Positions 1 to 64,000 of a stretch of DNA of 64,000 bases are shown in pieces. A program made the translations under genes and the position numbers. The first letter of the stretch is position 1. Each line of letters starts with the position of its first letter. The stretch is from Arenimonas caeni (GTDB lineage Bacteria; Pseudomonadota; Gammaproteobacteria; Xanthomonadales; Xanthomonadaceae), in NCBI RefSeq assembly GCF_003024235.1, contig NZ_KZ679084.1, forward strand, positions 248,001-312,000, given 5' to 3'. A model generated the notes under the pieces. That model ran no database searches. It was given only the letters and a program-made list of their open reading frames with translations, and was not told the origin of the DNA.

Positions 1-582
1 CCTGCCCTCGAGCGCGGCCAGCAGCGCCTGGTCGAAGTGCAGGCCGGCGGTGGGCGCGGCCACCGCGCCGGCGTGGCGGGCGAACACGGTCTGGTAGCGC
101 TCGAGGTCGGCGCTGCCGGCCTCGCGCTGGATGTAGGGCGGCAGCGGCATGCGGCCGGCGCGCAGCAGCAGTTTCTCCAGCGGCTCGTCGGTGAGGAAGC
201 GCAGGCGGTGGAAGCCGCCCTCGCGACCGAGCACCTCCAGCACCGTGCCTTCGTCGAGCGTGATCCGGCCGCCGGGCTTGGGCGTCTTGCTCGCGCCCAC
301 CTGGGCCAGCACCTCGTGGCCGCCCAGCAGGCGCTCGAGCAGGATCTCGACCCGACCGCCGGTTTCCTTGCTGCCGAACAGGCGCGCCGGGATCACCCGG
401 GTGTCGTTGAACACCAGCAGGTCGCCCTCGCGCAGGTAGTCGACCAGGTCGCGCACCTGGCGGTCCTCGTAGGGCGCGTCGCCGGGCGGAACCACCAGCA
501 GCCGGCTGGCCGAACGCTCGGCCAGCGGCGCCTGGGCGATCAGCCCGGGCGGCAGTTCGAAGTGGAAATCGGACTTCTTCAA
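1..582 (-). CDS. queA: tRNA preQ1 ribosyltransferase-isomerase QueA (C-terminal part missing)
   Basis: QueA transfers and isomerises the ribosyl part of S-adenosylmethionine onto preQ1 in tRNA to make epoxyqueuosine. The first 194 codons are present and the window edge cuts off the rest; the family is about 345 residues. Visible family motifs are [14 protein letters not shown] (residues 55-68) and APTAGLHF (about 172-182). The start is a TTG whose last bases overlap the TGA stop of the upstream membrane-protein gene, so the two are translationally coupled. No in-frame ATG precedes the conserved N-terminus [10 protein letters not shown], which supports the TTG start. Confidence 0.93.
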
Positions 583-1154
583 TGCTGGGATCTGCGCTCG
601 CGGGCCGGCATTATCGCCGCGAAGCGACGATGCTGCACCACGCAGGCGATGGCGAAGACGGCCTCCAGCACGGCTCCGGCCAGGGCGCCCGCGAACACCG
701 AGGCCTTGAGGACCGCCAGCGCGAAGCCCGCTCCGGCCAGCACCAGGCCCAGGACCCAATAGAGCCGCATGCCATAGATCGTGGCGAACACGAGGTAGCG
801 CCCGCCGATGACCAGCAGCATGGCAGGGAAGAACAGGGCCGGCTGCCACAGGCTCAGCAGGTAGGCGACGGGCAGGCAGAAGATGAGCCAGAAGGTGCTT
901 GCCCCCGCCAGCAGGCCCAGCGGGTTGCCTTTCTCATGGCTTCCGCGCGAGCCCAGCAGCCTGCACAGCAGCAGGCCGACGGGGTGGATGAACATCCCGC
1001 CGATAAGCAGCGCCCACACCGCCTGCGGGGGCGATGCCAGGGCGGCGAAGCCCGCTGCGACGAACCAGGCCAGTGAAGAGGCCAGGATGCCCGTGGCTCC
1101 ACTGTAGTAGCCCTGGCGCATGTCGGACTGCGCTTGCGTGACGGACATTTCCAA
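579..1154 (-). CDS. Integral membrane protein, resembles DUF7010 family
   Basis: A 191-residue hydrophobic protein with about six predicted membrane segments between residues 25 and 178 and a basic C-terminal tail (about 174-191). The N-terminal [19 protein letters not shown] recalls the uncharacterised DUF7010 family; this is from memory and only moderately sure. Start could be Met1 or Met3. It follows the response-regulator gene by 28 bp and its stop overlaps the queA start, so it is probably co-transcribed with both. No catalytic motif was seen and I assign no function. Confidence 0.7.
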
Positions 1155-1182
1155 TGCCGGGACTCCTTGTGTCCGCGTGAAC

Positions 1183-1785
1183 TCAGAGCCAGCCCTTGGC
1201 GCGGGCGGTGCGGTAGGCCTCGATGCGGTTCTCGGCGCCGAGCTTGCCGATGACTTCCGACAGATAGTTGCGCACCGTGCCCGGGGACAGGTTCAGGCGC
1301 GCGGCGATCTCCAGGGTCTTCACGCCCTCGCCCGCCAGGCGCAGCACCTGGCGCTCGCGCTCGGTCAGCGGGTCGTCCTCGCCCCAGGCCGCCACCGCCA
1401 GCTGCGGGTCGATGGCGCGGCCGCCGGCATGCACCTGGCGCAGCGCCGCGGCCAGCTGCGTGGCCGGCGCGTCCTTGAGCAGGTAGCCACGCACGCCCGC
1501 CTCCAGCGCGCGACGCAGGTAACCGGCGCGGGCGAAGGTGGTCAGGATCACCACCCGCGTCGGCAGGCCAGCCTCCTGCACGCGCAGCGCCAGGTCCAGG
1601 CCGGTCTGGCCGGGCATTTCGATGTCGGTCACCAGCAGGTCCGGGCGATGCTGCTGCACCGCCTCCCAGGCGGCGTCGCCGTCGCCGGCCTGCGCCAGCA
1701 CCTGCAGGTCGTGCTCCAGCCCGAGCAGCGCCGCCAGGGCGCCGCGCACCATGGCCTGGTCCTCGGCCAGCACCAGCCCGATCAC
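1183..1785 (-). CDS. NarL/LuxR-family response regulator (DesR-like)
   Basis: A 200-residue DNA-binding response regulator. The receiver domain has phospho-acceptor Asp54 (TDIEMPG) and Lys104 (YLLKDAP). A LuxR-type helix-turn-helix follows at about residues 139-200 (LTERERQVLRLAGEG). The GTG start is chosen because it begins the conserved first beta strand and overlaps the kinase stop as GTGA. It is the partner of the kinase directly upstream and probably controls the adjacent ABC-2 exporter operon. A 12-bp palindrome at 4727-4738 ahead of that operon is a candidate binding site. Confidence 0.93.
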   Translation of the reverse strand: MIGLVLAEDQAMVRGALAALLGLEHDLQVLAQAGDGDAAWEAVQQHRPDLLVTDIEMPGQTGLDLALRVQEAGLPTRVVILTTFARAGYLRRALEAGVRGYLLKDAPATQLAAALRQVHAGGRAIDPQLAVAAWGEDDPLTERERQVLRLAGEGVKTLEIAARLNLSPGTVRNYLSEVIGKLGAENRIEAYRTARAKGWL

Positions 1786-2918
1786 GGCGCCGGCCCCTGC
1801 AGCGCGGTCTGGGGCAGGTGCAGGCCCAGGCGCGTACCGGCGCCGGCCGCCGACTCGATCTCCAGGTGGCCACCCAGGGCCGCGAGTCGCTCGCGCATGC
1901 CGGCCAGGCCGGTGTTGGCCTCGCCCACGCCGCCGCAGCCGTCGTCGCTGATGCCCAGGCGGATGCCGCCGCGCTCGCGCACCAGTTCGACCTCGACGCG
2001 GTGGGCGCCGGCGTGGCGCAGGATGTTGGTCACCGCCTCGCGCAGGCCCAGCGCCAGCACCGATTCGACCTCGGCCGGCAGTTCCATCGGCTCGAGCCGA
2101 TGGTCGAGCCGGACCTCGGCCGACAGCAGGGCCAGCCGCGCCGCCGCCAGTTCGGCCTGCAGGCCGGTGGCGCGGATGCCGACCACCGCCTCGCGCACCT
2201 GCGCCAGCGCCTGCCGCGCCACGGCCTCGACTTCGGCCATCTGCGCCCTGGCCGCGCCCGGGTCGGCGTCCACCAGCCGGCCGGCCAGTTCGCTCTTGAG
2301 CGCCACCACCGACAGCGTGTGGCCCAGCAGGTCGTGCAGGTCGCGACCGATGCGCTCGCGCTCGGCCATCGCCGCCAGCCGCGCCACTTCCTGCTGCGTG
2401 AGCCGCAGCTCGGCGTTGCGCCGCGCCTTGTCGCGCGAATAAAGGCTGCCGGCCAGCACCAGGGCACCGACCATCGAGGCCATGCCCGACCAGGCCAGGG
2501 CCAGCTTCGCGGACGGCATCACCCAGCCGAACATCAGCGCCATCGCCGCCAGCCCGGCCACCGATACCGCCACCGCCACGCGCGGCCGGAAGCTCCAGGC
2601 GCACATGCCGCAGACGTAGATCAAGAAGGTGTTGCCGCCCGGGTTGAAGGGCAGCAGGCCCAGCCCGACCAGCGCCACGCCCAGCACCAGCCAGGGCCGC
2701 TCGCGCGGGGCGCTGCGGTAGAAGCGGAAGTGCAGCGGCACGAACAGGGCGATGGCGACCAGACTGGCAAACAGCGCGCGGCCGACCCCGGGCGGCAAGA
2801 AGGCCAGCGGCACGAATACGAACAGCAGGTAGGCCAGGGTGACCCACGGGCTGTCGTGGATGTCATCGGCGCGCTCGGGCGGGGTATCCGGGGCTGGCAG
2901 GGCGGCGCGGGGCTCCAT
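1782..2918 (-). CDS. DesK-type sensor histidine kinase
   Basis: A 378-residue membrane histidine kinase. Residues about 25-160 carry four to six membrane segments without a large periplasmic domain, as in DesK, which senses the membrane itself. The HisKA_3 dimerisation helix has the phospho-accepting His195 in ERERIGRDLHDLLGHT. The ATPase domain has the N box with Asn298 (LREAVTNILRHAG) and a G box ISDDGCGG near 323-330. The stop overlaps the regulator start. An ABC-2 exporter gene ends 36 bp upstream. A TAAGGT box lies 8 nt before the ATG and may drive a short-leader transcript. The stimulus is unknown. Confidence 0.92.
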   Translation of the reverse strand: MEPRAALPAPDTPPERADDIHDSPWVTLAYLLFVFVPLAFLPPGVGRALFASLVAIALFVPLHFRFYRSAPRERPWLVLGVALVGLGLLPFNPGGNTFLIYVCGMCAWSFRPRVAVAVSVAGLAAMALMFGWVMPSAKLALAWSGMASMVGALVLAGSLYSRDKARRNAELRLTQQEVARLAAMAERERIGRDLHDLLGHTLSVVALKSELAGRLVDADPGAARAQMAEVEAVARQALAQVREAVVGIRATGLQAELAAARLALLSAEVRLDHRLEPMELPAEVESVLALGLREAVTNILRHAGAHRVEVELVRERGGIRLGISDDGCGGVGEANTGLAGMRERLAALGGHLEIESAAGAGTRLGLHLPQTALQGPAP

Positions 2919-2954
2919 GGGACGCGACCTTAGCGCATCGTCGGCCGGCCCGGC

Positions 2955-3716
2955 TCAGAGCCGGCGCAGCCGCCAGGTGGCCAGCGCCAGCAGCACGATC
3001 GTCGTGCCGGCCAGCACCAGCGCATGCAGGGCGTAGTCCACGCCGGGCACCTGCCCCACCACGCCCAGCGCCATCTGCCCCAGGTGCCAGGACGGCCAGG
3101 CCACGGCCAGCTTCTGCAGCAGCGGCGGGAAGACGAAGATCGGCATCCACAGCCCCGAGAGCACCGACATCGGCAGGTAGACCAGGTTGACGATGGCCAC
3201 CGCCGCCTGGCCCTTGACCAGGGTGCCGATAAGCAGCCCCAGGGCGCAGAACGGCGCCGTGCCCAGCAGCAACACCGCCACCAGCAGCAGCCAGTCGGCC
3301 GGCGCGATGCGCACGCCGCCGAAGCCGATCGCGGCGACCGACAGCAGGCACAGCACGGCGAAACCGAACACCAGGCTCATGGCGATCTTGGCCAGGAAAT
3401 ACGCCAGCGCCGGCATCGGCGAGACGCGCTTGAGCTCGAGCCAGCCGCGCTCGCGCTCGATCGCCAGGCCCACGCCGAAGCCGAACAGCGCCGGCCCGAT
3501 GACGCCGAAGGCGCCGTAGGTGGCCAGCAGGTAGGCGGACTTCTGGTACTCGCCCCACTTGCCCGGCAGCAGCACGGCGAACAGCAGGTAGAACACCACC
3601 GGGAAGGCCAGCGAGGGAATGGCGAAGGCCGGCGTGCGCAGCACGCGCAGCAGTTCGTACCAGGCCTCCAGCGAGTGGATGCGCCAGGGCGAGGGGGCGG
3701 CGAAGGACATGTTCAT
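2955..3716 (-). CDS. ABC-2 type transporter permease
   Basis: A 253-residue permease with about six membrane segments and the charged loop IERERGWLELKRVSPMP (about residues 107-123) typical of ABC-2 exporters. It overlaps the upstream ATPase gene by 4 bp (ATGA), so the two are translated together as one exporter. The neighbouring DesK/DesR pair is a common arrangement for drug, peptide or lipid-stress exporters in bacteria, but the substrate cannot be read from sequence. Confidence 0.9.
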   Translation of the reverse strand: MNMSFAAPSPWRIHSLEAWYELLRVLRTPAFAIPSLAFPVVFYLLFAVLLPGKWGEYQKSAYLLATYGAFGVIGPALFGFGVGLAIERERGWLELKRVSPMPALAYFLAKIAMSLVFGFAVLCLLSVAAIGFGGVRIAPADWLLLVAVLLLGTAPFCALGLLIGTLVKGQAAVAIVNLVYLPMSVLSGLWMPIFVFPPLLQKLAVAWPSWHLGQMALGVVGQVPGVDYALHALVLAGTTIVLLALATWRLRRL

Positions 3717-4648
3717 GCGGCTCTCTCCAGGGCATTGCGGGCGGTGAGCGCGAGCACCGCGTCTTCCAGCGGCAGCGGGCGGACTTCGAGGTCGGACAGC
3801 CGCTCGTCGGCGGCCAGCCAGCGCCGCAGCAGGGCCTCGGGCTGGCGGGTGGAAACCTCCAGGCGGCCGTTGCGGGCCTGCACGCCGTCGGCTTCCGGCC
3901 AGGCCGCCAGGCTCGCCGCGTCGAGCCGGCTGCGCGCCAGCACGCGTTTGCCGTCGGCCAGCGCCTTGATGCGCGCCGGCGTATCGTCGGCGAGCAGGCG
4001 GCCGCCGGCCATCAGCACGATGCGGTCGGCGAGCGCGTCGGCCTCCTCGAGGTAATGCGTGGTGAGCACGATCGCCGTGCCCTCGGCGCGCAGGCGCCGG
4101 ATGACCTCCCAGAAGCCGCGCCGGGCCTCGACGTCGAGACCGACCGTGGGCTCGTCGACGAAAAGCAGCGGCGGCCGGCCGCAGATCGCCAGCGCGAACT
4201 GCACGCGCCGCTTCTGCCCGCCCGAGAGCACGCCGTAGCTGCGCCCGGCCAGGTCGGAAACCCCGGCCAGGGCAAGGGTGTCGTCCAGGTGCCGCGGCGC
4301 CGGGTAGTAGCTGGAGAACAGGCGCACGTGCTCGGCCACGCGCAGGGTGTCGGGCAGGTCGCCGTCCTGCAGCATCACGCCGATGCCGCGGCGCGCGACC
4401 GGGTCGCGCGGGTCGCGGCCGAACAGCTCGGCCTCACCGGCGTCGGGGCCGATGCGGCCGGTCAGCAGGCCCAGCGCGGTGGTCTTGCCGGCGCCGTTGG
4501 CACCGAGCACCGCCAGCACCTCGCCGGCGTGCACCGCCAGGTCGAGCCGGTCCAGGGCGGCGACCTGGCCATAACGCTTGCTGGCGCCGGCCAGCCGGGC
4601 CAGCACGGGGCGCGCGGCGGCGGTGGGGGAGTGGGTGGTTCTGGTCAT
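3713..4648 (-). CDS. ABC exporter ATP-binding protein
   Basis: A 311-residue ATPase of the DrrA/CcmA-like type that pairs with ABC-2 permeases. Walker A is GANGAGKTT (residues 49-57), the Q loop is near Gln94, the signature LSGGQ is at 141-145 and Walker B with catalytic Glu is at 161-166 (LLFVDE). About 80 residues after the nucleotide-binding core form the C-terminal extension usual in this subfamily. It is first in an operon with permease, histidine kinase and response regulator. The 235-bp divergent region upstream contains the palindrome at 4727-4738. Confidence 0.93.
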   Translation of the reverse strand: MTRTTHSPTAAARPVLARLAGASKRYGQVAALDRLDLAVHAGEVLAVLGANGAGKTTALGLLTGRIGPDAGEAELFGRDPRDPVARRGIGVMLQDGDLPDTLRVAEHVRLFSSYYPAPRHLDDTLALAGVSDLAGRSYGVLSGGQKRRVQFALAICGRPPLLFVDEPTVGLDVEARRGFWEVIRRLRAEGTAIVLTTHYLEEADALADRIVLMAGGRLLADDTPARIKALADGKRVLARSRLDAASLAAWPEADGVQARNGRLEVSTRQPEALLRRWLAADERLSDLEVRPLPLEDAVLALTARNALERAA

Positions 4649-4726
4649 CGGGCACCTCCTGGCGGTGGCCCGAAGTCTCCGGGCCGGGGCCCGGGCCCGG
4701 CAGTGGCGCGCGTCAGCGGCGGCGCC

Positions 4727-4738
4727 TGACAGCTGTCA
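4727..4738. promoter_or_regulatory. Perfect 12-bp palindrome, candidate operator
   Basis: The sequence TGACAGCTGTCA is a perfect dyad, 79 bp upstream of the ABC ATPase start and 146 bp upstream of the divergent aminotransferase start. Dimeric LuxR-type regulators commonly bind dyads of this size, so the local DesR-like regulator is the first candidate. This is inference only; a 12-bp palindrome can also occur by chance. Confidence 0.4.
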
Positions 4739-4837
4739 CCCGGCCAGCGCCCGATTCAAACGCCCGGGGGTTACGCGCCTCTTGACGCAGTGGTAACATC
4801 CGCCACAAGTCTTTGATTTTCAACGCAAGACCCGACG

Positions 4838-4861
4838 CGCGAGGGCCTTCCTCGCGTTTTT
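4838..4861 (+). terminator. Hairpin plus U-tract in the leader of the aminotransferase gene (attenuator-like)
   Basis: A 7-bp perfect stem CGCGAGG/CCTCGCG with a 5-nt loop is followed by TTTTTGTTT on the plus strand. This is the form of an intrinsic terminator, yet no plus-strand gene lies upstream: the preceding gene runs on the minus strand. It therefore sits in the 5-prime leader of the aminotransferase gene, 22 nt before its ATG. Flanking ACCCGA (4830-4835) and TCGGGT (4865-4870) can also pair and extend the structure. Confidence 0.55.
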
Positions 4862-4883
4862 GTTTCGGGTTGGAGGAACCACC

Positions 4884-6386
4884 ATGAACCTGATCGAGAT
4901 CCTCAAGCCGCTGCGCGCCCATGGCGGCGCAGTGCGTACCCGTGGCCTGGACGACGCCACCGTCGAGCGCCTGGGCGCGCGCTTCCCCGAGCTGGTCGAG
5001 GCCGCCCGGGCCGCCGTCGCCCAGCACGACGCGATCGCGGCCGAGTTCGCCGACCTGCTCGAGCTCGACGAGCAGGCGCAGATCGACGCCGTGCAGGCCG
5101 GCTTCGTCAACTTCTACCCGGACGACGCGGTCAACCCCTATGTCGCCCTCGCCGCCCGCGGCCCCTGGGTGGTCACGCTCAAGGGCGCCGTGCTCCACGA
5201 CTCGGGCGGCTACGGCATGCTCGGCCTGGGCCACACGCCGGCGCCGCTGCTCGACGCCATGGCAAGCCCGCAGGTGATGGCCAACATCATGACGCCCTCG
5301 CTGTCGCAGCTGCGCGCCGTGCGCGCGCTGCGCAAGGAGATCGGCCACACCCGCGGCGGCTGCCCCTACGCGCGCTTCCTGTGCCTGAACTCGGGCTCGG
5401 AGTCGGTGTCGCTGGCCGGCCGCATCGCCGACGTCAACGCCAAGCTGCACACCGACGCCGGTGGCCGCCACGCCGGCAAGAAGGTCAAGCGCATCGCGGT
5501 CAAGGGCGCCTTCCACGGCCGCACCGAACTGCCGGCGCTGTACTCCGACTCCTCGCGCAAGACCTACCTGCAGCACCTGGCCAGCTACCAGCACCACAGC
5601 GACCACCTGCTGACCATCGAGCCGTATTCGATCGAGGGCCTGAAGCAGGTCTTCGCCGACGCCGACAAGAACGGCTGGTACATCGAGGCCATGTTCCTCG
5701 AGCCGGTGATGGGCGAAGGCGACCCGGGCCGCGCCGTGCCGCCGGAGTTCTACGCCGTCGCGCGCGAACTCACCAAGGCCCACGGCACCCTGCTGCTGGT
5801 CGACTCCATCCAGGCCGGCCTGCGCGCCCACGGCGTGCTGTCGATCGTCGACTACCCGGGCTTCGAGGGCCTGGAGGCGCCGGACATGGAGACCTATTCC
5901 AAGGCGCTCAACGGCGGCCAGTACCCGCTGTCGGTGCTCGCGGTGAACGAGCGCGCCGCGGGCCTGTACCGCAAGGGCGTGTACGGCAACACCATGACCG
6001 CCAACCCGCGCGCGCTCGACGTCGCCGCGGCGATGCTCGGCCAGCTCACGCCGGCACTGCGCGCCAACGTGCGCGAGCGCGGCGCGGAGTTCCTCGACAA
6101 GCTCAACGCGCTCAAGGACGAGCTGGGCAACGGCCTGATCACCAAGGTGCAGGGCACCGGCCTGCTGTTCTCCTGCGAACTCGACCCGATGTTCAAGTGC
6201 TACGGCAGCGGCTCGACCGAGGAATACATGCGCGAGCGCGGCATCGGCGTGATCCACGGCGGCACCAACTCGCTGCGCTTCACCCCGCACTTCGCGGTCA
6301 CCAGCGAGGAAGTCGACCTGGTCATCGACCAGATCCGCCACGCCCTGCTGCACGGCCCGCGCAAGAGCCAGGCCGAGGCCGCCTGA
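4884..6386 (+). CDS. Class III PLP-dependent aminotransferase
   Basis: A 500-residue fold-type I aminotransferase of class III. Motifs are SGSES for phosphate binding (residues 170-174), FHGRT (210-214), Asp307 in LLVDSIQ for the pyridine nitrogen, and PLP-lysine Lys340 in TYSKALNGG. It is longer than OAT or GABA aminotransferases (about 400-460) because of an N-terminal segment of some 90 residues. ATG 4884 is preferred over a start at 4860 because it has the ribosome site TTGGAGGAA. The amino donor is not evident. The leader holds an attenuator-like hairpin, suggesting metabolite-linked control. Confidence 0.88.
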   Translation: MNLIEILKPLRAHGGAVRTRGLDDATVERLGARFPELVEAARAAVAQHDAIAAEFADLLELDEQAQIDAVQAGFVNFYPDDAVNPYVALAARGPWVVTLKGAVLHDSGGYGMLGLGHTPAPLLDAMASPQVMANIMTPSLSQLRAVRALRKEIGHTRGGCPYARFLCLNSGSESVSLAGRIADVNAKLHTDAGGRHAGKKVKRIAVKGAFHGRTELPALYSDSSRKTYLQHLASYQHHSDHLLTIEPYSIEGLKQVFADADKNGWYIEAMFLEPVMGEGDPGRAVPPEFYAVARELTKAHGTLLLVDSIQAGLRAHGVLSIVDYPGFEGLEAPDMETYSKALNGGQYPLSVLAVNERAAGLYRKGVYGNTMTANPRALDVAAAMLGQLTPALRANVRERGAEFLDKLNALKDELGNGLITKVQGTGLLFSCELDPMFKCYGSGSTEEYMRERGIGVIHGGTNSLRFTPHFAVTSEEVDLVIDQIRHALLHGPRKSQAEAA

Positions 6387-6393
6387 GGCCGGC

Positions 6394-6948
6394 ACGGACG
6401 CCGCGCGCTTCCGTCTTTTCTTCGCGCTGTGGCCCGACGCGGCCACGCGCGAGGCCACCACCGCCACCACCGCGGGCCTGGAAACCGGCCCCGGCGGCGG
6501 CCGGCGCATCGCGCCGGCGCGCTACCACCTGACCCTGCCCTTCCTGGGCGAACACCCCACCGATTGCGGCGCCGTGGTCGCGGCCGCCCGCCGCGCCGCC
6601 GCGCGCGTGCAGGCGCCGGCCTTCGAACTGGTGCTCGACCGCGCCGGCAGTTTCCCGATCGCCAGCGCGCCCTGTTTCCTCGGCTGCACCATCGTGCCGC
6701 CGGGCCTGCAGGCGCTGTGGGACGCCCTGGAGCGCGAGCTGGCCGCGGAGTCCGTGGCGGTGCGCGGCGTCCGCGAACGGGTGCCGCACGTCACCGTGCG
6801 TCGCGGCGTGAAACCGCCGTGGCCGGATGCGCCGCTGCCTGCGCCGGTGCGCTGGCCGGTGCGTGACTTCCACCTGCTGCGCAGCGACCTGCTCGACGGG
6901 TTCGCCTACGAGCAGCTGGACCGCTGGCCGCTGGCCGCGGCCGGCTGA
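6394..6948 (+). CDS. thpR: RNA 2',3'-cyclic phosphodiesterase ThpR (2H family), start codon not standard
   Basis: The frame encodes a 2H phosphoesterase with both catalytic motifs: His45-Leu-Thr in RYHLTLPFLGE and His132-Val-Thr in VPHVTVRRG (numbered from ACG 6394). The family normally begins just before FFALWP, which is present at about residues 9-14. No in-frame ATG, GTG or TTG occurs before the first HxT motif, and the first in-frame ATG (6574) would remove it. ACG 6394 is used as a provisional start. A rare start codon, a sequencing error or a decaying gene are all possible. The gene follows the aminotransferase stop closely. Confidence 0.7.
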   Translation, partial: TDAARFRLFFALWPDAATREATTATTAGLETGPGGGRRIAPARYHLTLPFLGEHPTDCGAVVAAARRAAARVQAPAFELVLDRAGSFPIASAPCFLGCTIVPPGLQALWDALERELAAESVAVRGVRERVPHVTVRRGVKPPWPDAPLPAPVRWPVRDFHLLRSDLLDGFAYEQLDRWPLAAAG

Positions 6949-6952
6949 AGGC

Positions 6953-8131
6953 CTAGACCCCGGCGGCGCGCCTCCACAGCAGCCGCGCCACCGGCGGCAG
7001 CCGGCCGGCCAGGCCCAGCACGTGCCCGCGCAGCAGCGTGGGCAACAGCGCGTCATTGCTGAAGGCGCGGTTGATGGCCTCGAACGAATACGCCGCCAGT
7101 GTGTTCTCGCTGCGCCGGGCGCGCGCCCAGCGCGCCAGCCGGTGCGGGCTGGCGAAGTCGGCGCCCTGCGCGGCGGCGGCGCGCCACTGGGCGCGCAGCG
7201 CGGAGACGTCGCGCAGGCCCAGGTTCACGCCCTGCCCCGCCAGCGGGTGCACCACGTGCGCGGCGTCGCCGGCCAGCGCGATGCGGCCGGCCACGCAGTC
7301 CTTCGCCAGCTGGCGGCGCAGCGGGAAGGCGGCGCGGGCCGACACCGAGCGCACGTCGCCCAGCCGCGCATCGAAGGCGCGGGTGAGCTCGCGCAGGAAA
7401 GTGGCTTCATCGGCGGCCAGCAGGCGCTGCGCCTCCGCCTCGGGCAGGCTCCAGACGATGGAACAGCGGCCGTCGGCGAACGGCAGGAAAGCCAGCGGGC
7501 CGGTGGGCAGGAAGCGCTGCCAGGCGGTGTCCTGGTGCGGCAGTTCGGTTTCGACGTAGGCCACCAGGCCACGCTGGCCGTAGTCATGCGCCTCGGCGTC
7601 GAGGCCGGCGAGCTGGCGCACCTTCGAGGCGGCGCCGTCGGCGCCCAGCACCAGCTTCGCGCGCAGCTGGCTGCCGCCGGCCAGGGTGACCGTGGCGTGC
7701 TGCGCGTCCTGGCTGATGGCCACCACCTTGTCCGGGCAGTGCAGGCTGATGCCGGCCTCGCGGCCGCAGGCCGCCCAGAGCCGGTCCACCAGCAGGCCGT
7801 TCTCGACGATGTGGCCCAGGGCCGGGTGGCCAAGCGCGTCGGCGTCGAAACACAGCTCGCCGCCGGCGGCGGCGTCCCAGACGCGCATGCGCCGGTAGGG
7901 CCAGGCGCGCGCCTCGCGCACGGATTTCCACACGCCCAGGTCATCGAGCAGCGCGGCGTTGTCGGGGGCGAAGGCGAACACGCGCAGGTCGGGCTCGGCG
8001 GCCTGCCAGGGCTTCGGCGGATGCGCCTCGACCAATGCCACCTGCAGGCCGTCGCGCGCGGCCGCCAGCGCGGCGGCGCTGCCGACCACGCCGGCGCCGA
8101 CCACCACCAGGTCGAAGGTCTGGCGGCTCAT
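6953..8131 (-). CDS. ubiI: FAD-dependent ubiquinone hydroxylase, UbiI/VisC type
   Basis: A 392-residue flavoprotein monooxygenase of the UbiH/UbiF/UbiI/COQ6 family, which hydroxylates the ring of polyprenylphenol intermediates in ubiquinone synthesis. It has the FAD-binding GAGVVGSA (residues 12-19), the LGADGAASKVR motif (162-172) and GDAAHVVHPLAGQGVNLGL (288-306). Its start overlaps the stop of the upstream ubiH gene by ATGA. The two adjacent paralogues divide the C5 and C6 hydroxylations in E. coli; which position this one uses is assigned by gene order, not by sequence proof. Confidence 0.85.
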   Translation of the reverse strand: MSRQTFDLVVVGAGVVGSAAALAAARDGLQVALVEAHPPKPWQAAEPDLRVFAFAPDNAALLDDLGVWKSVREARAWPYRRMRVWDAAAGGELCFDADALGHPALGHIVENGLLVDRLWAACGREAGISLHCPDKVVAISQDAQHATVTLAGGSQLRAKLVLGADGAASKVRQLAGLDAEAHDYGQRGLVAYVETELPHQDTAWQRFLPTGPLAFLPFADGRCSIVWSLPEAEAQRLLAADEATFLRELTRAFDARLGDVRSVSARAAFPLRRQLAKDCVAGRIALAGDAAHVVHPLAGQGVNLGLRDVSALRAQWRAAAAQGADFASPHRLARWARARRSENTLAAYSFEAINRAFSNDALLPTLLRGHVLGLAGRLPPVARLLWRRAAGV

Positions 8132-9339
8132 GCGCGCCCCCGCGACAGCACCGGCACCTGCCCGCGGAAACCCATCGCACCGCTGGCCAGCGGCGCCGCC
8201 AGGCCCGGCAGGTGGCCCAGCGCCAGCAGGCCCAGCGAGCGGGCCACGTGCATCGGGAAGGAATCGTTGGCGGTGGCGCGCGCCAGGCCGTCGCTGAAGG
8301 CCAGGGTGCGCTCGCGGTCCTCGCGGCGCGCCGCGGCGTAGTCGGCCAGGCGCGCGGCCTCGCCCGGGTCGCCGCCGTCCAGGCGCTGCGCCAGCGCCAG
8401 CGCGTCGCGCAGGCCGAGGTTGAAGCCCTGGGCGCCGACCGGATGGATCGACTGCGCGGCATTGCCCACCAGCACCGCGCGCGGCGCCACCAGGCGGTCG
8501 GCCACCACGCGCGCGATCGGATAGGCGCTGCGCCGGCCCACCCGGCGCACCCGCCCGGCCCGCCAGCCGAAGCGCTGCTGGAAGTAGTCGGCGTAGGCGG
8601 CATCGTCCATCGCCAGCACCGCGTCGGCATGCCCGTGCGCCACGCCGCAGATCGCGCCGTAATGGCCACCGGCCATCGGCAGCAGCGCCACCGGGCCCTC
8701 GTCGGTGAAGCGTTCGAAGGCCGTGCCGTCGGGCGCGCGTTCGGTGGCCAGGCTGCAGACCACCAGCACCTGTCCGTAATCGTGTTCGACGGCGCCGATG
8801 CCCAGCGCCGTGCGCGCCAGCGAGCGGCTGCCGTCGGCGGCCACCAGCAGGCGCGTGCGCAGCTCGCGCTCGCCGTCTTCGCCGCGGATGCGCACGCGCG
8901 GGCCGTCCGGGTCGGGCATCACCGCCACCACCGTGGCCGGGCGGTGCCGCGCCAGCCCGGCCACGTCGGCCAGGCGCGATTCGAGGGCCTGGCCCAGCTC
9001 ACGCGCCAGCACCACCCCGCCGAAGGCCGGGTGGCCAAGCTCGGCGGCATCCAGCCGCACGCTGCCGAAGTCGCCGGCGCGGCTGACGTGGATGCGCCGG
9101 ATCGGCGCCGGCGGCGTGGCCAGCCGCGGCAGCACGTCCAGTGCCGCGAGCGCGTTGAGGCTGGCCGCGGCCAGCGCGAGCTTGCGCTCGTCGAAGCCGG
9201 GGGCACCGGCCTGGGGCGGGCTGGCCTCGACCTGGCCGACGCGCCAGCCGCGGCCGTCGAGCGCGCAGGCCAGCGCGCTGCCGACCAGGCCGCCGCCGAG
9301 GATGAGGATGTCGTGGTCGAAGCCGTTCGTTGCGTGCAT
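8128..9339 (-). CDS. ubiH: 2-octaprenyl-6-methoxyphenol hydroxylase UbiH
   Basis: A 403-residue FAD monooxygenase of ubiquinone synthesis. The Rossmann motif is ILGGGLVGSA (residues 13-22). Near the C-terminus it has GNAAQSIHPVGAQGFNLGL instead of the GDAAH form of its neighbour; GNAAQ is the version I recall in E. coli UbiH, which supports this assignment. The ATG at 9339 has no clear Shine-Dalgarno but a TATCAT box exactly 6 nt upstream. It is first in a two-gene unit with the ubiI-like gene. Confidence 0.87.
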   Translation of the reverse strand: MHATNGFDHDILILGGGLVGSALACALDGRGWRVGQVEASPPQAGAPGFDERKLALAAASLNALAALDVLPRLATPPAPIRRIHVSRAGDFGSVRLDAAELGHPAFGGVVLARELGQALESRLADVAGLARHRPATVVAVMPDPDGPRVRIRGEDGERELRTRLLVAADGSRSLARTALGIGAVEHDYGQVLVVCSLATERAPDGTAFERFTDEGPVALLPMAGGHYGAICGVAHGHADAVLAMDDAAYADYFQQRFGWRAGRVRRVGRRSAYPIARVVADRLVAPRAVLVGNAAQSIHPVGAQGFNLGLRDALALAQRLDGGDPGEAARLADYAAARREDRERTLAFSDGLARATANDSFPMHVARSLGLLALGHLPGLAAPLASGAMGFRGQVPVLSRGRA

Positions 9340-9345
9340 GTGCCG

Positions 9346-9351
9346 ATGATA
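9346..9351 (-). promoter_or_regulatory. TATCAT box 6 nt before the ubiH ATG
   Basis: On the minus strand TATCAT is followed by exactly 6 nt and then the ubiH start codon. A -10 element at this distance would place the transcription start at or next to the ATG, giving a leaderless mRNA. The same geometry recurs before rsmA, apaG, nudE and yqgE in this window. Confidence 0.5.
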
Positions 9352-9435
9352 CGCCCCCGCCCAAGAGCCCGGCCGCAGCGACCCGCCGGTTCCGCTAAAC
9401 TGCCGGCCAGCCCGACCGCTTCCCGGAACCCGCCC

Positions 9436-10020
9436 ATGACTTCGACGCAGTACCCGCGCCCGGCCATCTTCGCCGCCCTCGCCCTGCTGATGGCCGCCAC
9501 CCGCCTGAACCACTTCGGCGCGGTGCCCGACGCCTCCTGGGCCGTGTTCCTGCTGGCCGGCTTCTACCTGGCCGGCAGCCTGCGCTGGGCCTTCCCGGCG
9601 CTGATGGCGCTGGCCGTGGCCGTGGACTACGTGGTCATCACCGGCACCGGCGCCAGCTTCTTCAGCCACTACTGCATGTCGCCGGGCTACTGGGCGCTGC
9701 TGCCGGCGCACTTCGCGCTGTGGATGGCGGGCGCCGGCCTGCGCCGCTTCGGCGAAGGCAAGCCGCTGCGCCAGCTCGCCGGCCTGGCGCCGGCCGTGCT
9801 GCTGGGCGTGGCCGTCTGCCACTTCTTCGCCCAGGGCGGTTTCTACTGGCTGAGCGACGTGGTCGCCGCCCCCACCGTCGCCGGCTGGGCCAGGAATTAC
9901 GCCGACTGGTTCCCCGCCTACCTGGGCACCACCGCCCTGTACGCGGGCCTGGCCGCCGCGGTGCACGCCGCCGCCCTGGCCCTGGGCCAGCTTGCGACCA
10001 CCCGCCGCGCCATGCGCTGA
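9436..10020 (+). CDS. Multi-spanning membrane protein, DUF6580-like, possibly a transporter S-component
   Basis: A 194-residue hydrophobic protein with about five membrane segments. The N-terminal half, with Arg-Leu-Asn-His-Phe followed by a membrane segment ending in VDYVV, recalls the DUF6580 family, which resembles substrate-binding S-components of ECF vitamin transporters. It precedes a cobalamin adenosyltransferase by 7 bp and is likely co-transcribed, so a role in cobalamin or cobinamide uptake is plausible but unproven. The upstream region is too short for a cobalamin riboswitch, and none was seen. The family call is from memory. Confidence 0.65.
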   Translation: MTSTQYPRPAIFAALALLMAATRLNHFGAVPDASWAVFLLAGFYLAGSLRWAFPALMALAVAVDYVVITGTGASFFSHYCMSPGYWALLPAHFALWMAGAGLRRFGEGKPLRQLAGLAPAVLLGVAVCHFFAQGGFYWLSDVVAAPTVAGWARNYADWFPAYLGTTALYAGLAAAVHAAALALGQLATTRRAMR

Positions 10021-10027
10021 GGTCGGC

Positions 10028-10582
10028 ATGGGCAACCGGCTCTCGAAGATCTACACCCGCACCGGCGACGACGGCACCACCGGCCTGGGCGACGGCAGCC
10101 GCGTGGCCAAGGACTCGGCCCGCGTCACCGCCTACGGCACCGTCGACGAAGCCAACTGCGCCATCGGCCTGGTGCTGGCCTGCGAGCTCCCCGACGACGT
10201 GCGCCATCTGCTGGTGGCCGTGCAGCACCAGTTGTTCGACCTCGGCGGCGAGCTGTGCATCCCCGGCCACGCCGCCATCCACGACGCCGACATCCAGCGG
10301 CTCGAGGACCAGCTCGACGCCTTCAACGCCGACCTGCCGCCGCTCAAGGACTTCATCCTGCCGGGCGGCGGGATGGCCGCGGCGCACTGCCACCTGGCGC
10401 GCACCATCTGCCGCCGCGCCGAGCGCGAGACGGTGACGCTCTCGCACCACGACGCCGTGCGGCCGCAGGCCATCCGCTACCTCAACCGCCTTTCCGACCT
10501 GTTGTTCGTGCTCTCGCGCGTGCTCGCGCGCGCCAGCGGCCACGGCGAGGTCATCTGGAACCACGAGCGCCGCAAGGCCTGA
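10028..10582 (+). CDS. Cob(I)yrinic acid a,c-diamide / cob(I)alamin adenosyltransferase, PduO type
   Basis: A 184-residue ATP:corrinoid adenosyltransferase of the PduO trimer family, which makes adenosylcobalamin in the cytoplasm. The ATP-binding N-terminus IYTRTGDDGTTGLGDG (residues 8-23) and the C-terminal RYLNRLSDLLFVLSR helix containing the conserved Arg and Asp are present. The length fits the family. The ATG lies 7 bp after the membrane-protein gene and the next gene starts 2 bp after the stop, so the three are one transcription unit. Confidence 0.93.
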   Translation: MGNRLSKIYTRTGDDGTTGLGDGSRVAKDSARVTAYGTVDEANCAIGLVLACELPDDVRHLLVAVQHQLFDLGGELCIPGHAAIHDADIQRLEDQLDAFNADLPPLKDFILPGGGMAAAHCHLARTICRRAERETVTLSHHDAVRPQAIRYLNRLSDLLFVLSRVLARASGHGEVIWNHERRKA

Positions 10583-10584
10583 GC

Positions 10585-11502
10585 GTGCTGCTCTACACGC
10601 ACCCGGCCTGCCTCGAGCACGACCCCGGCCCGGGGCACCCCGAGTGCCCGGCCAGGCTGGAAGCCGTGCTGCACGCGGTCCGCACCGCGTTCCCCGGGCT
10701 GCCGTGGCGGCAGGCCCCGGAAGCCACCCGCGACATGCTGCTGCGCGTGCACACCCGCGAGCTGGTGGCCTCGGTGCTCGACGTGCCCACCGAGGGCCTG
10801 CGCCGGCTCGACGAAGACACCCTGGTGTCGCCCGGTTCGGCCGCCGCCGCGCTGCGTGCCGCCGGTGCCGCCGTGGCCGCCGTGGATGCGGTGATGGCCG
10901 GCGAGGCGCGACAGGCCTTCTGCGCCGTGCGCCCGCCGGGCCACCATGCCGCGGCGGGCATCGCCATGGGCTTTTGCCTGTTCAATTCCGTGGCGGTGGC
11001 CGCGGCGCACGCGGTGCATGAGCACGGCCTGCACCGGGTGGCCATCGCCGACTTCGACGTGCACCACGGCAACGGCAGCCAGGCCATCTTCAGCGCCGAC
11101 CCGCGGGTGATGTACGTCAGCTCGCACCAGGCGGCGCTGTACCCGCACACCGGCGAACCCGGGGAACGCGGCGTCGGCAACCTGGCCAACGCCACGCTGC
11201 CGGCCGGCACCGAAGGCCAGGGCTTCCGGGCGGCCTGGCGCGAACGGCTGCTGCCCGAACTCGAGGCCTTCCGCCCGCAGCTGCTGCTGGTTTCGGCCGG
11301 CTTCGACGGCCACCGGCTCGACCCGCTGGCCGACCTGTCGCTCGAACCCGAGGACTTCCAGTGGCTGTCGGGCGAACTGGCGTCGCTGGCCGGCCGCCAT
11401 GCCGGGGGCCGGCTGGTGTCGCTGCTCGAGGGCGGCTACAGCCTGGCCGCGCTGCGCGCCTGTTCGGTCGCCCACCTGCAGGGCCTGCTCGACGCCGCCT
11501 GA
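10585..11502 (+). CDS. Histone-deacetylase-family hydrolase (acetylpolyamine/acetoin-utilisation type)
   Basis: A 305-residue zinc hydrolase of the class II deacetylase superfamily. The paired catalytic His120-His121 lie in VRPPGHHAA. Zinc ligands are Asp158 and His160 in ADFDVHHGNG and Asp241 in SAGFDGH. The loop EGGYS near residue 286 follows the family pattern with its catalytic Tyr. The GTG start sits 2 bp after the adenosyltransferase stop. Bacterial members act on acetylated polyamines or proteins; the substrate here is not determinable. Confidence 0.9.
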   Translation: MLLYTHPACLEHDPGPGHPECPARLEAVLHAVRTAFPGLPWRQAPEATRDMLLRVHTRELVASVLDVPTEGLRRLDEDTLVSPGSAAAALRAAGAAVAAVDAVMAGEARQAFCAVRPPGHHAAAGIAMGFCLFNSVAVAAAHAVHEHGLHRVAIADFDVHHGNGSQAIFSADPRVMYVSSHQAALYPHTGEPGERGVGNLANATLPAGTEGQGFRAAWRERLLPELEAFRPQLLLVSAGFDGHRLDPLADLSLEPEDFQWLSGELASLAGRHAGGRLVSLLEGGYSLAALRACSVAHLQGLLDAA

Positions 11503-11573
11503 ATCCCGGTCCGGCGTGTTGCCCCGCCACCGCGCATGGGCGAAGCTATCGCGTCTTTTCCCCGGAATTCCCC

Positions 11574-13808
11574 GTGCGCCGCCCAGCCCTTCGCCTGCTC
11601 CCGCTTTGCCTGGCCATGGCCTGCGCCGCCCGCGCCCAGGAACCCGCCTCCGCCGGGATCCCCGCCGAATGGGCGCTCTGCCCGGACACCTCGACGCTGC
11701 CGATGTATCGCCCGGCCGCGGATGCCGCCGGCAAGGCCGGTGACCGCGCCGGCCAGCCCACCGACGTGAGCGCGCTGGCCCTGGACGTCAGCGGCGAGCA
11801 GACCACGGTGCTCACCGGCGAGGTCGAGCTGCAGCAGAGCGACCGCTGGCTGGGCACCGACAAGCTGACCTACGAACACGGCAGCGAGCGCTTCCACACC
11901 GAGGGTCCCGTGCGTTACCAGGACCGCTCGATGCGCCTGGGCGCGGGCCGCGCCCAGGGCGACCTGGCCCGCGACGTGGTCCGGCTGGAGGACGTGCAGT
12001 ACCAGTTCAATGCCCAGGCCGGCAACGGCCATGCCGACGTGGTCGAACTGCGCGGCGATCAGGGCACGCTCACCGGCGGCAGCTACTCGACCTGCCCGCC
12101 GGCGCAGCGCCAGTGGGAATTCAGCGCCTCGCGCATCGACGTCGACCAGGAAAGCGGCACGGGCACCGCCCGCAACGCCACCCTGCGCGTGGGCGGCGTG
12201 CCGGTGCTGTGGCTGCCCTGGGTGAGCTTCCCCACCGACGACCGCCGCCGCAGCGGCCTGCTCAGCCCCACCATCGGCCACGACGACCGCAACGGCTTCG
12301 AGTACGAGCAGCCGGTCTACCTCAACCTCGCCCCGAACTACGACGCCACGCTCAAGCCGCGCTGGCTGTCCGACCGCGGCCTGATGCTGGGCGCCGAGTT
12401 CCGCTACCTGGGCGGCACGGACGCCCGCGGCACGCTCGAGGGCACCTGGCTGCCCGGCGACGACCTGGCCGGCATCGACCGCGGCCTCGTGCGCTGGCGC
12501 CATTCCGACCGGCTCTCGGCGAACTGGTCCTTCCGCGCCGATCTCAACCACGTCAGCGACGACTTCTACTTCAGCGACTTCGGCGGCTCGCTGCGCGACA
12601 CCACCATCACCCAGCTGCGCAGCACGATGGGCCTGTACGGCCGCGGCGAATCCTGGGAAGCCGAGCTGCTCGCCGAGCGCTGGCAGGTGGCCAGCCCGAT
12701 CGCCAGCGAGCTGCAGCTGCCCTACCGGCGCCTGCCGTCGGCCCGCCTGCGCTGGCAGCGGCCGTTCGCCGAGTGGCTCGAGCTGGGCCTGGATGCCGAG
12801 GCCGTGCGCTTCGACGACGAGCTGCGCGGCGGCGGCAACCGCATCGACCTGCAGCCGTACCTGGAGATGCCCTTCGGCGGCGCCGCCTGGTTCGCCACGC
12901 CGCGCCTGTCCTGGCGCTACACCGCCTACTCGATCGACCAGAGCCTGGTGCCGCCGGGCGGCGACGACAGCCCGGTCCGCAGCCTGCCGGTGATGAGCCT
13001 GGACATGGGCGCCTTCTTCGACCGCAGCTTCGAATGGGGCGGCAAGGGCCTGGTGCAGACGCTCGAGCCGCGCCTGTACTACCTCTACTCGCCCTACCGC
13101 GACCAGGACGAGCTGCCGCTATTCGACACCCAGCCGCTGACCTTCTCCTGGCCGGGCCTGTTCCGCAGCAACCGCTTCGCCGGCGGCGACCGCCAGGGTG
13201 ATGCCAACCAGGTCACCGCGGCGCTCACCACCCGGGTGCTCTCGGCCGACGACGGCCGCGAACTGCTCAGCCTGGGCCTGGGCCGCATCCATTATTTCGA
13301 GGCGCCGCGGGTGACCGTGCCCGGCGCGGGGGCGCTGTCGGACGACGGCTCGGCCTGGGTGGCCGAGGCCAGCTGGTCGGCCAGCGACCGCTTCAGCCTG
13401 GGCGTGGCCCACCAGTGGGACCCGGACGCCGTGCGCACCCAGCTGTCGGCCGTGCGCGGCCAGTGGCGGTTCGGCGACCGCGGCCTGGTCAACGCCGCCT
13501 ACCGCTACCGCACCGACCTGCTCGAACAGGCCGACCTGTCCTTCGTGCTGCCGGTGGGCGGGAACTGGACCCTGCTGGGCCGCTGGAACTACTCCCTGCT
13601 CGACCGCCGCAGCCTCGAGGCCATGGGCGGCGTGGAGTGGAAGAGCTGCTGCGTGGCCGTGCGGGTCCTGGGCCGGCGCTACCTGCGCGAATTCAGCGAC
13701 GAGCAGAGCACGGGCATCTACCTTGAGATCGAACTCAACGGCGTCGGCAGCTTCGGCCGCAACACGGAGCGGCTGCTCGATGATGCTATTCTTGACTATT
13801 CGCGCTGA
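11574..13808 (+). CDS. lptD: LPS-assembly protein LptD
   Basis: A 744-residue outer-membrane beta-barrel that inserts lipopolysaccharide into the outer leaflet with LptE. A signal peptide ends near residue 21 (ARA-QEP), followed by the OstA-type beta-jellyroll (about 50-190) and the barrel. Four cysteines at 36, 174, 692 and 693 match the spacing of the E. coli cysteines that form the two long-range disulfides. The GTG at 11574 directly precedes the basic signal-peptide start, so it is chosen over upstream codons. surA follows 27 bp later, as in many proteobacteria. Confidence 0.95.
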   Translation: MRRPALRLLPLCLAMACAARAQEPASAGIPAEWALCPDTSTLPMYRPAADAAGKAGDRAGQPTDVSALALDVSGEQTTVLTGEVELQQSDRWLGTDKLTYEHGSERFHTEGPVRYQDRSMRLGAGRAQGDLARDVVRLEDVQYQFNAQAGNGHADVVELRGDQGTLTGGSYSTCPPAQRQWEFSASRIDVDQESGTGTARNATLRVGGVPVLWLPWVSFPTDDRRRSGLLSPTIGHDDRNGFEYEQPVYLNLAPNYDATLKPRWLSDRGLMLGAEFRYLGGTDARGTLEGTWLPGDDLAGIDRGLVRWRHSDRLSANWSFRADLNHVSDDFYFSDFGGSLRDTTITQLRSTMGLYGRGESWEAELLAERWQVASPIASELQLPYRRLPSARLRWQRPFAEWLELGLDAEAVRFDDELRGGGNRIDLQPYLEMPFGGAAWFATPRLSWRYTAYSIDQSLVPPGGDDSPVRSLPVMSLDMGAFFDRSFEWGGKGLVQTLEPRLYYLYSPYRDQDELPLFDTQPLTFSWPGLFRSNRFAGGDRQGDANQVTAALTTRVLSADDGRELLSLGLGRIHYFEAPRVTVPGAGALSDDGSAWVAEASWSASDRFSLGVAHQWDPDAVRTQLSAVRGQWRFGDRGLVNAAYRYRTDLLEQADLSFVLPVGGNWTLLGRWNYSLLDRRSLEAMGGVEWKSCCVAVRVLGRRYLREFSDEQSTGIYLEIELNGVGSFGRNTERLLDDAILDYSR

Positions 13809-13835
13809 GACCCCGGCGCCGGAGCCACGCAACGC

Positions 13836-15137
13836 ATGAAAACCGCCTTCACCCCCGTCCTGGCCGCCCTGCTGGCCGTCTCCTCCGCCCTGCTGCCGGC
13901 CCCGGCCGCGGCCCAGGGCACCACGACCGTGGACGGCATCGTCGCCGTGGTGGACGAGGACGTGATCCTGCGCAGCGAACTCGGGCGCGCCGTGGCGAAC
14001 ATCGAGGCCCAGTACGCCAGCCAGCCCGGCCAGCTGCCGCCGCGGCCGGTGCTCGAGCGCCAGGTGCTCGACCGCCTCGTGCTCGACCGCCTGCAGCTCA
14101 ACCGCGCCCGCGGCTCGGGCGTGCGCATCAGCGACGGCGAGCTCGCCCAGGCCATCGAATCGGTGGCCTCGCGCAACCGCATGACCGGCGACCAGCTGCG
14201 CCAGCGCCTTGCCGCCGACGGCATCAGCTACGAAGAGTTCCGCACCGGCCTGCGCGAGGAAATGATGATCGAGCGCATGCGCCAGCGTTACGTGCAGAGC
14301 CGCGTGCAGGTCAGCGAGGCCGAGGTCGACCAGCTGCTGGCCGTGCGCGAGATCGGTGGCCCGGAAGTGCGCCTGGCCAACATCATCGTGGCCCTGCCCG
14401 ACGGCGCCACGCCGGACGAGGTGGCCGCCGCCAACAAGAAGGCCGGCGACATCAAGAGCCTGATCGAGCGCGGCGAGATCGACTTCGCCGCCGCGGCCAT
14501 CCGCTATTCCGACGCGCAGAACGCGCTCGAGGGCGGCGAGATCGGCTGGCGCCAGCTCGACGCCATCCCGCCGGCGCTGGTGGGCCTGATCCAGCAGCTG
14601 CAGCCGGGCCAGGTCAGCGAGCCGGTGCGTGGCCCGGGCGGCTTCCAGCTGATCCAGCTGGTCGAAACCCGCGCGCAGTCCGTGCAGACCATCACCGAGT
14701 ACAACGCCCTGGGCATCCTGGTGCGCACCACGCCCACCGTCACCTCCGAGGCCGCCCGCGCCAAGATCGAAGAACTGCGCGCGCGCATCGTCGCCGGCGA
14801 AGACTTCGGCGCCCTGGCCCGCGAGCACTCCGACGACACCCTGAGCCGCGGCGACGGCGGCGACATGGGCTGGTTCCAGGTCAATGCCTGGGGCACGGCG
14901 GTCGGCAACCAGCTGATGCAGCTGCAGGACGGCCAGCTGTCCGAGGCCTTCCAGACCGACGTGGGCTGGCACCTGATCCGTCGCCTTGGCTCCCGCCAGC
15001 AGGACGTGACCGAGCAGAACCGGCGCAACCAGGCCCGCGAGATCATCGCCCAGCGCAAGTCCGAGGAAGAGTACGAACGCTTCCTGCGCCAGCTGCGCTC
15101 GGAAGCCTACGTCGAGAGCCGCCTGCCGGCGCCCTGA
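13836..15137 (+). CDS. surA: Periplasmic chaperone and peptidyl-prolyl isomerase SurA
   Basis: A 433-residue periplasmic chaperone for outer-membrane proteins, including LptD encoded just upstream. It has a signal peptide ending near residue 27 (AAA-QGT), the SurA N-terminal chaperone domain (about 30-165), two parvulin domains (about 174-276 and 285-390) and a C-terminal helix. pdxA follows 4 bp after the stop. The lptD-surA-pdxA-rsmA-apaGH order is the classical gammaproteobacterial arrangement. Confidence 0.95.
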   Translation: MKTAFTPVLAALLAVSSALLPAPAAAQGTTTVDGIVAVVDEDVILRSELGRAVANIEAQYASQPGQLPPRPVLERQVLDRLVLDRLQLNRARGSGVRISDGELAQAIESVASRNRMTGDQLRQRLAADGISYEEFRTGLREEMMIERMRQRYVQSRVQVSEAEVDQLLAVREIGGPEVRLANIIVALPDGATPDEVAAANKKAGDIKSLIERGEIDFAAAAIRYSDAQNALEGGEIGWRQLDAIPPALVGLIQQLQPGQVSEPVRGPGGFQLIQLVETRAQSVQTITEYNALGILVRTTPTVTSEAARAKIEELRARIVAGEDFGALAREHSDDTLSRGDGGDMGWFQVNAWGTAVGNQLMQLQDGQLSEAFQTDVGWHLIRRLGSRQQDVTEQNRRNQAREIIAQRKSEEEYERFLRQLRSEAYVESRLPAP

Positions 15138-15141
15138 ACCG

Positions 15142-16125
15142 ATGACGACCCCGGCCCGCCCGCGACTGGCCCTGGTCCCGGGTGAGCCGGCCGGCGTCGG
15201 ACCCGAACTCTGCGTCAGGCTGGCCCAGCAGGCGCATGCCGCCGAGCTGCTGGCCTACGCCGACCCCGACACCCTGCAGGCCGCCGCGCGCGCGCTCGGC
15301 CTGCCGCTGAGGCTGCGCGAACCCGGCCAGCCCTGCGGCCCGGGCGAACTGGCGATCCGGCCGGTGCCCCAGGCCCGCCCCGTCCGTTTCGGAGAGCCGG
15401 ACCCGGCCAATGCCGCCGCCGTCATCGAAGCGCTCACGCTCGGCGCCGCGGCCTGCCTGCACGGCGAATGCCAGGGCCTGGTGACCGGCCCGGTGCACAA
15501 GGCCAGCATCAATGCCGGCGGCATCCCCTATTCCGGCACCACCGAGCTGCTGGCCGCCCAGGCCGGCGCCGACGTGGTGATGATGCTGGCCAACCCGAGC
15601 CTGCGCGTGGCCCTGGCCACCACCCACCTGCCGCTGCGCGAGGTGCCCGATGCGATCACCGCCGCCGGGCTCGAACGCGTGCTGCGGGTGCTGCACGCGG
15701 CGCTGGTGCGCGACTTCGGCCTGGCCACGCCGCGCATCGCCGTGCTCGGCCTGAATCCGCACGCCGGCGAGGGCGGCCACCTGGGCCGCGAGGAAATCGA
15801 GGTCATCACGCCCTGCCTCGAGCGCCTGCGCGCCGAAGGCCTGCGGCTCGAGGGCCCGCTGCCGGCCGACACCGCCTTCCTGCCGGCGAAGCTGGCCGGT
15901 TTCGACGCCGTGCTGGCCATGTACCACGACCAGGGCCTGCCGGTGCTCAAGCACGCCGGCTTCGAGCAGGCGGTGAACATCACCCTCGGCCTGCCCTACC
16001 CGCGCGTGGCGGTCGACCACGGCACCGCGCTGGACCTGGCGGGCAGCGGCCGCGCCGATCCCTCGAGCCTGCTCGCCGCGGTGGACCTGTGCAGCCGGCT
16101 GGCGGCGCGTAGACTGCCGGCATGA
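15142..16125 (+). CDS. pdxA: 4-hydroxythreonine-4-phosphate dehydrogenase PdxA
   Basis: A 327-residue cytoplasmic enzyme of the DXP-dependent pyridoxal phosphate pathway that oxidises 4-phosphohydroxy-threonine. The motifs GEPAGVGPEL (residues 14-23), TGPVHKASIN (115-124), NPHAGEGGHLG and MYHDQGLPVLKH carry the expected substrate and metal ligands. The last codons overlap the rsmA start (ATGA), and the tail also contains a TAGACT box that may start a separate rsmA transcript. Confidence 0.95.
   Translation: MTTPARPRLALVPGEPAGVGPELCVRLAQQAHAAELLAYADPDTLQAAARALGLPLRLREPGQPCGPGELAIRPVPQARPVRFGEPDPANAAAVIEALTLGAAACLHGECQGLVTGPVHKASINAGGIPYSGTTELLAAQAGADVVMMLANPSLRVALATTHLPLREVPDAITAAGLERVLRVLHAALVRDFGLATPRIAVLGLNPHAGEGGHLGREEIEVITPCLERLRAEGLRLEGPLPADTAFLPAKLAGFDAVLAMYHDQGLPVLKHAGFEQAVNITLGLPYPRVAVDHGTALDLAGSGRADPSSLLAAVDLCSRLAARRLPA
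16110..16115 (+). promoter_or_regulatory. TAGACT box 6 nt before the rsmA ATG
   Basis: TAGACT inside the end of pdxA is followed by exactly 6 nt and the rsmA ATG. It matches the TANNNT -10 arrangement of leaderless promoters and could give rsmA its own transcript in addition to read-through from pdxA. Confidence 0.5.
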
Positions 16126-16946
16126 GCGCGTTCAAGGCACCACCCAAGAAAAACCTGGGCCAGCACTTCCTGGTCGACCGCCGCTACATCGACATGATCG
16201 TGCTGGCGGTGGACCCCAAGCCCGGCGACCGGCTGGTGGAGATCGGCCCCGGCCAGGGCGCCATCACCCTGCCGCTGCTGCGCCGGCACGGCGAACTGAC
16301 GGTGATCGAGTTCGACCGCGACCTGATCACGCCGCTGATGGAATCGAGCGAGGGCGTCGGCCGCCTGACGGTGATCCACAAGGACGTGCTGCAGGTCGAC
16401 TTCAGCAAGCTGGCGGCCGACGACGGGCACGAAACGAGCCGGATCCGCCTGGTCGGCAACCTGCCCTACAACATTTCCTCGCCCATCCTCTTCCACGCGC
16501 TCGACCACGCTGCCGCGGTGCAGGACATGACCTTCATGCTGCAGAAGGAAGTGGTCGACCGCATGGCCGCCGGCCCGGGCAGCAAGGTCTACGGCCGCCT
16601 GGGCGTGATGCTGCAGGCCTACTGCCGCGTCGAGGCGCTGTTCGACGTGCCGCCGGGGGCGTTCAGGCCGCCGCCGAAGGTCGATTCGGCCGTGGTGCGC
16701 CTGATGCCGCTGCCGGCCGACGCCATCGGCATCGTCGACCACGCGCTGTTCGCGCGTGTGGTGCGCGACGCCTTCGGCCAGCGCCGCAAGACGCTGCGCA
16801 ACGCGCTGCAGCAGGTTTGCAGCGGCGAGGACATCGCCGAAGCGGGCCTGCTCCCCGAGGCCCGCGCCGAGCAGGTGGAGGTGGCCGATTTCAAGCGCCT
16901 GGCCAACCATCTCGCCGCGCTGCCCCCGGGCCGCCGTCCTGCGTAG
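16122..16946 (+). CDS. rsmA: 16S rRNA (adenine1518/1519-N6)-dimethyltransferase RsmA (KsgA)
   Basis: A 274-residue SAM-dependent methyltransferase that dimethylates two adjacent adenines in helix 45 of 16S rRNA. KNLGQHFLVD (residues 10-19), the SAM motif VEIGPGQGAIT (39-49) and catalytic motif IV NLPYN (113-117) are intact. Its start overlaps pdxA. The TAG stop codon is itself the beginning of the TAGAAT box that precedes apaG. Confidence 0.95.
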   Translation: MSAFKAPPKKNLGQHFLVDRRYIDMIVLAVDPKPGDRLVEIGPGQGAITLPLLRRHGELTVIEFDRDLITPLMESSEGVGRLTVIHKDVLQVDFSKLAADDGHETSRIRLVGNLPYNISSPILFHALDHAAAVQDMTFMLQKEVVDRMAAGPGSKVYGRLGVMLQAYCRVEALFDVPPGAFRPPPKVDSAVVRLMPLPADAIGIVDHALFARVVRDAFGQRRKTLRNALQQVCSGEDIAEAGLLPEARAEQVEVADFKRLANHLAALPPGRRPA

Positions 16947-16949
16947 AAT
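16944..16949 (+). promoter_or_regulatory. TAGAAT box 6 nt before the apaG ATG
   Basis: TAGAAT, formed partly by the rsmA stop codon, is followed by exactly 6 nt and the apaG ATG. This is the same leaderless-type spacing seen before rsmA, ubiH, nudE and yqgE. Confidence 0.5.
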
Positions 16950-16955
16950 GGCGGC

Positions 16956-17333
16956 ATGGACACGCCGCAGCACGCCATCCAGGTCGTCGCCACCCGATTC
17001 CTCGAAGACCAGTCGATTCCCGAGGACGACCGCTACGTCTTCGCCTACACCATCCGCATCGAGAACGCCGGCGACGTGCCCGCGCGCCTGATCAGCCGCC
17101 ACTGGCTGATCACCGACGCCAACGGCAAGGTGCAGGAAGTGCGCGGCGAAGGCGTGGTCGGCGAACAGCCCTGGCTGCGCCCGGGCGAAAGCTTCGAATA
17201 CACCTCCGGCGCCGTGCTCGAGACGCCGCTGGGCACGATGCAGGGCAGCTACCAGATGCTGGCCGACGACGGCACCCGCTTCGACGCCGAGATCGCGCCC
17301 TTCACGCTGTCGATCCCCAGGACCCTGCACTGA
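16956..17333 (+). CDS. apaG: ApaG domain protein
   Basis: A 125-residue single-domain ApaG protein with an immunoglobulin-like beta-sandwich fold. The family signature region [13 protein letters not shown] (about residues 28-40) and the [13 protein letters not shown] stretch (46-58) are present. Its exact biochemical role in bacteria is unsettled; it is almost always linked to rsmA and apaH, as here. The stop overlaps the apaH start as TGATG. Confidence 0.94.
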
Positions 17334-18178
17334 TGGCCACCTACGCCATCGGCGACGTCCAGGGCTGCTACGACGCGCTGCAGCGGCTGCTGGAGAAGAT
17401 CCGCTTCGACCCCGCCGCCGACCGCCTGTGGTTCTGCGGCGACCTGGTCAACCGCGGCGGCCAGTCGCTCGAAACCCTGCGCCTGGTGCACTCGCTGGCC
17501 ATCCACAGCACCATCGTGCTGGGCAACCACGATCTCTCGCTGCTGGCCATCTCCACCCGCCGCGAAGCCGACAAGCGCAAGGTCAACCCGGACCTGCAGC
17601 GCGTGCTGTTCGCCGAGGACGCCGACGTGCTGGTGGGCTGGCTGCGCCAGCAAAAGCTCTTCCACGTCGACCGCACCCTGGGCTTCGCGATGGTGCACGC
17701 CGGCCTGGCGCCGAAGTGGACGATCCCGCTGGCCGAGGCGCGCGCCCGCGAGGTCGAGGAAAAGCTGCGCGGCGACGGCTTCTTCAAGCTGGTCAAGAAC
17801 ATGTACGGCGACAAGCCGGCCTGGAGCCCGAAGCTGGCCGGGCCGGAACGAATGCGCGCGATCATCAACATCTTCACGCGCATGCGCTACTGCACGCCGG
17901 GCGGCCGCATCGGCTTCGAGGACAAGGGCCGGCCGGGCACGCAGCGCCCGGGCATGTACCCGTGGTTCTCGGTGCCGGGCCACGCGCCGCGCGAACTGCC
18001 GCTGGTGTTCGGGCACTGGTCCACGCTGGGCCTGTTCATGGGCCTGGGCGTGTACGGCATCGACACCGGCGCGATCTGGGGTGGCAAGCTGACGGCAATG
18101 GAGCTGGGCCCCGAACTGCGCCTGCACCAGGTCCCGGGCCGCGATCCGCCCGACACGACGCCCCGGGGCGACGATTGA
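17333..18178 (+). CDS. apaH: Symmetrical diadenosine-tetraphosphatase ApaH
   Basis: A 281-residue metallophosphatase that splits Ap4A into two ADP and removes Np4 caps from RNA. Metal-binding motifs GDVQGC (residues 7-12), GDLVNRGG (36-43) and GNHD (64-67) are complete, as is the later HAGLAPKW segment. The ATG overlaps the apaG stop, so translation is coupled. Confidence 0.95.
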   Translation: MATYAIGDVQGCYDALQRLLEKIRFDPAADRLWFCGDLVNRGGQSLETLRLVHSLAIHSTIVLGNHDLSLLAISTRREADKRKVNPDLQRVLFAEDADVLVGWLRQQKLFHVDRTLGFAMVHAGLAPKWTIPLAEARAREVEEKLRGDGFFKLVKNMYGDKPAWSPKLAGPERMRAIINIFTRMRYCTPGGRIGFEDKGRPGTQRPGMYPWFSVPGHAPRELPLVFGHWSTLGLFMGLGVYGIDTGAIWGGKLTAMELGPELRLHQVPGRDPPDTTPRGDD

Positions 18179-18195
18179 AACAGAGGAGAACCGCG

Positions 18196-18699
18196 ATGAA
18201 CCGATTCCCGAGCTTCCTGCTGGCCGCGGCGCTGTTGCTGCCCGGGCTGGCGCTGGCACAGGACGCGGGCCGCGCGGCGCAGGACGCCCGCGCCCTCGGC
18301 AAGCTGCAGTCGCTGCAGGCCGCCGTCGCGCCCGGCAAGCAGATCTTCATGGCCCGCCAGCTCAAGCTCACGCCCGAGGAAGCGGCGGCGTTCTGGCCGG
18401 CCTACGACGCGTTCCAGGCCGGGCTGGCCAACCTTGAATCCAAGCGCGCGGCGCTGCACGCCCGCCGCGACGAGCGCATCGCCGCCAACGATTTCGACGA
18501 TGGCGACCGCGAGGATTTCGCCGAGGAGCTGCTGGCGCTGGAGGCCGACGAGGCCGACCTGCTCGAGTCCACCCTCGCCCGCCTGGTCCGCGCCCGCCTG
18601 ACCATGGACAAGGCGGTGCGCTACATCGAGCTCGAAAAGGACCTGCGCGCCCTGCGCCACTTCGAGCGCGGCGAAAACGCCGACTACGCCCTGAACTGA
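18196..18699 (+). CDS. Small secreted helical protein of unknown function
   Basis: A 167-residue protein with a clear signal peptide (residues 1-22, ending LALA-QDA). The mature part is almost all helix, rich in Ala, Glu and Leu, with the segment QLKLTPEEAAAFWPAYDAF near residues 55-73. This loosely recalls the LTxxQ motif of Spy/CpxP periplasmic proteins, but the match is weak. A good ribosome site GAGGAGA precedes the ATG. It follows apaH by 17 bp. I assign no function. Confidence 0.75.
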   Translation: MNRFPSFLLAAALLLPGLALAQDAGRAAQDARALGKLQSLQAAVAPGKQIFMARQLKLTPEEAAAFWPAYDAFQAGLANLESKRAALHARRDERIAANDFDDGDREDFAEELLALEADEADLLESTLARLVRARLTMDKAVRYIELEKDLRALRHFERGENADYALN

Positions 18700-18716
18700 C
18701 CCACCCCGGCGCTCCC

Positions 18717-18740
18717 TGCAGGAGCGCCTTCAGGCGCGAA
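18717..18740 (+). repeat. REP-like unit 1
   Basis: Consists of TGCAGGAGCGCC followed by TTCAGGCGCGAA, the head and dyad form of REP-like elements. With the preceding bases it can form a strong hairpin, GGCGCTCC (18708-18715) with GGAGCGCC (18721-18728), which may protect or end the upstream apaH transcript. No U-tract directly follows. Confidence 0.7.
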
Positions 18741-18760
18741 TCTTTTGCCCCTGGGTCTTC

Positions 18761-18785
18761 TGTAGGAGGGCCTTCAGGCCCGACT
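18761..18785 (+). repeat. REP-like unit 2
   Basis: Consists of TGTAGGAGGGCC followed by TTCAGGCCCGACT. Units of nearly the same sequence occur at 30398-30421 (inverted), 34829-34853, 49134-49157 and 49375-49400 (inverted). Confidence 0.75.
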
Positions 18786-18822
18786 GCCCCGGCCTCAAGC
18801 GCGGCGACTCATGACCTGCGCG

Positions 18823-18940
18823 GGTGGAGGCGGCGTGCATTCGCCCCGACCGACGCGCCGTGAACCCATCCATGGGGGCTCGTCAGCGACATCCATGTCG
18901 CCGACGGTCGGCCGGGGCGAACGCACGCCACCTCCTCCAT
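18823..18940. repeat. Long palindromic intergenic element
   Basis: A 118-bp imperfect palindrome. Its arms are GCGTGCATTCGCCCCGACCG (18833-18852) and the reverse-complementary segment 18905-18929, extended outward by GGTGGAGG and CCTCCTCC. The centre holds two CATCCATG-type hairpins. Its outer left edge GGGTGGAGGCGGCGTGCA is shared with the element near 49200, so they form one family. The 320-bp gap 18700-19019 holds only this element and two REP units; no gene was seen. Confidence 0.75.
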
Positions 18941-19019
18941 AGATCATCGAGGCCGGCAGTAAAGCAGGAGCCAGAAAGCAAAAGGCCCTCCCACGGAAGA
19001 CTTGCGCCGTAAGGGGCGC

Positions 19020-19535
19020 CTACGCCTGGGGCGAGGGGCGTTGGTAGTCGATGAACTCGAAGGCGTGGGCGTGGCGGGCGTCGGCGGAGTGAGGCTCGCG
19101 GGCGGTGATTTGCCAGGCCGCGGGGTCGAAGCGCGGGAAGAAGGCGTCGGCGTCGGGCACCAGGGTGTCGACGTGGCTCAGGTGCAGGTCGGTGGCGAAG
19201 GGCAGTGCGAGGGCGTAGACCTCGCCGCCGCCGATGACCATCAGCGGCTTGCCGGCGGCCCGCGCCAGCGCCTCGTCGAGCGAGGCGACCGCCTCCATGC
19301 CCTCGAAGGGCACGCGGCCTGAACGCGTCAGCACCAGGTTGCGCCGGCCCGGCAGCGCGCGGCCCAGCGACTCGGCGGTCTTGCGGCCCATCAGCAGCGG
19401 CTTGCCGAGCGTTAGCGCCTTGAAGCGGCGCAGGTCGTCGGGCAGGTGCCAGGGCAGCGCATTGCCGCGACCGATGCCGTTGCCGCGGTCGAGCGCGGCC
19501 AGCAGGGCCAGGCGCGGCGCGGCCGGCGCGATCAC
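19020..19535 (-). CDS. folA: Dihydrofolate reductase
   Basis: A 171-residue DHFR that reduces dihydrofolate to tetrahydrofolate with NADPH. The substrate-binding [13 protein letters not shown] (residues 27-39) holds the catalytic acid Asp34, equivalent to Asp27 of E. coli. GRKTAESLG and [12 protein letters not shown] bind NADPH. The start overlaps the thyA stop by 4 bp, so the two folate-cycle enzymes are translationally coupled. Confidence 0.95.
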
Positions 19536-20326
19536 ACCGCCACCGGCGCCTTGATGGCCGGGTGCGGGTCGTAGCCTTCGATGGCGATGTCTTCGTAGCG
19601 CATCGCGAACAGGTCGGTGGCCCCGGGCGCCAGCACCAGCTTCGGCAGCGACCGCGGCGCGCGCGCCAGCTGCTCGCGGGCCTGGTCGACGTGGTTCGAG
19701 TACAGGTGCGCGTCGCCCAGCGTGTGCACGAAGTCGCCCACCTCCAGCCCGCAGTGGCGCGCCACCATGTGCGTGAGCAGCGCGTAGCTGGCGATGTTGA
19801 ACGGCACGCCGAGGAAGATGTCGCCCGAGCGCTGGTAGAGCTGGCAGCTCAGCCGGCCGTCGGCGACGTAGAACTGGAACAGCGTGTGGCAGGGCATCAG
19901 CGCCATCTGCGGCAGCTCGGCCACGTTCCAGGCGCTGACGATCAGCCGGCGTGAATCCGGGTTGCGCCGGATTTCATCGACCACCCAGCGCAGCTGGTCG
20001 ACCTCGCGGCCGTCGCTGCCGGTCCAGTGGCGCCACTGCTTGCCGTAGACCGGGCCAAGCTCGCCGTTCTCGTCGGCCCACTCGTCCCAGATCGAAACCT
20101 TGTTTTCCTTGAGGTAGCCGATGTTGGTCTCGCCGCGGATGAACCACAGCAACTCGTGGATGATCGAGCGCAGGTGCAGCTTCTTGGTCGTGACCAGCGG
20201 GAAACCTTCGCGCAGGTCGAAGCGCATCTGCCAGCCGAACACCGAGCGGGTGCCGGTGCCGGTGCGGTCGGCCTTCTCGCTGCCGTGTTCGAGCACGTGG
20301 CGGAGCAGGTCGAGGTAGGGCTGCAT
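19532..20326 (-). CDS. thyA: Thymidylate synthase
   Basis: A 264-residue ThyA, the same length as the E. coli enzyme, converting dUMP to dTMP with methylene-tetrahydrofolate. Catalytic Cys146 lies in [12 protein letters not shown], and the [14 protein letters not shown] dUMP-binding segment is intact. The ATG overlaps the lgt stop (TGATG). lgt-thyA-folA form one operon; the dihydrofolate made by ThyA is recycled by FolA. Confidence 0.97.
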
Positions 20327-21219
20327 CAGGTTTTCTCCGGGGCCGGCGGCGGCACCGGCGCGAGCGTCGGCGAGCGGCGCGAGAGCCACAGCAGGAACAG
20401 GCCCAGCGCCACCAGCGGCAGCGACAGCAGCTGGCCCATCGTCAGCCAGCCGAAGGCCAGGTAGCCGATGTGGGCATCGGGCTCGCGCACGAACTCCACC
20501 GCGAACCGGAAGGCGCCGTAGAGCAGCGCGAACAGGCCCGACACCGCGTAGCGCGGCCGCGGCTTGCGCGAGTACAGCCACAGCACCACGCCCATCACCA
20601 GGCCCTCGAGCGCCGCCTGGTAGAGCTGGGAAGGATGCCGCGCGAAGGCGTCGAGCGCGCCGCTGGCGTGCAGCTGGCGCAGCTGCTCGGCCGGCAGCGC
20701 CGCGTAGTCGGCCGGCAGGCTGGCCGGGAACACCACGCCCCAGTCGCCGCCGGTGGGCTTGCCCCACAGTTCGCCGCCGATGTAGTTGCCCAGCCGGCCG
20801 AAACCCAGGCCCCAGGGCACGATGGGCGCGACGAAATCGACGGTGTGGAAGAAATGCAGCTTCTGGCGCCGGGTCCACCAGGCCGCGGCCACCAGCACGC
20901 CGAGCAGGCCGCCGTGGAAGCTCATGCCGCCCTCGTTGATGCGCAGGAGCATCAGCGGGTCGGCCAGGAAGGCGTCGAAGGAATAGAACAGCACGTAGCC
21001 CAAGCGGCCGCCGAGCACCACGCCGAGCATGCCGTAGAAGAGCAGGTCGCCGAAGCCTTCGTCGTTGGTGCCGGGCAGGCGGCCGTCGCGCACGCGGCGC
21101 CGGCCCAGCCACCAGGCGGTGAGGAAGGCCAGGCCGTACATCAGGCCGTACCAGTGGATGCCGTTCGGCCAGAACGGCAGGCGCAGGGCCAGCGGGTCGA
21201 TGTCGTGCAGGATCGTCAC
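20326..21219 (-). CDS. lgt: Prolipoprotein diacylglyceryl transferase Lgt
   Basis: A 297-residue inner-membrane enzyme that adds diacylglycerol to the lipobox cysteine of prolipoproteins. It has about seven membrane segments, the essential His103 in SFHGG and the Lgt signature [14 protein letters not shown] (residues 141-154). It starts 4 bp after the TerC gene stop on the same strand. Confidence 0.95.
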
Positions 21220-21223
21220 CGGC

Positions 21224-21949
21224 TCAGCCCCCCTTTTGTGGGCGCTTTCGCTTCGACAGGATGTTCAGCGTCTCCACGCCGGCCGAGAAGGCCATGGCGA
21301 AGTACAGGAACTTGCGGTCGATGTGGAAATCGAAGCCGTCGGCCACCAGGGCCACGCCGACCAGGATGATGAAGCTCAGCGCCAGCATCTTCACCGTCGG
21401 GTGGCGGTCGATGAAGTCGCCGATCGGGTTGGCGGCCAGCAGCATCACGCCCACCGCCGCCAGGATCGCCGCCACCATCACGCCGCGGTGGTCGACCATG
21501 CCCACCGCGGTGATCACCGAGTCGAGCGAGAACACGATGTCGATGATGGCGATCTGGGCGATGACGTAACCGAACACCGCCGAGGGCCTGGCGCCCACGT
21601 CCTCCTCCTCGCCACCGCCCTCGACCGAGTCGTGGATCTCCATCGTGCCCTTGACCAGCAGGAACAGGCCGCCGGCGATCAGCACCATGTCGCGCACGGA
21701 GAAATCCATGCCGAACAGCGAGAACAGGTTGGCCTGCATCCGGGCCAGGGCCACCAGCGACAGCAGCAGCAGGATGCGGGTGATGCAGGCCAGGGCCAGG
21801 CCGAAGCGGCGCGCGCGCGGGCGCTGCTCGGGCGGCAGGCGGCTGACGGCGATCGAGATGAAGACCAGGTTGTCGATGCCCAGGACGATCTCGAGCGTGG
21901 CCAGGGTCAGGAAAGCGACCCAGATTTCAGTGCTGAACAACCATTCCAT
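21224..21949 (-). CDS. TerC-family integral membrane protein
   Basis: A 241-residue TerC-family protein with about seven membrane segments and the two conserved acidic motifs [11 protein letters not shown] (residues 20-30) and [14 protein letters not shown] (about 137-150). Family members export metals such as manganese or assist exported metalloproteins. The acidic loop GGGEEEDVG near 112-120 separates the halves. It lies 18 bp from dgkA and 4 bp from lgt and is likely co-transcribed. Confidence 0.88.
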
Positions 21950-21967
21950 GTCGGGATCCGGTGAGAG

Positions 21968-22363
21968 TCAGAGATAGCGCGGGAGCAGGATGAGGCCCCA
22001 GCACGCCAGGACATTGAGGTCGGCCAGGAACACGGCGGCGGAGCCCATGTCCTTGGCGCGGCCGGCCAGTTCGTGGTGTTCGGCGCCCCAGCGGTCGACC
22101 ACCGCCTCGACCGCGGAGTTGAGCACCTCGATCACCAGCACCAGCATCATCGAGCCGACCAGGATGGCGCGCTCGACGCCGTCCGCGCCCAGCCACAGCG
22201 CCAGCGGCGCCAGCACAGCGAACAGGTAGATCTCGAGCCGGAACGAGGACTCCAGGGCCCAGGTGGCCTTCAGGCCCTGCATCGACCACAGGAAGGCCTG
22301 CCAAGCGCGAAAGGGGCTGCGGGGAGCGTGGCTGCCAAAACTGTCGGCCATTCGGTGGCACAT
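21968..22363 (-). CDS. dgkA: Diacylglycerol kinase DgkA
   Basis: A 131-residue membrane kinase that recycles diacylglycerol to phosphatidate. The signature VLNSAVEAVVDR with catalytic Glu (about residues 80-92) and three membrane helices are visible. Start is Met1 (22363) or Met5 (22351); neither has a strong ribosome site. It is the first gene of the run dgkA-TerC-lgt-thyA-folA. Confidence 0.92.
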   Translation of the reverse strand: MCHRMADSFGSHAPRSPFRAWQAFLWSMQGLKATWALESSFRLEIYLFAVLAPLALWLGADGVERAILVGSMMLVLVIEVLNSAVEAVVDRWGAEHHELAGRAKDMGSAAVFLADLNVLACWGLILLPRYL

Positions 22364-22495
22364 CCGGACTCGTAAGTGCGTAATTCTGCCATATCCGGCC
22401 GCCCGGGCCGCCCTGCGGGCGCCCTGACCTTGTGCACTGTGGCGGCCGCCCGCACCATCGGCAGACTATTACGATCGAATCGAGTGGAGCCCGCC

Positions 22496-23146
22496 ATGTT
22501 CAACGCCGAACGCCTGCTGGGGCAGCTGATGGGCCAGGCCCTCGGGGGCCAGCTGGGAGGCAGCCGCAAGCGCCGCAAGCAGTCCTTCGGCATCCCCGGG
22601 CTGGGCGGCGGCGGCAAGGCCGCCGTGGGCCTGGGCCTGCTGGGCGTGGCCATGGCCGCCTACGAGCACTACCAGCAAAAATCGCCGGCCGCGGCGCCGC
22701 AGCCGCTGTCCGGCCCGGGCGCGGCCGTGCCCCCGCCCCCGCCGCCCGGGGTCGCCGCCCCGCCGCCGCCGCCGCCGGCCGCCGACGTGGCGCTGCGCAC
22801 CGAACAGGCCATGCACCTGCTGCGCGCCATGATCACCGCCGCCCACGCCGACGGCCTGATCGACGGCGACGAGCGCGGCGCCCTGCTCGACCGGGCCCGC
22901 GCCGCGGGCCTGGACCCGGAGGAGCTCGAGGCGCTCGAAGCCGAGATCCGCGCGCCCTTCACGCTTGAACAGCTGGTCGCGCGCACGCCGCGGGCCCTGC
23001 GCGCCGAAACCTACGGCGCCGCCCTGGTGGCGATCACCGCCGACACCGCCGAGGAGCGCGCCTTCCTCGACCGCCTGGCCGGCGAGCTCGGGCTCGACGA
23101 GGCCGGCCGGCGCGAGGTCCACGCGCGCCTGGGCCTGGATTCCTGA
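22496..23146 (+). CDS. DUF533 / TerB-like protein
   Basis: A 216-residue protein related to E. coli YebE. A glycine-rich N-terminus with a short hydrophobic segment (about residues 40-56) is followed by a proline-rich linker (65-97) and a helical TerB-like domain (about 98-216) starting RTEQAMHLLRAMITAAHADG. The role of the family is unknown. It is divergent from dgkA and precedes the GYF-AIM24 gene by 28 bp. Confidence 0.85.
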   Translation: MFNAERLLGQLMGQALGGQLGGSRKRRKQSFGIPGLGGGGKAAVGLGLLGVAMAAYEHYQQKSPAAAPQPLSGPGAAVPPPPPPGVAAPPPPPPAADVALRTEQAMHLLRAMITAAHADGLIDGDERGALLDRARAAGLDPEELEALEAEIRAPFTLEQLVARTPRALRAETYGAALVAITADTAEERAFLDRLAGELGLDEAGRREVHARLGLDS

Positions 23147-23174
23147 TTCCCCCCATTCCCACGGAGACGACGCC

Positions 23175-24197
23175 ATGCACCAGTGGTACCTGAGCTACAA
23201 CGGCCAGCAGATGGGCCCGCTCGACCAGGCCGCGGCCGTTGCCCAGGCCGGCAAGGACCCCAGCGGCCACTGCTGGCGCCAGGGTTTCGCCGAGTGGATC
23301 CCGATCAGCGCCTGCGCCGAGCTGCGCGCCGAATCGGCGCCGGGCAACCTGCCCGCGCCGGTGCCGCCGCCGGCCGCCGCGCGCGCGGGCCAGCGCGCCG
23401 ACGTCATTGATTACCGCATCTTCGGCGAGGACATGCAGTTCGTCGAAGTCGAGCTCGACCCGGGCGAGAGCGCCGTCGCCGAGGCCGGCGCGATGATGTA
23501 CAAGGACGCGGTCGTGAGCATGGAGACCGTGTTCGGCGACGGCTCGTCCGGCACTGCCGGCGGCGGCTTCATGGACAAGCTGGTCGGTGCCGGCAAGCGC
23601 CTGATCACCGGCGAGAGCCTGTTCACCACCGTCTTCACCCACGGCGGTGGCGCCGGCAAGGCCCGGGTGGCCTTCGCGGCGCCCTACCCCGGCACCATCG
23701 TGCCGATGACGCTGTCGAACTACGGCGGCACGATCATCGCGCAGAAGGACAGCTTCCTGTGCGCCGCGCGCGGCGTCGAGATCGGCCTGCACTTCCAGAA
23801 GAAGGTGATGACGGCGCTGTTCGGCGGCGAGGGCTTCATCATGCAAAAGCTCACCGGCGACGGCCTGGTGTTCGTGCACGCCGGCGGCACCATCATGGAG
23901 CGCGAGCTCACGGCCGGCGAACGCCTGGACGTGGACACCGGCTGCGTGGTGGCGATGACGGCCTCGGTGAACTTCGACATCAAGCCGGTCGGCGGCGTGA
24001 AGTCGATGATCTTCGGCGGCGAGGGCGTGTTCCTGGCCACCCTCACCGGCCCGGGCAAGGTCTGGCTGCAGTCGCTGCCGTTCTCGCGCCTGGCCGGCCG
24101 CATGATGGCCGCGGCCTACCAGAAGGGCGGCAGCAAGGGCGAAGGCTCGGTGCTCGGCGGCCTCGGCGGCATCATCTCGGGTGACCGCGGCTTCTGA
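23175..24197 (+). CDS. GYF_2 domain fused to AIM24/TIGR00266-family protein
   Basis: A 340-residue cytoplasmic protein with two modules. Residues 1-65 form a GYF_2-like domain (WYLSYNGQQMGPLD...GFAEWIPIS). Residues about 78-340 match the AIM24/TIGR00266 beta-prism family (FVEVELDPGESAVAEAGAMMY, GLVFVHAGGTIMERELTAGE). Plain AIM24 proteins lack the first module. GYF domains bind proline-rich peptides, and the gene upstream has a proline-rich linker, so a partnership is possible but only inferred. ATG is preceded by ACGGAGACGA. Confidence 0.85.
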   Translation: MHQWYLSYNGQQMGPLDQAAAVAQAGKDPSGHCWRQGFAEWIPISACAELRAESAPGNLPAPVPPPAAARAGQRADVIDYRIFGEDMQFVEVELDPGESAVAEAGAMMYKDAVVSMETVFGDGSSGTAGGGFMDKLVGAGKRLITGESLFTTVFTHGGGAGKARVAFAAPYPGTIVPMTLSNYGGTIIAQKDSFLCAARGVEIGLHFQKKVMTALFGGEGFIMQKLTGDGLVFVHAGGTIMERELTAGERLDVDTGCVVAMTASVNFDIKPVGGVKSMIFGGEGVFLATLTGPGKVWLQSLPFSRLAGRMMAAAYQKGGSKGEGSVLGGLGGIISGDRGF

Positions 24198-24230
24198 TCA
24201 CCCGTCGCGGAAGATGGCGCTGCGCACACC

Positions 24231-25498
24231 TCAGCCCTGGTGGCGCAGCGCCTCGATGGGATCGAGCCGGGCGGCCTTGCGCGCCGGGTAGAAGCCGAAG
24301 AACAGGCCGGTGGCGACCGAGAAGCCGGTGGCCATGGCCACCACCTGCAGGTCGAGCTTCACCGGCAGCGAGCCGAACTGGCTGGCCAGCAAGGCGCCGC
24401 CCACGCCCAGCGCGATGCCGATGAAACCACCGCCCAGCGAAATCAGCATGGCCTCGGCGAGGAACTGCTGCTGGATCTCGCGCGGCCCGGCGCCGACGGC
24501 CATGCGCAGGCCGATCTCCCGGATGCGCTCGGTCACCGACACCAGCATGATGTTCATGATGCCGATGCCGCCGACGATCAGCGAAATGCCGGCCACCGCG
24601 CCCAGCAGCCACGACATCAGGCGCGTGGTCTGGCTGCGCGTGTTGACGATCTCGGCGATGTTGCGCACCGCGAAATCGTCCTCGGCGCCCGGCGCGATGC
24701 GGTGCCGCTGGCGCAGCAGGGCGTTGATGTCCTCCTCGACGTAGGGCAGGTCCTCGGACGAGGCCACGCCCACCGAGATCCGGCTCACCACGTCGGCCCG
24801 GCGCGGCGTCACCGCGCCGCCGCTGGCCGGGGCGGCCGCCGTGGCGGCCGCGGCGGAGAGTCGACGCCGCCCGGTCTCGAGCGGCACCAGCATCAGGTCG
24901 TCGGAATCCTGGCCCCAGCTGCCCTGCCCCTTGGGCGCGAGCACGCCGACCACGCGCAGCGGCACCCGGCCGAAGCGCACCGTGGCGCCGACCGGGTCGG
25001 CCTCGCCGAACAGTTCGCGGCGCACGGTCTCGCCTAGGATCACCACCTTGTTGGCGGCGCTGTAATCGCGCGGCGAGAACTCCGTGCCCAGCGCCAGCTG
25101 CCAGTCGTTGACCGGGAAGTAGTCGGCGTTCACGCCTTCCCAGCGGCTCGACCAGTTCTTCTCGGCGAACACCACCTGGCCACCGCCGGACACCGAGGTG
25201 GCCACGTACTGCACGCCCTGGATCTCGTTGCGGATGGCCTCGGCATCGCCGTCGGTCAGGCTGGCCTGGCTGCCGGCGCCGCCGCGGGCGGGGCCGCGCG
25301 CCGAACCACCGAAGACTTCCAGCCGGTTCGAGCCGAGCTTGGAGATCATGTTGTCGAGCTCGGCCTGGGTGCCCTGGCCCACCGACACCATGACGATGAC
25401 CGCGGCGATGCCGATGATCACGCCCAGCGCGGTGAGGATCGAGCGCAGCCAGTTGCCGCGCAGCGAGAACACGGCCGAACGGAGCACGTCCGAGAGCG

Positions 25499-25502
<4 letters not shown>
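24231..25502 (-). CDS. MacB-like ABC transporter permease
   Basis: A 423-residue permease of the MacB/FtsX type: one N-terminal membrane helix, a large periplasmic MacB-PCD domain (about residues 50-280) and three C-terminal helices (about 300-410). In E. coli MacB the ATPase is fused to the permease; here it is a separate protein encoded upstream with a 4-bp overlap. With the adaptor it would form a tripartite efflux or mechanotransmission pump using TolC. The substrate is unknown. Confidence 0.92.
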
Positions 25503-26208
<706 letters not shown>

Positions 26209-26212
<4 letters not shown>

Positions 26213-27672
26213 TGCGGGCGACGCTCCTGGCCGGTGACGACCTCGGCCCCCTCGTCGATGCCGCTGACCTCGGTCAGCGTGCCGTCCGAGACGCCCAGGC
26301 GCACCGGCACCGGCGCGAGCTTGCCGCCCGAAACGGTCCAGAGCGTGCCGCGGCGGGCGCTGGCCATGGCCTTGAGCCCGGCATCCCAGTCGCTGCGCTG
26401 GCGCTCGTCCAGGCTGTCGCGGAATTCGGCGAAGGTGCGCTGGAAGGCTTCCTGCATGCGGGCACGCATCGCCTCGGGCGACGGCGCGGCACCGCCATTG
26501 CCGGTCGCGCCGGCCGGCGCGCCGCTGGCGGCGGCCGAACGCATCGCCGCGGCGCGGGCCTCGGCGCGCTCGCGCATGGTCGCCATCGCCGCGTCGAAGG
26601 CGGCCTGCTGGTTCGGGGCGAGGCCCAGGCCGGCGGCCAGGGCCGGCAGGTCCTGCATCATGCCGCCGCCACCGGCGGGCGCGGCCGGCGCGGTGCCTTC
26701 GGGCGGCTGGAAGCGCAGGGCCACGTTGGGCACCCGCAGCACGCCCTGGCGCTGGCTGACGACGATCTCGGCGCTGGCGGTCATGCCCGGCAGCAGGCTC
26801 TGGTCGGGGTTCTGCACCTGCACGACCACCGGGTAGCTGATGACGTTGGCGGTGGCGGTGGCGGCCAGGCGCACCTGGCGCACTTCGCCGCGGAACTGGC
26901 GGTCGGGGAAGGCGTCGACGGTGAAGGTGACGGCCAGGCCTTCGCGGATCTGGCCGACGTCGGCCTCGTCCACGCTCAGGTCGATCTGCATCTGCGACAG
27001 GTCCTCGGCGATCTGGAACAGCACCGGGGTCTGGAAACTGGCGGCCACGGTCTGGCCTGGCTCGATGTCGCGCAGCAGCACCACGCCGTCCACCGGCGAG
27101 CGGATGACCGTGTATTCGACGTCGAGGCGGGCGTTGTTCACCGCCGCCTGGCGCTGCAGCACCGAGGCCTCGGCCGAGACCACGCGGGCGCGGGCCTGGT
27201 CGCGCGCGGCCAGGGCCAGGTCGGCCTCGCTGCGGGCGATCAGCTGGCGCGCGAGCAGGTCGGACTTGCGGGCGAAGTCGGCCTCGGCGTTCTTCAGCGT
27301 GGCCCGGGCCTCGTTGACCGAGGCGCGGGCGCTGGCCAGGTCGGCCTCGGCCTGCTGCAGGCGGGTCTGCAGCGGCGCCGGGTCGAGCCGGGCGATCTCC
27401 TGGCCGCGGCTGACGCGGTCGTTGAAGTCCACCAGCACCTCCTGCACCTGGCCGGACACCTGCGAACCCACGTCCACCGTGGTGGTGGCGCGCAGGGTGC
27501 CGGTGGCGGAGATGACCACGGCCACGTCGCCGCGGTCGATCTTCGCCGTGCGGAAGCCGGCGCCCGCGTCACCCTGGCCGCCGGCGAGCAGCCACCAGGC
27601 GGCCAGGGCCAGCAGGCCGGCGACGGCGGCGATGGCGAGGTTTCTGGGCAGGCGGGAACGTGCGGCGGGCAT
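26209..27672 (-). CDS. MacA-like periplasmic adaptor (HlyD family) with a large insertion
   Basis: A 487-residue membrane-fusion protein: N-terminal anchor helix (about residues 9-30), lipoyl half-motifs, a long alpha-helical hairpin (about 90-180), beta-barrel domain and membrane-proximal domain. About 115 residues (about 322-436), rich in Ala, Met, Arg and Gln and predicted helical, interrupt the membrane-proximal domain between VALRFQPPEG and GTLWTVSGGK. Typical MacA proteins are about 370-400 residues. Start at Met 27672 is preferred over 27696 because the basic anchor begins there. Confidence 0.88.
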
Positions 27673-27747
27673 CGGGACTCCGTGGGGCAAAGGCAATCGG
27701 GAAGGATAACGCGCGGCGGCGTCCCGGGTTGACCCGGTGCGACCGGC

Positions 27748-29052
27748 TCAGTCGAGCGACTGGTACTCAGGGAAGCTGATGGTGGCGGTGGTGCCCTTGC
27801 CCGGCCGGCTCTCCAGCCGCACCGGCCAGCCGTAGCGGGCCGACAGGCGCTGGACGATGGACAGGCCGATGCCCTGCCCCTCCTTGTTGTGCTGGCCGCC
27901 CCGGAAGAAGGGTTCGAACACGCGCGCCAGCTGGGCCTCGTCCATGCCGATGCCGGTGTCGGCCACCGACACCTGGCCGGGCTCGACGGTGACGGTGATG
28001 CGGCCCTCGTCGGTGTAGTGGCAGGCGTTGCGCAGCAGGTTGCCCACCATCACCGACAGCACCCGCGCCGGCGCATGCAGGCGGAAGCCGCCGTGGCGCA
28101 CGCAGCTGATCTGCACCGGCTTGCCGGCCAGCAGCATCCGCGCCTTCTCGACCTCTTCCGCGACCACGTCGCAGACGTCGAAGTCGTCGTCGGGCAGGCC
28201 GGTGTCGCCCTCGCGGGCCAGGATGAGGAAGGCCTCGATCAGCGCCTCCATGTCGCGGCCGGCGCCCTGGATGCGGCCCAGGGCCTTGCGCGACATCGGC
28301 GAGAGCTTGTCGTCGGCGGCCATCATGTCGCCGGCCACGCGGATCACGGTCAGCGGCGTGCGCAGCTCGTGCGAGGCGTCGCGGGTGAAGTCGCGCTCGC
28401 GCTCGACGAAGCTTTCGATGCGGCTGGCGAAGTCATGCAGCGACTGCGCCAGCACCAGGGTCTCGCCCTCGACGTCGGTGGGCAGGTTCTCGGGCTTGAG
28501 GATGGCCGATTCGGGCTGTTTCGGGTCCCAGCGCTGCACCTGCGAGGCCAGCCAGATCACCGGCGACACCGCCCGTTTCGAGGCGCGGTAGGTGGTCCAG
28601 GCGATCACGTAGATCACCACCAGCACGATCGCCAGCGGCGCCATGCCGAACCAGAAGGCCAGGCTGTCGACCTGCTCCTGCTTGAACAGCAGGTACAGAC
28701 GCCGGCCCTGGCGGTCCTCCTCCACCAGCACCAGCGAACCGCCCTGGGCGCGCGGCAGGGCGTGGAAACCCACGGGCAGGCCGCGGATGTCGGCCGGCAC
28801 GCGCGGGTTGTCGCCGCCGGCCGCCACCAGATAGCCGGTCATGTTGTAGGTGTCGGGCACGTCCGCGCCCGGGTCGGCGTGCAACCGCTGCCAGTAGTGC
28901 CGGGCCTCCTCCTGCAGCGCGGTCTGGATCAGCACGTGCTTGAGCACGGCCGAGGCGCCGTACACACCCAGCACCGCGGCGAAGCTGATCGCCGCGGCTT
29001 GCAGGATGAAGACGGTCCAGATCTTGCGGCGCAGGCCCTTGCGGTGCGGCAT
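27748..29052 (-). CDS. Sensor histidine kinase
   Basis: A 434-residue transmembrane kinase. Membrane helices at about 10-34 and 132-154 frame a small periplasmic sensor of about 95 residues. HisKA has phospho-accepting His228 (RDASHELRTPL), the ATPase N box has Asn342 (GNLLRNACHY), and G boxes follow (ADTGIGM, GQGIGLSIV). It starts 3 bp after the response-regulator stop and ends 75 bp before the adaptor gene, so it likely regulates this MacAB-like pump. The signal is unknown. Confidence 0.92.
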   Translation of the reverse strand: MPHRKGLRRKIWTVFILQAAAISFAAVLGVYGASAVLKHVLIQTALQEEARHYWQRLHADPGADVPDTYNMTGYLVAAGGDNPRVPADIRGLPVGFHALPRAQGGSLVLVEEDRQGRRLYLLFKQEQVDSLAFWFGMAPLAIVLVVIYVIAWTTYRASKRAVSPVIWLASQVQRWDPKQPESAILKPENLPTDVEGETLVLAQSLHDFASRIESFVERERDFTRDASHELRTPLTVIRVAGDMMAADDKLSPMSRKALGRIQGAGRDMEALIEAFLILAREGDTGLPDDDFDVCDVVAEEVEKARMLLAGKPVQISCVRHGGFRLHAPARVLSVMVGNLLRNACHYTDEGRITVTVEPGQVSVADTGIGMDEAQLARVFEPFFRGGQHNKEGQGIGLSIVQRLSARYGWPVRLESRPGKGTTATISFPEYQSLD

Positions 29053-29055
29053 CGA

Positions 29056-29769
29056 TCAGGCCGCCGGCGGCGCGTCGAGGTCGGCGATGCGATAGCCGGC
29101 GGTCTGCACGGTATGCAGCAGCGGGCGGTCGAAGGGCCGGTCGATGGCCTTGCGCAGGTTGTAGAGGTGGCTGCGCAGGGTGTCGGAATCAGGCAGGCCG
29201 TCGCCCCAGATCTCGCGCTCGATGTCGCGGCGGGTCACCACGCGCGGCGATTCGCGCATCAGGATGGTGAGCAGGCGCAGTCCGATCGGCGAGAGCTGGA
29301 TCTCCTGGCCGGCGCGGGTGACGCGCAGGCTGGCGGTGTCGAGCACCAGGTCGGCCACCTTGAGCACCTCGGCGCTGACCTGGCGGCGGTCGCGGCGGAT
29401 CAGGGCGCGCACGCGGGCCTCGAGCTCCTGGATGGCGAAGGGCTTGACCAGGTAGTCGTCGGCGCCGGCCTCCAGGCCCACGACCTTGTCGTTGAGGGTG
29501 TCGCGGGCGGTGAGCATCAGCACCGGCGTGGACTTCTTGGCCTCGTTGCGCAGGCGCCGGCAGACTTCCAGGCCGTCCATGCGCGGCAGCATCAGGTCGA
29601 GCACGACCACGTCGTAGCTGTTGTCGGCCGCCAGGCGGTAGCCGTCCATGCCGTCGGTGGCGTAGTCGACGCCGAAGCCCTTGGACTCGAGGTATTCGCC
29701 GACCATTTCGGACAGGTTGCGGTTGTCCTCCACCACCAGGATCAGGCCAGCCGGGTCATCGCGTCGCAT
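29056..29769 (-). CDS. OmpR-family response regulator
   Basis: A 237-residue regulator with an N-terminal receiver (Asp58 in VVVLDLMLPRMDG, Lys109 in YLVKPF) and a C-terminal winged helix (about 135-232) with the family pattern SDTLRSHLYNLRKAID. ATG 29769 has the ribosome site AGGAGACC. It is first in the run regulator-kinase-adaptor-ATPase-permease. Three CTTCACA boxes just upstream are candidate self-regulatory sites. Confidence 0.94.
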   Translation of the reverse strand: MRRDDPAGLILVVEDNRNLSEMVGEYLESKGFGVDYATDGMDGYRLAADNSYDVVVLDLMLPRMDGLEVCRRLRNEAKKSTPVLMLTARDTLNDKVVGLEAGADDYLVKPFAIQELEARVRALIRRDRRQVSAEVLKVADLVLDTASLRVTRAGQEIQLSPIGLRLLTILMRESPRVVTRRDIEREIWGDGLPDSDTLRSHLYNLRKAIDRPFDRPLLHTVQTAGYRIADLDAPPAA

Positions 29770-29785
29770 TGGGGTCTCCTCGGGA

Positions 29786-29849
29786 TGTGAAGATAACGTC
29801 TTCAGCTTTGTGAAGAGTAGACGCCAGGGGCGGTGAGCCGGATGTGAAG
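29786..29849 (-). promoter_or_regulatory. Three direct CTTCACA boxes upstream of the efflux regulator
   Basis: On the minus strand CTTCACA occurs at 29843-29849, 29809-29815 and 29786-29792, all in the same direction toward the regulator gene. Spacings are 34 and 23 bp, close to whole helical turns. OmpR-type regulators bind direct repeats of 6-7 bp half-sites, so these may be sites for the product of the gene 20 bp downstream. The spacing is wider than the classical 11 bp. Confidence 0.4.
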
Positions 29850-29954
29850 CCGGCGGCAAGGGGGGGTCAAGGCCGGAGCCGCCCGGGGTCGGGTGCAATT
29901 CGGGAGCCGGGGTCGGAGGTAATTTGCCCCGGCGCATCTGGCGGCCGGCACGCC

Positions 29955-30024
29955 GGGGACGGGTGCAATTTGCCCTGGGCATCTGGCGGATCCGACGCGG
30001 CCGGAGCAAATTGCACCCGTCCCC
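29955..30024. repeat. Intergenic inverted repeat with perfect 19-bp arms
   Basis: GGGGACGGGTGCAATTTGC (29955-29973) and its exact reverse complement (30006-30024) are separated by 32 bp, just before the DUF486 gene. Related half-units GGGTCGGGTGCAATTCGG (29886-29903) and GGGGTCGGAGGTAATTTGCC (about 29909-29928) lie upstream, so it is a repeat cluster. Such sequences recall REP-like mobile repeats of proteobacteria. The 273-bp gap 29770-30042 holds this cluster and the CTTCACA boxes, with no gene. Confidence 0.75.
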
Positions 30025-30042
30025 ACCCACCCGCCCCGCCCC

Positions 30043-30393
30043 ATGCCCGCCAACTTCAGCGCCTACGCCACCCCCGTCCTCCTGCTGGTGCTGTCGAACG
30101 TCTTCATGACCTTCGCCTGGTACGGGCACCTGAAGTTCAAGTCCAGCCCGATCTGGATCGTCATCTTCGCCAGCTGGGGCATCGCCTTCTTCGAGTACTG
30201 CCTGCAGGTGCCGGCCAACCGGCTCGGGCACGCGGTCTACAGCGCGCCCCAGCTCAAGGGCATGCAGGAAATCATCACCCTGCTCGTCTTCGCCGGCTTC
30301 TCGGTCTGGTACCTGGGCGAGCAGATCAAGTGGAACCACGTGGCGGGCTTCGCCCTGATCGTGGTCGCCGCGTTCCTGATCTTCTGGGAGTGA
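30043..30393 (+). CDS. DUF486 (DMT superfamily) membrane protein
   Basis: A 116-residue protein with four membrane helices of the DUF486 family, small members of the drug/metabolite transporter superfamily. The segment TFAWYGHLKFK followed by FFEYCLQVPANRLG (about residues 43-56) is the family hallmark. Function is unknown. It stands alone on the plus strand behind a repeat cluster. Confidence 0.9.
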   Translation: MPANFSAYATPVLLLVLSNVFMTFAWYGHLKFKSSPIWIVIFASWGIAFFEYCLQVPANRLGHAVYSAPQLKGMQEIITLLVFAGFSVWYLGEQIKWNHVAGFALIVVAAFLIFWE

Positions 30394-30397
30394 GGGG

Positions 30398-30421
30398 GTC
30401 GGGCCCGGAGGCCCTCCTGCA
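30398..30421 (-). repeat. REP-like unit 3 (inverted)
   Basis: On the minus strand it reads TGCAGGAGGGCC followed by TCCGGGCCCGAC, the same unit as at 18761 and 34829. It fills the 40-bp gap between the convergent DUF486 and mazG genes and may serve as a bidirectional transcript end. Confidence 0.7.
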
Positions 30422-30433
30422 GGGGCGGCGGGG

Positions 30434-31282
30434 CTAGAGACCTTCGGCCTTGGCGCGGTTCCAGTAGGCGTCCTGGGCCTCGAGCGGCAGCGAGGAGAGC
30501 TCGACGCCCTCGGCGGCGGCCAGCTGCTCCATGCGCCGGAAGCGGCGCTCGAACTTGGCGTTGGCGCGGCGCAGCGCAGCGCCGAAGTCGACCTTTGCGT
30601 GGCGGGTGAGGTTGGCCACCACGAACAGCACGTCGCCCAGTTCGTCCTCGAGCCGGTCGCGCGCCGCGGCATCGGCCGGGTCGGCGGCGACGGCGTCGAA
30701 CTCGGCGCGCACTTCCTCGATTTCCTCGTGCAGCTTGGCGATCACCGGCGCCGGGCCCGGCCAGTCGAAGCCGAGCGTGGCGGCGCGCTTTTGCAGCTTC
30801 ACCGCCCGCTGCCACTCCGGCAGGCCGCGCGAGATGCCGGCGAGCACGCTGGTGTCGGTATCGCCGCGGGCGGCGCGCTCGCGGCGCTTGTGCTCCTCCC
30901 AGGCCACGGTCTGCGCCTCGGCACTTTCCACGGCCATGTCGCCATCGCGGGTATCGCCAGCCACCGCACGCTCTTGGGCTGTAAACACATGCGGATGCCG
31001 GCGCAGCATCTTGTCGCGGATGGCCGCCACCACATCGCCGAAGCCGAAATACCCGCCCTCCTCCGCCATGCGGGCGTGGAAGACCACCTGCAGCAGCAGG
31101 TCGCCCAGCTCGTCCTTCAGGTCGGGCAGGTCGCCGCGGTCGATGGCATCGGCGACTTCGTAGGCTTCCTCGATGGTGTAGGGCGCGATGGAGGCGAAGT
31201 CCTGCTGCAGGTCCCAGGGGCAGCCGCCCTCGGGGTCGCGCAGGCGCGCCATGATGGCCAGCAGCTCGGCGATGTCAGCCAC
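30434..31282 (-). CDS. mazG: Nucleoside triphosphate pyrophosphohydrolase MazG
   Basis: A 282-residue two-domain MazG that hydrolyses nucleoside triphosphates to monophosphates. The N-terminal domain has CPWDLQQDFASIAPYTIEEAYE (about 21-42) and metal-binding DELGDLLLQVVFHA (57-70). The C-terminal domain repeats the pattern in LEDELGDVLFVVANL. The start overlaps the cysQ stop by 8 bp. mazG, cysQ and nudE form one overlapping minus-strand operon devoted to nucleotide housekeeping. Confidence 0.94.
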   Translation of the reverse strand: MADIAELLAIMARLRDPEGGCPWDLQQDFASIAPYTIEEAYEVADAIDRGDLPDLKDELGDLLLQVVFHARMAEEGGYFGFGDVVAAIRDKMLRRHPHVFTAQERAVAGDTRDGDMAVESAEAQTVAWEEHKRRERAARGDTDTSVLAGISRGLPEWQRAVKLQKRAATLGFDWPGPAPVIAKLHEEIEEVRAEFDAVAADPADAAARDRLEDELGDVLFVVANLTRHAKVDFGAALRRANAKFERRFRRMEQLAAAEGVELSSLPLEAQDAYWNRAKAEGL

Positions 31283-32075
31283 GGCCGCCCTCGCCCAGCC
31301 AGTCGCGCCACGGCAGCCCGGCGTCGCCGAGCGCGATGAAGTGCGGGTTGAGGATGTCCTGCTTGCGGTTGTAGTCGAGCGGTGTGCCGTCCAGACGCAG
31401 CACCGCGCCGCCGGCGGCCTCGAGCACGCACTGGGCGGCGGCGGTGTCCCACTCGCTGGTGGGGCCGAAGCGCGGGTAGACGTCGATGACGCCCTCGGCG
31501 ATGCGGCAGAACTTCAGCGACGAACCCAGGCCGTGGCGCTCGGTCTCGCCCATGCGCGCCAGCGCGGCGGCGGTGCGTTCGTCCAGGTGCGAACGGCTGG
31601 CGGCCACACGCAGCGGCGCGGTGGCCGGGCGGCGGGTGGCCAGGCGGCGGTCGTCGCCGGCCTCGCGCAGCCAGGCGCCTTCGCCCTGCAGGCCGTGCAG
31701 CAGGTAGTCGAACACCGGCGCGTACACCACGCCCAGGACCGGCCGCCCGCCTTCGATGAGCGCGATGTTGACGGTGAACTCGCCGTTGCGCTTGACGAAC
31801 TCGCGGGTGCCGTCGAGCGGGTCGACCAGCCAGTGCCGGGTCCAGGTGCGGCGCACCGACCACGGGATGTCGGCGTCCTCCTCGCTGAGCACGGGGATGT
31901 CGGGCGAGAGCGCGCGAAGCCCGGCGACGATGAGCCGGTGCGAGGCCAGGTCGGCCTGGGTCAGCGGGGAGTCGTCGGCCTTGGCCTCGACGCTGAACTC
32001 GCGCCCGTAGACCTCGAGGATCGCGGCCCCGGCCTCGCGGGCCAGGCCGATGCAGGCCTCGCGCAGTTCCTTCAC
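31275..32075 (-). CDS. cysQ: 3'(2'),5'-bisphosphate nucleotidase CysQ
   Basis: A 266-residue inositol-monophosphatase-fold enzyme that hydrolyses phosphoadenosine phosphate (PAP), a by-product of sulfate assimilation. The lithium-sensitive metal site is complete: Glu66 in VLSEED, DPLDGT (residues 85-90) and the later EWDTAAA. The GTG start at 32075 overlaps the nudE stop as GTGA and directly precedes the conserved first helix, so it is preferred over an upstream ATG lying inside nudE. Confidence 0.93.
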   Translation of the reverse strand: MKELREACIGLAREAGAAILEVYGREFSVEAKADDSPLTQADLASHRLIVAGLRALSPDIPVLSEEDADIPWSVRRTWTRHWLVDPLDGTREFVKRNGEFTVNIALIEGGRPVLGVVYAPVFDYLLHGLQGEGAWLREAGDDRRLATRRPATAPLRVAASRSHLDERTAAALARMGETERHGLGSSLKFCRIAEGVIDVYPRFGPTSEWDTAAAQCVLEAAGGAVLRLDGTPLDYNRKQDILNPHFIALGDAGLPWRDWLGEGGRG

Positions 32076-32617
32076 CCTCGTTCCTTCAGCAGTTCGCGCA
32101 CGATGAACAGCGCCGCCAGCGAGCGGCCCTCGGAGCACTCCTCGCGCAGCATCAGCTCGTGCAGGCGGTCGAGCCGCCAGGGCACCACCTCGAGTTCCTC
32201 GGGTTCGTCGCCGGGCAGGCGCTCGGGGTAGAGGTCCTCGGCAAGCACCAGCTGGATCTGGTGGCTCATGTAGGTGGGCGCAAGGGTGATCGAGCGCACC
32301 TGGGTGAGCTTGCGCGCGCCCATGCCCACCTCTTCCTTGAGCTCGCGGTTGGCGGCCTCTTCGACCGTCTCACCGGCGTCCATGCGGCCCTTGGGCAGGC
32401 CCAGTTCGTAGCGGTGGGTGCCGGCGGCGTACTCGCGGATCAGCAGCACGGTGCCCGGCTCGGGCACGGCGGCGATGATCACCGAGCCGTGGCCGCCGCT
32501 GACCAGGCGCTGGTAGCGCCGGCGCTCGCCGTTGCTGAACTCCAGGTCCAGGATCTCCCGGCGGCCGTTCTCGAGCGGCTGTGCTTCGCGGGCGTGGATG
32601 GTCGGCAGGGGGCGCAT
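32072..32617 (-). CDS. nudE: ADP compounds hydrolase NudE (Nudix)
   Basis: A 181-residue Nudix hydrolase for ADP-ribose, NADH and similar dinucleotides. The complete Nudix box spans residues 77-98, with Gly77, the REL core and the EEVG end in place. The N-terminal LENGRREILDLEFSNGERR resembles NudE. The ATG has no Shine-Dalgarno but a TAGAAT box exactly 6 nt upstream. It is divergent from bioA with 75 bp between the starts. Confidence 0.93.
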   Translation of the reverse strand: MRPLPTIHAREAQPLENGRREILDLEFSNGERRRYQRLVSGGHGSVIIAAVPEPGTVLLIREYAAGTHRYELGLPKGRMDAGETVEEAANRELKEEVGMGARKLTQVRSITLAPTYMSHQIQLVLAEDLYPERLPGDEPEELEVVPWRLDRLHELMLREECSEGRSLAALFIVRELLKERG

Positions 32618-32623
32618 CCCTTG

Positions 32624-32629
32624 ATTCTA
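32624..32629 (-). promoter_or_regulatory. TAGAAT box 6 nt before the nudE ATG
   Basis: On the minus strand TAGAAT, then exactly 6 nt, then the nudE ATG. In this case no gene lies directly upstream on the same strand, so the box is very likely a real -10 element and would give a leaderless nudE-cysQ-mazG transcript. Confidence 0.6.
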
Positions 32630-32692
32630 GCCGGTGCCGGGGTTGCCGTCCCGGCGTTGGACAGGCGCGGCCGCGGCGCGGATCATCCGCGC

Positions 32693-34087
32693 ATGGACAG
32701 CCCCACCGAATTCGCCCGCCTGGACGCGGCGGCCTGGCGCGAGCGCGACCTGGCCAGCGTCTGGCACCCCTGCACCCAGATGAAGGAACACCCGGGCACC
32801 CTGCCCCTGGTGCCGATCCGGCGCGGCCGCGGCGCCTGGCTCGAAGGCGTGGACGGCAAGCGCTACCTGGACGCCGTCAGCAGCTGGTGGACCAACCTGT
32901 TCGGCCACGCCGAGCCGCGCATCGCCGCCGCCATCGCCCGCCAGGCCGGCGAGCTCGAGCACGTGATCTACGCCGGCTTCTCGCACGAGCCCGGCCTGCG
33001 CCTGGCCGAGTCCCTGCTGGCGGTGGCGCCGCGCCAGGCCGGCCGCGCGCCGCTGGCGAAGGTGTTCTACGCCGACAACGGCTCGGCGGCGATCGAAGTG
33101 GCGCTGAAGATGAGCTTCCACAGCCACCTCAACCGCGGAGACGGCAAGCGCACGCGCTTCGTCGCCCTGACCGGCAGCTACCACGGCGAGACCCTGGGCG
33201 CGCTGTCGATGGGCGACATCCCGCTCTACCGCCGGGTGTACGCGCCGCTGCTGCTTGAGCCGCTGTTCGCGCCCTCGCCCGACGCCTTCGAGGCCGAACC
33301 GGGCGAGTCGGCCGAGGCCTGCGCGCTGCGCCGCGCCGACCAGCTGGCGGCGATCTTCGAGGCCCACCCGGGCGAGATCAGCGCGCTCATCCTCGAGCCG
33401 CTGGTGCAGTGCGCCGGCGGCATGCGCATGTTCCACCCGGCCTACCTGCGGCGCGCGCGCGAGATCTGCGACGCGCACGGCGCGCACCTGATCGCCGACG
33501 AGATCGCGGTCGGCTTCGGCCGCACCGGCACCCTGTTCGCCTGCGAGCAGGCGTCGATCGCGCCGGATTTCCTGTGCCTGTCCAAGGGCCTGACCGGCGG
33601 CTTCATGCCGCTGTCGGCGGTGCTCACGACCCAGCACGTCTATGAGTCCTTCCTCGACGATTCGCGCGAGCGCGCCTTCCTGCATTCGCACAGCTACAGC
33701 GGCAATCCGCTGGCCTGCGCGGCGGCGCTGGCCTCGCTGGCGATCTTCGACGAGGACGACGTGCTGGCGCGCAACCGCCGCACCGCCGCGCGCATGGGCG
33801 AACTGGCGGCGCCGCTGGGCGCGCATCCGCGCGTGGCGCAGGTGCGCCAGACCGGCATGATCCTGGCCATCGAAACCCGCGCCGCCAGCGGCGAGGACGG
33901 CACCGCCGTGGAGATCGCCGGCCGCGCCGGCCTGCGCGCCTACCGGCACGCGATCGAACGCGGGGTGGTGCTGCGCCCGCTGGGCGACGTGCTGTACTGG
34001 ATGCCGCCCTACTGCGTCGGCGAGGAAGAACTGGTGCACCTGGCCGACGTCACCACCACGGCACTGGAGGAGGCCACGCGGCCATGA
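32693..34087 (+). CDS. bioA: Adenosylmethionine-8-amino-7-oxononanoate aminotransferase BioA
   Basis: A 464-residue class III aminotransferase that makes 7,8-diaminopelargonate in biotin synthesis with SAM as amino donor. WHPCTQMKEHP (residues 25-35), the N-terminal SSWWTNLFGH and the PLP-lysine Lys298 (CLSKGLTGG) are characteristic of BioA, as is the conserved Tyr in TGSYHGET. It overlaps rsmE by ATGA. I saw no BirA operator in the short upstream region. Other bio genes are not in the window. Confidence 0.94.
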   Translation: MDSPTEFARLDAAAWRERDLASVWHPCTQMKEHPGTLPLVPIRRGRGAWLEGVDGKRYLDAVSSWWTNLFGHAEPRIAAAIARQAGELEHVIYAGFSHEPGLRLAESLLAVAPRQAGRAPLAKVFYADNGSAAIEVALKMSFHSHLNRGDGKRTRFVALTGSYHGETLGALSMGDIPLYRRVYAPLLLEPLFAPSPDAFEAEPGESAEACALRRADQLAAIFEAHPGEISALILEPLVQCAGGMRMFHPAYLRRAREICDAHGAHLIADEIAVGFGRTGTLFACEQASIAPDFLCLSKGLTGGFMPLSAVLTTQHVYESFLDDSRERAFLHSHSYSGNPLACAAALASLAIFDEDDVLARNRRTAARMGELAAPLGAHPRVAQVRQTGMILAIETRAASGEDGTAVEIAGRAGLRAYRHAIERGVVLRPLGDVLYWMPPYCVGEEELVHLADVTTTALEEATRP

Positions 34088-34821
34088 GGACCATCCGCTG
34101 CTACATCGACGCGCCGCTTTCGCCCGGCGCCGTGGTGGCCCTGCCCGAGGAAGCCACGGCGCACCTGGTGCGCGTGCTTCGGCTGGCGCCGGGCGACGTC
34201 GTGAACCTGTTCAATGGCGACGGCCACGACTACCCGGCCGAACTGGTTTCGGCGGCCAGGCGCGGCGCCGAGGCGCGCGTCGTTTCCGCCGTGGCGCTGG
34301 CCAACGAGTCGCCGCTGCGCATCACCCTGGCCCAGGGCATCGCCCGCGGCGAGAAGATGGACCTGGTGCTGCAGAAGGCCACCGAGCTGGGCGTGGCGGC
34401 CTTCGCCCCGGTCAGCACCGAGCGCACCGAGGTGCGCCTCGACGCCGAACGCGCCGGCAAGCGGCTGGCGCACTGGCAGGGCGTGGTGCAGGCCGCCTGC
34501 GGGCAGAGTGGCCGCGCGCGCCTGCCGGCCCTGGCCGAGCCGTGCACGCTGGCGGCCTACGCGGCGGCCGAAGACGCGTCGGTCAGGCTGGCCCTCGACC
34601 CGGACGGCGAACTCGACCTGCGCAGCCTGGCCCTGCCGCCCGGCGCCACGGTGGCGCTGCTGGTGGGCCCGGAAGGCGGCCTGTCGGAACGCGACCTGGC
34701 CACGGCCCGCGCCGCCGGCTTCCGCGGCCTGCGCCTCGGCCCGCGCATCCTGCGCACCGAAACCGCCGGCCTCGCCGCCATCGCCGCCCTGCAGGCCCTG
34801 CACGGCGACCTCGCCTTCTAG
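34084..34821 (+). CDS. rsmE: 16S rRNA (uracil1498-N3)-methyltransferase RsmE
   Basis: A 245-residue SPOUT-fold methyltransferase acting on U1498 of 16S rRNA. An N-terminal PUA-like domain (about 1-70) is followed by the knotted SAM site VALLVGPEGGLSERDL (about 194-209) and LRTETAGLAAIAAL (about 223-236). The start overlaps bioA. A REP-like unit and a dispersed palindrome lie directly after the stop. Confidence 0.94.
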   Translation: MRTIRCYIDAPLSPGAVVALPEEATAHLVRVLRLAPGDVVNLFNGDGHDYPAELVSAARRGAEARVVSAVALANESPLRITLAQGIARGEKMDLVLQKATELGVAAFAPVSTERTEVRLDAERAGKRLAHWQGVVQAACGQSGRARLPALAEPCTLAAYAAAEDASVRLALDPDGELDLRSLALPPGATVALLVGPEGGLSERDLATARAAGFRGLRLGPRILRTETAGLAAIAALQALHGDLAF

Positions 34822-34828
34822 GCCCCCG

Positions 34829-35021
34829 TGTGGGAGGGCCTCCGGGCCCGACTGCCTGTGCGCTGCTGACCCTTCCAGCCGGATGTTTGGCGGAGTGGCG
34901 CCGCCGCGCACGCGTACGACTCGCCGTCCGGCCGCGCGCAAGCGTCATCCATGACCAGCTTACGGCCGCGCGTTGCGGACATCCTGTCCTCCACTCCGTC
35001 GAGTCGTACGCGTGCACGCCG
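34829..35021 (+). repeat. Dispersed palindromic element, copy A (includes REP unit 4)
   Basis: Begins with a REP unit (34829-34853) and contains perfect 16-bp inverted arms GCACGCGTACGACTCG (34908-34923) and 35000-35015, separated by 76 bp. From about 34889 to 35021 it differs from the reverse complement of 49207-49339 at only two positions by eye, so it is a recently spread element. No coding gene was seen in the gap 34822-35143. Confidence 0.85.
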
Positions 35022-35143
35022 TCGCTCCGATTGGCGTGGGCGGCCTTCAGGGACGCGACGTGGCTGCTCTCTCGTCGTCCTCCACGGACGTGCGCTGGCT
35101 CTGGCCTTCCATTCGGCCCCGATGCTCCATCGAGGAGGTGGCG

Positions 35144-35620
35144 TCAGGCGGCGGCCTGGGCCTGGTCGAGGGCTTTCTGGATGAGGAGCTCGACGCTGAG
35201 CAGGTCGGGCACGACGGCTGCGTCGTCGTTGAGGGTGACGCGGGCGTGCACGCCCAGCGGCAGGTCCTTGATGTCGTGCGATTGCTTGAGCGCGGCGTCC
35301 GACACCGTGACCAGTCGCGGGAAGCCCTGCGAGAGCACGGCGAAGAAGGGCAGCTTGGAGTTGCCGCCCAGGGCCTTGAGCACGGCCACCTTGGCGCCCA
35401 TCTGGCCGCCCTCCTCCGACCAGCCGGCCAGGCGCGAGAACGACAGCAGCGGCAGGCGCCAGCCGCGCCAGCGCACGCGGCCAAGCAGCCACTCGGGCGC
35501 GTTGGCCACGGCCTCGGGATCCGAGAAGGTGATGACCTCGGCCACGCTCGCGTTGGGCAGCAGCAGGCGGCCGCCGGTCACCGAGATCAACACGCCGCGG
35601 ATGTCGCGCTGGGCGCTCAT
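35144..35620 (-). CDS. chpC: CheW-domain protein of the Pil-Chp system, ChpC-like
   Basis: A 158-residue protein made of one CheW-like domain (RGVLISVTGGRLLLPNASVAEV at about 8-29, RVRWRGWRLPLLSFSRLAG at 48-66). CheW proteins couple receptors to the CheA-type kinase. Its position as last gene of the pilG-pilI-pilJ-chpA-chpB-chpC run matches ChpC of Pseudomonas. It follows the chpB-like gene by 22 bp. Confidence 0.85.
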   Translation of the reverse strand: MSAQRDIRGVLISVTGGRLLLPNASVAEVITFSDPEAVANAPEWLLGRVRWRGWRLPLLSFSRLAGWSEEGGQMGAKVAVLKALGGNSKLPFFAVLSQGFPRLVTVSDAALKQSHDIKDLPLGVHARVTLNDDAAVVPDLLSVELLIQKALDQAQAAA

Positions 35621-35642
35621 GCCTTGCCTCCGGGAATCAGGT

Positions 35643-37349
35643 TCAATGCCAACGCTCCACCACGCTCGCGGCCAGTTCCGCCGGCGCGGCGGCGCTTGCG
35701 CCTTCCTGCACCACGGCCTGGGCGGCGGACGGATCGAAACAGGCGGACGGGTCCTGCGCCAGCACCAGGCCGCCGGCGGCCTGGATGGCCAGCACGGCCG
35801 GCACCAGCGCCGGATCGGCGCCGCTGAGCACCAGCACGCCGCTTTCGGCGGCGGGGAGTGCGGCGATCACGCTGGCCAGGTCGCCCCCGTCCACGAAAGA
35901 CAGGCTGCCGCCTTCGCTTGCCGCGCCGATGCCGGGCGCGAGCACGGAGACGCGCCCCGGATAGGCGAGCTTGCCGGCCACGGCCAGGTCGAGCGGCATC
36001 TGGCTGGCCTTGCCCAGCTGGTCGACCAGGCGGTCGTGGCGACCGGTGTCGAGGTGCTGGTAGAGCAGCACCGGCACCGGCAGGCTCGGCGGCAGCGCGG
36101 CCAGCAGCTGGCGCACGGCGTCCGGGCCACCGAGCCCGGCGAGCACGAGCAGCGCGCCGGCGTGGATGGCGTTGTTGGGCCGGGCGTCCTGGTCGGCCAG
36201 GCTCAGGCCACGACCAAGCTGGCCCATGTCGCGCGAGGGTGCGGCGAACGCCACCTCGACCGGCGCATCGAGGGGGCCGTCGTCCATGGGGGCCAGCTCG
36301 AGGTTGCCGAAGCCGCCGCCGAAGGACGGCGGCGCGGAGGGCGCTGGCGCGCTTGCAGCGGCCGGGGCGGCATCGTCGGTGGCGGTGGGCGCGTCGAAGG
36401 CGATGTCGAAGTCCGGATCGCGCGCGGCCTCGCGCTGGTCGCTGGCCTCGAAGGCTTCAAGCTGGGCGGCCAGCGCGGCAACGTCGTCGTCGAGCGTCTC
36501 GGAGGCCGCCACGTCGTCCTCGGCAAAGCTGGAGAAGTTCACCGGCGCGTCGGTCAGCTCGATGTCGGCCAGCAGCGGCTCGTCGGCCGGGATTTCGTCC
36601 GGCTCGTTGGCCACCACCATGCGCGCGCCCTCTTCGGGCAGCGAGGACAGGTCGATGTCGAGCTCGAGGTCGAGGCCGGGTTCTTCGTCGTCCGGCCCGG
36701 CGGCCGGGGCCTCGGCCGGAGTTTCCGGCTCGCCGCCGGCCAGGGCCTGCTCGAGGCTGGCCAGGTCGATGTCGAGCGCGAGATCGAGGTCCGGCTCGTC
36801 CGCGACCGGGGCCGGGGCCTCGTCAACCTGGCCGGGCTCGTCGGAGAGGCGCGGTTCGGTCGGCACCCACTCGGACAGGTCCAGCGACTCGGTGGCGTAG
36901 TCCTCCAGGCGCGCGGCGTCCATTTCCTCGGCCGGGGTCGGCGGTGCGCCGGGCTCGAGCGTGGACAGGTCCATCTGGGGCAGCGGGTCGGCGCCACCGG
37001 GCGGGGGCGGCAGCACGTCGCTGCCCACCAGCTTGGCCGCCAGGTGCCGGGCCCAGCGCGCGAGGTCCCAGCCATCGAGCTGGCGGGTGACCTCCGCGTC
37101 GTCGTACATCACTTCGAGGCCGGGGCGCGCGAGCAGTTCGTCGAAGCGCTCGAGCGCGTCCTCGATCGCCGGTTCAAGGCTCACGAGCACCACGTTCGGG
37201 GCCTGGGCGGCGACGTCGCCCGGATCGAGCTCGGTCGGATCGCCCTCGGCCACCAGTTCGGCGCCGAGCTCCGCCAGGGCGCGGCGCAGTTGGTCGCGGG
37301 CATCACCCGGGCGGGCCAGCAGGGCAACGCGGACCGCCACCTCAGCCAT
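35643..37349 (-). CDS. chpB: ChpB-like CheB methylesterase homologue, catalytic Ser missing
   Basis: A 568-residue protein. Residues 1-110 resemble a degenerate receiver, about 110-390 are an acidic linker with repeated DLDLxLDIDLxSL motifs, and about 396-568 are CheB-like. In the CheB motif that should read GxSxGG the sequence is LAGLGGPDAV, placing Gly405 at the catalytic Ser; His432 (YQHLDTG) is kept, and the usual GNDG loop is shortened to SGADPAL. It probably has no methylesterase activity and may act as a scaffold. It overlaps chpA by 8 bp. Confidence 0.8.
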   Translation of the reverse strand: MAEVAVRVALLARPGDARDQLRRALAELGAELVAEGDPTELDPGDVAAQAPNVVLVSLEPAIEDALERFDELLARPGLEVMYDDAEVTRQLDGWDLARWARHLAAKLVGSDVLPPPPGGADPLPQMDLSTLEPGAPPTPAEEMDAARLEDYATESLDLSEWVPTEPRLSDEPGQVDEAPAPVADEPDLDLALDIDLASLEQALAGGEPETPAEAPAAGPDDEEPGLDLELDIDLSSLPEEGARMVVANEPDEIPADEPLLADIELTDAPVNFSSFAEDDVAASETLDDDVAALAAQLEAFEASDQREAARDPDFDIAFDAPTATDDAAPAAASAPAPSAPPSFGGGFGNLELAPMDDGPLDAPVEVAFAAPSRDMGQLGRGLSLADQDARPNNAIHAGALLVLAGLGGPDAVRQLLAALPPSLPVPVLLYQHLDTGRHDRLVDQLGKASQMPLDLAVAGKLAYPGRVSVLAPGIGAASEGGSLSFVDGGDLASVIAALPAAESGVLVLSGADPALVPAVLAIQAAGGLVLAQDPSACFDPSAAQAVVQEGASAAAPAELAASVVERWH

Positions 37350-40300
37350 TGACCGGCTCCATGCCCAGCATCTCGAACACGTTCCGCATCAGTTCGACCT
37401 CCTGGTAGGGCTTGCCCAGGTAGCGGTTGACGCCGATGTCGAAGGCGCGCTGGCGGTGCTTCTCGCCGGTACGCGAGGTGATCATGATGATCGGCACGTC
37501 CTTCATGCGCGCGTCCGAGCGCATGTTCTGCGCCAGCTCGTAGCCGTCCATGCGCGGCATCTCGATGTCGAGCAGCATCAGGTCGGGGATGCGCTCGGCC
37601 ATCTTCTCGATCGCGTCGACGCCGTCCTTCGCGGTCATCACCTCGAAGTTGTGGCGCTCGAGCACGCGGCCGGTGACCTTGCGCATGGTGATCGAGTCGT
37701 CGACCACCATCACCACCGGGATGCGCTGCGACTTGGCCGCGACGGTTGCCGCGGCGAGCGCGGCCGCCTCGGCGCCGTGGTCGACCGAGGCCTGGCGGCG
37801 CACCAGCGGCGCGACGTCGAGGATGACCACCACGCGGCCGTCACCCATGATGGTGGCGCCGAAGATGCCCGGGATCGAGTTGACCTGCGGACCCACCGGC
37901 TTGACCACGATTTCCTTGCTGCCCAGCACCTGGTCGATGCAGATGGCGGCGCGCAGGTCGCCCGAGCGGGCGAGCAGCAGCGGCATCTGCAGGCTGTCCT
38001 GGGCCTTGGCCGTGGCGTGGCCGATCAGGCGGCCCAGGTCGTGGATGGCGTAGGACTCGCCGGCGTAGGTGAAGATCGGGTTCCCGCTGGCCAGCTGCTT
38101 GTCGAGCTCGGTGCGGTCGATGCGGCCCACGCCCTGCACCGAGGCGATCGGCACCGCGAAGCTGGTGTCGCCGATCTTGACGAACACGGCCTGGGTGACC
38201 GCCAGGGTGAACGGCAGGCGGATGGTGAAGGTGCTGCCCTTGCCCGGCTCGGAGTCGATGGTGAGCGTGCCGCCGAGCTGGCGGATTTCGCTGTAGACCA
38301 CGTCCATGCCGACGCCGCGGCCGGCCAGGCGGCTCACCGAGGCGGCGGTGGAGAAGCCGGTCTCGAGGATGAAGCCGTACAGGGCCTGGTCGGACACTTC
38401 CGCGTCCGGCTTGAGCAGCCCGCGTTCGATGGCCTTCTTGCGGATGGCTTCCTTGTCGAGGCCGCGGCCGTCGTCGCTGATGCGCAGCACGACTTCCGAA
38501 CCTTCGCGCAGCAGCTGGATCCGGACCGTGCCCTCTTCCGGCTTCTTCGCCTGCTTGCGGTCGGCCGGGGTCTCCAGGCCGTGCGCGACGGCGTTGCGCA
38601 GCATGTGCTCGAGCGGCGCGGTCATGCGGTCGAGCACGTTGCGGTCCATTTCGCCGCTGGCGCCGTCGACCTTGAGGTTGACCTGCTTGCCGGTTTCGCT
38701 GCCCGACTGGCGCAGCACGCGGCGCAGGCGCGGCACCAGCGCGTCGAAGGGCACCATGCGCGTGCGCATGAGGCCTTCCTGCAGGTCCGAGCTGACGCGC
38801 GACTGCTGCAACAGCAGGGTTTCGTACTGGCGCACGAGGTCGTCGAGCGAGCCCTGCAGCGAGGTCAGGTCGGCCGCGGACTCGGCCAGCGAACGCGAGA
38901 GCTGCTGCTGGGTGGTGAAGCGGTCGAGCTCGAGCGGATCGAAGGTCTCCTCGCTGGTGTCGCCCTCGCGCTGGTAGCGCGCGATGATCTGCGCCTCGGT
39001 CTCGATGTCGAGCTTGCGCAGCTGCTCGCGCAGGCGCGTGGTGGTCTGGCCGAGTTCGCCGAGGTTGCTGCGGAACGCACCGAGCTGCTGCTCGAGGCGG
39101 GCGCGGTAGATGGCGACCTCGCCGGCGTAGTTGACGAGGCGGTCGAGCAGGTCGGCGCGGATGCGCACCTGCTCCTGCGGCGCGCGCACGCCGCCGGTTT
39201 CCTCTTCCTCGCCCAGGCCTTCGATCGGCGCCGACAGCGGGGCTAGCCCGCCGGCGGCGCCGCCGGTGGCGGCCTGGATGACGCGGGTGAAGGCAGCTTC
39301 CTGGGCCGCGGCGGCCTTGCGGTCGAGCGCGGTTTCCTTCGGAGCGGCCGGCGCGGCCTCGGTGGCGGCCTCGGCCGGCGCGACCCCGGCACCCTCGAGC
39401 GGCCGGCCCTTGGCCAGGGCGTCGATCTGGGCGATCAGGTTGGCCGGCAGCGCGATGGCCTTGCGCTCGCCGACGCGGGTGACCATGACGTGCAGGCGGT
39501 CGAACGCGCGCTCGAGCACGATGACGCCGGTCGGGTCGAGCTCGCGGCGGCCTTCGGCCACCACTTCCAGCAGCGACTCCATGGCGTGGCCGAGCTCGCC
39601 GACGGCGAAGATGCCGGCCATGCGGGCGCCGCCCTTGAGCGTGTGCAGGTCGCGCTGCAGGCCGACGACCAGCTCGCGGTCCTGGGTGTTTTCGCGCAGT
39701 GCGGCGAGCATGCCGTCGGAGTGGTCGAGCAGGTCCTCGGACTCATCGAGGAAGATATCGAGCAGGTCCTCATCGAGTTCGGAGGTGTCGAGCGCGGCGT
39801 CCGGATCCTCCGGATCGATGGCCAGCGGCACGCCCGCGCCGACGGTGTCCCCGGCGATGGCTTCCTCGGCGATGGCTTCCTCGGCGATGGCTTCCTCGGC
39901 GACGGTTTCCTCGGCGACGGTTTCCTCGACGACGGTTTCCTCGGCGACGGCTTCTTCGGCGACGGCTTCCTCGGCGGCCGGTGCTTCCTCGGCTACCTCG
40001 GCAGGGCCTTCGCTCGCGCCCGGGGCGGTGGCCGCCTCGAGTTCCTCGATCGACATGCCGTAGAACTCGTCGCGCGCCTCGCTGGCTGCCAGCTGGGCCG
40101 CTTCGGCCTCCGCAGCCTCCTCTGCCAGGCGGGCTTCCTCGGCCAGGCGGGCTTCCTCGGCGAGGCTGGCCTCCTCGGCCAGGCGAGCCTCCTCGGCCAG
40201 ACGAGCTTCCTCGGCCAGGCGAGCCTCCTCGGCCAGGCGAGCTTCCTCGGCCAGGCGAGCTTCCTCGGCCAGGCGAGCTTCCTCGGCCAGGCGAGCTTCC

Positions 40301-43300
40301 TCGGCCAGGCGGGCTTCCTCGGCCAGGCGGGCTTCCTCGGCGAGGCTGGCCTCCTCGGCCAGACGGGCTTCCTCGGCCAGACGAGCTTCCTCGGCCAGAC
40401 GAGCTTCCTCGGCCAGACGAGCTTCCTCGGCCAGACGGGCTTCTTCGGCCAGACGGGCTTCCTCAGCCAGACGGGCTTCCTCGGCCAGGCGAGCTTCCTC
40501 AGCCAGACGGGCTTCCTCGGCGAGGCGCTCGGCTTCGGCCAGGCGAGCTTCCTCAGCCAGACGGGCTTCCTCGGCGAGGCGCTCGGCTTCGGCCAGGCGC
40601 TCGGCTTCGGCGGCGGCAGCGGCGGCTTCGGCCTCGGCAGCCTCGCGTGCCGCCTGCTCGGCGGCCGCCTGGAGCGCCGCGTCGGCGGCGGCGATCTCGT
40701 CGGCGGACAGGCCCGGCTCGGGCTCGGCCTCGGTGATGGAGAACGCCGGGACGCCGGCTTCCGCCGAAGCATCGGCCAGGAAGGCCTCGAGCGAAATGCG
40801 CTCGGATTCGGGCGACTCGGCCGGCATTTCGACCTGCACCGACTCGGGGGCCTCCGCCGGCTCCGACGGCTCGTCGAAGACCGGCAGGTTCGTCAGGTCG
40901 AACTCGGGCAGCGTGACCGCGCTGGGCAGCTCGGTCGTGGTTTCCTCCGGCGCCATCGGCACCGAGGGCAGGCTGGCTTCCGGAAGCGCGTCGCGCAGCG
41001 CGGTGACTTCAGCCGCGAGCACGTCGTAGACCGGCAGCTGCGGCGACGGGTGCTCGAGCAGCCCGATCACCTCGCGGATGGCCGCGGCCACGTCGGAGAT
41101 GGCGCGCACGCCCTCGTGGCCCGGCTGCACCGAGGCCGCCAGCGAACGCTTGAGGAAACCCTCCAGCGGCGCGGTGACCGCGGTGAGCGTGGTCACCTCG
41201 GTCATGGCGAAGGCGCCATTCATGGTGTGCACGCTGCGCAGCAGCGGGTCGGTGACCGGCTGCGGGCCGCTGGCCGCGCAACCGGCGAGCCAGGCGTCCA
41301 CCGTTTCCAGGTGTCCGGCGACTTCGGGCTTGAGGATCTCGAACAGCACCGGATCGATGGCGAAACCCGAGGCGGCCGCGGCAGGCGCGGGCTCTTCGGC
41401 TTCGAACACCGGGCCACCGGCGAACTCCGGCTCGGGCGCCGGCGCCGGCTCGACTGCCGTCGCCTGCGGTTCGGCGGGCGCGACCGGGGCCGCGGCCTCG
41501 GCCGGGGCCGGCGGCGTGTAGAAGGCCTCATCGCCGGCCGCGACCCGCTCGGCCACGGCTTCGATGCCGGCCAGGTCGGCGTGCACGGTTTCGCCCTGCA
41601 GGGCGGCGCGCAGCAGCGGCAGCGTGTTGAAGGCGTTCTCGATCAGGGACACCACGGCCGGGCTGGCCTGGCGCGTGCCGTCGAGCACGCGGTTGAGCAT
41701 GGACTCGACCTTCCAGCTGAACTCGCCCAGGGTCTTGGCGCCGACCAGGCGGCCGCTGCCCTTGAGCGTATGGAAGACGCGGCGGATCGGCCGCAGCTGC
41801 TCCATGTTGTCCGGCTGCTTGCGCCAGTTCGGCAGCAGCTGTTCGAGGTTGCCGATTTCCTCCTGGAACTCCTCCAGGAAGACTTCGCGGATCTCGTCGT
41901 CGATCTCGTCGCTGCCGCCGTCGAAGCCGGCGATGGCGGGCAGGCCGGCGGCAGCCGGCGCCGCCGCTTCGGCGGGCGCGGCCTCGATGGCCACGGGGGC
42001 CTCGTCGGCAACAGGCGCCTCGACCGGGGCGAACGCGGCCAGGTCGGCCGCTTCGGGCTCCACGGCCGGCTCCGGCAGGGCCTCGGGTTCGGGCTCGAAC
42101 CCGGCCGGTAGCTCGAAGGAGATCTCCGCTTCGGGCTCGGGCTCGGCCTGGGCTTCGAGCACGGGCTCCGGTTCCGGCGCCGGCGGCTCGACCGCAAGCG
42201 GCGCGGCGGGCGCCGCGGCACCTGCCGCCGGCACGCTGGCGGCCGGCGGGGTCAGGTCCTCGGCCGGCAGCGGCCAGTAGCCGAGCGACTCGAGGTTCTG
42301 GCGGGCGATGGCCAGGATCTGCTCGCGCTTGGGACGGCGGTCGCGCACGGCCTCGAGGAAATATTCGAGGCCGGCCAGGGCATCGGCCAGGCGATCCATC
42401 TGCTGGCCGTTGGGCACGCGGCGGCGGCGCAGCAGCTCGTTCTCGGTGAAGCGGCGGACGGCGGTGAGGTATTCCGGGGCTTCCTGGATCTCGAGGATGC
42501 GCAGGGCGCCACCGACCTCTTCCAGCAGGCGCGGCACGTCGGCCAGCTGGGCGTGGTCCCAGTGGGTTTCGACGAAGGCGACGAAACACTGGCGGGCCTG
42601 GGCGAAGTTGGCGATGGCCTCCTTGACCAGCACCTCCAGCACCTGGCGCGCCTCGCTACCGGGCAGCAGGCGCTCGGTGGCGGCCTCGGCCACGGCATCG
42701 CCGCTGACGTCCGCGGCGTTGGCCTCGCCCAGGCGCGCGACCTGGTCGTCGAGCGACGCTTCGACGTAAAGCAGCGCGCCGGCGATGTCGAGCAGGGCCG
42801 ACTCGTCGGCCGGACGCTGGCCGCTGGAAATGGCATGGATCGCGGTGCGCTGGTCCTGGACCACGCGGCGGGGCACGCCCAGGCCCAGCATGCCGAGCGT
42901 GTCGGCGACGCGGTCGAGCGCCTCGGCCTGTTCGCCCAGGTCGGCGGCGGGCGCCTCCGGCGAACGCAGGTGCAGGTCGAGCGCGTCCTTGACGCGCAGC
43001 AGGTCTTCCTTGATGGCGCCGGCGACCGTGGACAGCAGCGCCTTGTTGCGGCCGCTGAGGCTGCCGCGGGCGTGCGCCAGCTCGGACTCGCTGGGCAGGT
43101 ACTGGCCGAGGCCGAAGACCTCGCGGATCTCGCCGATGCGGCCGCCTTCGGTGGGCGCATGGGCGACGAAATAAAGCAGCTGGCGGGTCAGCTCGAGCGG
43201 CGGATCGGTGCGGAAGGCGGCGTCGCCACCCTCGGACAGGCGCTTGATCTCCTGCTCGACCTTGGCCAGCGCCTGCTTGAGCGGCTTGCTGGCCTCGAAC

Positions 43301-43989
43301 GCGCCCTTGGCCAGGGCGTCGAGCGTGCCGGCGGCGACCCAGAACAGCCGGCGCGCGTGCTCGGCGTCGGTGATCGGCACCAGCTGCTCGCACACGTCGG
43401 TGAGGTCGCGGATGGTGTTGGCGCTGTTGTCGTCGCGCAGCCAGCGCAGCAGCGCCGACTGGAACAGGTTGCGCAGGGTCTCGGCGCGGCGCTTGAGTTC
43501 GTCGGCGGCCAGCGGCTGGACCGGGCCGGCGGCGGACGCCGGCAGCGGCCGGGACAGGTCGGGCGAGAACAGCACCACCTCCGACAGGCCCTTCTCGCCG
43601 CGCGTCTCGCGCAGTTCGTTGAGCAGCGGCAGCAGCACGATCGGGATGTCGCGATGGCCAGACTGCAGGCGCTCGAGGTAGTCGGGCAGCTGCACGATGC
43701 CGCGCATCAGCGCCGCGTAGCCGCTATCGCGCTCGGCCACCGAACCCTCGACCAGGGCCTTGGCCAGCTGCTCCATCTCCTCGGCCACCATGGCCGCGCC
43801 GTAGAGCTCGACCATGCGCAGGGTGCCCTGCACCTGGTGCAACAGGTTCGCGCACGACTTGAGCTGGCCCGGGTCCTCGCCCTCTTCGACGTAGGCCTCA
43901 AGGGCCTGGCGCGCCTGGCGCAGCGTCTCGTCGAGCTCCGGCTTGACCCAGGTGAGCGTGGTGAAATCGATGTCTTCGTTCAGCCTCAT
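37342..43989 (-). CDS. chpA: Pil-Chp chemosensory hybrid histidine kinase ChpA (PilL)
   Basis: A 2215-residue CheA-type hybrid kinase controlling type IV pilus motility. His-bearing phosphotransfer segments occur near residues 51 (LHQVQGT, weak), 741 (HTLKGSGRL), 924 (HTMNGAF, weak) and 1446 (HTLKGGARM). After that come a dimerisation helix, ATPase domain (N box near 1796, MLRNAVAHGLE), CheW domain (about 1930-2035) and receiver (2093-2214, VMVVDDSITMRK, LLDIEMPRMDG). Residues about 1125-1295 are a Glu-Ala-Arg hexapeptide repeat likely forming a long helix. Pseudomonas ChpA is about 2470 residues. Confidence 0.95.
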   Translation of the reverse strand: MRLNEDIDFTTLTWVKPELDETLRQARQALEAYVEEGEDPGQLKSCANLLHQVQGTLRMVELYGAAMVAEEMEQLAKALVEGSVAERDSGYAALMRGIVQLPDYLERLQSGHRDIPIVLLPLLNELRETRGEKGLSEVVLFSPDLSRPLPASAAGPVQPLAADELKRRAETLRNLFQSALLRWLRDDNSANTIRDLTDVCEQLVPITDAEHARRLFWVAAGTLDALAKGAFEASKPLKQALAKVEQEIKRLSEGGDAAFRTDPPLELTRQLLYFVAHAPTEGGRIGEIREVFGLGQYLPSESELAHARGSLSGRNKALLSTVAGAIKEDLLRVKDALDLHLRSPEAPAADLGEQAEALDRVADTLGMLGLGVPRRVVQDQRTAIHAISSGQRPADESALLDIAGALLYVEASLDDQVARLGEANAADVSGDAVAEAATERLLPGSEARQVLEVLVKEAIANFAQARQCFVAFVETHWDHAQLADVPRLLEEVGGALRILEIQEAPEYLTAVRRFTENELLRRRRVPNGQQMDRLADALAGLEYFLEAVRDRRPKREQILAIARQNLESLGYWPLPAEDLTPPAASVPAAGAAAPAAPLAVEPPAPEPEPVLEAQAEPEPEAEISFELPAGFEPEPEALPEPAVEPEAADLAAFAPVEAPVADEAPVAIEAAPAEAAAPAAAGLPAIAGFDGGSDEIDDEIREVFLEEFQEEIGNLEQLLPNWRKQPDNMEQLRPIRRVFHTLKGSGRLVGAKTLGEFSWKVESMLNRVLDGTRQASPAVVSLIENAFNTLPLLRAALQGETVHADLAGIEAVAERVAAGDEAFYTPPAPAEAAAPVAPAEPQATAVEPAPAPEPEFAGGPVFEAEEPAPAAAASGFAIDPVLFEILKPEVAGHLETVDAWLAGCAASGPQPVTDPLLRSVHTMNGAFAMTEVTTLTAVTAPLEGFLKRSLAASVQPGHEGVRAISDVAAAIREVIGLLEHPSPQLPVYDVLAAEVTALRDALPEASLPSVPMAPEETTTELPSAVTLPEFDLTNLPVFDEPSEPAEAPESVQVEMPAESPESERISLEAFLADASAEAGVPAFSITEAEPEPGLSADEIAAADAALQAAAEQAAREAAEAEAAAAAAEAERLAEAERLAEEARLAEEARLAEAERLAEEARLAEEARLAEEARLAEEARLAEEARLAEEARLAEEARLAEEARLAEEARLAEEASLAEEARLAEEARLAEEARLAEEARLAEEARLAEEARLAEEARLAEEARLAEEARLAEEASLAEEARLAEEARLAEEAAEAEAAQLAASEARDEFYGMSIEELEAATAPGASEGPAEVAEEAPAAEEAVAEEAVAEETVVEETVAEETVAEEAIAEEAIAEEAIAGDTVGAGVPLAIDPEDPDAALDTSELDEDLLDIFLDESEDLLDHSDGMLAALRENTQDRELVVGLQRDLHTLKGGARMAGIFAVGELGHAMESLLEVVAEGRRELDPTGVIVLERAFDRLHVMVTRVGERKAIALPANLIAQIDALAKGRPLEGAGVAPAEAATEAAPAAPKETALDRKAAAAQEAAFTRVIQAATGGAAGGLAPLSAPIEGLGEEEETGGVRAPQEQVRIRADLLDRLVNYAGEVAIYRARLEQQLGAFRSNLGELGQTTTRLREQLRKLDIETEAQIIARYQREGDTSEETFDPLELDRFTTQQQLSRSLAESAADLTSLQGSLDDLVRQYETLLLQQSRVSSDLQEGLMRTRMVPFDALVPRLRRVLRQSGSETGKQVNLKVDGASGEMDRNVLDRMTAPLEHMLRNAVAHGLETPADRKQAKKPEEGTVRIQLLREGSEVVLRISDDGRGLDKEAIRKKAIERGLLKPDAEVSDQALYGFILETGFSTAASVSRLAGRGVGMDVVYSEIRQLGGTLTIDSEPGKGSTFTIRLPFTLAVTQAVFVKIGDTSFAVPIASVQGVGRIDRTELDKQLASGNPIFTYAGESYAIHDLGRLIGHATAKAQDSLQMPLLLARSGDLRAAICIDQVLGSKEIVVKPVGPQVNSIPGIFGATIMGDGRVVVILDVAPLVRRQASVDHGAEAAALAAATVAAKSQRIPVVMVVDDSITMRKVTGRVLERHNFEVMTAKDGVDAIEKMAERIPDLMLLDIEMPRMDGYELAQNMRSDARMKDVPIIMITSRTGEKHRQRAFDIGVNRYLGKPYQEVELMRNVFEMLGMEPVNG
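39847..39978 (-). repeat. 15-bp tandem repeat inside chpA
   Basis: Roughly eight imperfect copies of a 15-bp unit such as TCGGCGAYGGYTTCC (plus strand) encode AEEAV/AEETV/AEEAI pentapeptides near residues 1337-1380 of ChpA. Three adjacent copies with GATGGCTTCC are identical, indicating recent slippage or copying. Confidence 0.8.
40121..40608 (-). repeat. 18-bp tandem repeat inside chpA (about 27 units)
   Basis: About 27 copies of an 18-bp unit (plus strand GGCCAGGCGAGCTTCCTC and variants) encode the hexapeptide LAEEAR. Higher-order copying is visible: CGAGGCTGGCCTCCTCGGCC occurs at 40161 and again exactly 180 bp later at 40341 (ten units), and a 39-bp variant block at 40507 recurs 54 bp later (three units). 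All units are in frame, so length changes would alter only the length of the charged helix. Confidence 0.9.
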
Positions 43990-44067
43990 GCCGAGGTCCT
44001 GTCAGGGCAAGGCGTCCGGGGGGACGCCGTTGCCGGTGTGTGGCCAGGGGCGAACCGGGCGGATGGA

Positions 44068-46113
44068 TCAGCCCGGCAGCTTGAAGTCGGCGACCGAACG
44101 ACGCAGGTCGGCCGCCAGCTGCGCCAGGTTGCCGATCGACTCGGCCGTCTGGTTCGCACCCTGCGAGGTCTGGGTGGTGATCTCCTGAATCACGCTCATC
44201 GTGGCGGTGATGTTCGTCGCCGCGGTGGACTGCTGGCGCGCCGCCTGGGAGATGTTCTGGATGAGGTCGGCGAGGTCGTTCGACACCTTCTCGATCTCGC
44301 CCAGGGCCAGGCCGGCGTCCTCGGCCAGTCGGGCACCGGCCACCACTTCCGCGGTGGTCTGTTCCATCGAGCTGACCGCTTCGTTGGTGTCGGACTGAAT
44401 GGTCTGCACCAGGGCTTCGATTCGCTTCGTGGCGTTCGAGGCGCGTTCCGCGAGTCGCTGCACTTCGTCCGCCACCACCGCGAAGCCGCGGCCCGCCTCA
44501 CCTGCCGAGGCCGCCTGGATGGCTGCGTTGAGCGCGAGGATGTTCGTCTGCTCGGAGATGTCGTTGATCAGTTCCACGATCGAGCCGATTTCCTGGGAGC
44601 TTTCACCCAGTCGCTTGATTCGCTTCGAGGTCTCCTGGATCTGGTCACGGATGTTGTCCATGCCCTGGATCGTCTGGCGCACCACTTCGGCGCCCTTGGC
44701 GGCGATCTGCACGGAGCGCTGGGCCACGTCGGCCGATTCGGCGGAGTTCTTCGACACCTCGTCGATCGAGCCCGCGATCTCGTTGATCTGGGCCGAGGCG
44801 CTGGTGATCTGCTGGGCCTGGTGTTCCGCGGCCTCCGCCAGGTGCATGGCGGTGGCCTGGGTTTCCTGGGCCGAAGCGGCCACCTGCACGGCGGTCTCGT
44901 TGATCGTACCCACCAGTCGGCGCAGCTCGTCGACGGTGAAGTTGATCGAGTCCGCGATCGCGCCGGTGATGTCCTCGGTCACGGTCGCCTTCACGGTCAG
45001 GTCGCCTTCCGCGAGCGCGCCCATTTCGTCGAGCAGTCGCAGAATGGCTTCCTGATTGCGCTGGTTCAGCTCCTGCGTCTCCGCGGCGCGGCGGCCGAGG
45101 TCGCGGAAGATGGTGGCCAGCAGGCCGAACAGGCCGATCAGCACGCCGATGGCGCCGCCGATGGCGATGTAGTTGTTCGGGAAGACGCGCTGGTAGTTGA
45201 TGTTGTCGAAGCTGGTGAACAGCGCCTGCGCGTTCTCCAGCAGCACGTTCGACTCTTCCGAGATCTGCGTGGCGGCGCCCTGCACCTCGGCCAGGTCGGC
45301 CGACGCGCCCAGCACCACGTCCAGGTCGGCCTGGGCCTCGGCGTACAGCTCCTCGGCCGCGGCCAGGTTGTTGATGCCGGCCTGGCTGGTGATGCGCTGG
45401 ATGCCGGCTTCGGCGTTGCCCTCGCGGAAGCCCTGCAGCACCGAGGCGAACACGGTGGCGTCGCGCGAGAGCGCGTCGGCCGCCGAGACGGTGTTCTCGC
45501 CGCCGGCGACGATTTCCGTCACGCGGCGCGACATGCGGTCGGCCAGCACGATCTGGCGGTTGGCGATGGAGATCTGCGAGGCCGGGGCGTTGGCGTCCGA
45601 CAGCGAGCGCACCACCTCGTCGAGCTGGAAGGCCAGGCGCGGCACGCGGCCGATGAACTGGCCGGCCGTGTCGGCCAGGTTGAGCACCTGCTCCTCGGCG
45701 GCGGTGATGGTGTCGGCCGCCTGGGCCATCGTGGTCCAGGTGCCGGTGACCTTCTCGAGCGCGCTGGCCACGCCCGGGGCGTTCGGGTCGCCCTCGTAGC
45801 CCGGCACGCCCTCGGTGGCGCTGCCCGAGCGCAGCGCCGCGACGATCTGGTCAATGCGCGACTTGGTGGCCTTGAACTCGGCGAAGGCGTCGGCGTTGCC
45901 GTCGACCGCCTCCTGCGAGTACTTGGCCAGCTGCTGCGAAAGCACCTGCAGGTCCGCCGTCAGGCCTCGCGCGTTGTTTTCCTGGTTGTTCAGGTAACTG
46001 GCGTAGATGAAGTTAACGCCGAACAGGATGAGCGAGATGATGAGGATGACGGCCCAGAACCGGATGCCGAAGCTGGTGAACTTGTCGGTGATCGAGCGCG
46101 AATTAGTGCTCAT
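44068..46113 (-). CDS. pilJ: Type IV pilus methyl-accepting chemotaxis protein PilJ
   Basis: A 681-residue receptor of the Pil-Chp system. Membrane helices lie at about 17-39 and 311-335, enclosing a helical periplasmic sensor. The cytoplasmic part has a HAMP-like linker and the conserved signalling tip [19 protein letters not shown] (about residues 515-535) followed by [18 protein letters not shown]. It binds ChpA through the CheW protein PilI. Glu/Gln sites for methylation exist, yet no methyltransferase gene is present in the cluster. Confidence 0.94.
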
Positions 46114-46170
46114 GACTGGACCTCATCCCCTGATAAAAGACTGCAAAACATTGGAAGGCGTGGCTGCCAC

Positions 46171-46728
46171 TCATGCGGTGGCCTGGCGGAATTCGGGGGT
46201 ACGCGTGAGCAACGACATGTTGAACACACCCCAGGTCTGGTCGGCCAGCGTGTACGCCTGGCCGACGAAATGGCCGTAGCGGCCGGGCACGTCGCCGGGC
46301 GATTCGGCCCGGTGGGTGTCGTTGAAGGTTCGCTGGCCGAAGAGCTCGTCGATGATGACCGCGACGTTGCCGCCGGCCTGGCGCACCACCAGCACGCGCT
46401 GGCCTTCGTGCACCACCGTGCGCTCGCCCTCGAGGAACATCTTCAGGTCGACCACGGGCAGCAGGCTGCCGCGCACGTTGGCCACGCCGAGCATCCAGGA
46501 CTGCGCACCGGGCACGGGCGTGACCGGCGGCAGCGGCAGGATCTCGACCACTTCGTCGAAGGACGAGACCAGGCGGCGCTGGCCGAGCCGGAAGCCGACC
46601 CCTCGCCAGTGGCCCGGTGCCTCGACCATCTCCGGGCGCCCCGCCTCGTGCGCGAGGGAACGCTGCTCGTAGTCGAGCAGGACCTCGAAGGGCGTGGCGC
46701 GCTTGGAGCTGGCGGACGACTTGGACAT
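46171..46728 (-). CDS. pilI: Type IV pilus chemosensory coupling protein PilI (CheW-like)
   Basis: A 185-residue CheW-domain protein linking PilJ to ChpA. Core motifs are VGFRLGQRRLVSSFDEVVEIL (about residues 44-64) and GVANVRGSLLPVVDLKMFL (81-99). ATG 46728 is preferred to a start 102 bp upstream because it begins the conserved protein and lies 7 bp after the pilG stop. Confidence 0.92.
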   Translation of the reverse strand: MSKSSASSKRATPFEVLLDYEQRSLAHEAGRPEMVEAPGHWRGVGFRLGQRRLVSSFDEVVEILPLPPVTPVPGAQSWMLGVANVRGSLLPVVDLKMFLEGERTVVHEGQRVLVVRQAGGNVAVIIDELFGQRTFNDTHRAESPGDVPGRYGHFVGQAYTLADQTWGVFNMSLLTRTPEFRQATA

Positions 46729-46735
46729 GGAAGCC

Positions 46736-47125
46736 TCAGCCGGCCGGGACGTACTTGCGGATGGCCGAGAGCAGCTCATCGCGGGTGAAGGGCTTGGTGA
46801 GGTACTGCTCGGAGCCGACGATGCGGCCACGCGCCTTGTCGAACAGGCCGTCCTTGGAGGACAGCATGATGACGGGGGTGGACTTGAACATCTGGTTGTT
46901 CTTGATCAGCGCGCAGGTCTGGTAGCCGTCCAGGCGCGGCATCATGATGTCGACGAAGACGATCTGGGGCTGGTGGTCGGCGATCTTGGCCAGGGCTTCG
47001 AAACCGTCCGTGGCGGTCACGACGTCGCAGCCCTCCTTCTTGAGCAGGGTCTCGGCGGTGCGCCGGATGGTCTTGGAATCGTCGATGACCATGACCCGCA
47101 AGCCGGCCAGGCTGTTGTCGTCCAT
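46736..47125 (-). CDS. pilG: Type IV pilus response regulator PilG
   Basis: A 129-residue single-domain receiver that promotes pilus extension in Pseudomonas. It has the acidic pair in VMVIDDSKTIRR, the phospho-acceptor Asp in VDIMMPRLDGYQTCALIKNN and the conserved Lys in LTKPFTR. The stretch is almost the same as the PilG sequence I recall, which separates it from PilH. ATG 47125 follows the ribosome site GGGGAG; an ATG 12 bp upstream is possible. It is the first gene of the operon behind a strong promoter. Confidence 0.93.
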   Translation of the reverse strand: MDDNSLAGLRVMVIDDSKTIRRTAETLLKKEGCDVVTATDGFEALAKIADHQPQIVFVDIMMPRLDGYQTCALIKNNQMFKSTPVIMLSSKDGLFDKARGRIVGSEQYLTKPFTRDELLSAIRKYVPAG

Positions 47126-47191
47126 CTCACTCCCCATAACGATGCTGTCCCTGGCAATACGGGCCTCCGGGAAGCCCGCAGAATCTCAGCT

Positions 47192-47220
47192 TATATCCCA
47201 GCCAGCGCCAAATGTGTCAA
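47192..47220 (-). promoter_or_regulatory. Sigma-70 promoter of the pilG operon
   Basis: On the minus strand a consensus -35 TTGACA (47215-47220) is separated by exactly 17 bp from the -10 GATATA (47192-47197), about 60 nt before the pilG start. It is one of the clearest promoters in the window and would drive pilG-pilI-pilJ-chpA-chpB-chpC. Confidence 0.75.
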
Positions 47221-47311
47221 GCACGGCGCGGTTTTGGCGTGACCTGGTCCACGGTCCGCGCCGGCCCCTGCTAGTCTAGTCGCTCCCGTGGTTTTTGAGA
47301 CGAAGGCGCCG

Positions 47312-48268
<957 letters not shown>

Positions 48269-48269
48269 G

Positions 48270-49133
48270 ATGGCGGCCCGCCCCGGCATCGGGCCCGGCG
48301 ACCGCCTGGGCGCCACGCTGGCCCTGTCGGCGATCCTGTTCGGGGTGCTGATCCTGGGCGTGGGCTTTGCCCTGGACCGGGCCGCGCCGGTGGCGCCGAC
48401 CCTGGACGTGATCCTCACCGAAACCCGCAGCGAAACCCCGCCCGAGGACGCCGATTTCATCGCCCAGGCCGACAACCAGGGCGGCGGCGAGAGCGAACGG
48501 GCCGAGCGCCCGCGCGAGGAGCAGCTGGCCCCGGTGCCCAAAGTGGAGGCCGGGCTGGCGCCGGAACCGCTGGTGGCCCAGGCCCCGCCGCCCGAGCCCG
48601 AGCCGGTGCCGCGCCTGCTGGCCACCACGGCGCCCTCGCCCGACCGGCTGCCGGCGCCCGAGGACCAGCGCGACACCGAGCCCGAGCTGCTGCCCCGGGG
48701 CGAGGAGCTGATCGAGCAGAGCCTGGAGATGGCCCGGCTGGCGGCCGAGATCGAGCGCCGGCAGGAACTGCTGGCCAAGCGCCCCAAGCGCAAATTCGTG
48801 TCCGCCAGCACGCGCGAATACGAGTACGCGGCCTATCTGCGGGCCTGGGTGACCAAGGTGGAGCGGGTGGGCAACCTCAATTATCCGGACGAGGCTCGCC
48901 GGCGCGGGCTGTCCGGGCGGCTGGTGATGACGGTGGCGGTGCGCCGCGACGGCAGCGTCGAGGACATCCTGCTCAACCGCTCCAGCGGCCTGGGCGTGCT
49001 CGACCAGGCCGCCACCCGCATCGTTCGCCTCTCCGAGCCCTTCCCGCCCCTGCCCGAGACCTCCGAACAGGTCGACGTGCTGCACATCACCCGCACCTGG
49101 CAGTTCCAGAACGGCTCCGTGCTCTCCGACTGA
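48270..49133 (+). CDS. tonB: Energy transducer TonB
   Basis: A 287-residue TonB-family protein. A single N-terminal membrane anchor (about residues 13-35) is followed by a Pro/Glu-rich periplasmic spacer (about 50-150), a helical segment and the C-terminal TonB domain (about 195-287) containing YPDEARRRGLSGRLVMTVAV and the VLDQAATRIVR segment. It transmits proton-motive force to outer-membrane transporters. No exbB or exbD is nearby. The gene pair gshB-tonB is a common gammaproteobacterial arrangement. Confidence 0.92.
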   Translation: MAARPGIGPGDRLGATLALSAILFGVLILGVGFALDRAAPVAPTLDVILTETRSETPPEDADFIAQADNQGGGESERAERPREEQLAPVPKVEAGLAPEPLVAQAPPPEPEPVPRLLATTAPSPDRLPAPEDQRDTEPELLPRGEELIEQSLEMARLAAEIERRQELLAKRPKRKFVSASTREYEYAAYLRAWVTKVERVGNLNYPDEARRRGLSGRLVMTVAVRRDGSVEDILLNRSSGLGVLDQAATRIVRLSEPFPPLPETSEQVDVLHITRTWQFQNGSVLSD

Positions 49134-49157
49134 TGCGGGAGGGGCTTCAGGCCCGAC
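49134..49157 (+). repeat. REP-like unit 5
   Basis: TGCGGGAGGGGC followed by TTCAGGCCCGAC, immediately after the tonB stop. With unit 6 (49375-49400, opposite direction) it brackets dispersed element copy B. Confidence 0.7.
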
Positions 49158-49206
49158 GCCTTTGCTGCTCTTGGCTCAGGCGACTCGCTACTTTCGCGGG
49201 TGGAGG

Positions 49207-49400
49207 CGGCGTGCACGCGTACGACTCGACGGAGTGGAGGACAGGATGTCCGCAACGCACGGCCGTAAGCTGGTCAGGGATGACGCTTGCGCGCGGCCGG
49301 ACGGCGAGTCGTACGCGTGCGCGGCGGCGCCACTCCGCCAGGCATCCGGCCGGAAAGGCCAGCAGCGCGCAGGCAGTCAGGCCTGAAGGCCCGCCCGCAG
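49207..49400 (-). repeat. Dispersed palindromic element, copy B (includes REP unit 6)
   Basis: Reverse-complement copy of 34829-35021 with the same 16-bp inverted arms and near identity over about 130 bp. Its other edge (49195-49212, GGTGGAGGCGGCGTGCA) matches the palindrome at 18823. The 271-bp gap between the convergent tonB and pyrB genes consists almost wholly of this element and two REP units; no gene was seen. Confidence 0.85.
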
Positions 49401-49404
49401 GAGG

Positions 49405-50370
49405 TCAGAGGGGGGCGGTGGCGCCGAGGAGGAGGTCGATGGCGGCCATGCGCACGGGCAGGCCGTTGGCGACCTGTTCGAGGATGACCGACCGGGGGCC
49501 GTCGGCGACGTCGCCGTCGATCTCGACGCCGCGGTTCATCGGGCCCGGGTGCATCACGATGGCGCCGGGGGCGGCGCGGGCCAGGCGGGCGGGCGTGAGG
49601 CCGAAGTCGCGGTAATAACCCTCGAGCGAGGGCACCAGGCCCTGCTCCATGCGCTCGCGCTGCAGGCGCAGCATCATCGCCGCATCCACGCCCTCGACCG
49701 CCGCGTCCATGTCGTGGAACACCTCGCAGCCACGCAGCACCTCGGGGCCCGGCAGCAGGTTGGCCGGCCCGCAGACGCGGATTTCGCCGCAGCCGAGCGT
49801 GCGCAGCGCCTGCAGGTCGGAGCGCGCCACCCGCGAATGCAGCACGTCGCCGGCCACCAGCACCTTCAGCGCGGAGAAATCGGCGCCCTTGTGCTGGCGC
49901 AGCGTGAGCATGTCGAGCAGGCCCTGGGTCGGGTGGTTGCTGCGGCCGTCGCCGGCGTTGATCACCCGGGTGCCGGGCCTGGCGCCGGCGGCCAGTTCGG
50001 CCACCGCGCCATCGCTGGCGTGGCGGATCACGAACAGGTCCACGCCCATGGCCTCGATGGTCCTGAGCGTGTCGAGCGCCGTTTCGCCCTTCTTGGTCGA
50101 GGAGGTCGAGACGTCGAAGTTGAGCACGTCCATGCCCAGCCGCGCCGCGGCCAGCTGGAAACTGCTGCGCGTGCGGGTGGAAGGCTCGAAGAACAGCGTG
50201 CAGCAGGTGCGGCCCGCGTGCCGGCCGCGCAGGGCGCTGCCGCCGAGGGCGTGCGGGCGCAGCAGCTCGGCCTGGTCGAGCAGCTGGCGCAGCACCGGCG
50301 CGGGCAGGCCGTCGAGGCTGAGCAGGTGGCGCAGGCGGCCGTCGGGTTCGAGCTGGAGTTCGGCGGTCAT
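49405..50370 (-). CDS. pyrB: Aspartate carbamoyltransferase catalytic subunit PyrB
   Basis: A 321-residue enzyme joining carbamoyl phosphate and aspartate in pyrimidine synthesis. The carbamoyl-phosphate signature FFEPSTRTRSSF is at residues 60-71, STKKGET near 92 and HPTQGLLDM near 153. ATG 50370 overlaps the ruvX stop (ATGA). In Pseudomonas-like genomes a pyrC-like gene follows; none is next to it here because tonB converges. Confidence 0.95.
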   Translation of the reverse strand: MTAELQLEPDGRLRHLLSLDGLPAPVLRQLLDQAELLRPHALGGSALRGRHAGRTCCTLFFEPSTRTRSSFQLAAARLGMDVLNFDVSTSSTKKGETALDTLRTIEAMGVDLFVIRHASDGAVAELAAGARPGTRVINAGDGRSNHPTQGLLDMLTLRQHKGADFSALKVLVAGDVLHSRVARSDLQALRTLGCGEIRVCGPANLLPGPEVLRGCEVFHDMDAAVEGVDAAMMLRLQRERMEQGLVPSLEGYYRDFGLTPARLARAAPGAIVMHPGPMNRGVEIDGDVADGPRSVILEQVANGLPVRMAAIDLLLGATAPL

Positions 50371-50843
50371 GGCGTGGCGTCGGGTCCGGGGTCGGGGGTC
50401 GGTTCTTGGCGGGCGTCGGGCTCGGTGAGCCAGCGTTCGAGGATCACCACCGCCGCCAGCGCGTCGAGCTGGCTGGCCTGGTGGCGGCGGCGGGTGCCGG
50501 CGGCGCGGCCGGCGGCGAAGCGCCGGGCGGCCTCGAGCGAGCTGCGGCGCTCGTCCACCTGCTGCACCGGCAGGCCGTAGCGCTTGGCCAGGGCGCGGGC
50601 GAAACCGCGGGCGCGCTGCCGGGCCGGCTGGTCGCCACCGTCGAGCGTGGCCGGGTCGCCCACCACCAGCGCGTCGGGGCGCCATTCGCCCATCCAGCGG
50701 TCCAGGCGCGGCCAGTCGGGACCGCTGGCGTGCACCTCGAGCACGCCCAGTTCGCGCGCGCTGCCCGAGACGGTGTTGCCCACCGCCACGCCGATGCGGC
50801 GGGCGCCGACATCGAAGCCCAGCAGGGTCGTGGGGCCGCTCAT
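50367..50843 (-). CDS. ruvX: Holliday-junction-resolvase-like / pre-16S rRNA nuclease RuvX (YqgF)
   Basis: A 158-residue RNase H-fold protein. LLGFDVGARRIGVAVGN (residues 7-23) carries the first catalytic Asp, VVGDPATLDGG the middle motif and QLDALAAVVILERWL the C-terminal Asp. In E. coli YqgF matures the 5-prime end of 16S rRNA. It overlaps yqgE upstream and pyrB downstream by 4 bp each. Confidence 0.93.
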   Translation of the reverse strand: MSGPTTLLGFDVGARRIGVAVGNTVSGSARELGVLEVHASGPDWPRLDRWMGEWRPDALVVGDPATLDGGDQPARQRARGFARALAKRYGLPVQQVDERRSSLEAARRFAAGRAAGTRRRHQASQLDALAAVVILERWLTEPDARQEPTPDPGPDATP

Positions 50844-51403
50844 GCGTGCCCGGCGTAATCGGCCAGGCGGTCCAGGTCGACGCCCAGGCGGCCGGCGGCG
50901 GCGCGCCAGCGCAGCTCGACCGGCGTGTCGAAGAGGATGCCGGCGTCGGCCGGCACCGTCAGCCAGCTGTTGGCCGCCAGTTCGTCCTCGAGCTGGCCGG
51001 CCGTCCAGCCGGCGTAGCCCAGGGCCAGGTGCCAGCGCGCCGGGCCCTCGCCGCGGGCGATGGCTTCGAGGATGTCGCGCGAGGTGGTCACGGCTAGGCC
51101 GTTGCCCAGGCGCAGGCTCGAATCCCAGGGGCGCGGGTCGTCGTGCAGCACGAAGCCGCGGTCGGGCTGCACCGGGCCGCCGGCCAGCACCGGGCGGTCG
51201 GCCAGGCTGGCGTCGCTGGTTTCCAGCTTCATCTGCCCGAGCAGCTCGCCGAAGCGGTAGTCGGCCGGGTGGTTGATCACCAGGCCCATCGCGCCCTCGT
51301 CGTCGTGCTGGCAGACCAGGGTGACCGAACGGAAGAAGTTCGGATCATCCATCGCCGGCATGGCGATCAGGAAATGTTCGGCGAGGGAACGGGGTTCGGC
51401 CAT
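50840..51403 (-). CDS. yqgE: YqgE/AlgH family protein
   Basis: A 187-residue member of the YqgE/AlgH family, seen almost always beside ruvX. HFLIAMPAMDDPNFFRSVTLVCQHDDEGAMG (about 10-40) and LGYAGWTAGQLEDELAANSWL (about 128-148) are the family hallmarks. Molecular function is unknown; AlgH was first reported as affecting alginate in Pseudomonas. It begins with a TAGAAT box exactly 6 nt before the ATG. Confidence 0.93.
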   Translation of the reverse strand: MAEPRSLAEHFLIAMPAMDDPNFFRSVTLVCQHDDEGAMGLVINHPADYRFGELLGQMKLETSDASLADRPVLAGGPVQPDRGFVLHDDPRPWDSSLRLGNGLAVTTSRDILEAIARGEGPARWHLALGYAGWTAGQLEDELAANSWLTVPADAGILFDTPVELRWRAAAGRLGVDLDRLADYAGHA

Positions 51404-51409
51404 GCGGCC

Positions 51410-51415
51410 ATTCTA
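51410..51415 (-). promoter_or_regulatory. TAGAAT box 6 nt before the yqgE ATG
   Basis: On the minus strand TAGAAT, then exactly 6 nt, then the yqgE ATG, in the 30-bp gap after the beta-barrel gene. It fits a leaderless promoter for yqgE-ruvX-pyrB. Confidence 0.55.
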
Positions 51416-51433
51416 GCGCGCCGGCGCCGCGGC

Positions 51434-52258
51434 TCAGCGCAGGCGAAGGAACAGCGAAGGCCCGCGCAGCTTGAGGTCCAGACGCGCATCGCCGTTGCCG
51501 TCGGCGCCCGGGTGCTCGCGTTCGAGGCGGATCTGGGTGCCGCCGTACTCGAGCGCCAGGCCCAGCCGCCGGAACGCGAACCACTCCAGGCCCAGGGAGA
51601 CGTCGGCGATGTGGCCCTGCAGCGGGCCGCCGCCCTTGGCCACGCCGGAAACCTCGGCATACAGGCGCAGGCGGTCATCCAGCGAGTGCCGCCAGCCCAG
51701 CGCCAGCAGCGGCGCGTAGGCCCCGTCGCGGCTCGACACGCGACCATCCACCTCCACCCCTTCCACGATCGCGCGGCCGTCGAACAGGGTGCTGACGCGG
51801 TAGTGGGCCACGCCCAGGCCCAGGCCCCAGACGGTGGCCTCGTCGCCGAACCACCAGCGCCAGGCCACGCTGCTGAAGTCGTAGTCGAGCTCGCCGCTCA
51901 ACTCGGCCTCGGCGGCGTAGATGCGGCCTTGGTACTCGATGTCGCGGGCCAGCCGGGCGCGGTTGGCCCGGTCGAAGCCGAAATACTCCAGCGACAGGCC
52001 CTGGCGCTTGCCGACCAGGAAATCGACCCGGGCATGGCTCACCGGCTGGCGCCGGTCCAGGCCGAGGTCGCGCTCGAGGTTGAGCTGGCCGCTGAGGTCG
52101 TAGCCGTTGGAGCGGGCGCCCGCGGAGATGGTGGTGTCCGAACTGGGCTCGAAGCCGCCGATCCAGACGCTGACCCGGTCCAGCGGACGCGGCGCGGCGC
52201 CCGATGGTGCATCGGACGCCGCGAGCGTGAGCGCGAGGATCGCCTCGGCGAGGGCCAA
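51434..52258 (-). CDS. Putative secreted beta-barrel protein of unknown function
   Basis: A 274-residue protein with a short hydrophobic N-terminus (MALAEAILALTLAASDAP) that may be a signal peptide, followed by alternating hydrophobic/polar strands rich in Tyr, Trp and Gly (for example WRWWFGDEATVWGLGLGV), the pattern of an outer-membrane barrel. It starts 6 bp after the pilU stop and so is probably co-transcribed with it. No named family was recognised. An outer-membrane role linked to pili is possible but only suggested by position. Confidence 0.65.
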   Translation of the reverse strand: MALAEAILALTLAASDAPSGAAPRPLDRVSVWIGGFEPSSDTTISAGARSNGYDLSGQLNLERDLGLDRRQPVSHARVDFLVGKRQGLSLEYFGFDRANRARLARDIEYQGRIYAAEAELSGELDYDFSSVAWRWWFGDEATVWGLGLGVAHYRVSTLFDGRAIVEGVEVDGRVSSRDGAYAPLLALGWRHSLDDRLRLYAEVSGVAKGGGPLQGHIADVSLGLEWFAFRRLGLALEYGGTQIRLEREHPGADGNGDARLDLKLRGPSLFLRLR

Positions 52259-52264
52259 GGCGGC

Positions 52265-53395
52265 TTACTTGGCTTCGGACAGCTCCACGCCGTCCAGGCC
52301 CTGGCTGAGCGTGCGGGCGTCGCCGCCCTGGGCCAGCTTGATCTTCAGGCGCACCTCGTTGGCCGAGTCGGCGAAGCGCAGGGCGTCCTCGTAGCTGATC
52401 TCGCCGGCCTGGTAGAGCTCGAACAGGGCCTGGTCGAAGGTCTTCATGCCCAGGTTCGTCGATTCCTTCATGACGTCCTTGAGCTTGTGGATCTCGCCGT
52501 CGCGGATGTAGTCCTGCACCAGCGGCGTGCCGAGCAGGATTTCCATGGCCACGCGGCGGGCCTTGCCGTCCGGCGTGGGGATCAGCTGCTGGGCAACCAC
52601 GCCCTTGAGGTTCATCGAAAGGTCCATCAGCAGCTGGCTGCGACGGTCTTCCGGGAAGAAGTTGATGATGCGGTCCATCGCCTGGTTGGCGTTGTTCGCG
52701 TGCAGGGTGCACAGCACCAGGTGGCCGGTTTCGGCGAAGGCGATGGCGTGGTCCATGCCCTCGCGGGTGCGCACCTCGCCGATCATGATCACGTCGGGCG
52801 CCTGGCGCAGGGTGTTCTTGAGCGCCGCCTCCCAGCTGTCGGTGTCGATGCCGACCTCGCGCTGGGTGATGATGCAGCCCTCGTGCTTGTGCACGAACTC
52901 GATCGGGTCCTCGATGGTGATGATGTGGCCCGAGGAGTTCTGGTTGCGGTAGCCGATCATCGCCGCCAGCGAGGTGGACTTGCCCGTGCCGGTGGCGCCG
53001 ACGAACAGGATGATGCCGCGCTTGGTCATCGCCAGGGTCTTGATGACCGGCGGCAGACTCAGTTCCTCGACCGTCGGGATGCGCGTCTCGATGCGGCGCA
53101 GCACCATGCCGACCTGGTTGCGCTGGTAGAAGCACGACACGCGGAAGCGGCCGACGCCGGACACGCCGATGGCGAAGTTGCACTCATGGGTCTTTTCGAA
53201 CTCCTCGCGCTGCGAGGGGTTCATGACGTTGAGCACCAGGTCGCGCGACTGCTGCGGCGTGAGCGGGTTCTGGGTGATGGGCGAGAGCTTGCCGTTGACC
53301 TTCATTGACGGCGGGACGCCCGCCGTGATGAACAGGTCCGACGCCTTCTTGTGCGCCATCAGCTTCAGGAAGGAGGTGAAGTCGATACTGCTCAT
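52265..53395 (-). CDS. pilU: Type IV pilus retraction ATPase PilU
   Basis: A 376-residue secretion-type hexameric ATPase assisting PilT in pilus retraction. Walker A GATGTGKS is at residues 133-140, followed by the Asp box ITIEDPIEFVH, Walker B DVIMIGEVR and the His box ETGHLVLCTLHANN. The extended C-terminus beyond the ATPase core is usual for PilU. It follows pilT by 77 bp. Confidence 0.95.
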   Translation of the reverse strand: MSSIDFTSFLKLMAHKKASDLFITAGVPPSMKVNGKLSPITQNPLTPQQSRDLVLNVMNPSQREEFEKTHECNFAIGVSGVGRFRVSCFYQRNQVGMVLRRIETRIPTVEELSLPPVIKTLAMTKRGIILFVGATGTGKSTSLAAMIGYRNQNSSGHIITIEDPIEFVHKHEGCIITQREVGIDTDSWEAALKNTLRQAPDVIMIGEVRTREGMDHAIAFAETGHLVLCTLHANNANQAMDRIINFFPEDRRSQLLMDLSMNLKGVVAQQLIPTPDGKARRVAMEILLGTPLVQDYIRDGEIHKLKDVMKESTNLGMKTFDQALFELYQAGEISYEDALRFADSANEVRLKIKLAQGGDARTLSQGLDGVELSEAK

Positions 53396-53472
53396 GCTTG
53401 CTCCTGTGTGGCCCCGGGCGGGCGCCCGGGACCGGTCTCATGCGGCGTCCTGCCAGCCCCCTCCGGCGAACG

Positions 53473-54510
53473 TCAGTCGAAAAGCTTCTTTTCCTTGGCG
53501 TACTCGCGGGCCTGCAACTTGGTGACCAGGCCACGCTTGACGATGTCCTGCAGGCACTGGTCGAGCGTCTGCATGCCGTACTGCTGGCCGGTCTGGATGG
53601 AAGAGTACATCTGCGCGACCTTGTCCTCGCGGATCAGGTTGCGGATGGCCGGGGTGGCCACCATGATTTCGTGCGCCGCCATGCGGCCGCCGCCCACCTT
53701 CTTGAGCAGCGACTGCGAGATGACCGCGCGCAGCGACTCGGAGAGCATGGAGCGGACCATCGGCTTCTCGCCGGCCGGGAACACGTCGATGATGCGGTCG
53801 ATGGTCTTGGCCGCCGACGAGGTGTGCAGGGTGGCGAACACCAGGTGGCCGGTCTCGGCGGCGGTGAGCGCCAGGCGGATGGTCTCGAGGTCGCGCATCT
53901 CGCCGACCAGGATGTAGTCCGGGTCTTCACGCAGCGCCGAGCGCAGGGCCTCGTTGAAGCCGTGGGTGTCGCGGTGCACCTCGCGCTGGTTGACCAGGCA
54001 CTTCTGCGAGGTGTGCACGAACTCGATCGGGTCCTCGACGGTGAGGATGTGGCCGAATTCGTTCTTGTTGATGTGGTCGACCATCGCCGCCAGCGTGGTG
54101 GACTTGCCCGAGCCGGTGGGGCCGGTGACCAGGATCAGGCCCTGGGGCTGGTTGATCAGCTCGGCGAAGATCTTGGGCGCGGCCAGCTCCTCGAGCGAGA
54201 GGATCTGGCTGGGAATGGTGCGGAACACGGCGCCGGCGCCGCGGTTCTGGTTGAAGGCGTTGACGCGGAAGCGCGCCAGGCCCGGGATTTCGAAGGAGAA
54301 GTCGACCTCGAGGAATTCCTCGTAGTCGCGCCGCTGCTTGTCCGACATGATGTCGTAGACCAGCGCGTGCACCTGCTTGTGGTCGAGCGCAGGGATGTTG
54401 ATGCGCCGGACGTCGCCGTCCACGCGGATCATGGGCGGCAGGCCGGCCGACAGGTGCAGGTCGGAGGCCTTGTTCTTGACCGAAAATGCCAGCAGCTCGG
54501 CGATGTCCAT
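53473..54510 (-). CDS. pilT: Type IV pilus retraction ATPase PilT
   Basis: A 345-residue retraction motor at the pilus base. Walker A GPTGSGKST is at residues 130-138; LTVEDPIEFVHTS, Walker B DYILVGEMRDLET and ETGHLVFATLHTSSA follow. The conserved C-terminal AIRNLIRE motif needed for retraction is present. The Pil-Chp system encoded at 35-47 kb is expected to regulate its output. It is divergent from yggS. Confidence 0.96.
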   Translation of the reverse strand: MDIAELLAFSVKNKASDLHLSAGLPPMIRVDGDVRRINIPALDHKQVHALVYDIMSDKQRRDYEEFLEVDFSFEIPGLARFRVNAFNQNRGAGAVFRTIPSQILSLEELAAPKIFAELINQPQGLILVTGPTGSGKSTTLAAMVDHINKNEFGHILTVEDPIEFVHTSQKCLVNQREVHRDTHGFNEALRSALREDPDYILVGEMRDLETIRLALTAAETGHLVFATLHTSSAAKTIDRIIDVFPAGEKPMVRSMLSESLRAVISQSLLKKVGGGRMAAHEIMVATPAIRNLIREDKVAQMYSSIQTGQQYGMQTLDQCLQDIVKRGLVTKLQAREYAKEKKLFD

Positions 54511-54563
54511 TAGCTATGTCCCCTTGGTGCGTCAACGGATAGGCGACCGCACGTTCCCGGGGC

Positions 54564-54591
54564 AGTATAGCGCCATCCCAGAGGGGCAAAA
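54564..54591 (-). promoter_or_regulatory. Probable promoter of pilT-pilU
   Basis: On the minus strand -35 TTTTGC (54586-54591), a 16-bp spacer and -10 TATACT (54564-54569) lie about 54 nt before the pilT ATG. The -10 is near consensus; the -35 is weak. The region is shared with the divergent yggS gene. Confidence 0.5.
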
Positions 54592-54597
54592 CCACCC

Positions 54598-55278
54598 ATG
54601 GAAAAGCCGCATCAGACCCTGCACGGTGTCCTGCAAACCATTGAAAACGCGGCCAAGCTGGCGGGCCGGCCAGACGGCGTGAAACTGCTGGCCGTCTCCA
54701 AGACCCGCAGCGCCGCCGAAGTGGCCGTCCTGGCCGCGGCCGGCCAGCGCGCCTTCGGCGAGAACTATGTGCAGGAAGGACTGGCCAAGGCCCGTGAACT
54801 CGCCGGGCTGGGGCTGGAATGGCACCTCATCGGCCACCTGCAGTCCAACAAGGCCCGGGAGGCCGCCCAGGCCTTCGACTGGGTGCAGTCGGTGGACCGC
54901 GCCAAGCTCGTGAAGGCGCTCGACCAGGCCCGTCCCGCCGACCGGCCGCCGCTGAACGTGCTCATCCAGGTCAACATCGACGACGAAGCCAGCAAGTCGG
55001 GCTGCGCCCCGGCCGAGGTGCCCGCGCTGGCCGGGGCGGTGGCGGCGGCGCCGCGCCTGCGCCTGCGCGGCCTGATGGCCATCCCGGCGCCGGCGCCGGA
55101 CGAAGCGGCCCGGCGCGACGCCTTCCGGCGCCTCAGGCAACTCTACGACCAGCTCGCCGCCAGCCACCCCGGCGTCGATACCCTGTCGATGGGCATGAGC
55201 GACGATTACCCGCTGGCGATCGCCGAGGGAGCCACCCTGGTGCGCATCGGCACCGCCCTGTTCGGCCCACGCGGCTGA
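54598..55278 (+). CDS. yggS: PLP homeostasis protein YggS (PLPBP)
   Basis: A 226-residue single-domain PLP-binding barrel protein that buffers pyridoxal phosphate and has no known catalytic activity. Lys35 in LLAVSKTRSA is the PLP-binding residue; GENYVQEG, WHLIGHLQSNK and LSMGMSDDY are the family motifs. proC follows 28 bp downstream, the usual pairing. Confidence 0.94.
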   Translation: MEKPHQTLHGVLQTIENAAKLAGRPDGVKLLAVSKTRSAAEVAVLAAAGQRAFGENYVQEGLAKARELAGLGLEWHLIGHLQSNKAREAAQAFDWVQSVDRAKLVKALDQARPADRPPLNVLIQVNIDDEASKSGCAPAEVPALAGAVAAAPRLRLRGLMAIPAPAPDEAARRDAFRRLRQLYDQLAASHPGVDTLSMGMSDDYPLAIAEGATLVRIGTALFGPRG

Positions 55279-55306
55279 ACCCATCCGACCCGAGGAGAAC
55301 CCGGCC

Positions 55307-56122
55307 ATGGACAAGGACACGATTGCATTCATCGGCGGCGGCAACATGGCGCGCAGCCTCATCGGCGGCCTGGTGGCGCGCGGCCGGGCGCCCGGCGCCC
55401 TGCGCGTGGTCGAACCGGTCGAGGCGCTGCGCACGGCGCTGGCCGCCGATTTCGGGGTGGCCACCTTCGACGCGGCGACCGGCGCGGCCGCGGGGGCCGG
55501 CACCTGGGTGCTGGCGGTGAAGCCGCAGGTGATGAAGGCCGTGTGCGAGTCGCTGGCGCCGCTGGCCGCCACCGGCCGGCCGCTGGTGGTGTCGATCGCC
55601 GCCGGCATCACCGCCGGGCAGATCGACCAATGGCTCGGCGGCGGCCAGGCCGTGGTGCGCACCATGCCCAACACGCCCTCGCTGCTGGGCGCCGGCGCCA
55701 CCGGCCTGTTCGCGAACGAGCGCGTCGACGCCGCCGGCCGCGAGGCCGCCGAGGCGCTGATGAGCGCGGCCGGCCTGACCGCCTGGATCCCCGACGAGGC
55801 GCTGATGGACGCCGTCACCGCCGTCTCCGGCAGCGGCCCGGCCTATGTCTTCCTGCTCGCCGAGGCCATGCAGGCCGCCGGCGAGGCCCAGGGCCTGGCG
55901 CCCGACACCGCCCGCACCCTGGTGCTGCAGACCCTGCTGGGCGCGGCGCGCATGCTCAGCGAAACCGGCGAGGACGCCGCCACCCTGCGCAAGCGCGTCA
56001 CCTCGCCCGGCGGCACCACCCAGGCGGCGATCGAAAGCTTCGAGGGCAACGATTTCCGCCGCCTCGTCCACGAGGCCATCGCGGCCGCGACCCGGCGCGG
56101 CCGCGAGCTGAGCGCCGGCTGA
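55307..56122 (+). CDS. proC: Pyrroline-5-carboxylate reductase ProC
   Basis: A 271-residue enzyme for the last step of proline synthesis. The NADPH-binding IAFIGGGNMARSLIGGL (residues 6-22), AVKPQVM, RTMPNTPSLLGAGATG and the dimer signature SGSGPAYVFLLAEAM with the later SPGGTT are all present. ATG has the ribosome site GAGGAG. Confidence 0.95.
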   Translation: MDKDTIAFIGGGNMARSLIGGLVARGRAPGALRVVEPVEALRTALAADFGVATFDAATGAAAGAGTWVLAVKPQVMKAVCESLAPLAATGRPLVVSIAAGITAGQIDQWLGGGQAVVRTMPNTPSLLGAGATGLFANERVDAAGREAAEALMSAAGLTAWIPDEALMDAVTAVSGSGPAYVFLLAEAMQAAGEAQGLAPDTARTLVLQTLLGAARMLSETGEDAATLRKRVTSPGGTTQAAIESFEGNDFRRLVHEAIAAATRRGRELSAG

Positions 56123-56204
56123 TGCTGTTGGCGCGCCCCACGACAATGGACGCGGGCCGGCCACCGGCGCGATGATGCAAACCCGCCACGAAGGAGGCCC
56201 GGCC

Positions 56205-56642
56205 ATGCGCCCGACGTACTTCCTAGCCGCCCTGCTCGCCCTCGCCGCGGCCCTGCCCGCCGCCGGCGCGGGCTTCCTGCGCAGCGGCGACCTGCGCGTG
56301 CATTTCAACGCCCTGCCCACCACCGAACTGACGCCCGAAGTGGCGCGCCAGTACGGCGTCACCCGCTCGGCCAACCGCGCCCTGGTCAATGTCTCGCTGC
56401 GCCGCGGCGAACCCGGCGCCGACGTGGCGGTGGCCGCGGACGTGACGGTGTCGGCCACCAACCTCGCCGGCCAGCGCCAGGACGTGCGCATGCGCGAGGT
56501 TCGCGACGGCGACGCGCTCTACTACCTGGGCGAGGCGCGCGTGAGCGGCCAGGACACGCTGAGCTTCGACCTGACCGTGGTCGTCGAGGGCGAGGCCAAG
56601 CAGATGCGCGCCACCTTCCGCCAGGAATTCTTCCCCCAGTGA
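56205..56642 (+). CDS. DUF4426 domain secreted protein
   Basis: A 145-residue protein with a signal peptide (about residues 1-22, AAG-AGF) and a DUF4426 beta domain (LRVHFNALPTTELTPEVARQYGV at about 29-51). Function of the family is unknown; it is found near proC-yggS in Pseudomonas relatives. ATG 56205 is preferred to an ATG at 56172 because of the strong ribosome site AAGGAGG and the signal peptide. Its stop overlaps the next GTG start (GTGA). Confidence 0.88.
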   Translation: MRPTYFLAALLALAAALPAAGAGFLRSGDLRVHFNALPTTELTPEVARQYGVTRSANRALVNVSLRRGEPGADVAVAADVTVSATNLAGQRQDVRMREVRDGDALYYLGEARVSGQDTLSFDLTVVVEGEAKQMRATFRQEFFPQ

Positions 56643-57322
56643 GCCTGCTGCTGGTTCGCCATGGACAGGCGAGTTTCGGCGCCGCCGACTACGACCAGCT
56701 CTCCGACCGGGGCCTGGAGCAGTCGCGCCGGCTGGGCGACTGGCTGGCCGACGGCGGCCATCGCTTCGAGGCGGTGCTGGTGGGCGGCATGCGCCGGCAC
56801 CGGCAGACGGCCGAGGGCGTGCGGCGCGCGTTCGAGGAGCGCGGCCTGCCGCTGCCGGAGCTGCACGAAGACACCGGCTTCGCCGAGTTCGACCACGAGG
56901 CCGTGTTCGGCGCCTACCTGCGCGGGAACGCCGACCACCCGGTCGTCGTCGCCAGCCGCAGCGGCCGGCCGCAGGACATCGCCGCCATGCTGCAGGCCGC
57001 GCTGCTGGCCTGGGCCCGCGACGAACTGCCGGGCCTGCCGGAAAGCTGGTCGGCCTTCGGCGAGCGCGTGCACGCCGCCGGGGAGCGCCTGCAGGCGCTG
57101 GCCGGCAGCAGCGAGGCGCTCGTGCTCACCTCCGGCGGCGTGATCTCGCGCCTGGCGCAGATGGCGCTGGACGTGCCGGTCGAGCGCGCCGTCGAACTCA
57201 ACCTCTCGCTGCGCAACAGCGCGCTGAGCGAATTCCACCCGCATGCCGGGCGGCTGCGCCTGGGCAGCTGGAACGCCCTGCCGCACCTGCACGGGCAGCG
57301 GGAACTGTGGACCTACTACTGA
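56639..57322 (+). CDS. Histidine phosphatase family protein
   Basis: A 227-residue phosphoglycerate-mutase-like phosphatase. The catalytic RHG triad lies in [12 protein letters not shown] (Arg7, His8), and a second arginine in [12 protein letters not shown] (about residue 52). The later [10 protein letters not shown] occupies the place of the second catalytic histidine region with Ser-Gly-Gly instead of a clear His, so activity is uncertain. The GTG start overlaps the upstream stop. The acyl-CoA dehydrogenase gene starts 7 bp after it. Confidence 0.85.
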
Positions 57323-57329
57323 GGCGCGC

Positions 57330-58538
57330 ATGAGCCACGACGGCAGCCTGTTCCCGTTCTCCCCGCGCTCGCGCGAACTGCAGGCCCGCGTGGCCGCCTT
57401 CGTCCGGGAGCGCATCGTGCCGGCTGAGCCCGGGTTCGCCGCGCACGCCGCCGACCCGGCCACGCGCTGGTCGATCCCGCCGGTGCTCGAGGCGCTCAAG
57501 GCCGAAGCGAAGGCGCAGGGGCTGTGGAACCTTTTCCTGCCCGAATCGGCCGGCGGGCTGTCCAACCTCGACTACGCGCCCGTGGCCGAAGCCATGGGCC
57601 GCTCGCTGGTGGCGCCGGAAGTGTTCAACTGCAACGCACCCGACACCGGCAACATGGAAGTGCTGATGCACTTCGCCACGCCGCATCAGCAGGCGCCCTG
57701 GCTGCCGCGGCTGCTGGCCGGCGAGATCCGCTCGGGCTTCGCCATGACCGAGCCGGACGTGGCCAGCTCCGACGCCACCAACATCGCCATGCCCATCGTG
57801 CGCGAGGGCGACGAGTACGTGATCAACGGCCGCAAGTGGTGGACCACCGGCGCCGCCGACCCGCGCTGCGCGATCCTGATCGTGATGGGCGTGACCGAGC
57901 CCGACGCGCCGGCGCACCAGCGCCAGTCGATGGTGCTGGTGCCGATGGACACGCCGGGCGTGCGCATCGCGCGTCCGCTGACGGTGTTCGGCTACGACGA
58001 CGCGCCCTCGGGCCACGTCGAGCTGGCCTTCGAAAACGTGCGCGTGCCGGTGTCGAACCGGCTGGGCGAACCGGGCAGCGGATTCGCCATCGCCCAGGCC
58101 CGGCTGGGGCCGGGACGCATCCACCACTGCATGCGGCTGATCGGCCTGGCGCAGCGCGCGCTGGAGGCGATGGTCGAACGCGCCCGCACGCGCGTGGCCT
58201 TCGGCAGGCCGCTGGGCGGCCACGGCATGGCCCAGGAAGCGATCGCGCGCAGCCGCTGCGAGATCGAGCAGGCCCGGCTGCTGACCCTGCAGGCCGCGGC
58301 GGCGCTGGACGCCCGCGGCAACAAGGGCGCCAAGGACCTGATCGGCATGATCAAGATCGTGGCGCCCTCGATGGCCTGCCGCGTGATCGACCGCGCCATC
58401 CAGCTGCACGGCGGCGGCGGCCTGAGCCAGGACCACTTCCTCGCCCAGGCCTACGCCGGCGCCCGCAGCCTGCGCCTGGCCGACGGTCCCGACGAAGTCC
58501 ACCTCGCCGCCCTCGCCCGCTCCATGCTCAAGGCCTGA
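57330..58538 (+). CDS. Acyl-CoA dehydrogenase, ACAD10/11-like
   Basis: A 402-residue FAD acyl-CoA dehydrogenase. [16 protein letters not shown] (residues 137-152), the [10 protein letters not shown] segment (260-269) and the C-terminal [11 protein letters not shown] resemble the dehydrogenase half of animal ACAD10/ACAD11 and bacterial LvaC-type proteins rather than ordinary fatty-acid dehydrogenases. In those systems the enzyme acts on 4-phospho-acyl-CoA made by an APH-like kinase; such a kinase gene lies 158 bp downstream. The natural substrate here is inferred to be a 4-hydroxy fatty acid. Confidence 0.88.
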
Positions 58539-58580
58539 TTTCTTGCCGCGGATGCAGACGGATAAGTCGGAAGGAATATT

Positions 58581-58677
58581 TTGGCCACGGAAGAACACGG
58601 ATAAACACGGATAGGACAAAAGCAAATTTGAGTTCTATCCGCTCTTATCCGTGTCTATCCGTGTTCTTCCGTGGCAA
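58581..58677. repeat. AT-richer palindromic intergenic element, copy 1
   Basis: Two arms of about 35 bp, TTGGCCACGGAAGAACACGG... (58581-58616) and the near reverse complement ending at 58677 (...GTGTTCTTCCGTGGCAA), enclose a short loop. Base composition differs strongly from the GC-rich genes around it. The arms repeat the 10-mer pattern ACACGGATAA. A related copy lies on the other side of the kinase gene. Confidence 0.85.
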
Positions 58678-58696
58678 ATGATTCCAAGAGGCAACG

Positions 58697-59707
58697 ATGA
58701 TCCTTCCTGAAACCGAGTTGGCGGCGTACCTGGAGGCGAACCTGATGGGGTTCCGGGGACCGCTGGTGGCGACCAAGTTCAAGGGCGGGCAGTCGAACCC
58801 GACCTACCTGGTCGAGGCTGCGAGCGGGAAGTACGTGCTGCGGCGCAAGCCGCCGGGCAAGCTGCTGCCTTCGGCGCATGCGGTGGACCGCGAGTTCCGC
58901 GTGCTGCAGGCCCTGCACGGCGGCCCGGTGCCGGTGGCCAGGCCACTGCACCTGTGCAGCGACGAGTCGGTGATCGGCTCGATGTTCTACCTGATGGAAT
59001 TCGTCGATGGCCGGGTGCACTGGGACCCTTCCCTACCCGACCTGTCGCCCGCGCAGCGCGCGGCGCACTACGAGGCGATCATCGCCACGCTCGCCGCCCT
59101 GCATGCGCTCGACCCGGCCGCCATCGGCCTGGCCGACTACGGCAAGCCGGGCAACTATTTCGCCCGCCAGGTGCACCGCTGGACCGAGCAATACCGCGCC
59201 AGCGAAACCGAGGCGATCCCGGCGATGGAGGCGCTGATCGAACGCCTGCCGGCGCGCTGCCCCGCCGACGACGGCCGCGTGTCGCTCGTGCACGGCGACT
59301 TCCGCATCGACAACCTGATGTTCGCCCACGACCAGGCACGCGTGCTGGCGGTGGTGGACTGGGAGCTGAGCACGCTCGGCCACCCGCTGGCCGACCTGGG
59401 CTACTTCTGCATGGCCCTGCGCCTGCCGCGCAACCCGGCGCTGCCGGGCCTGGCCGGGCTGGACCGCGCTGCGCTGGGCATCCCGTCCGAAGACGCGCTG
59501 CTGGCCCGCTATAGCGAACTCAGCGGCCAGCCCGCGCCGGCCGACTGGTCGTTCGTACTTGCCTTCAGCTTCTTCCGCCTCGCCGCCATCGCCCAGGGCG
59601 TGGCCAAACGCGCCCGGCAGGGCAACGCCTCGAGCGAGCAGGCCGCCCAGGCCGGACAGATGACCGCCCTGCTCGCCGGCCTCGGCGCGTCGGCACTGGA
59701 GGGGTGA
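58697..59707 (+). CDS. APH-family phosphotransferase, ACAD10/LvaA-like 4-hydroxyacyl-CoA kinase candidate
   Basis: A 336-residue aminoglycoside-phosphotransferase-fold kinase. The Brenner motif HGDFRIDN (residues 199-206) holds catalytic Asp201 and Asn206; the metal Asp221 is in VVDWELSTLGHPLADLG. N-terminal FKGGQSNPTYLV (about 28-39) is the glycine loop. The sequence fits the subfamily fused to acyl-CoA dehydrogenase in ACAD10/11. Phosphorylation of a 4-hydroxyacyl-CoA is the likely reaction. Palindromic repeats abut both ends of the gene. Confidence 0.87.
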   Translation: MILPETELAAYLEANLMGFRGPLVATKFKGGQSNPTYLVEAASGKYVLRRKPPGKLLPSAHAVDREFRVLQALHGGPVPVARPLHLCSDESVIGSMFYLMEFVDGRVHWDPSLPDLSPAQRAAHYEAIIATLAALHALDPAAIGLADYGKPGNYFARQVHRWTEQYRASETEAIPAMEALIERLPARCPADDGRVSLVHGDFRIDNLMFAHDQARVLAVVDWELSTLGHPLADLGYFCMALRLPRNPALPGLAGLDRAALGIPSEDALLARYSELSGQPAPADWSFVLAFSFFRLAAIAQGVAKRARQGNASSEQAAQAGQMTALLAGLGASALEG

Positions 59708-59748
59708 TCTTTTGCCACGGGTTTGCGCGGATGAAGCGGAAAAGAGGG

Positions 59749-59857
59749 TTTTGCCACGGATGAACACAGATAGAGCAAGAGCAAATGTAAGTTTTATCCG
59801 CTCTTATCCGTGTTCATCCGTGTTCATCCGTGTTCATCCGTGTTCATCCGTGGCAAG
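59749..59857. repeat. AT-richer palindromic intergenic element, copy 2, with 10-bp tandem repeats
   Basis: Arms TTTTGCCACGGATGAACAC (from 59749) and the complementary CGTGTTCATCCGTGGCA side (ending near 59856). The segment AGCAAATGTAAGTTTTATCC near 59780 is shared in the same direction with copy 1 (58621 on). The right arm has expanded to four exact tandem copies of TGTTCATCCG (59811-59850). A partial unit, TTTTGCCACGG, also occurs at 59710-59720. Confidence 0.85.
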
Positions 59858-59860
59858 AAA

Positions 59861-60658
59861 TCAGCCTTCAAGCGCCCAGCGGCGGATATGGCCGGCCATT
59901 TCACGCACGCCGTCGGTGAGGGCGGCGGGGCCGGGCTGGAGGATGATCGGCGACTTGATTTCGTGCAGGTGGCCACCGCGCACGGCCGGCACGTCGGCCC
60001 AGCCCGGGCGCGCGGCGACCTTCTCGGGGCGGAATTTCTTGCCGCACCAGGAGCCGAAGACGATGTCCGGGGCGCGGGCGATGATCTGATCATCGTTGGC
60101 CAGGATGCGGTGTTTGGCCAGCGACTGCGCCGCGAGCTCCGGGAAGATGTCGTCGCCGCCGGCGATGCGCACCAGTTCGGCCACCCAGCGGATGCCGCTG
60201 ATGCGCGGCTCGTCCCACTCCTCGAAGTACACCCTGGGCCGGCGCGGCAGGGTCGCCGCCTCCGCGACGATGGCATCGAGCCCGCGCTGCAGCCCGTCGG
60301 CGTAATCGTCGGCGGCGGCTGACGCGCCCACCAGCGCGCCGAGCCGGCGCACGTAGTCGAGGATGCCGTCGACGCTGCGATGGTTGCTGATCCAAACCTC
60401 CACGCCGCGCCGCACCAGCTCGGCGGCGATGTCGGCCTGGATGTCCGAAAACCCGACCACGAAGTCGGGTTCGAGGGCGAGGATCTCGTCGATCTTGGCC
60501 GAGGTGAAGGCGCTGACCTTGGGTTTCTCGCGGCGCGCCCGCGGCGGCCGCACCGTGAAGCCGCTGATGCCGACGATGCGGTCCTGCTCGCCCAGAGCGT
60601 ACAAGACCTCGGTGGGTTCCTCGGTGAGGCAGACGATGCGGCGCGGGCCGTGGCTCAC
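59861..60658 (-). CDS. Cobalamin-binding (BtuF-like) periplasmic-binding-fold protein without signal peptide
   Basis: A 265-residue class III substrate-binding-protein fold (Peripla_BP_2): [28 protein letters not shown] (residues 6-33), [25 protein letters not shown], and the long linker helix near 120. It resembles proteins annotated as cobalamin or iron-siderophore binding. The GTG at 60658 overlaps the pdxH stop, and no signal peptide or lipobox precedes the domain, so the product would be cytoplasmic unless an upstream start is used. No ABC permease or ATPase is adjacent. Confidence 0.8.
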
Positions 60659-61272
60659 GGATACAGCATCCGCTTGGTCCAGGCGCCGTCGACGCGCTCG
60701 TAGTGCTGGCGCTCGTGCAGGCGGTAGCGGGCGCCGTACCAGATCTCGATGCGCTCGGGCACCACGCGGAAACCGGACCAGTGCGGAGGCCGCGGCACCT
60801 CGCCCCCTTCGAACTTCTTCTCGAACGCGGCGAACCGGGCCTCGAACTGCTCGCGCGATGCCATCGCCTGCGACTGCAGCGAGGCCCAGGCGCCGATCTG
60901 GCTCGGCCGCGGCCGGGTGGCGAAATAGGCGTCGGCCTCGGCCAGCGTCACCGGCTCGACCGTACCCTCGATCTTGGCCTGCACCTGCTCGCGCAGCGTC
61001 TTCCACAGGAACAGCAGCGCCGCGTGCGGGTTCTCGGTCAGCTGGCGGCCCTTGCGGCTGTCGTAGTTGGTGTAGAAGACGAAGCCGCGCGCGTCGTGCG
61101 CCTTGAGCAGCACGGTTCGCGCCGAAGGCCGGCCCTCGGCATCAGCGGTGGCCAGGGTCATCGCGGTCGGTTCCGGGTCGCCGGCCTCGCGGGCTTCCGC
61201 CAGCAGCGCGGTGAAGGTGTCGATCGCCTCGGCCAGCAGCGGATCGGCGGCGGATGTGGACGTGTCGTTCAT
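60655..61272 (-). CDS. pdxH: Pyridoxamine 5'-phosphate oxidase PdxH
   Basis: A 205-residue FMN enzyme oxidising pyridoxine or pyridoxamine phosphate to pyridoxal phosphate. [27 protein letters not shown] (about 49-75), [16 protein letters not shown] and the C-terminal [24 protein letters not shown] are full family motifs. It complements PdxA encoded at 15 kb. It is divergent from the kinase gene, with 35 bp between starts. Confidence 0.96.
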
Positions 61273-61307
61273 TCAATGCTCCCGGGGCTTGCCGTATTGT
61301 CGCGCCG

Positions 61308-62135
61308 ATGGACCCTTCCCTGCACCCTGTCGCCGGCCACCACACGCCCGATTTCATCGCCGCGCGGCTGGCCGAAGCGCTGGGCCTGGCGGCCGAAGTG
61401 CCAGTCTATGGCCTGACCGGCCTGCAGGGCACCGGCAAGTCGACGCTGGCTGCCGACATGGCCGCCATGGCGCGCCGGCGCGGCCTGCCGGTGGTGGTGC
61501 TGTCGATCGATGATTTCTACCTGGGCCGGCGTGAACGCCTTGCGCTCGGCCGGCGCGTGCACCCGCTGCTCGCCACGCGCGGGCCGCCGGGCAGCCACGA
61601 CATCGACCTGGCGCTGGAAACCATCGACGGCCTGCGCGCGGGCCGCGCCGTGCCGCTGCCGCGTTTCGACAAGATCGGCGACCGGCGCCTGCCGCCCTCG
61701 CGCTGGCCGCGGTCGCCGGCCGGCCTGCGCGCCGTGGTCTTCGAGGGCTGGTTCCACAAGGTGCCGCCGCAGGCGCAGGACGAACTGGCCACGCCGCTCA
61801 ATGCGCTCGAGCGCGACGAGGACCCGGACGGCACCTGGCGTCGTTACTGCAACGAGGCGCTGGGCCGCTACGCGCCGCTGTGGGCGCGGCTCGACCACCT
61901 CACCTGGCTGCGCGGCCCGGGCTTCGACGTGGTGCCGGCCTGGCGCTGGCAGCAGGAAGTCACGCTGCAGGCCGCCCACCCGGGCCGCAAGGCGATGAGC
62001 CGCGACCAGGTCGAGCGTTTCGTGCTGTTCTTCGAGCGCACCAGCCGGCAGGCGATGCGGACGCTGCCCGGCATCGCCGACCGGGAGATCGCGCTCGACG
62101 GGGAACGAAGGGTGCTCAGTCCACCACGAAGCTGA
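61308..62135 (+). CDS. D-glycerate 3-kinase (GLYK type)
   Basis: A 275-residue P-loop kinase of the glycerate kinase/YggC-like family (related to plant GLYK). Walker A is GLQGTGKST (residues 38-46), followed by VVLSIDDFYLGRRER (about 61-75), PRFDKIGDRR and a conserved FEGWFHKVPP segment. The likely product is 3-phosphoglycerate. ATG 61308 follows a TATTGT box by 7 nt. The 3-prime end overlaps the convergent dodecin gene by 20 bp. Confidence 0.85.
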   Translation: MDPSLHPVAGHHTPDFIAARLAEALGLAAEVPVYGLTGLQGTGKSTLAADMAAMARRRGLPVVVLSIDDFYLGRRERLALGRRVHPLLATRGPPGSHDIDLALETIDGLRAGRAVPLPRFDKIGDRRLPPSRWPRSPAGLRAVVFEGWFHKVPPQAQDELATPLNALERDEDPDGTWRRYCNEALGRYAPLWARLDHLTWLRGPGFDVVPAWRWQQEVTLQAAHPGRKAMSRDQVERFVLFFERTSRQAMRTLPGIADREIALDGERRVLSPPRS

Positions 62136-62322
62136 CGCGCATGTTCACGCGCCACTCGGTGATGCTGCCGTCGTCGCCGGTGACGACCTTGATCTCGTTC
62201 ACCCAGGCGCCCTTGATGTTCTTCACGCTCTTGGCGACCTTCTTCAGGCCGGACTGCACGGCGTCTTCCATGTTCTTCTTGGAGGACGAGGAAACTTCGA
62301 TCACTTTGGTGACGGTACTCAT
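62116..62322 (-). CDS. Dodecin (flavin-binding small protein)
   Basis: A 68-residue dodecin that assembles into a hollow dodecamer storing flavins. The alpha-beta pattern with IKGAWVNEIKVV (residues 37-48), where Trp40 is placed to stack on the isoalloxazine ring, and the final strand EWRVNMRVSFVVD fit the family. ATG 62322 is chosen over one 24 bp upstream from the family N-terminus (VTKVIEV). It overlaps the convergent glycerate-kinase gene by 20 bp. Confidence 0.9.
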   Translation of the reverse strand: MSTVTKVIEVSSSSKKNMEDAVQSGLKKVAKSVKNIKGAWVNEIKVVTGDDGSITEWRVNMRVSFVVD

Positions 62323-62367
62323 GGCACTTCTCCATTGCGATGGCATCGCCGGGAGTGGCCCCGGCTA

Positions 62368-63189
62368 CTAGCCGCTACGCAGCAGGGGGCCATAACCGGC
62401 CCTGTAGTCCGTAAACGCCGGCGCCCAGCCGCTGGCACGCAGGCGCTGGTTGCGCACCCGCCGGCCGGTTTCCGGCCCGGCCGGCGGCGCCGGAGCCGCC
62501 TCCAGGCCCTCGCAGGCCCGCACCCAGGCCAGCACCTCGCACTCGAGCGCCGGCAGGTCGTCGCTGCCCAGGTACAGCGGGGCCGGGGCATCGAGCGCCA
62601 GCAGGTGGGCCAGCGCCCCGGCGGCATCCTGCACGTGGATCCGGTTGCCCCAGCGGCGCGCCCCCGGCTCGCCGGCGCGGGCGCGGCGCAGCAGCCACTC
62701 GCGCCCGGGGCCGTAGAGCCCGGTCAGGCGCAGCGCGACGCCACCCGGACGCGTGGACAGCAAGGCCTCCGCCTCCAGCAGCACCCGGCCATTGAAGGCC
62801 GGCGGCCGCGCCGGCGTGGTTTCGTCCACCCACTCGCCGGCGTCCTCGGCGTACACGGCCGTCGACGAGGTGAGCAGCACGCGCGGCGCCTCGGTGGCCG
62901 CCAGCAGGCGCGACAGCCCGTCGATGTAGAGCCTGCGGTAGGCCGCTTCCTCGCGCGCGTCGGGCGCCGCGCAGAAGACCAGCGCGGCGCAGGCCCGCGG
63001 CAGCGCCTGCAGGCCATCGCCACCGGCGAGGTCGGCGCGAAGGGCACGGATGCCCGGGCCGGCATCGGCCTCGCGCCGGCGCAGGGTGATCACTTCGGTG
63101 CCGGCATCGGCAAGCAGGCGCGCCAGCCGGCCGCCGACATCGCCGGCCCCGGCGACCAGCACCGGTCCATCGAACTTGAACTGAGCCAT
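62368..63189 (-). CDS. NAD-dependent epimerase/dehydratase-like (extended SDR) protein
   Basis: A 273-residue Rossmann protein similar to YeeZ-type atypical SDRs. The nucleotide motif VAGAGDVGGRLARLL lies at residues 12-26 and the strand VLLTSSTAVYAEDAGEWVDE near 105-124. The expected YxxxK catalytic pair of true SDRs is not clear, so it may bind a dinucleotide without classical dehydrogenase activity. Substrate unknown. It is divergent from aroK. Confidence 0.82.
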   Translation of the reverse strand: MAQFKFDGPVLVAGAGDVGGRLARLLADAGTEVITLRRREADAGPGIRALRADLAGGDGLQALPRACAALVFCAAPDAREEAAYRRLYIDGLSRLLAATEAPRVLLTSSTAVYAEDAGEWVDETTPARPPAFNGRVLLEAEALLSTRPGGVALRLTGLYGPGREWLLRRARAGEPGARRWGNRIHVQDAAGALAHLLALDAPAPLYLGSDDLPALECEVLAWVRACEGLEAAPAPPAGPETGRRVRNQRLRASGWAPAFTDYRAGYGPLLRSG

Positions 63190-63251
63190 GGCCACCCCCG
63201 GGCGCGATCCACACACGGTCGCGATGCGCCCGGATGCTAGCATCGCACCCC

Positions 63252-63791
63252 ATGAACCCCGCGCCAAACCTCGTGCTCGTCGGCCCCATGGGCGCGGGCA
63301 AGACCTCGATCGGCAGGCAGCTTGCCAAACGGCTGGGCCTGGCCTTCGTCGACTGCGACCAGCTGCTCGAAGAGCGCACCGGCGCCGCGGTGCCGGTGAT
63401 CTTCGAATGCGAGGGCGAGGCCGGCTTCCGCCAGCGCGAATCGGCGCTGATCGCCGAGCTGATGCAGGGCCGCGACCAGCTGGTGGCCACCGGCGGCGGC
63501 GCCGTGCTCGACGAGGCCAACCGGCGTGCGCTGGCGGCGCGCGGTTTCGTGGTGCACCTGCAGGTGAGCGTGGCGCAGCAGCTCGAGCGCCTGGCCCGCG
63601 ACCGCAGCCGCCCGCTGCTGGCCGGCCCCGACAAGCAGGCGCGGCTCGAGGGCCTGGCCGCCGTGCGCGGCCCGATCTACGCGGCCCTGGCCGACCTCGA
63701 GTTCGATGCCGACGGCCTGACCGTGGCGACGGCGACCGAGCGCCTGCACGCCCGGCTGCAGGAGCGCTGGCAGCGTACGGAGGCGGCATGA
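63252..63791 (+). CDS. aroK: Shikimate kinase AroK
   Basis: A 179-residue kinase of aromatic amino-acid synthesis. Walker A GPMGAGKTS (residues 11-19), the shikimate-binding DCDQLLEE and FRQRESALI segments, ATGGGAVLDE and the lid RDRSRPLL are present. ATG 63252 is preferred to an upstream in-frame ATG at 63234. It overlaps the aroB start by ATGA, the standard aroK-aroB pair. Confidence 0.95.
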   Translation: MNPAPNLVLVGPMGAGKTSIGRQLAKRLGLAFVDCDQLLEERTGAAVPVIFECEGEAGFRQRESALIAELMQGRDQLVATGGGAVLDEANRRALAARGFVVHLQVSVAQQLERLARDRSRPLLAGPDKQARLEGLAAVRGPIYAALADLEFDADGLTVATATERLHARLQERWQRTEAA

Positions 63792-64000
63792 GCGAAACCC
63801 GCGAACTCGAAGTGGCGCTGGGCGAACGCCGCTACCCCATCCGCATCGGCCGCGGCCTGCTCGGCGACGCCGCCGCGCTGGCGGCGCTGGTGCCGGGCCG
63901 GCATGCGCTGGTGGTCACCGATGCCCATGTCGCGCCGCATTACCTGCCCCTGGTCGAGGCGGCGCTCGGGGGCAAGCAGGCGGGCACGCTGGTGCTGCCG
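63788..64000 (+). CDS. aroB: 3-dehydroquinate synthase AroB (N-terminal fragment)
   Basis: The first 71 codons only; the window ends inside the gene. The N-terminus LEVALGERRYPIRIGRGLLGD followed by ALVVTDAHVAPHYLPLVEAAL is characteristic of AroB, which cyclises DAHP to 3-dehydroquinate. The start overlaps the aroK stop. Confidence 0.92.
   Translation, partial: MSETRELEVALGERRYPIRIGRGLLGDAAALAALVPGRHALVVTDAHVAPHYLPLVEAALGGKQAGTLVLP

Follow-up and report, generated by a model that had tools for sequence, protein, structure and literature searches.

Short extragenic palindromes present in many copies are known from several bacterial systems. In the REP, BIME and REPIN group, which is connected with GTAG tags and RAYT transposases, the unit is one hairpin of 20-40 bp, and the copies lie past stop codons in convergent and tandem gene pairs. 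The CGTC-tagged REPs have stems of 8-9 bp, loops of 4-5 nt, an unpaired CGTC tag and a CCA-type tail, and they occur in several phyla with no dedicated transposase, as far as described in the available part of PMC3733652. The heptamer TAACTGA is a short-unit intergenic repeat scattered among Beggiatoaceae, Cyanobacteria and Bacteroidetes by no evident transfer mechanism (PMC4679880, available part). Template switching between the arms of inverted repeats, accompanied by homogenisation of these arms, was treated in PMC8604942 and likewise in PMC8794818, as far as the available parts of these two papers go. Here, a palindromic repeat with regularly phased units is described and set against these systems.

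The repeat was found in the window, i.e., the whole stretch of 64,000 nucleotides from Arenimonas caeni that was analysed, where two copies surround an APH-family kinase gene (58697..59707, plus strand; PF01636, E 4.4e-58). Copy 1 (58581..58678, without strand) is located in the tandem gap between an acyl-CoA dehydrogenase gene (57243..58538, plus strand, start codon uncertain) and the kinase gene, and copy 2 (59749..59857, without strand) in the convergent gap between the kinase gene and a periplasmic binding protein gene (PF01497; 59861..61006, minus strand, start codon uncertain), the stop codon of which is close to copy 2. The kinase reading frame is separated from copy 1 by about 18-19 nt and from copy 2 by about 41-42 nt. 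Copy 1 contains three phased units per arm, with the left arm (CCACGGAAGAACACGGATAAACACGGATAG) at 58585..58614 on the plus strand and the right arm, carrying the copy-specific GGAAGAAC variant of the left arm, at 58645..58676 on the minus strand; the palindrome is imperfect, its 36-nt arms being 92% complementary around a loop of 26 nt. The left arm of copy 2 is short compared with its right arm (59806..59852, minus strand), in which TRF found 4.7 units of ATCCGTGTTC at 100%. Judged from the sequence, a degenerate extra half-arm precedes both copy 1 (GCCGCGGATGCAGACGGATAAG, 58543..58566, plus strand) and copy 2 (GCCACGGGTTTGCGCGGATGAAGCGG, 59714..59740, plus strand). The first-pass annotation had placed two related palindromes in the same direction near the two ends of the kinase gene and four exact 10-bp units in the right arm of copy 2, and both the coordinates and the units proved right, the two copies having a common direct repeat of 78 nt with 86% identity. 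Its description of them as AT-rich is valid relative to the window (46% versus 72% GC).

The repeat unit, which recurs every 10 bp in the arms, is best given as CGGATNNNNN. Nine pairs of CGGAT exactly 10 bp apart were counted in the window, against a mean of 0.1 and a maximum of 1 in 30 simulations, and each of the spacings 6-9 and 11-19 bp occurred once at most. The predicted RNA folds of copies 1 and 2 have energies of -57.3 and -44.4 kcal/mol (z -11.1 and -8.3; none of 200 shuffles as good), and the DNA folds gave z values of -10.1 and -7.1, respectively. A known structured RNA family was considered and rejected, since the Rfam search of the window gave no match at the curated threshold and that of the collected loci only sub-threshold matches in seven of them. 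The arms can also be read as spurious open reading frames. Elsewhere in the window (39840-40599), units of 15 and 18 bp (CGACGGCTTCCTCGG and AGCTTCCTCGGCCAGGCG) form long tandem arrays of 9 and 27 copies.

The two copies belong to a dispersed, non-coding, hairpin-forming extragenic palindrome whose arms carry CGGAT with a 10-bp period. The genome itself holds 53 matches to a two-unit motif (at most two mismatches), which we grouped into 14 dispersed sites, and the reversed control gave none. Within the genus, (CGGATN5)x3 was detected in 12 of 27 genomes, with up to 123 matches in one genome and no control match in any of the 27. Full-length copies in the relative G026 reach about 165 bp and are built from a T-run, GACG, three CGGAT units, AGAGCAAAAGC and often an inner stem, followed by the mirror image. 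The arms are spelled in three classes, GCCACGGATGAACACGG, TTCAACACGGATAAGAGCGG and (A/G)ACGCGGAT, and the 5-nt spacers vary between the classes while CGGAT stays. Successive CGGAT motifs on the same strand, at distances up to 30 bp, are 10 bp apart in 156 of 190 cases in the genus set. In the cross-phylum set, 10 bp is also the value of 73 of the 97 inward offsets, whereas the outward ones are split between 9 bp (26 cases) and 10 bp (41 cases). The elements can be nested: in L204, L275 and L276, the loop of one element contains an element from a different class. REP-type palindromes or terminator-like hairpins stand beside or between the arms in L035, L194, L267 and L280, and by our reading four copies (L038, L200, L202, L211) start in the T-run that follows a terminator-like hairpin.

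Comparisons of close relatives revealed presence and absence of the element at orthologous sites. Eleven comparisons were available between the genome studied (G000) and its nearest sister G021, namely copy 1 and 10 mapped of the 11 sites outside the window; the remaining one, at C1:508638, could not be located in G021. Four sites are empty in G021 (copy 1, L032, L033 at 129870, L038). At three further sites (L036, L037, L039) both genomes have an element, with arms that differ in sequence, and in L036 and L039 the arms enclose a terminator-like hairpin in both. At three others G021 has a GGGGTCAG-type palindrome (L035, L040, L033 at 135308), in one case plus a single arm, and one could not be aligned (L034). 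Between G026 and G023 (90%), 19 of 21 probes were mapped and sorted by our own reading: three elements are conserved (L265, L267, L208), two have a different arm class (L280, L202), three are reduced to a single arm or remnant (L268, L211, L272), one is replaced by a GTAGGAG repeat (L269), and 10 sites are without element. A palindrome of repeated GGAACTA units, possibly a second phased family, occupies a site of G023 (C4 near 16414, L287) where G026 has a CGGAT element. In Azospirillum, three of five probed sites were readable: L119 is empty and L064 absent in both sisters, the latter with a poorly conserved left flank, and the units of L059 are CACGGAT in A. doebereinerae versus CACAGAT in A. 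agricola. No clear target-site duplication was seen at the empty sites compared, where variation in the T/A runs makes the exact ends uncertain. As read from these alignments, sister species differ by insertion, by loss and, at some common sites, by arm class.

The same kind of element is multicopy in many phyla. A two-arm pattern applied to the contigs of GTDB genomes detected at least 116 stretches, of which the 80 that were named fall in Verrucomicrobia, alpha-, beta- and gammaproteobacteria, Acidobacteria, Chloroflexi, Bacteroidetes, Planctomycetes, Spirochaetia and Desulfococcaceae. From the organisms named there, 38 genomes of about ten phyla or classes were chosen, and every one of them contains several copies (3-307 matches, with none for the reversed control). 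Having been selected as carriers, they give no estimate of prevalence, and many of them are metagenome-assembled. The presence of isolates among the carriers (e.g., Geothrix fermentans, Azospirillum, Magnetospirillum aberrantis) argues against contamination as the source. In an even sample of 199 Pseudomonadota, units of this kind were detected only in the genome studied and in G238; a loose pattern matched 8 genomes and its reversed control 2, the other 6 looking like chance or other tandem repeats. The two-unit motif was detected in 15 of 100 relatives, and the distribution among close relatives is very patchy. The string CCACGGATGAACACGGATAAACACGGAT is present letter for letter in the genome studied, Geothrix fermentans, another acidobacterium, one betaproteobacterium and one gammaproteobacterium, and some 28-mers are identical between phyla. 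Non-coding stretches of 28 bases that are identical between an acidobacterial isolate and members of the gamma- and betaproteobacteria need horizontal spread or a common constraint, neither of which was described for this repeat in the open-access literature searched. Spread on plasmids, on phages or in E. coli was rejected as a candidate: copy 1 had no blastn match in these collections at E 0.01, although low-complexity masking may hide more, and another copy gave only weak partial plasmid matches at E<=10 (a 31-base Gloeothece piece and 20-base pieces in three Helicobacter plasmids). Six IMG/VR contigs match the two-arm pattern. In Candidatus Thiosymbion and similar genomes (L047, L050, L054, L100, L113, L141, L147, L148), the loops are very short and the elements are enclosed by longer conserved sequence (TCTTGTTGGGCAGGAATCGC ... 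GGTTCTTCGGTGCGGTTGGTCACGCCTCG), with which they form a larger repeat.

The recurrence of such repeats in unrelated bacteria and their mobile-like behaviour, both suspected in the first-pass annotation, are supported by the multicopy carriers, with some identical 28-mers, and by the turnover between sister species. Its gene-capture interpretation, i.e., loss or capture of the kinase gene by recombination between the repeats, is not supported: a protein search of the 27 genomes of the genus matched the kinase in 26, in a neighbourhood mostly without repeats, and the comparison of the locus in relatives found the gene at this site where no repeat is present. The gene order in the genus is often acyl-CoA dehydrogenase, kinase and periplasmic binding protein. 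Among 24 loci with a near full-length kinase, inspected by eye, CGGAT arrays are upstream of it in three (L163, L170, L171) and downstream in four (L163, L169, L172 and, as a remnant, L181). G021 is 93% identical in DNA at this locus (L164) and has an empty gap of about 10 nt in place of copy 1. The junction between the kinase and binding protein genes contains other palindromes in relatives: L169 has a CACTGAT/CACAGAT form, L172 a GCGGATCA form, and L176 and L179 have repeats of GTAGGAG type. The kinase is an unrelated ancestral neighbour, which the repeat did not bring. Palindromes of GTAGGAG or TGTGGGAGGGACTTCAGTCCC type occupy the same intergenic slots in other relatives (L173, L176, L179, L298), and such slots are shared hot spots for unrelated palindromes. 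In G022, G019 and one more relative (L170, L171, L240), a single left arm spans the start of the kinase, whose reading frame there may begin within the repeat (ATGAACACGGATAAGAGC..., M-N-T-D-K-S in L170).

The two arms of one copy match each other better than they match the arms of other copies. Out of 35 positions, the left arms of class D in G026 (n = 12) agree with their own right arms at 32.7 and with those of others at 31.8 (p 0.003), and the corresponding values for class C (n = 6) are 33.2 and 31.6 (p 0.011); when the classes are not separated, the excess is larger in G026 (n = 19) and is also seen in G000 (n = 10, p 0.005). In two orthologous elements with 78 positions, four positions changed in both arms and still match, six changed in a single arm, and three belong to neither group. 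Of the 39 transition mismatches between arms in tandem contexts, 20 are wobble pairs on the sense strand and 19 on the antisense strand, which gives no sign that selection acts on a single RNA strand and agrees with a process at the DNA level; selection on a sense-strand RNA stem was rejected on this ground. The within-copy matching without strand bias favours homogenisation of the arms at the DNA level. The same arm pattern would arise from compensatory selection on structure, and only 39 mismatches were available for the strand test. The element can serve as a natural readout of how the arms of inverted repeats stay matched in evolution.

Several explanations were weighed for these observations. 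That the two copies form a composite unit which captures or loses the kinase gene is extremely improbable: the gene is indeed flanked by two direct copies, but it is ancestral and syntenic without repeats in relatives, and no gene family recurs beside the elements in the 116 listed cross-phylum loci (529 ORFs within 3 kb, the largest family in 5 loci). A composite transposon with the kinase as cargo was rejected, since gene and repeats do not come and go jointly in the genus. It is also unlikely that the elements are selected RNAs, i.e., 3' untranslated hairpins acting in stability, attenuation or bidirectional 3' ends, with arms kept matched by selection on the RNA stem. The very stable folds speak for this explanation, as does the placement in the genus, where 48 elements, assigned from ORFs, lie between 22 convergent, 21 tandem, 1 divergent and 4 unclassified gene pairs at a median of 9 nt past the stop codon (n = 65); REPs are similarly placed according to the available part of PMC3733652. 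Against it are the lack of G-U bias in the mismatches, the lack of the element at most sites in relatives, and the cross-phylum set, in which the placement bias is weaker than in the genus and divergent sites are not clearly avoided (32 tandem, 20 convergent and 9 divergent among the 61 classified of 119 elements, 58 being unclassified, versus 150, 52 and 57 among 259 background pairs). Placement past stop codons would be expected of selfish DNA as well, after selection against harm. At L033 near 129947 (contig C3 of G000), the element of the genome studied occupies a place where the sister has an ATG start 3 nt past the preceding stop, and a GTG inside the right arm may serve as start of the downstream gene. 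Somewhat more doubtful is an array read by a conserved protein that binds CGGAT on one helix face, for example at supercoil barriers between genes, so that selection would recreate the motif across phyla. The prevailing 10-bp period in both sets and the persistence of CGGAT among differing spacers agree with it; however, the period is not strict in the outward offsets, one Azospirillum has CACAGAT units at an orthologous site, the patchiness in close relatives is unlike that of sites for conserved housekeeping proteins, and the spacers, which binding alone would not need, also match between arms.

Movement by Y1 transposases (RAYT/TIRYT, HUH), as for REPINs, is very unlikely. Within the genus, Y1 genes (PF01797) are commoner in carriers, at least one being present in all 12 and in 9 of 15 non-carriers, with none in the other 6, and insertion without target-site duplication is a property of IS200/IS605-type elements that agrees with the sites compared. 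Yet PF01797 was found in 29 of 39 carrier genomes and not in 10, among them Magnetospirillum aberrantis, Azospirillum doebereinerae, A. cavernae, A. agricola and Geothrix fermentans; the Azospirillum sites turn over where no Y1 gene was found; a CGGAT-type array flanks only 1 of 42 Y1 loci examined; and the GTAG tag is lacking. RAYT/TIRYT in cis or as a general requirement was therefore rejected, though the genus association points the opposite way, and no autonomous version with a gene between the arms was present in the 116 listed loci. We lean towards the explanation that the copies around the kinase gene, itself unrelated, are recent members of the dispersed element, spread by a mobiliser or copying process other than Y1/RAYT alone and then subject to arm homogenisation by template switching. 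A trans-acting mobiliser or copying process would place copies in 3' intergenic DNA, and the hairpin would let DNA polymerase template one arm from the other, whereby mutations or ectopic conversions of one arm would be copied into the other. This step from the arm pattern to template switching, which we infer, would explain why arms at the same site in sister species are spelled differently and yet matched internally. Several points speak against this preferred explanation. The search for a mobiliser gave none. In L280, L267 and L039, by our reading, the stretches between the native terminators and the two arms are unmirrored, which counts against a simple fold-back origin of the second arm, for which mirroring would be predicted. 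A process confined to the cell can hardly account for the near-identity between phyla. A bolder proposal, improbable at present, is a sequence parasite of DNA copying, i.e., a 10-bp-phased cross-phylum palindrome that has no transposase of its own and that would gain one arm ectopically beside a hairpin, such as a terminator, and the second by template switching. If the parasite proposal were true, each genome would overwrite the arms of common sites in a dialect of its own, in line with what is seen at L039/L214, L036/L222, L037/L220, L280/L284, L202/L291 and the Azospirillum site L059/L357, and spread by copying instead of transposition would be categorically new.

Compared with the known systems, the element resembles REP, BIME and REPIN sequences as a short, multicopy extragenic palindrome past stop codons of convergent or tandem genes, but its arms consist of phased 10-bp units and no GTAG-type unpaired tag was seen by eye at the ends of the listed copies. 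A RAYT gene flanked by the same repeat, by which REPINs are recognised, is not the rule here, as the PF01797 and Y1-locus counts indicate. The folds of the copies do not have the stem, loop, tag and tail of the CGTC REPs, which are likewise palindromic; the arms are 30-40 nt long and without unpaired tag, in contrast to what the available part of PMC3733652 describes. In the text of that paper, CGGAT and CACGG do not occur at word starts. As with MITEs, which are short, non-coding and dispersed, terminal inverted repeats and insertion polymorphism between relatives were found, whereas a parent transposon (116 listed loci) and a target-site duplication (empty sites compared) were not. Palindromes similar to the TIRYT terminal repeats (GGGGWSAS motif, available part of PMC3733652) lie at the same intergenic sites, and also in the loop of an element (L194) or beside an arm (L035), but differ in sequence, as these GGGG-type palindromes carry GGGGTCAG or GGGGACAG and the present element CGGAT units. 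Searches of open-access text, a scope that leaves subscription journals and figures outside, returned no paper on this repeat for the unit strings; six 13-base strings matched only two texts, one on fish physiology and one on an enzyme dataset, judged by title and abstract. The nearest analogue in distribution is the TAACTGA repeat, although that is a 7-bp direct repeat and the available text of PMC4679880 does not contain the string 'palindrom'. With the GTAG and CGTC REPs, as far as PMC3733652 is available, the element has placement in common while differing in build. The repeat thus belongs with the extragenic palindromes, a known kind, of which it is a new variant.
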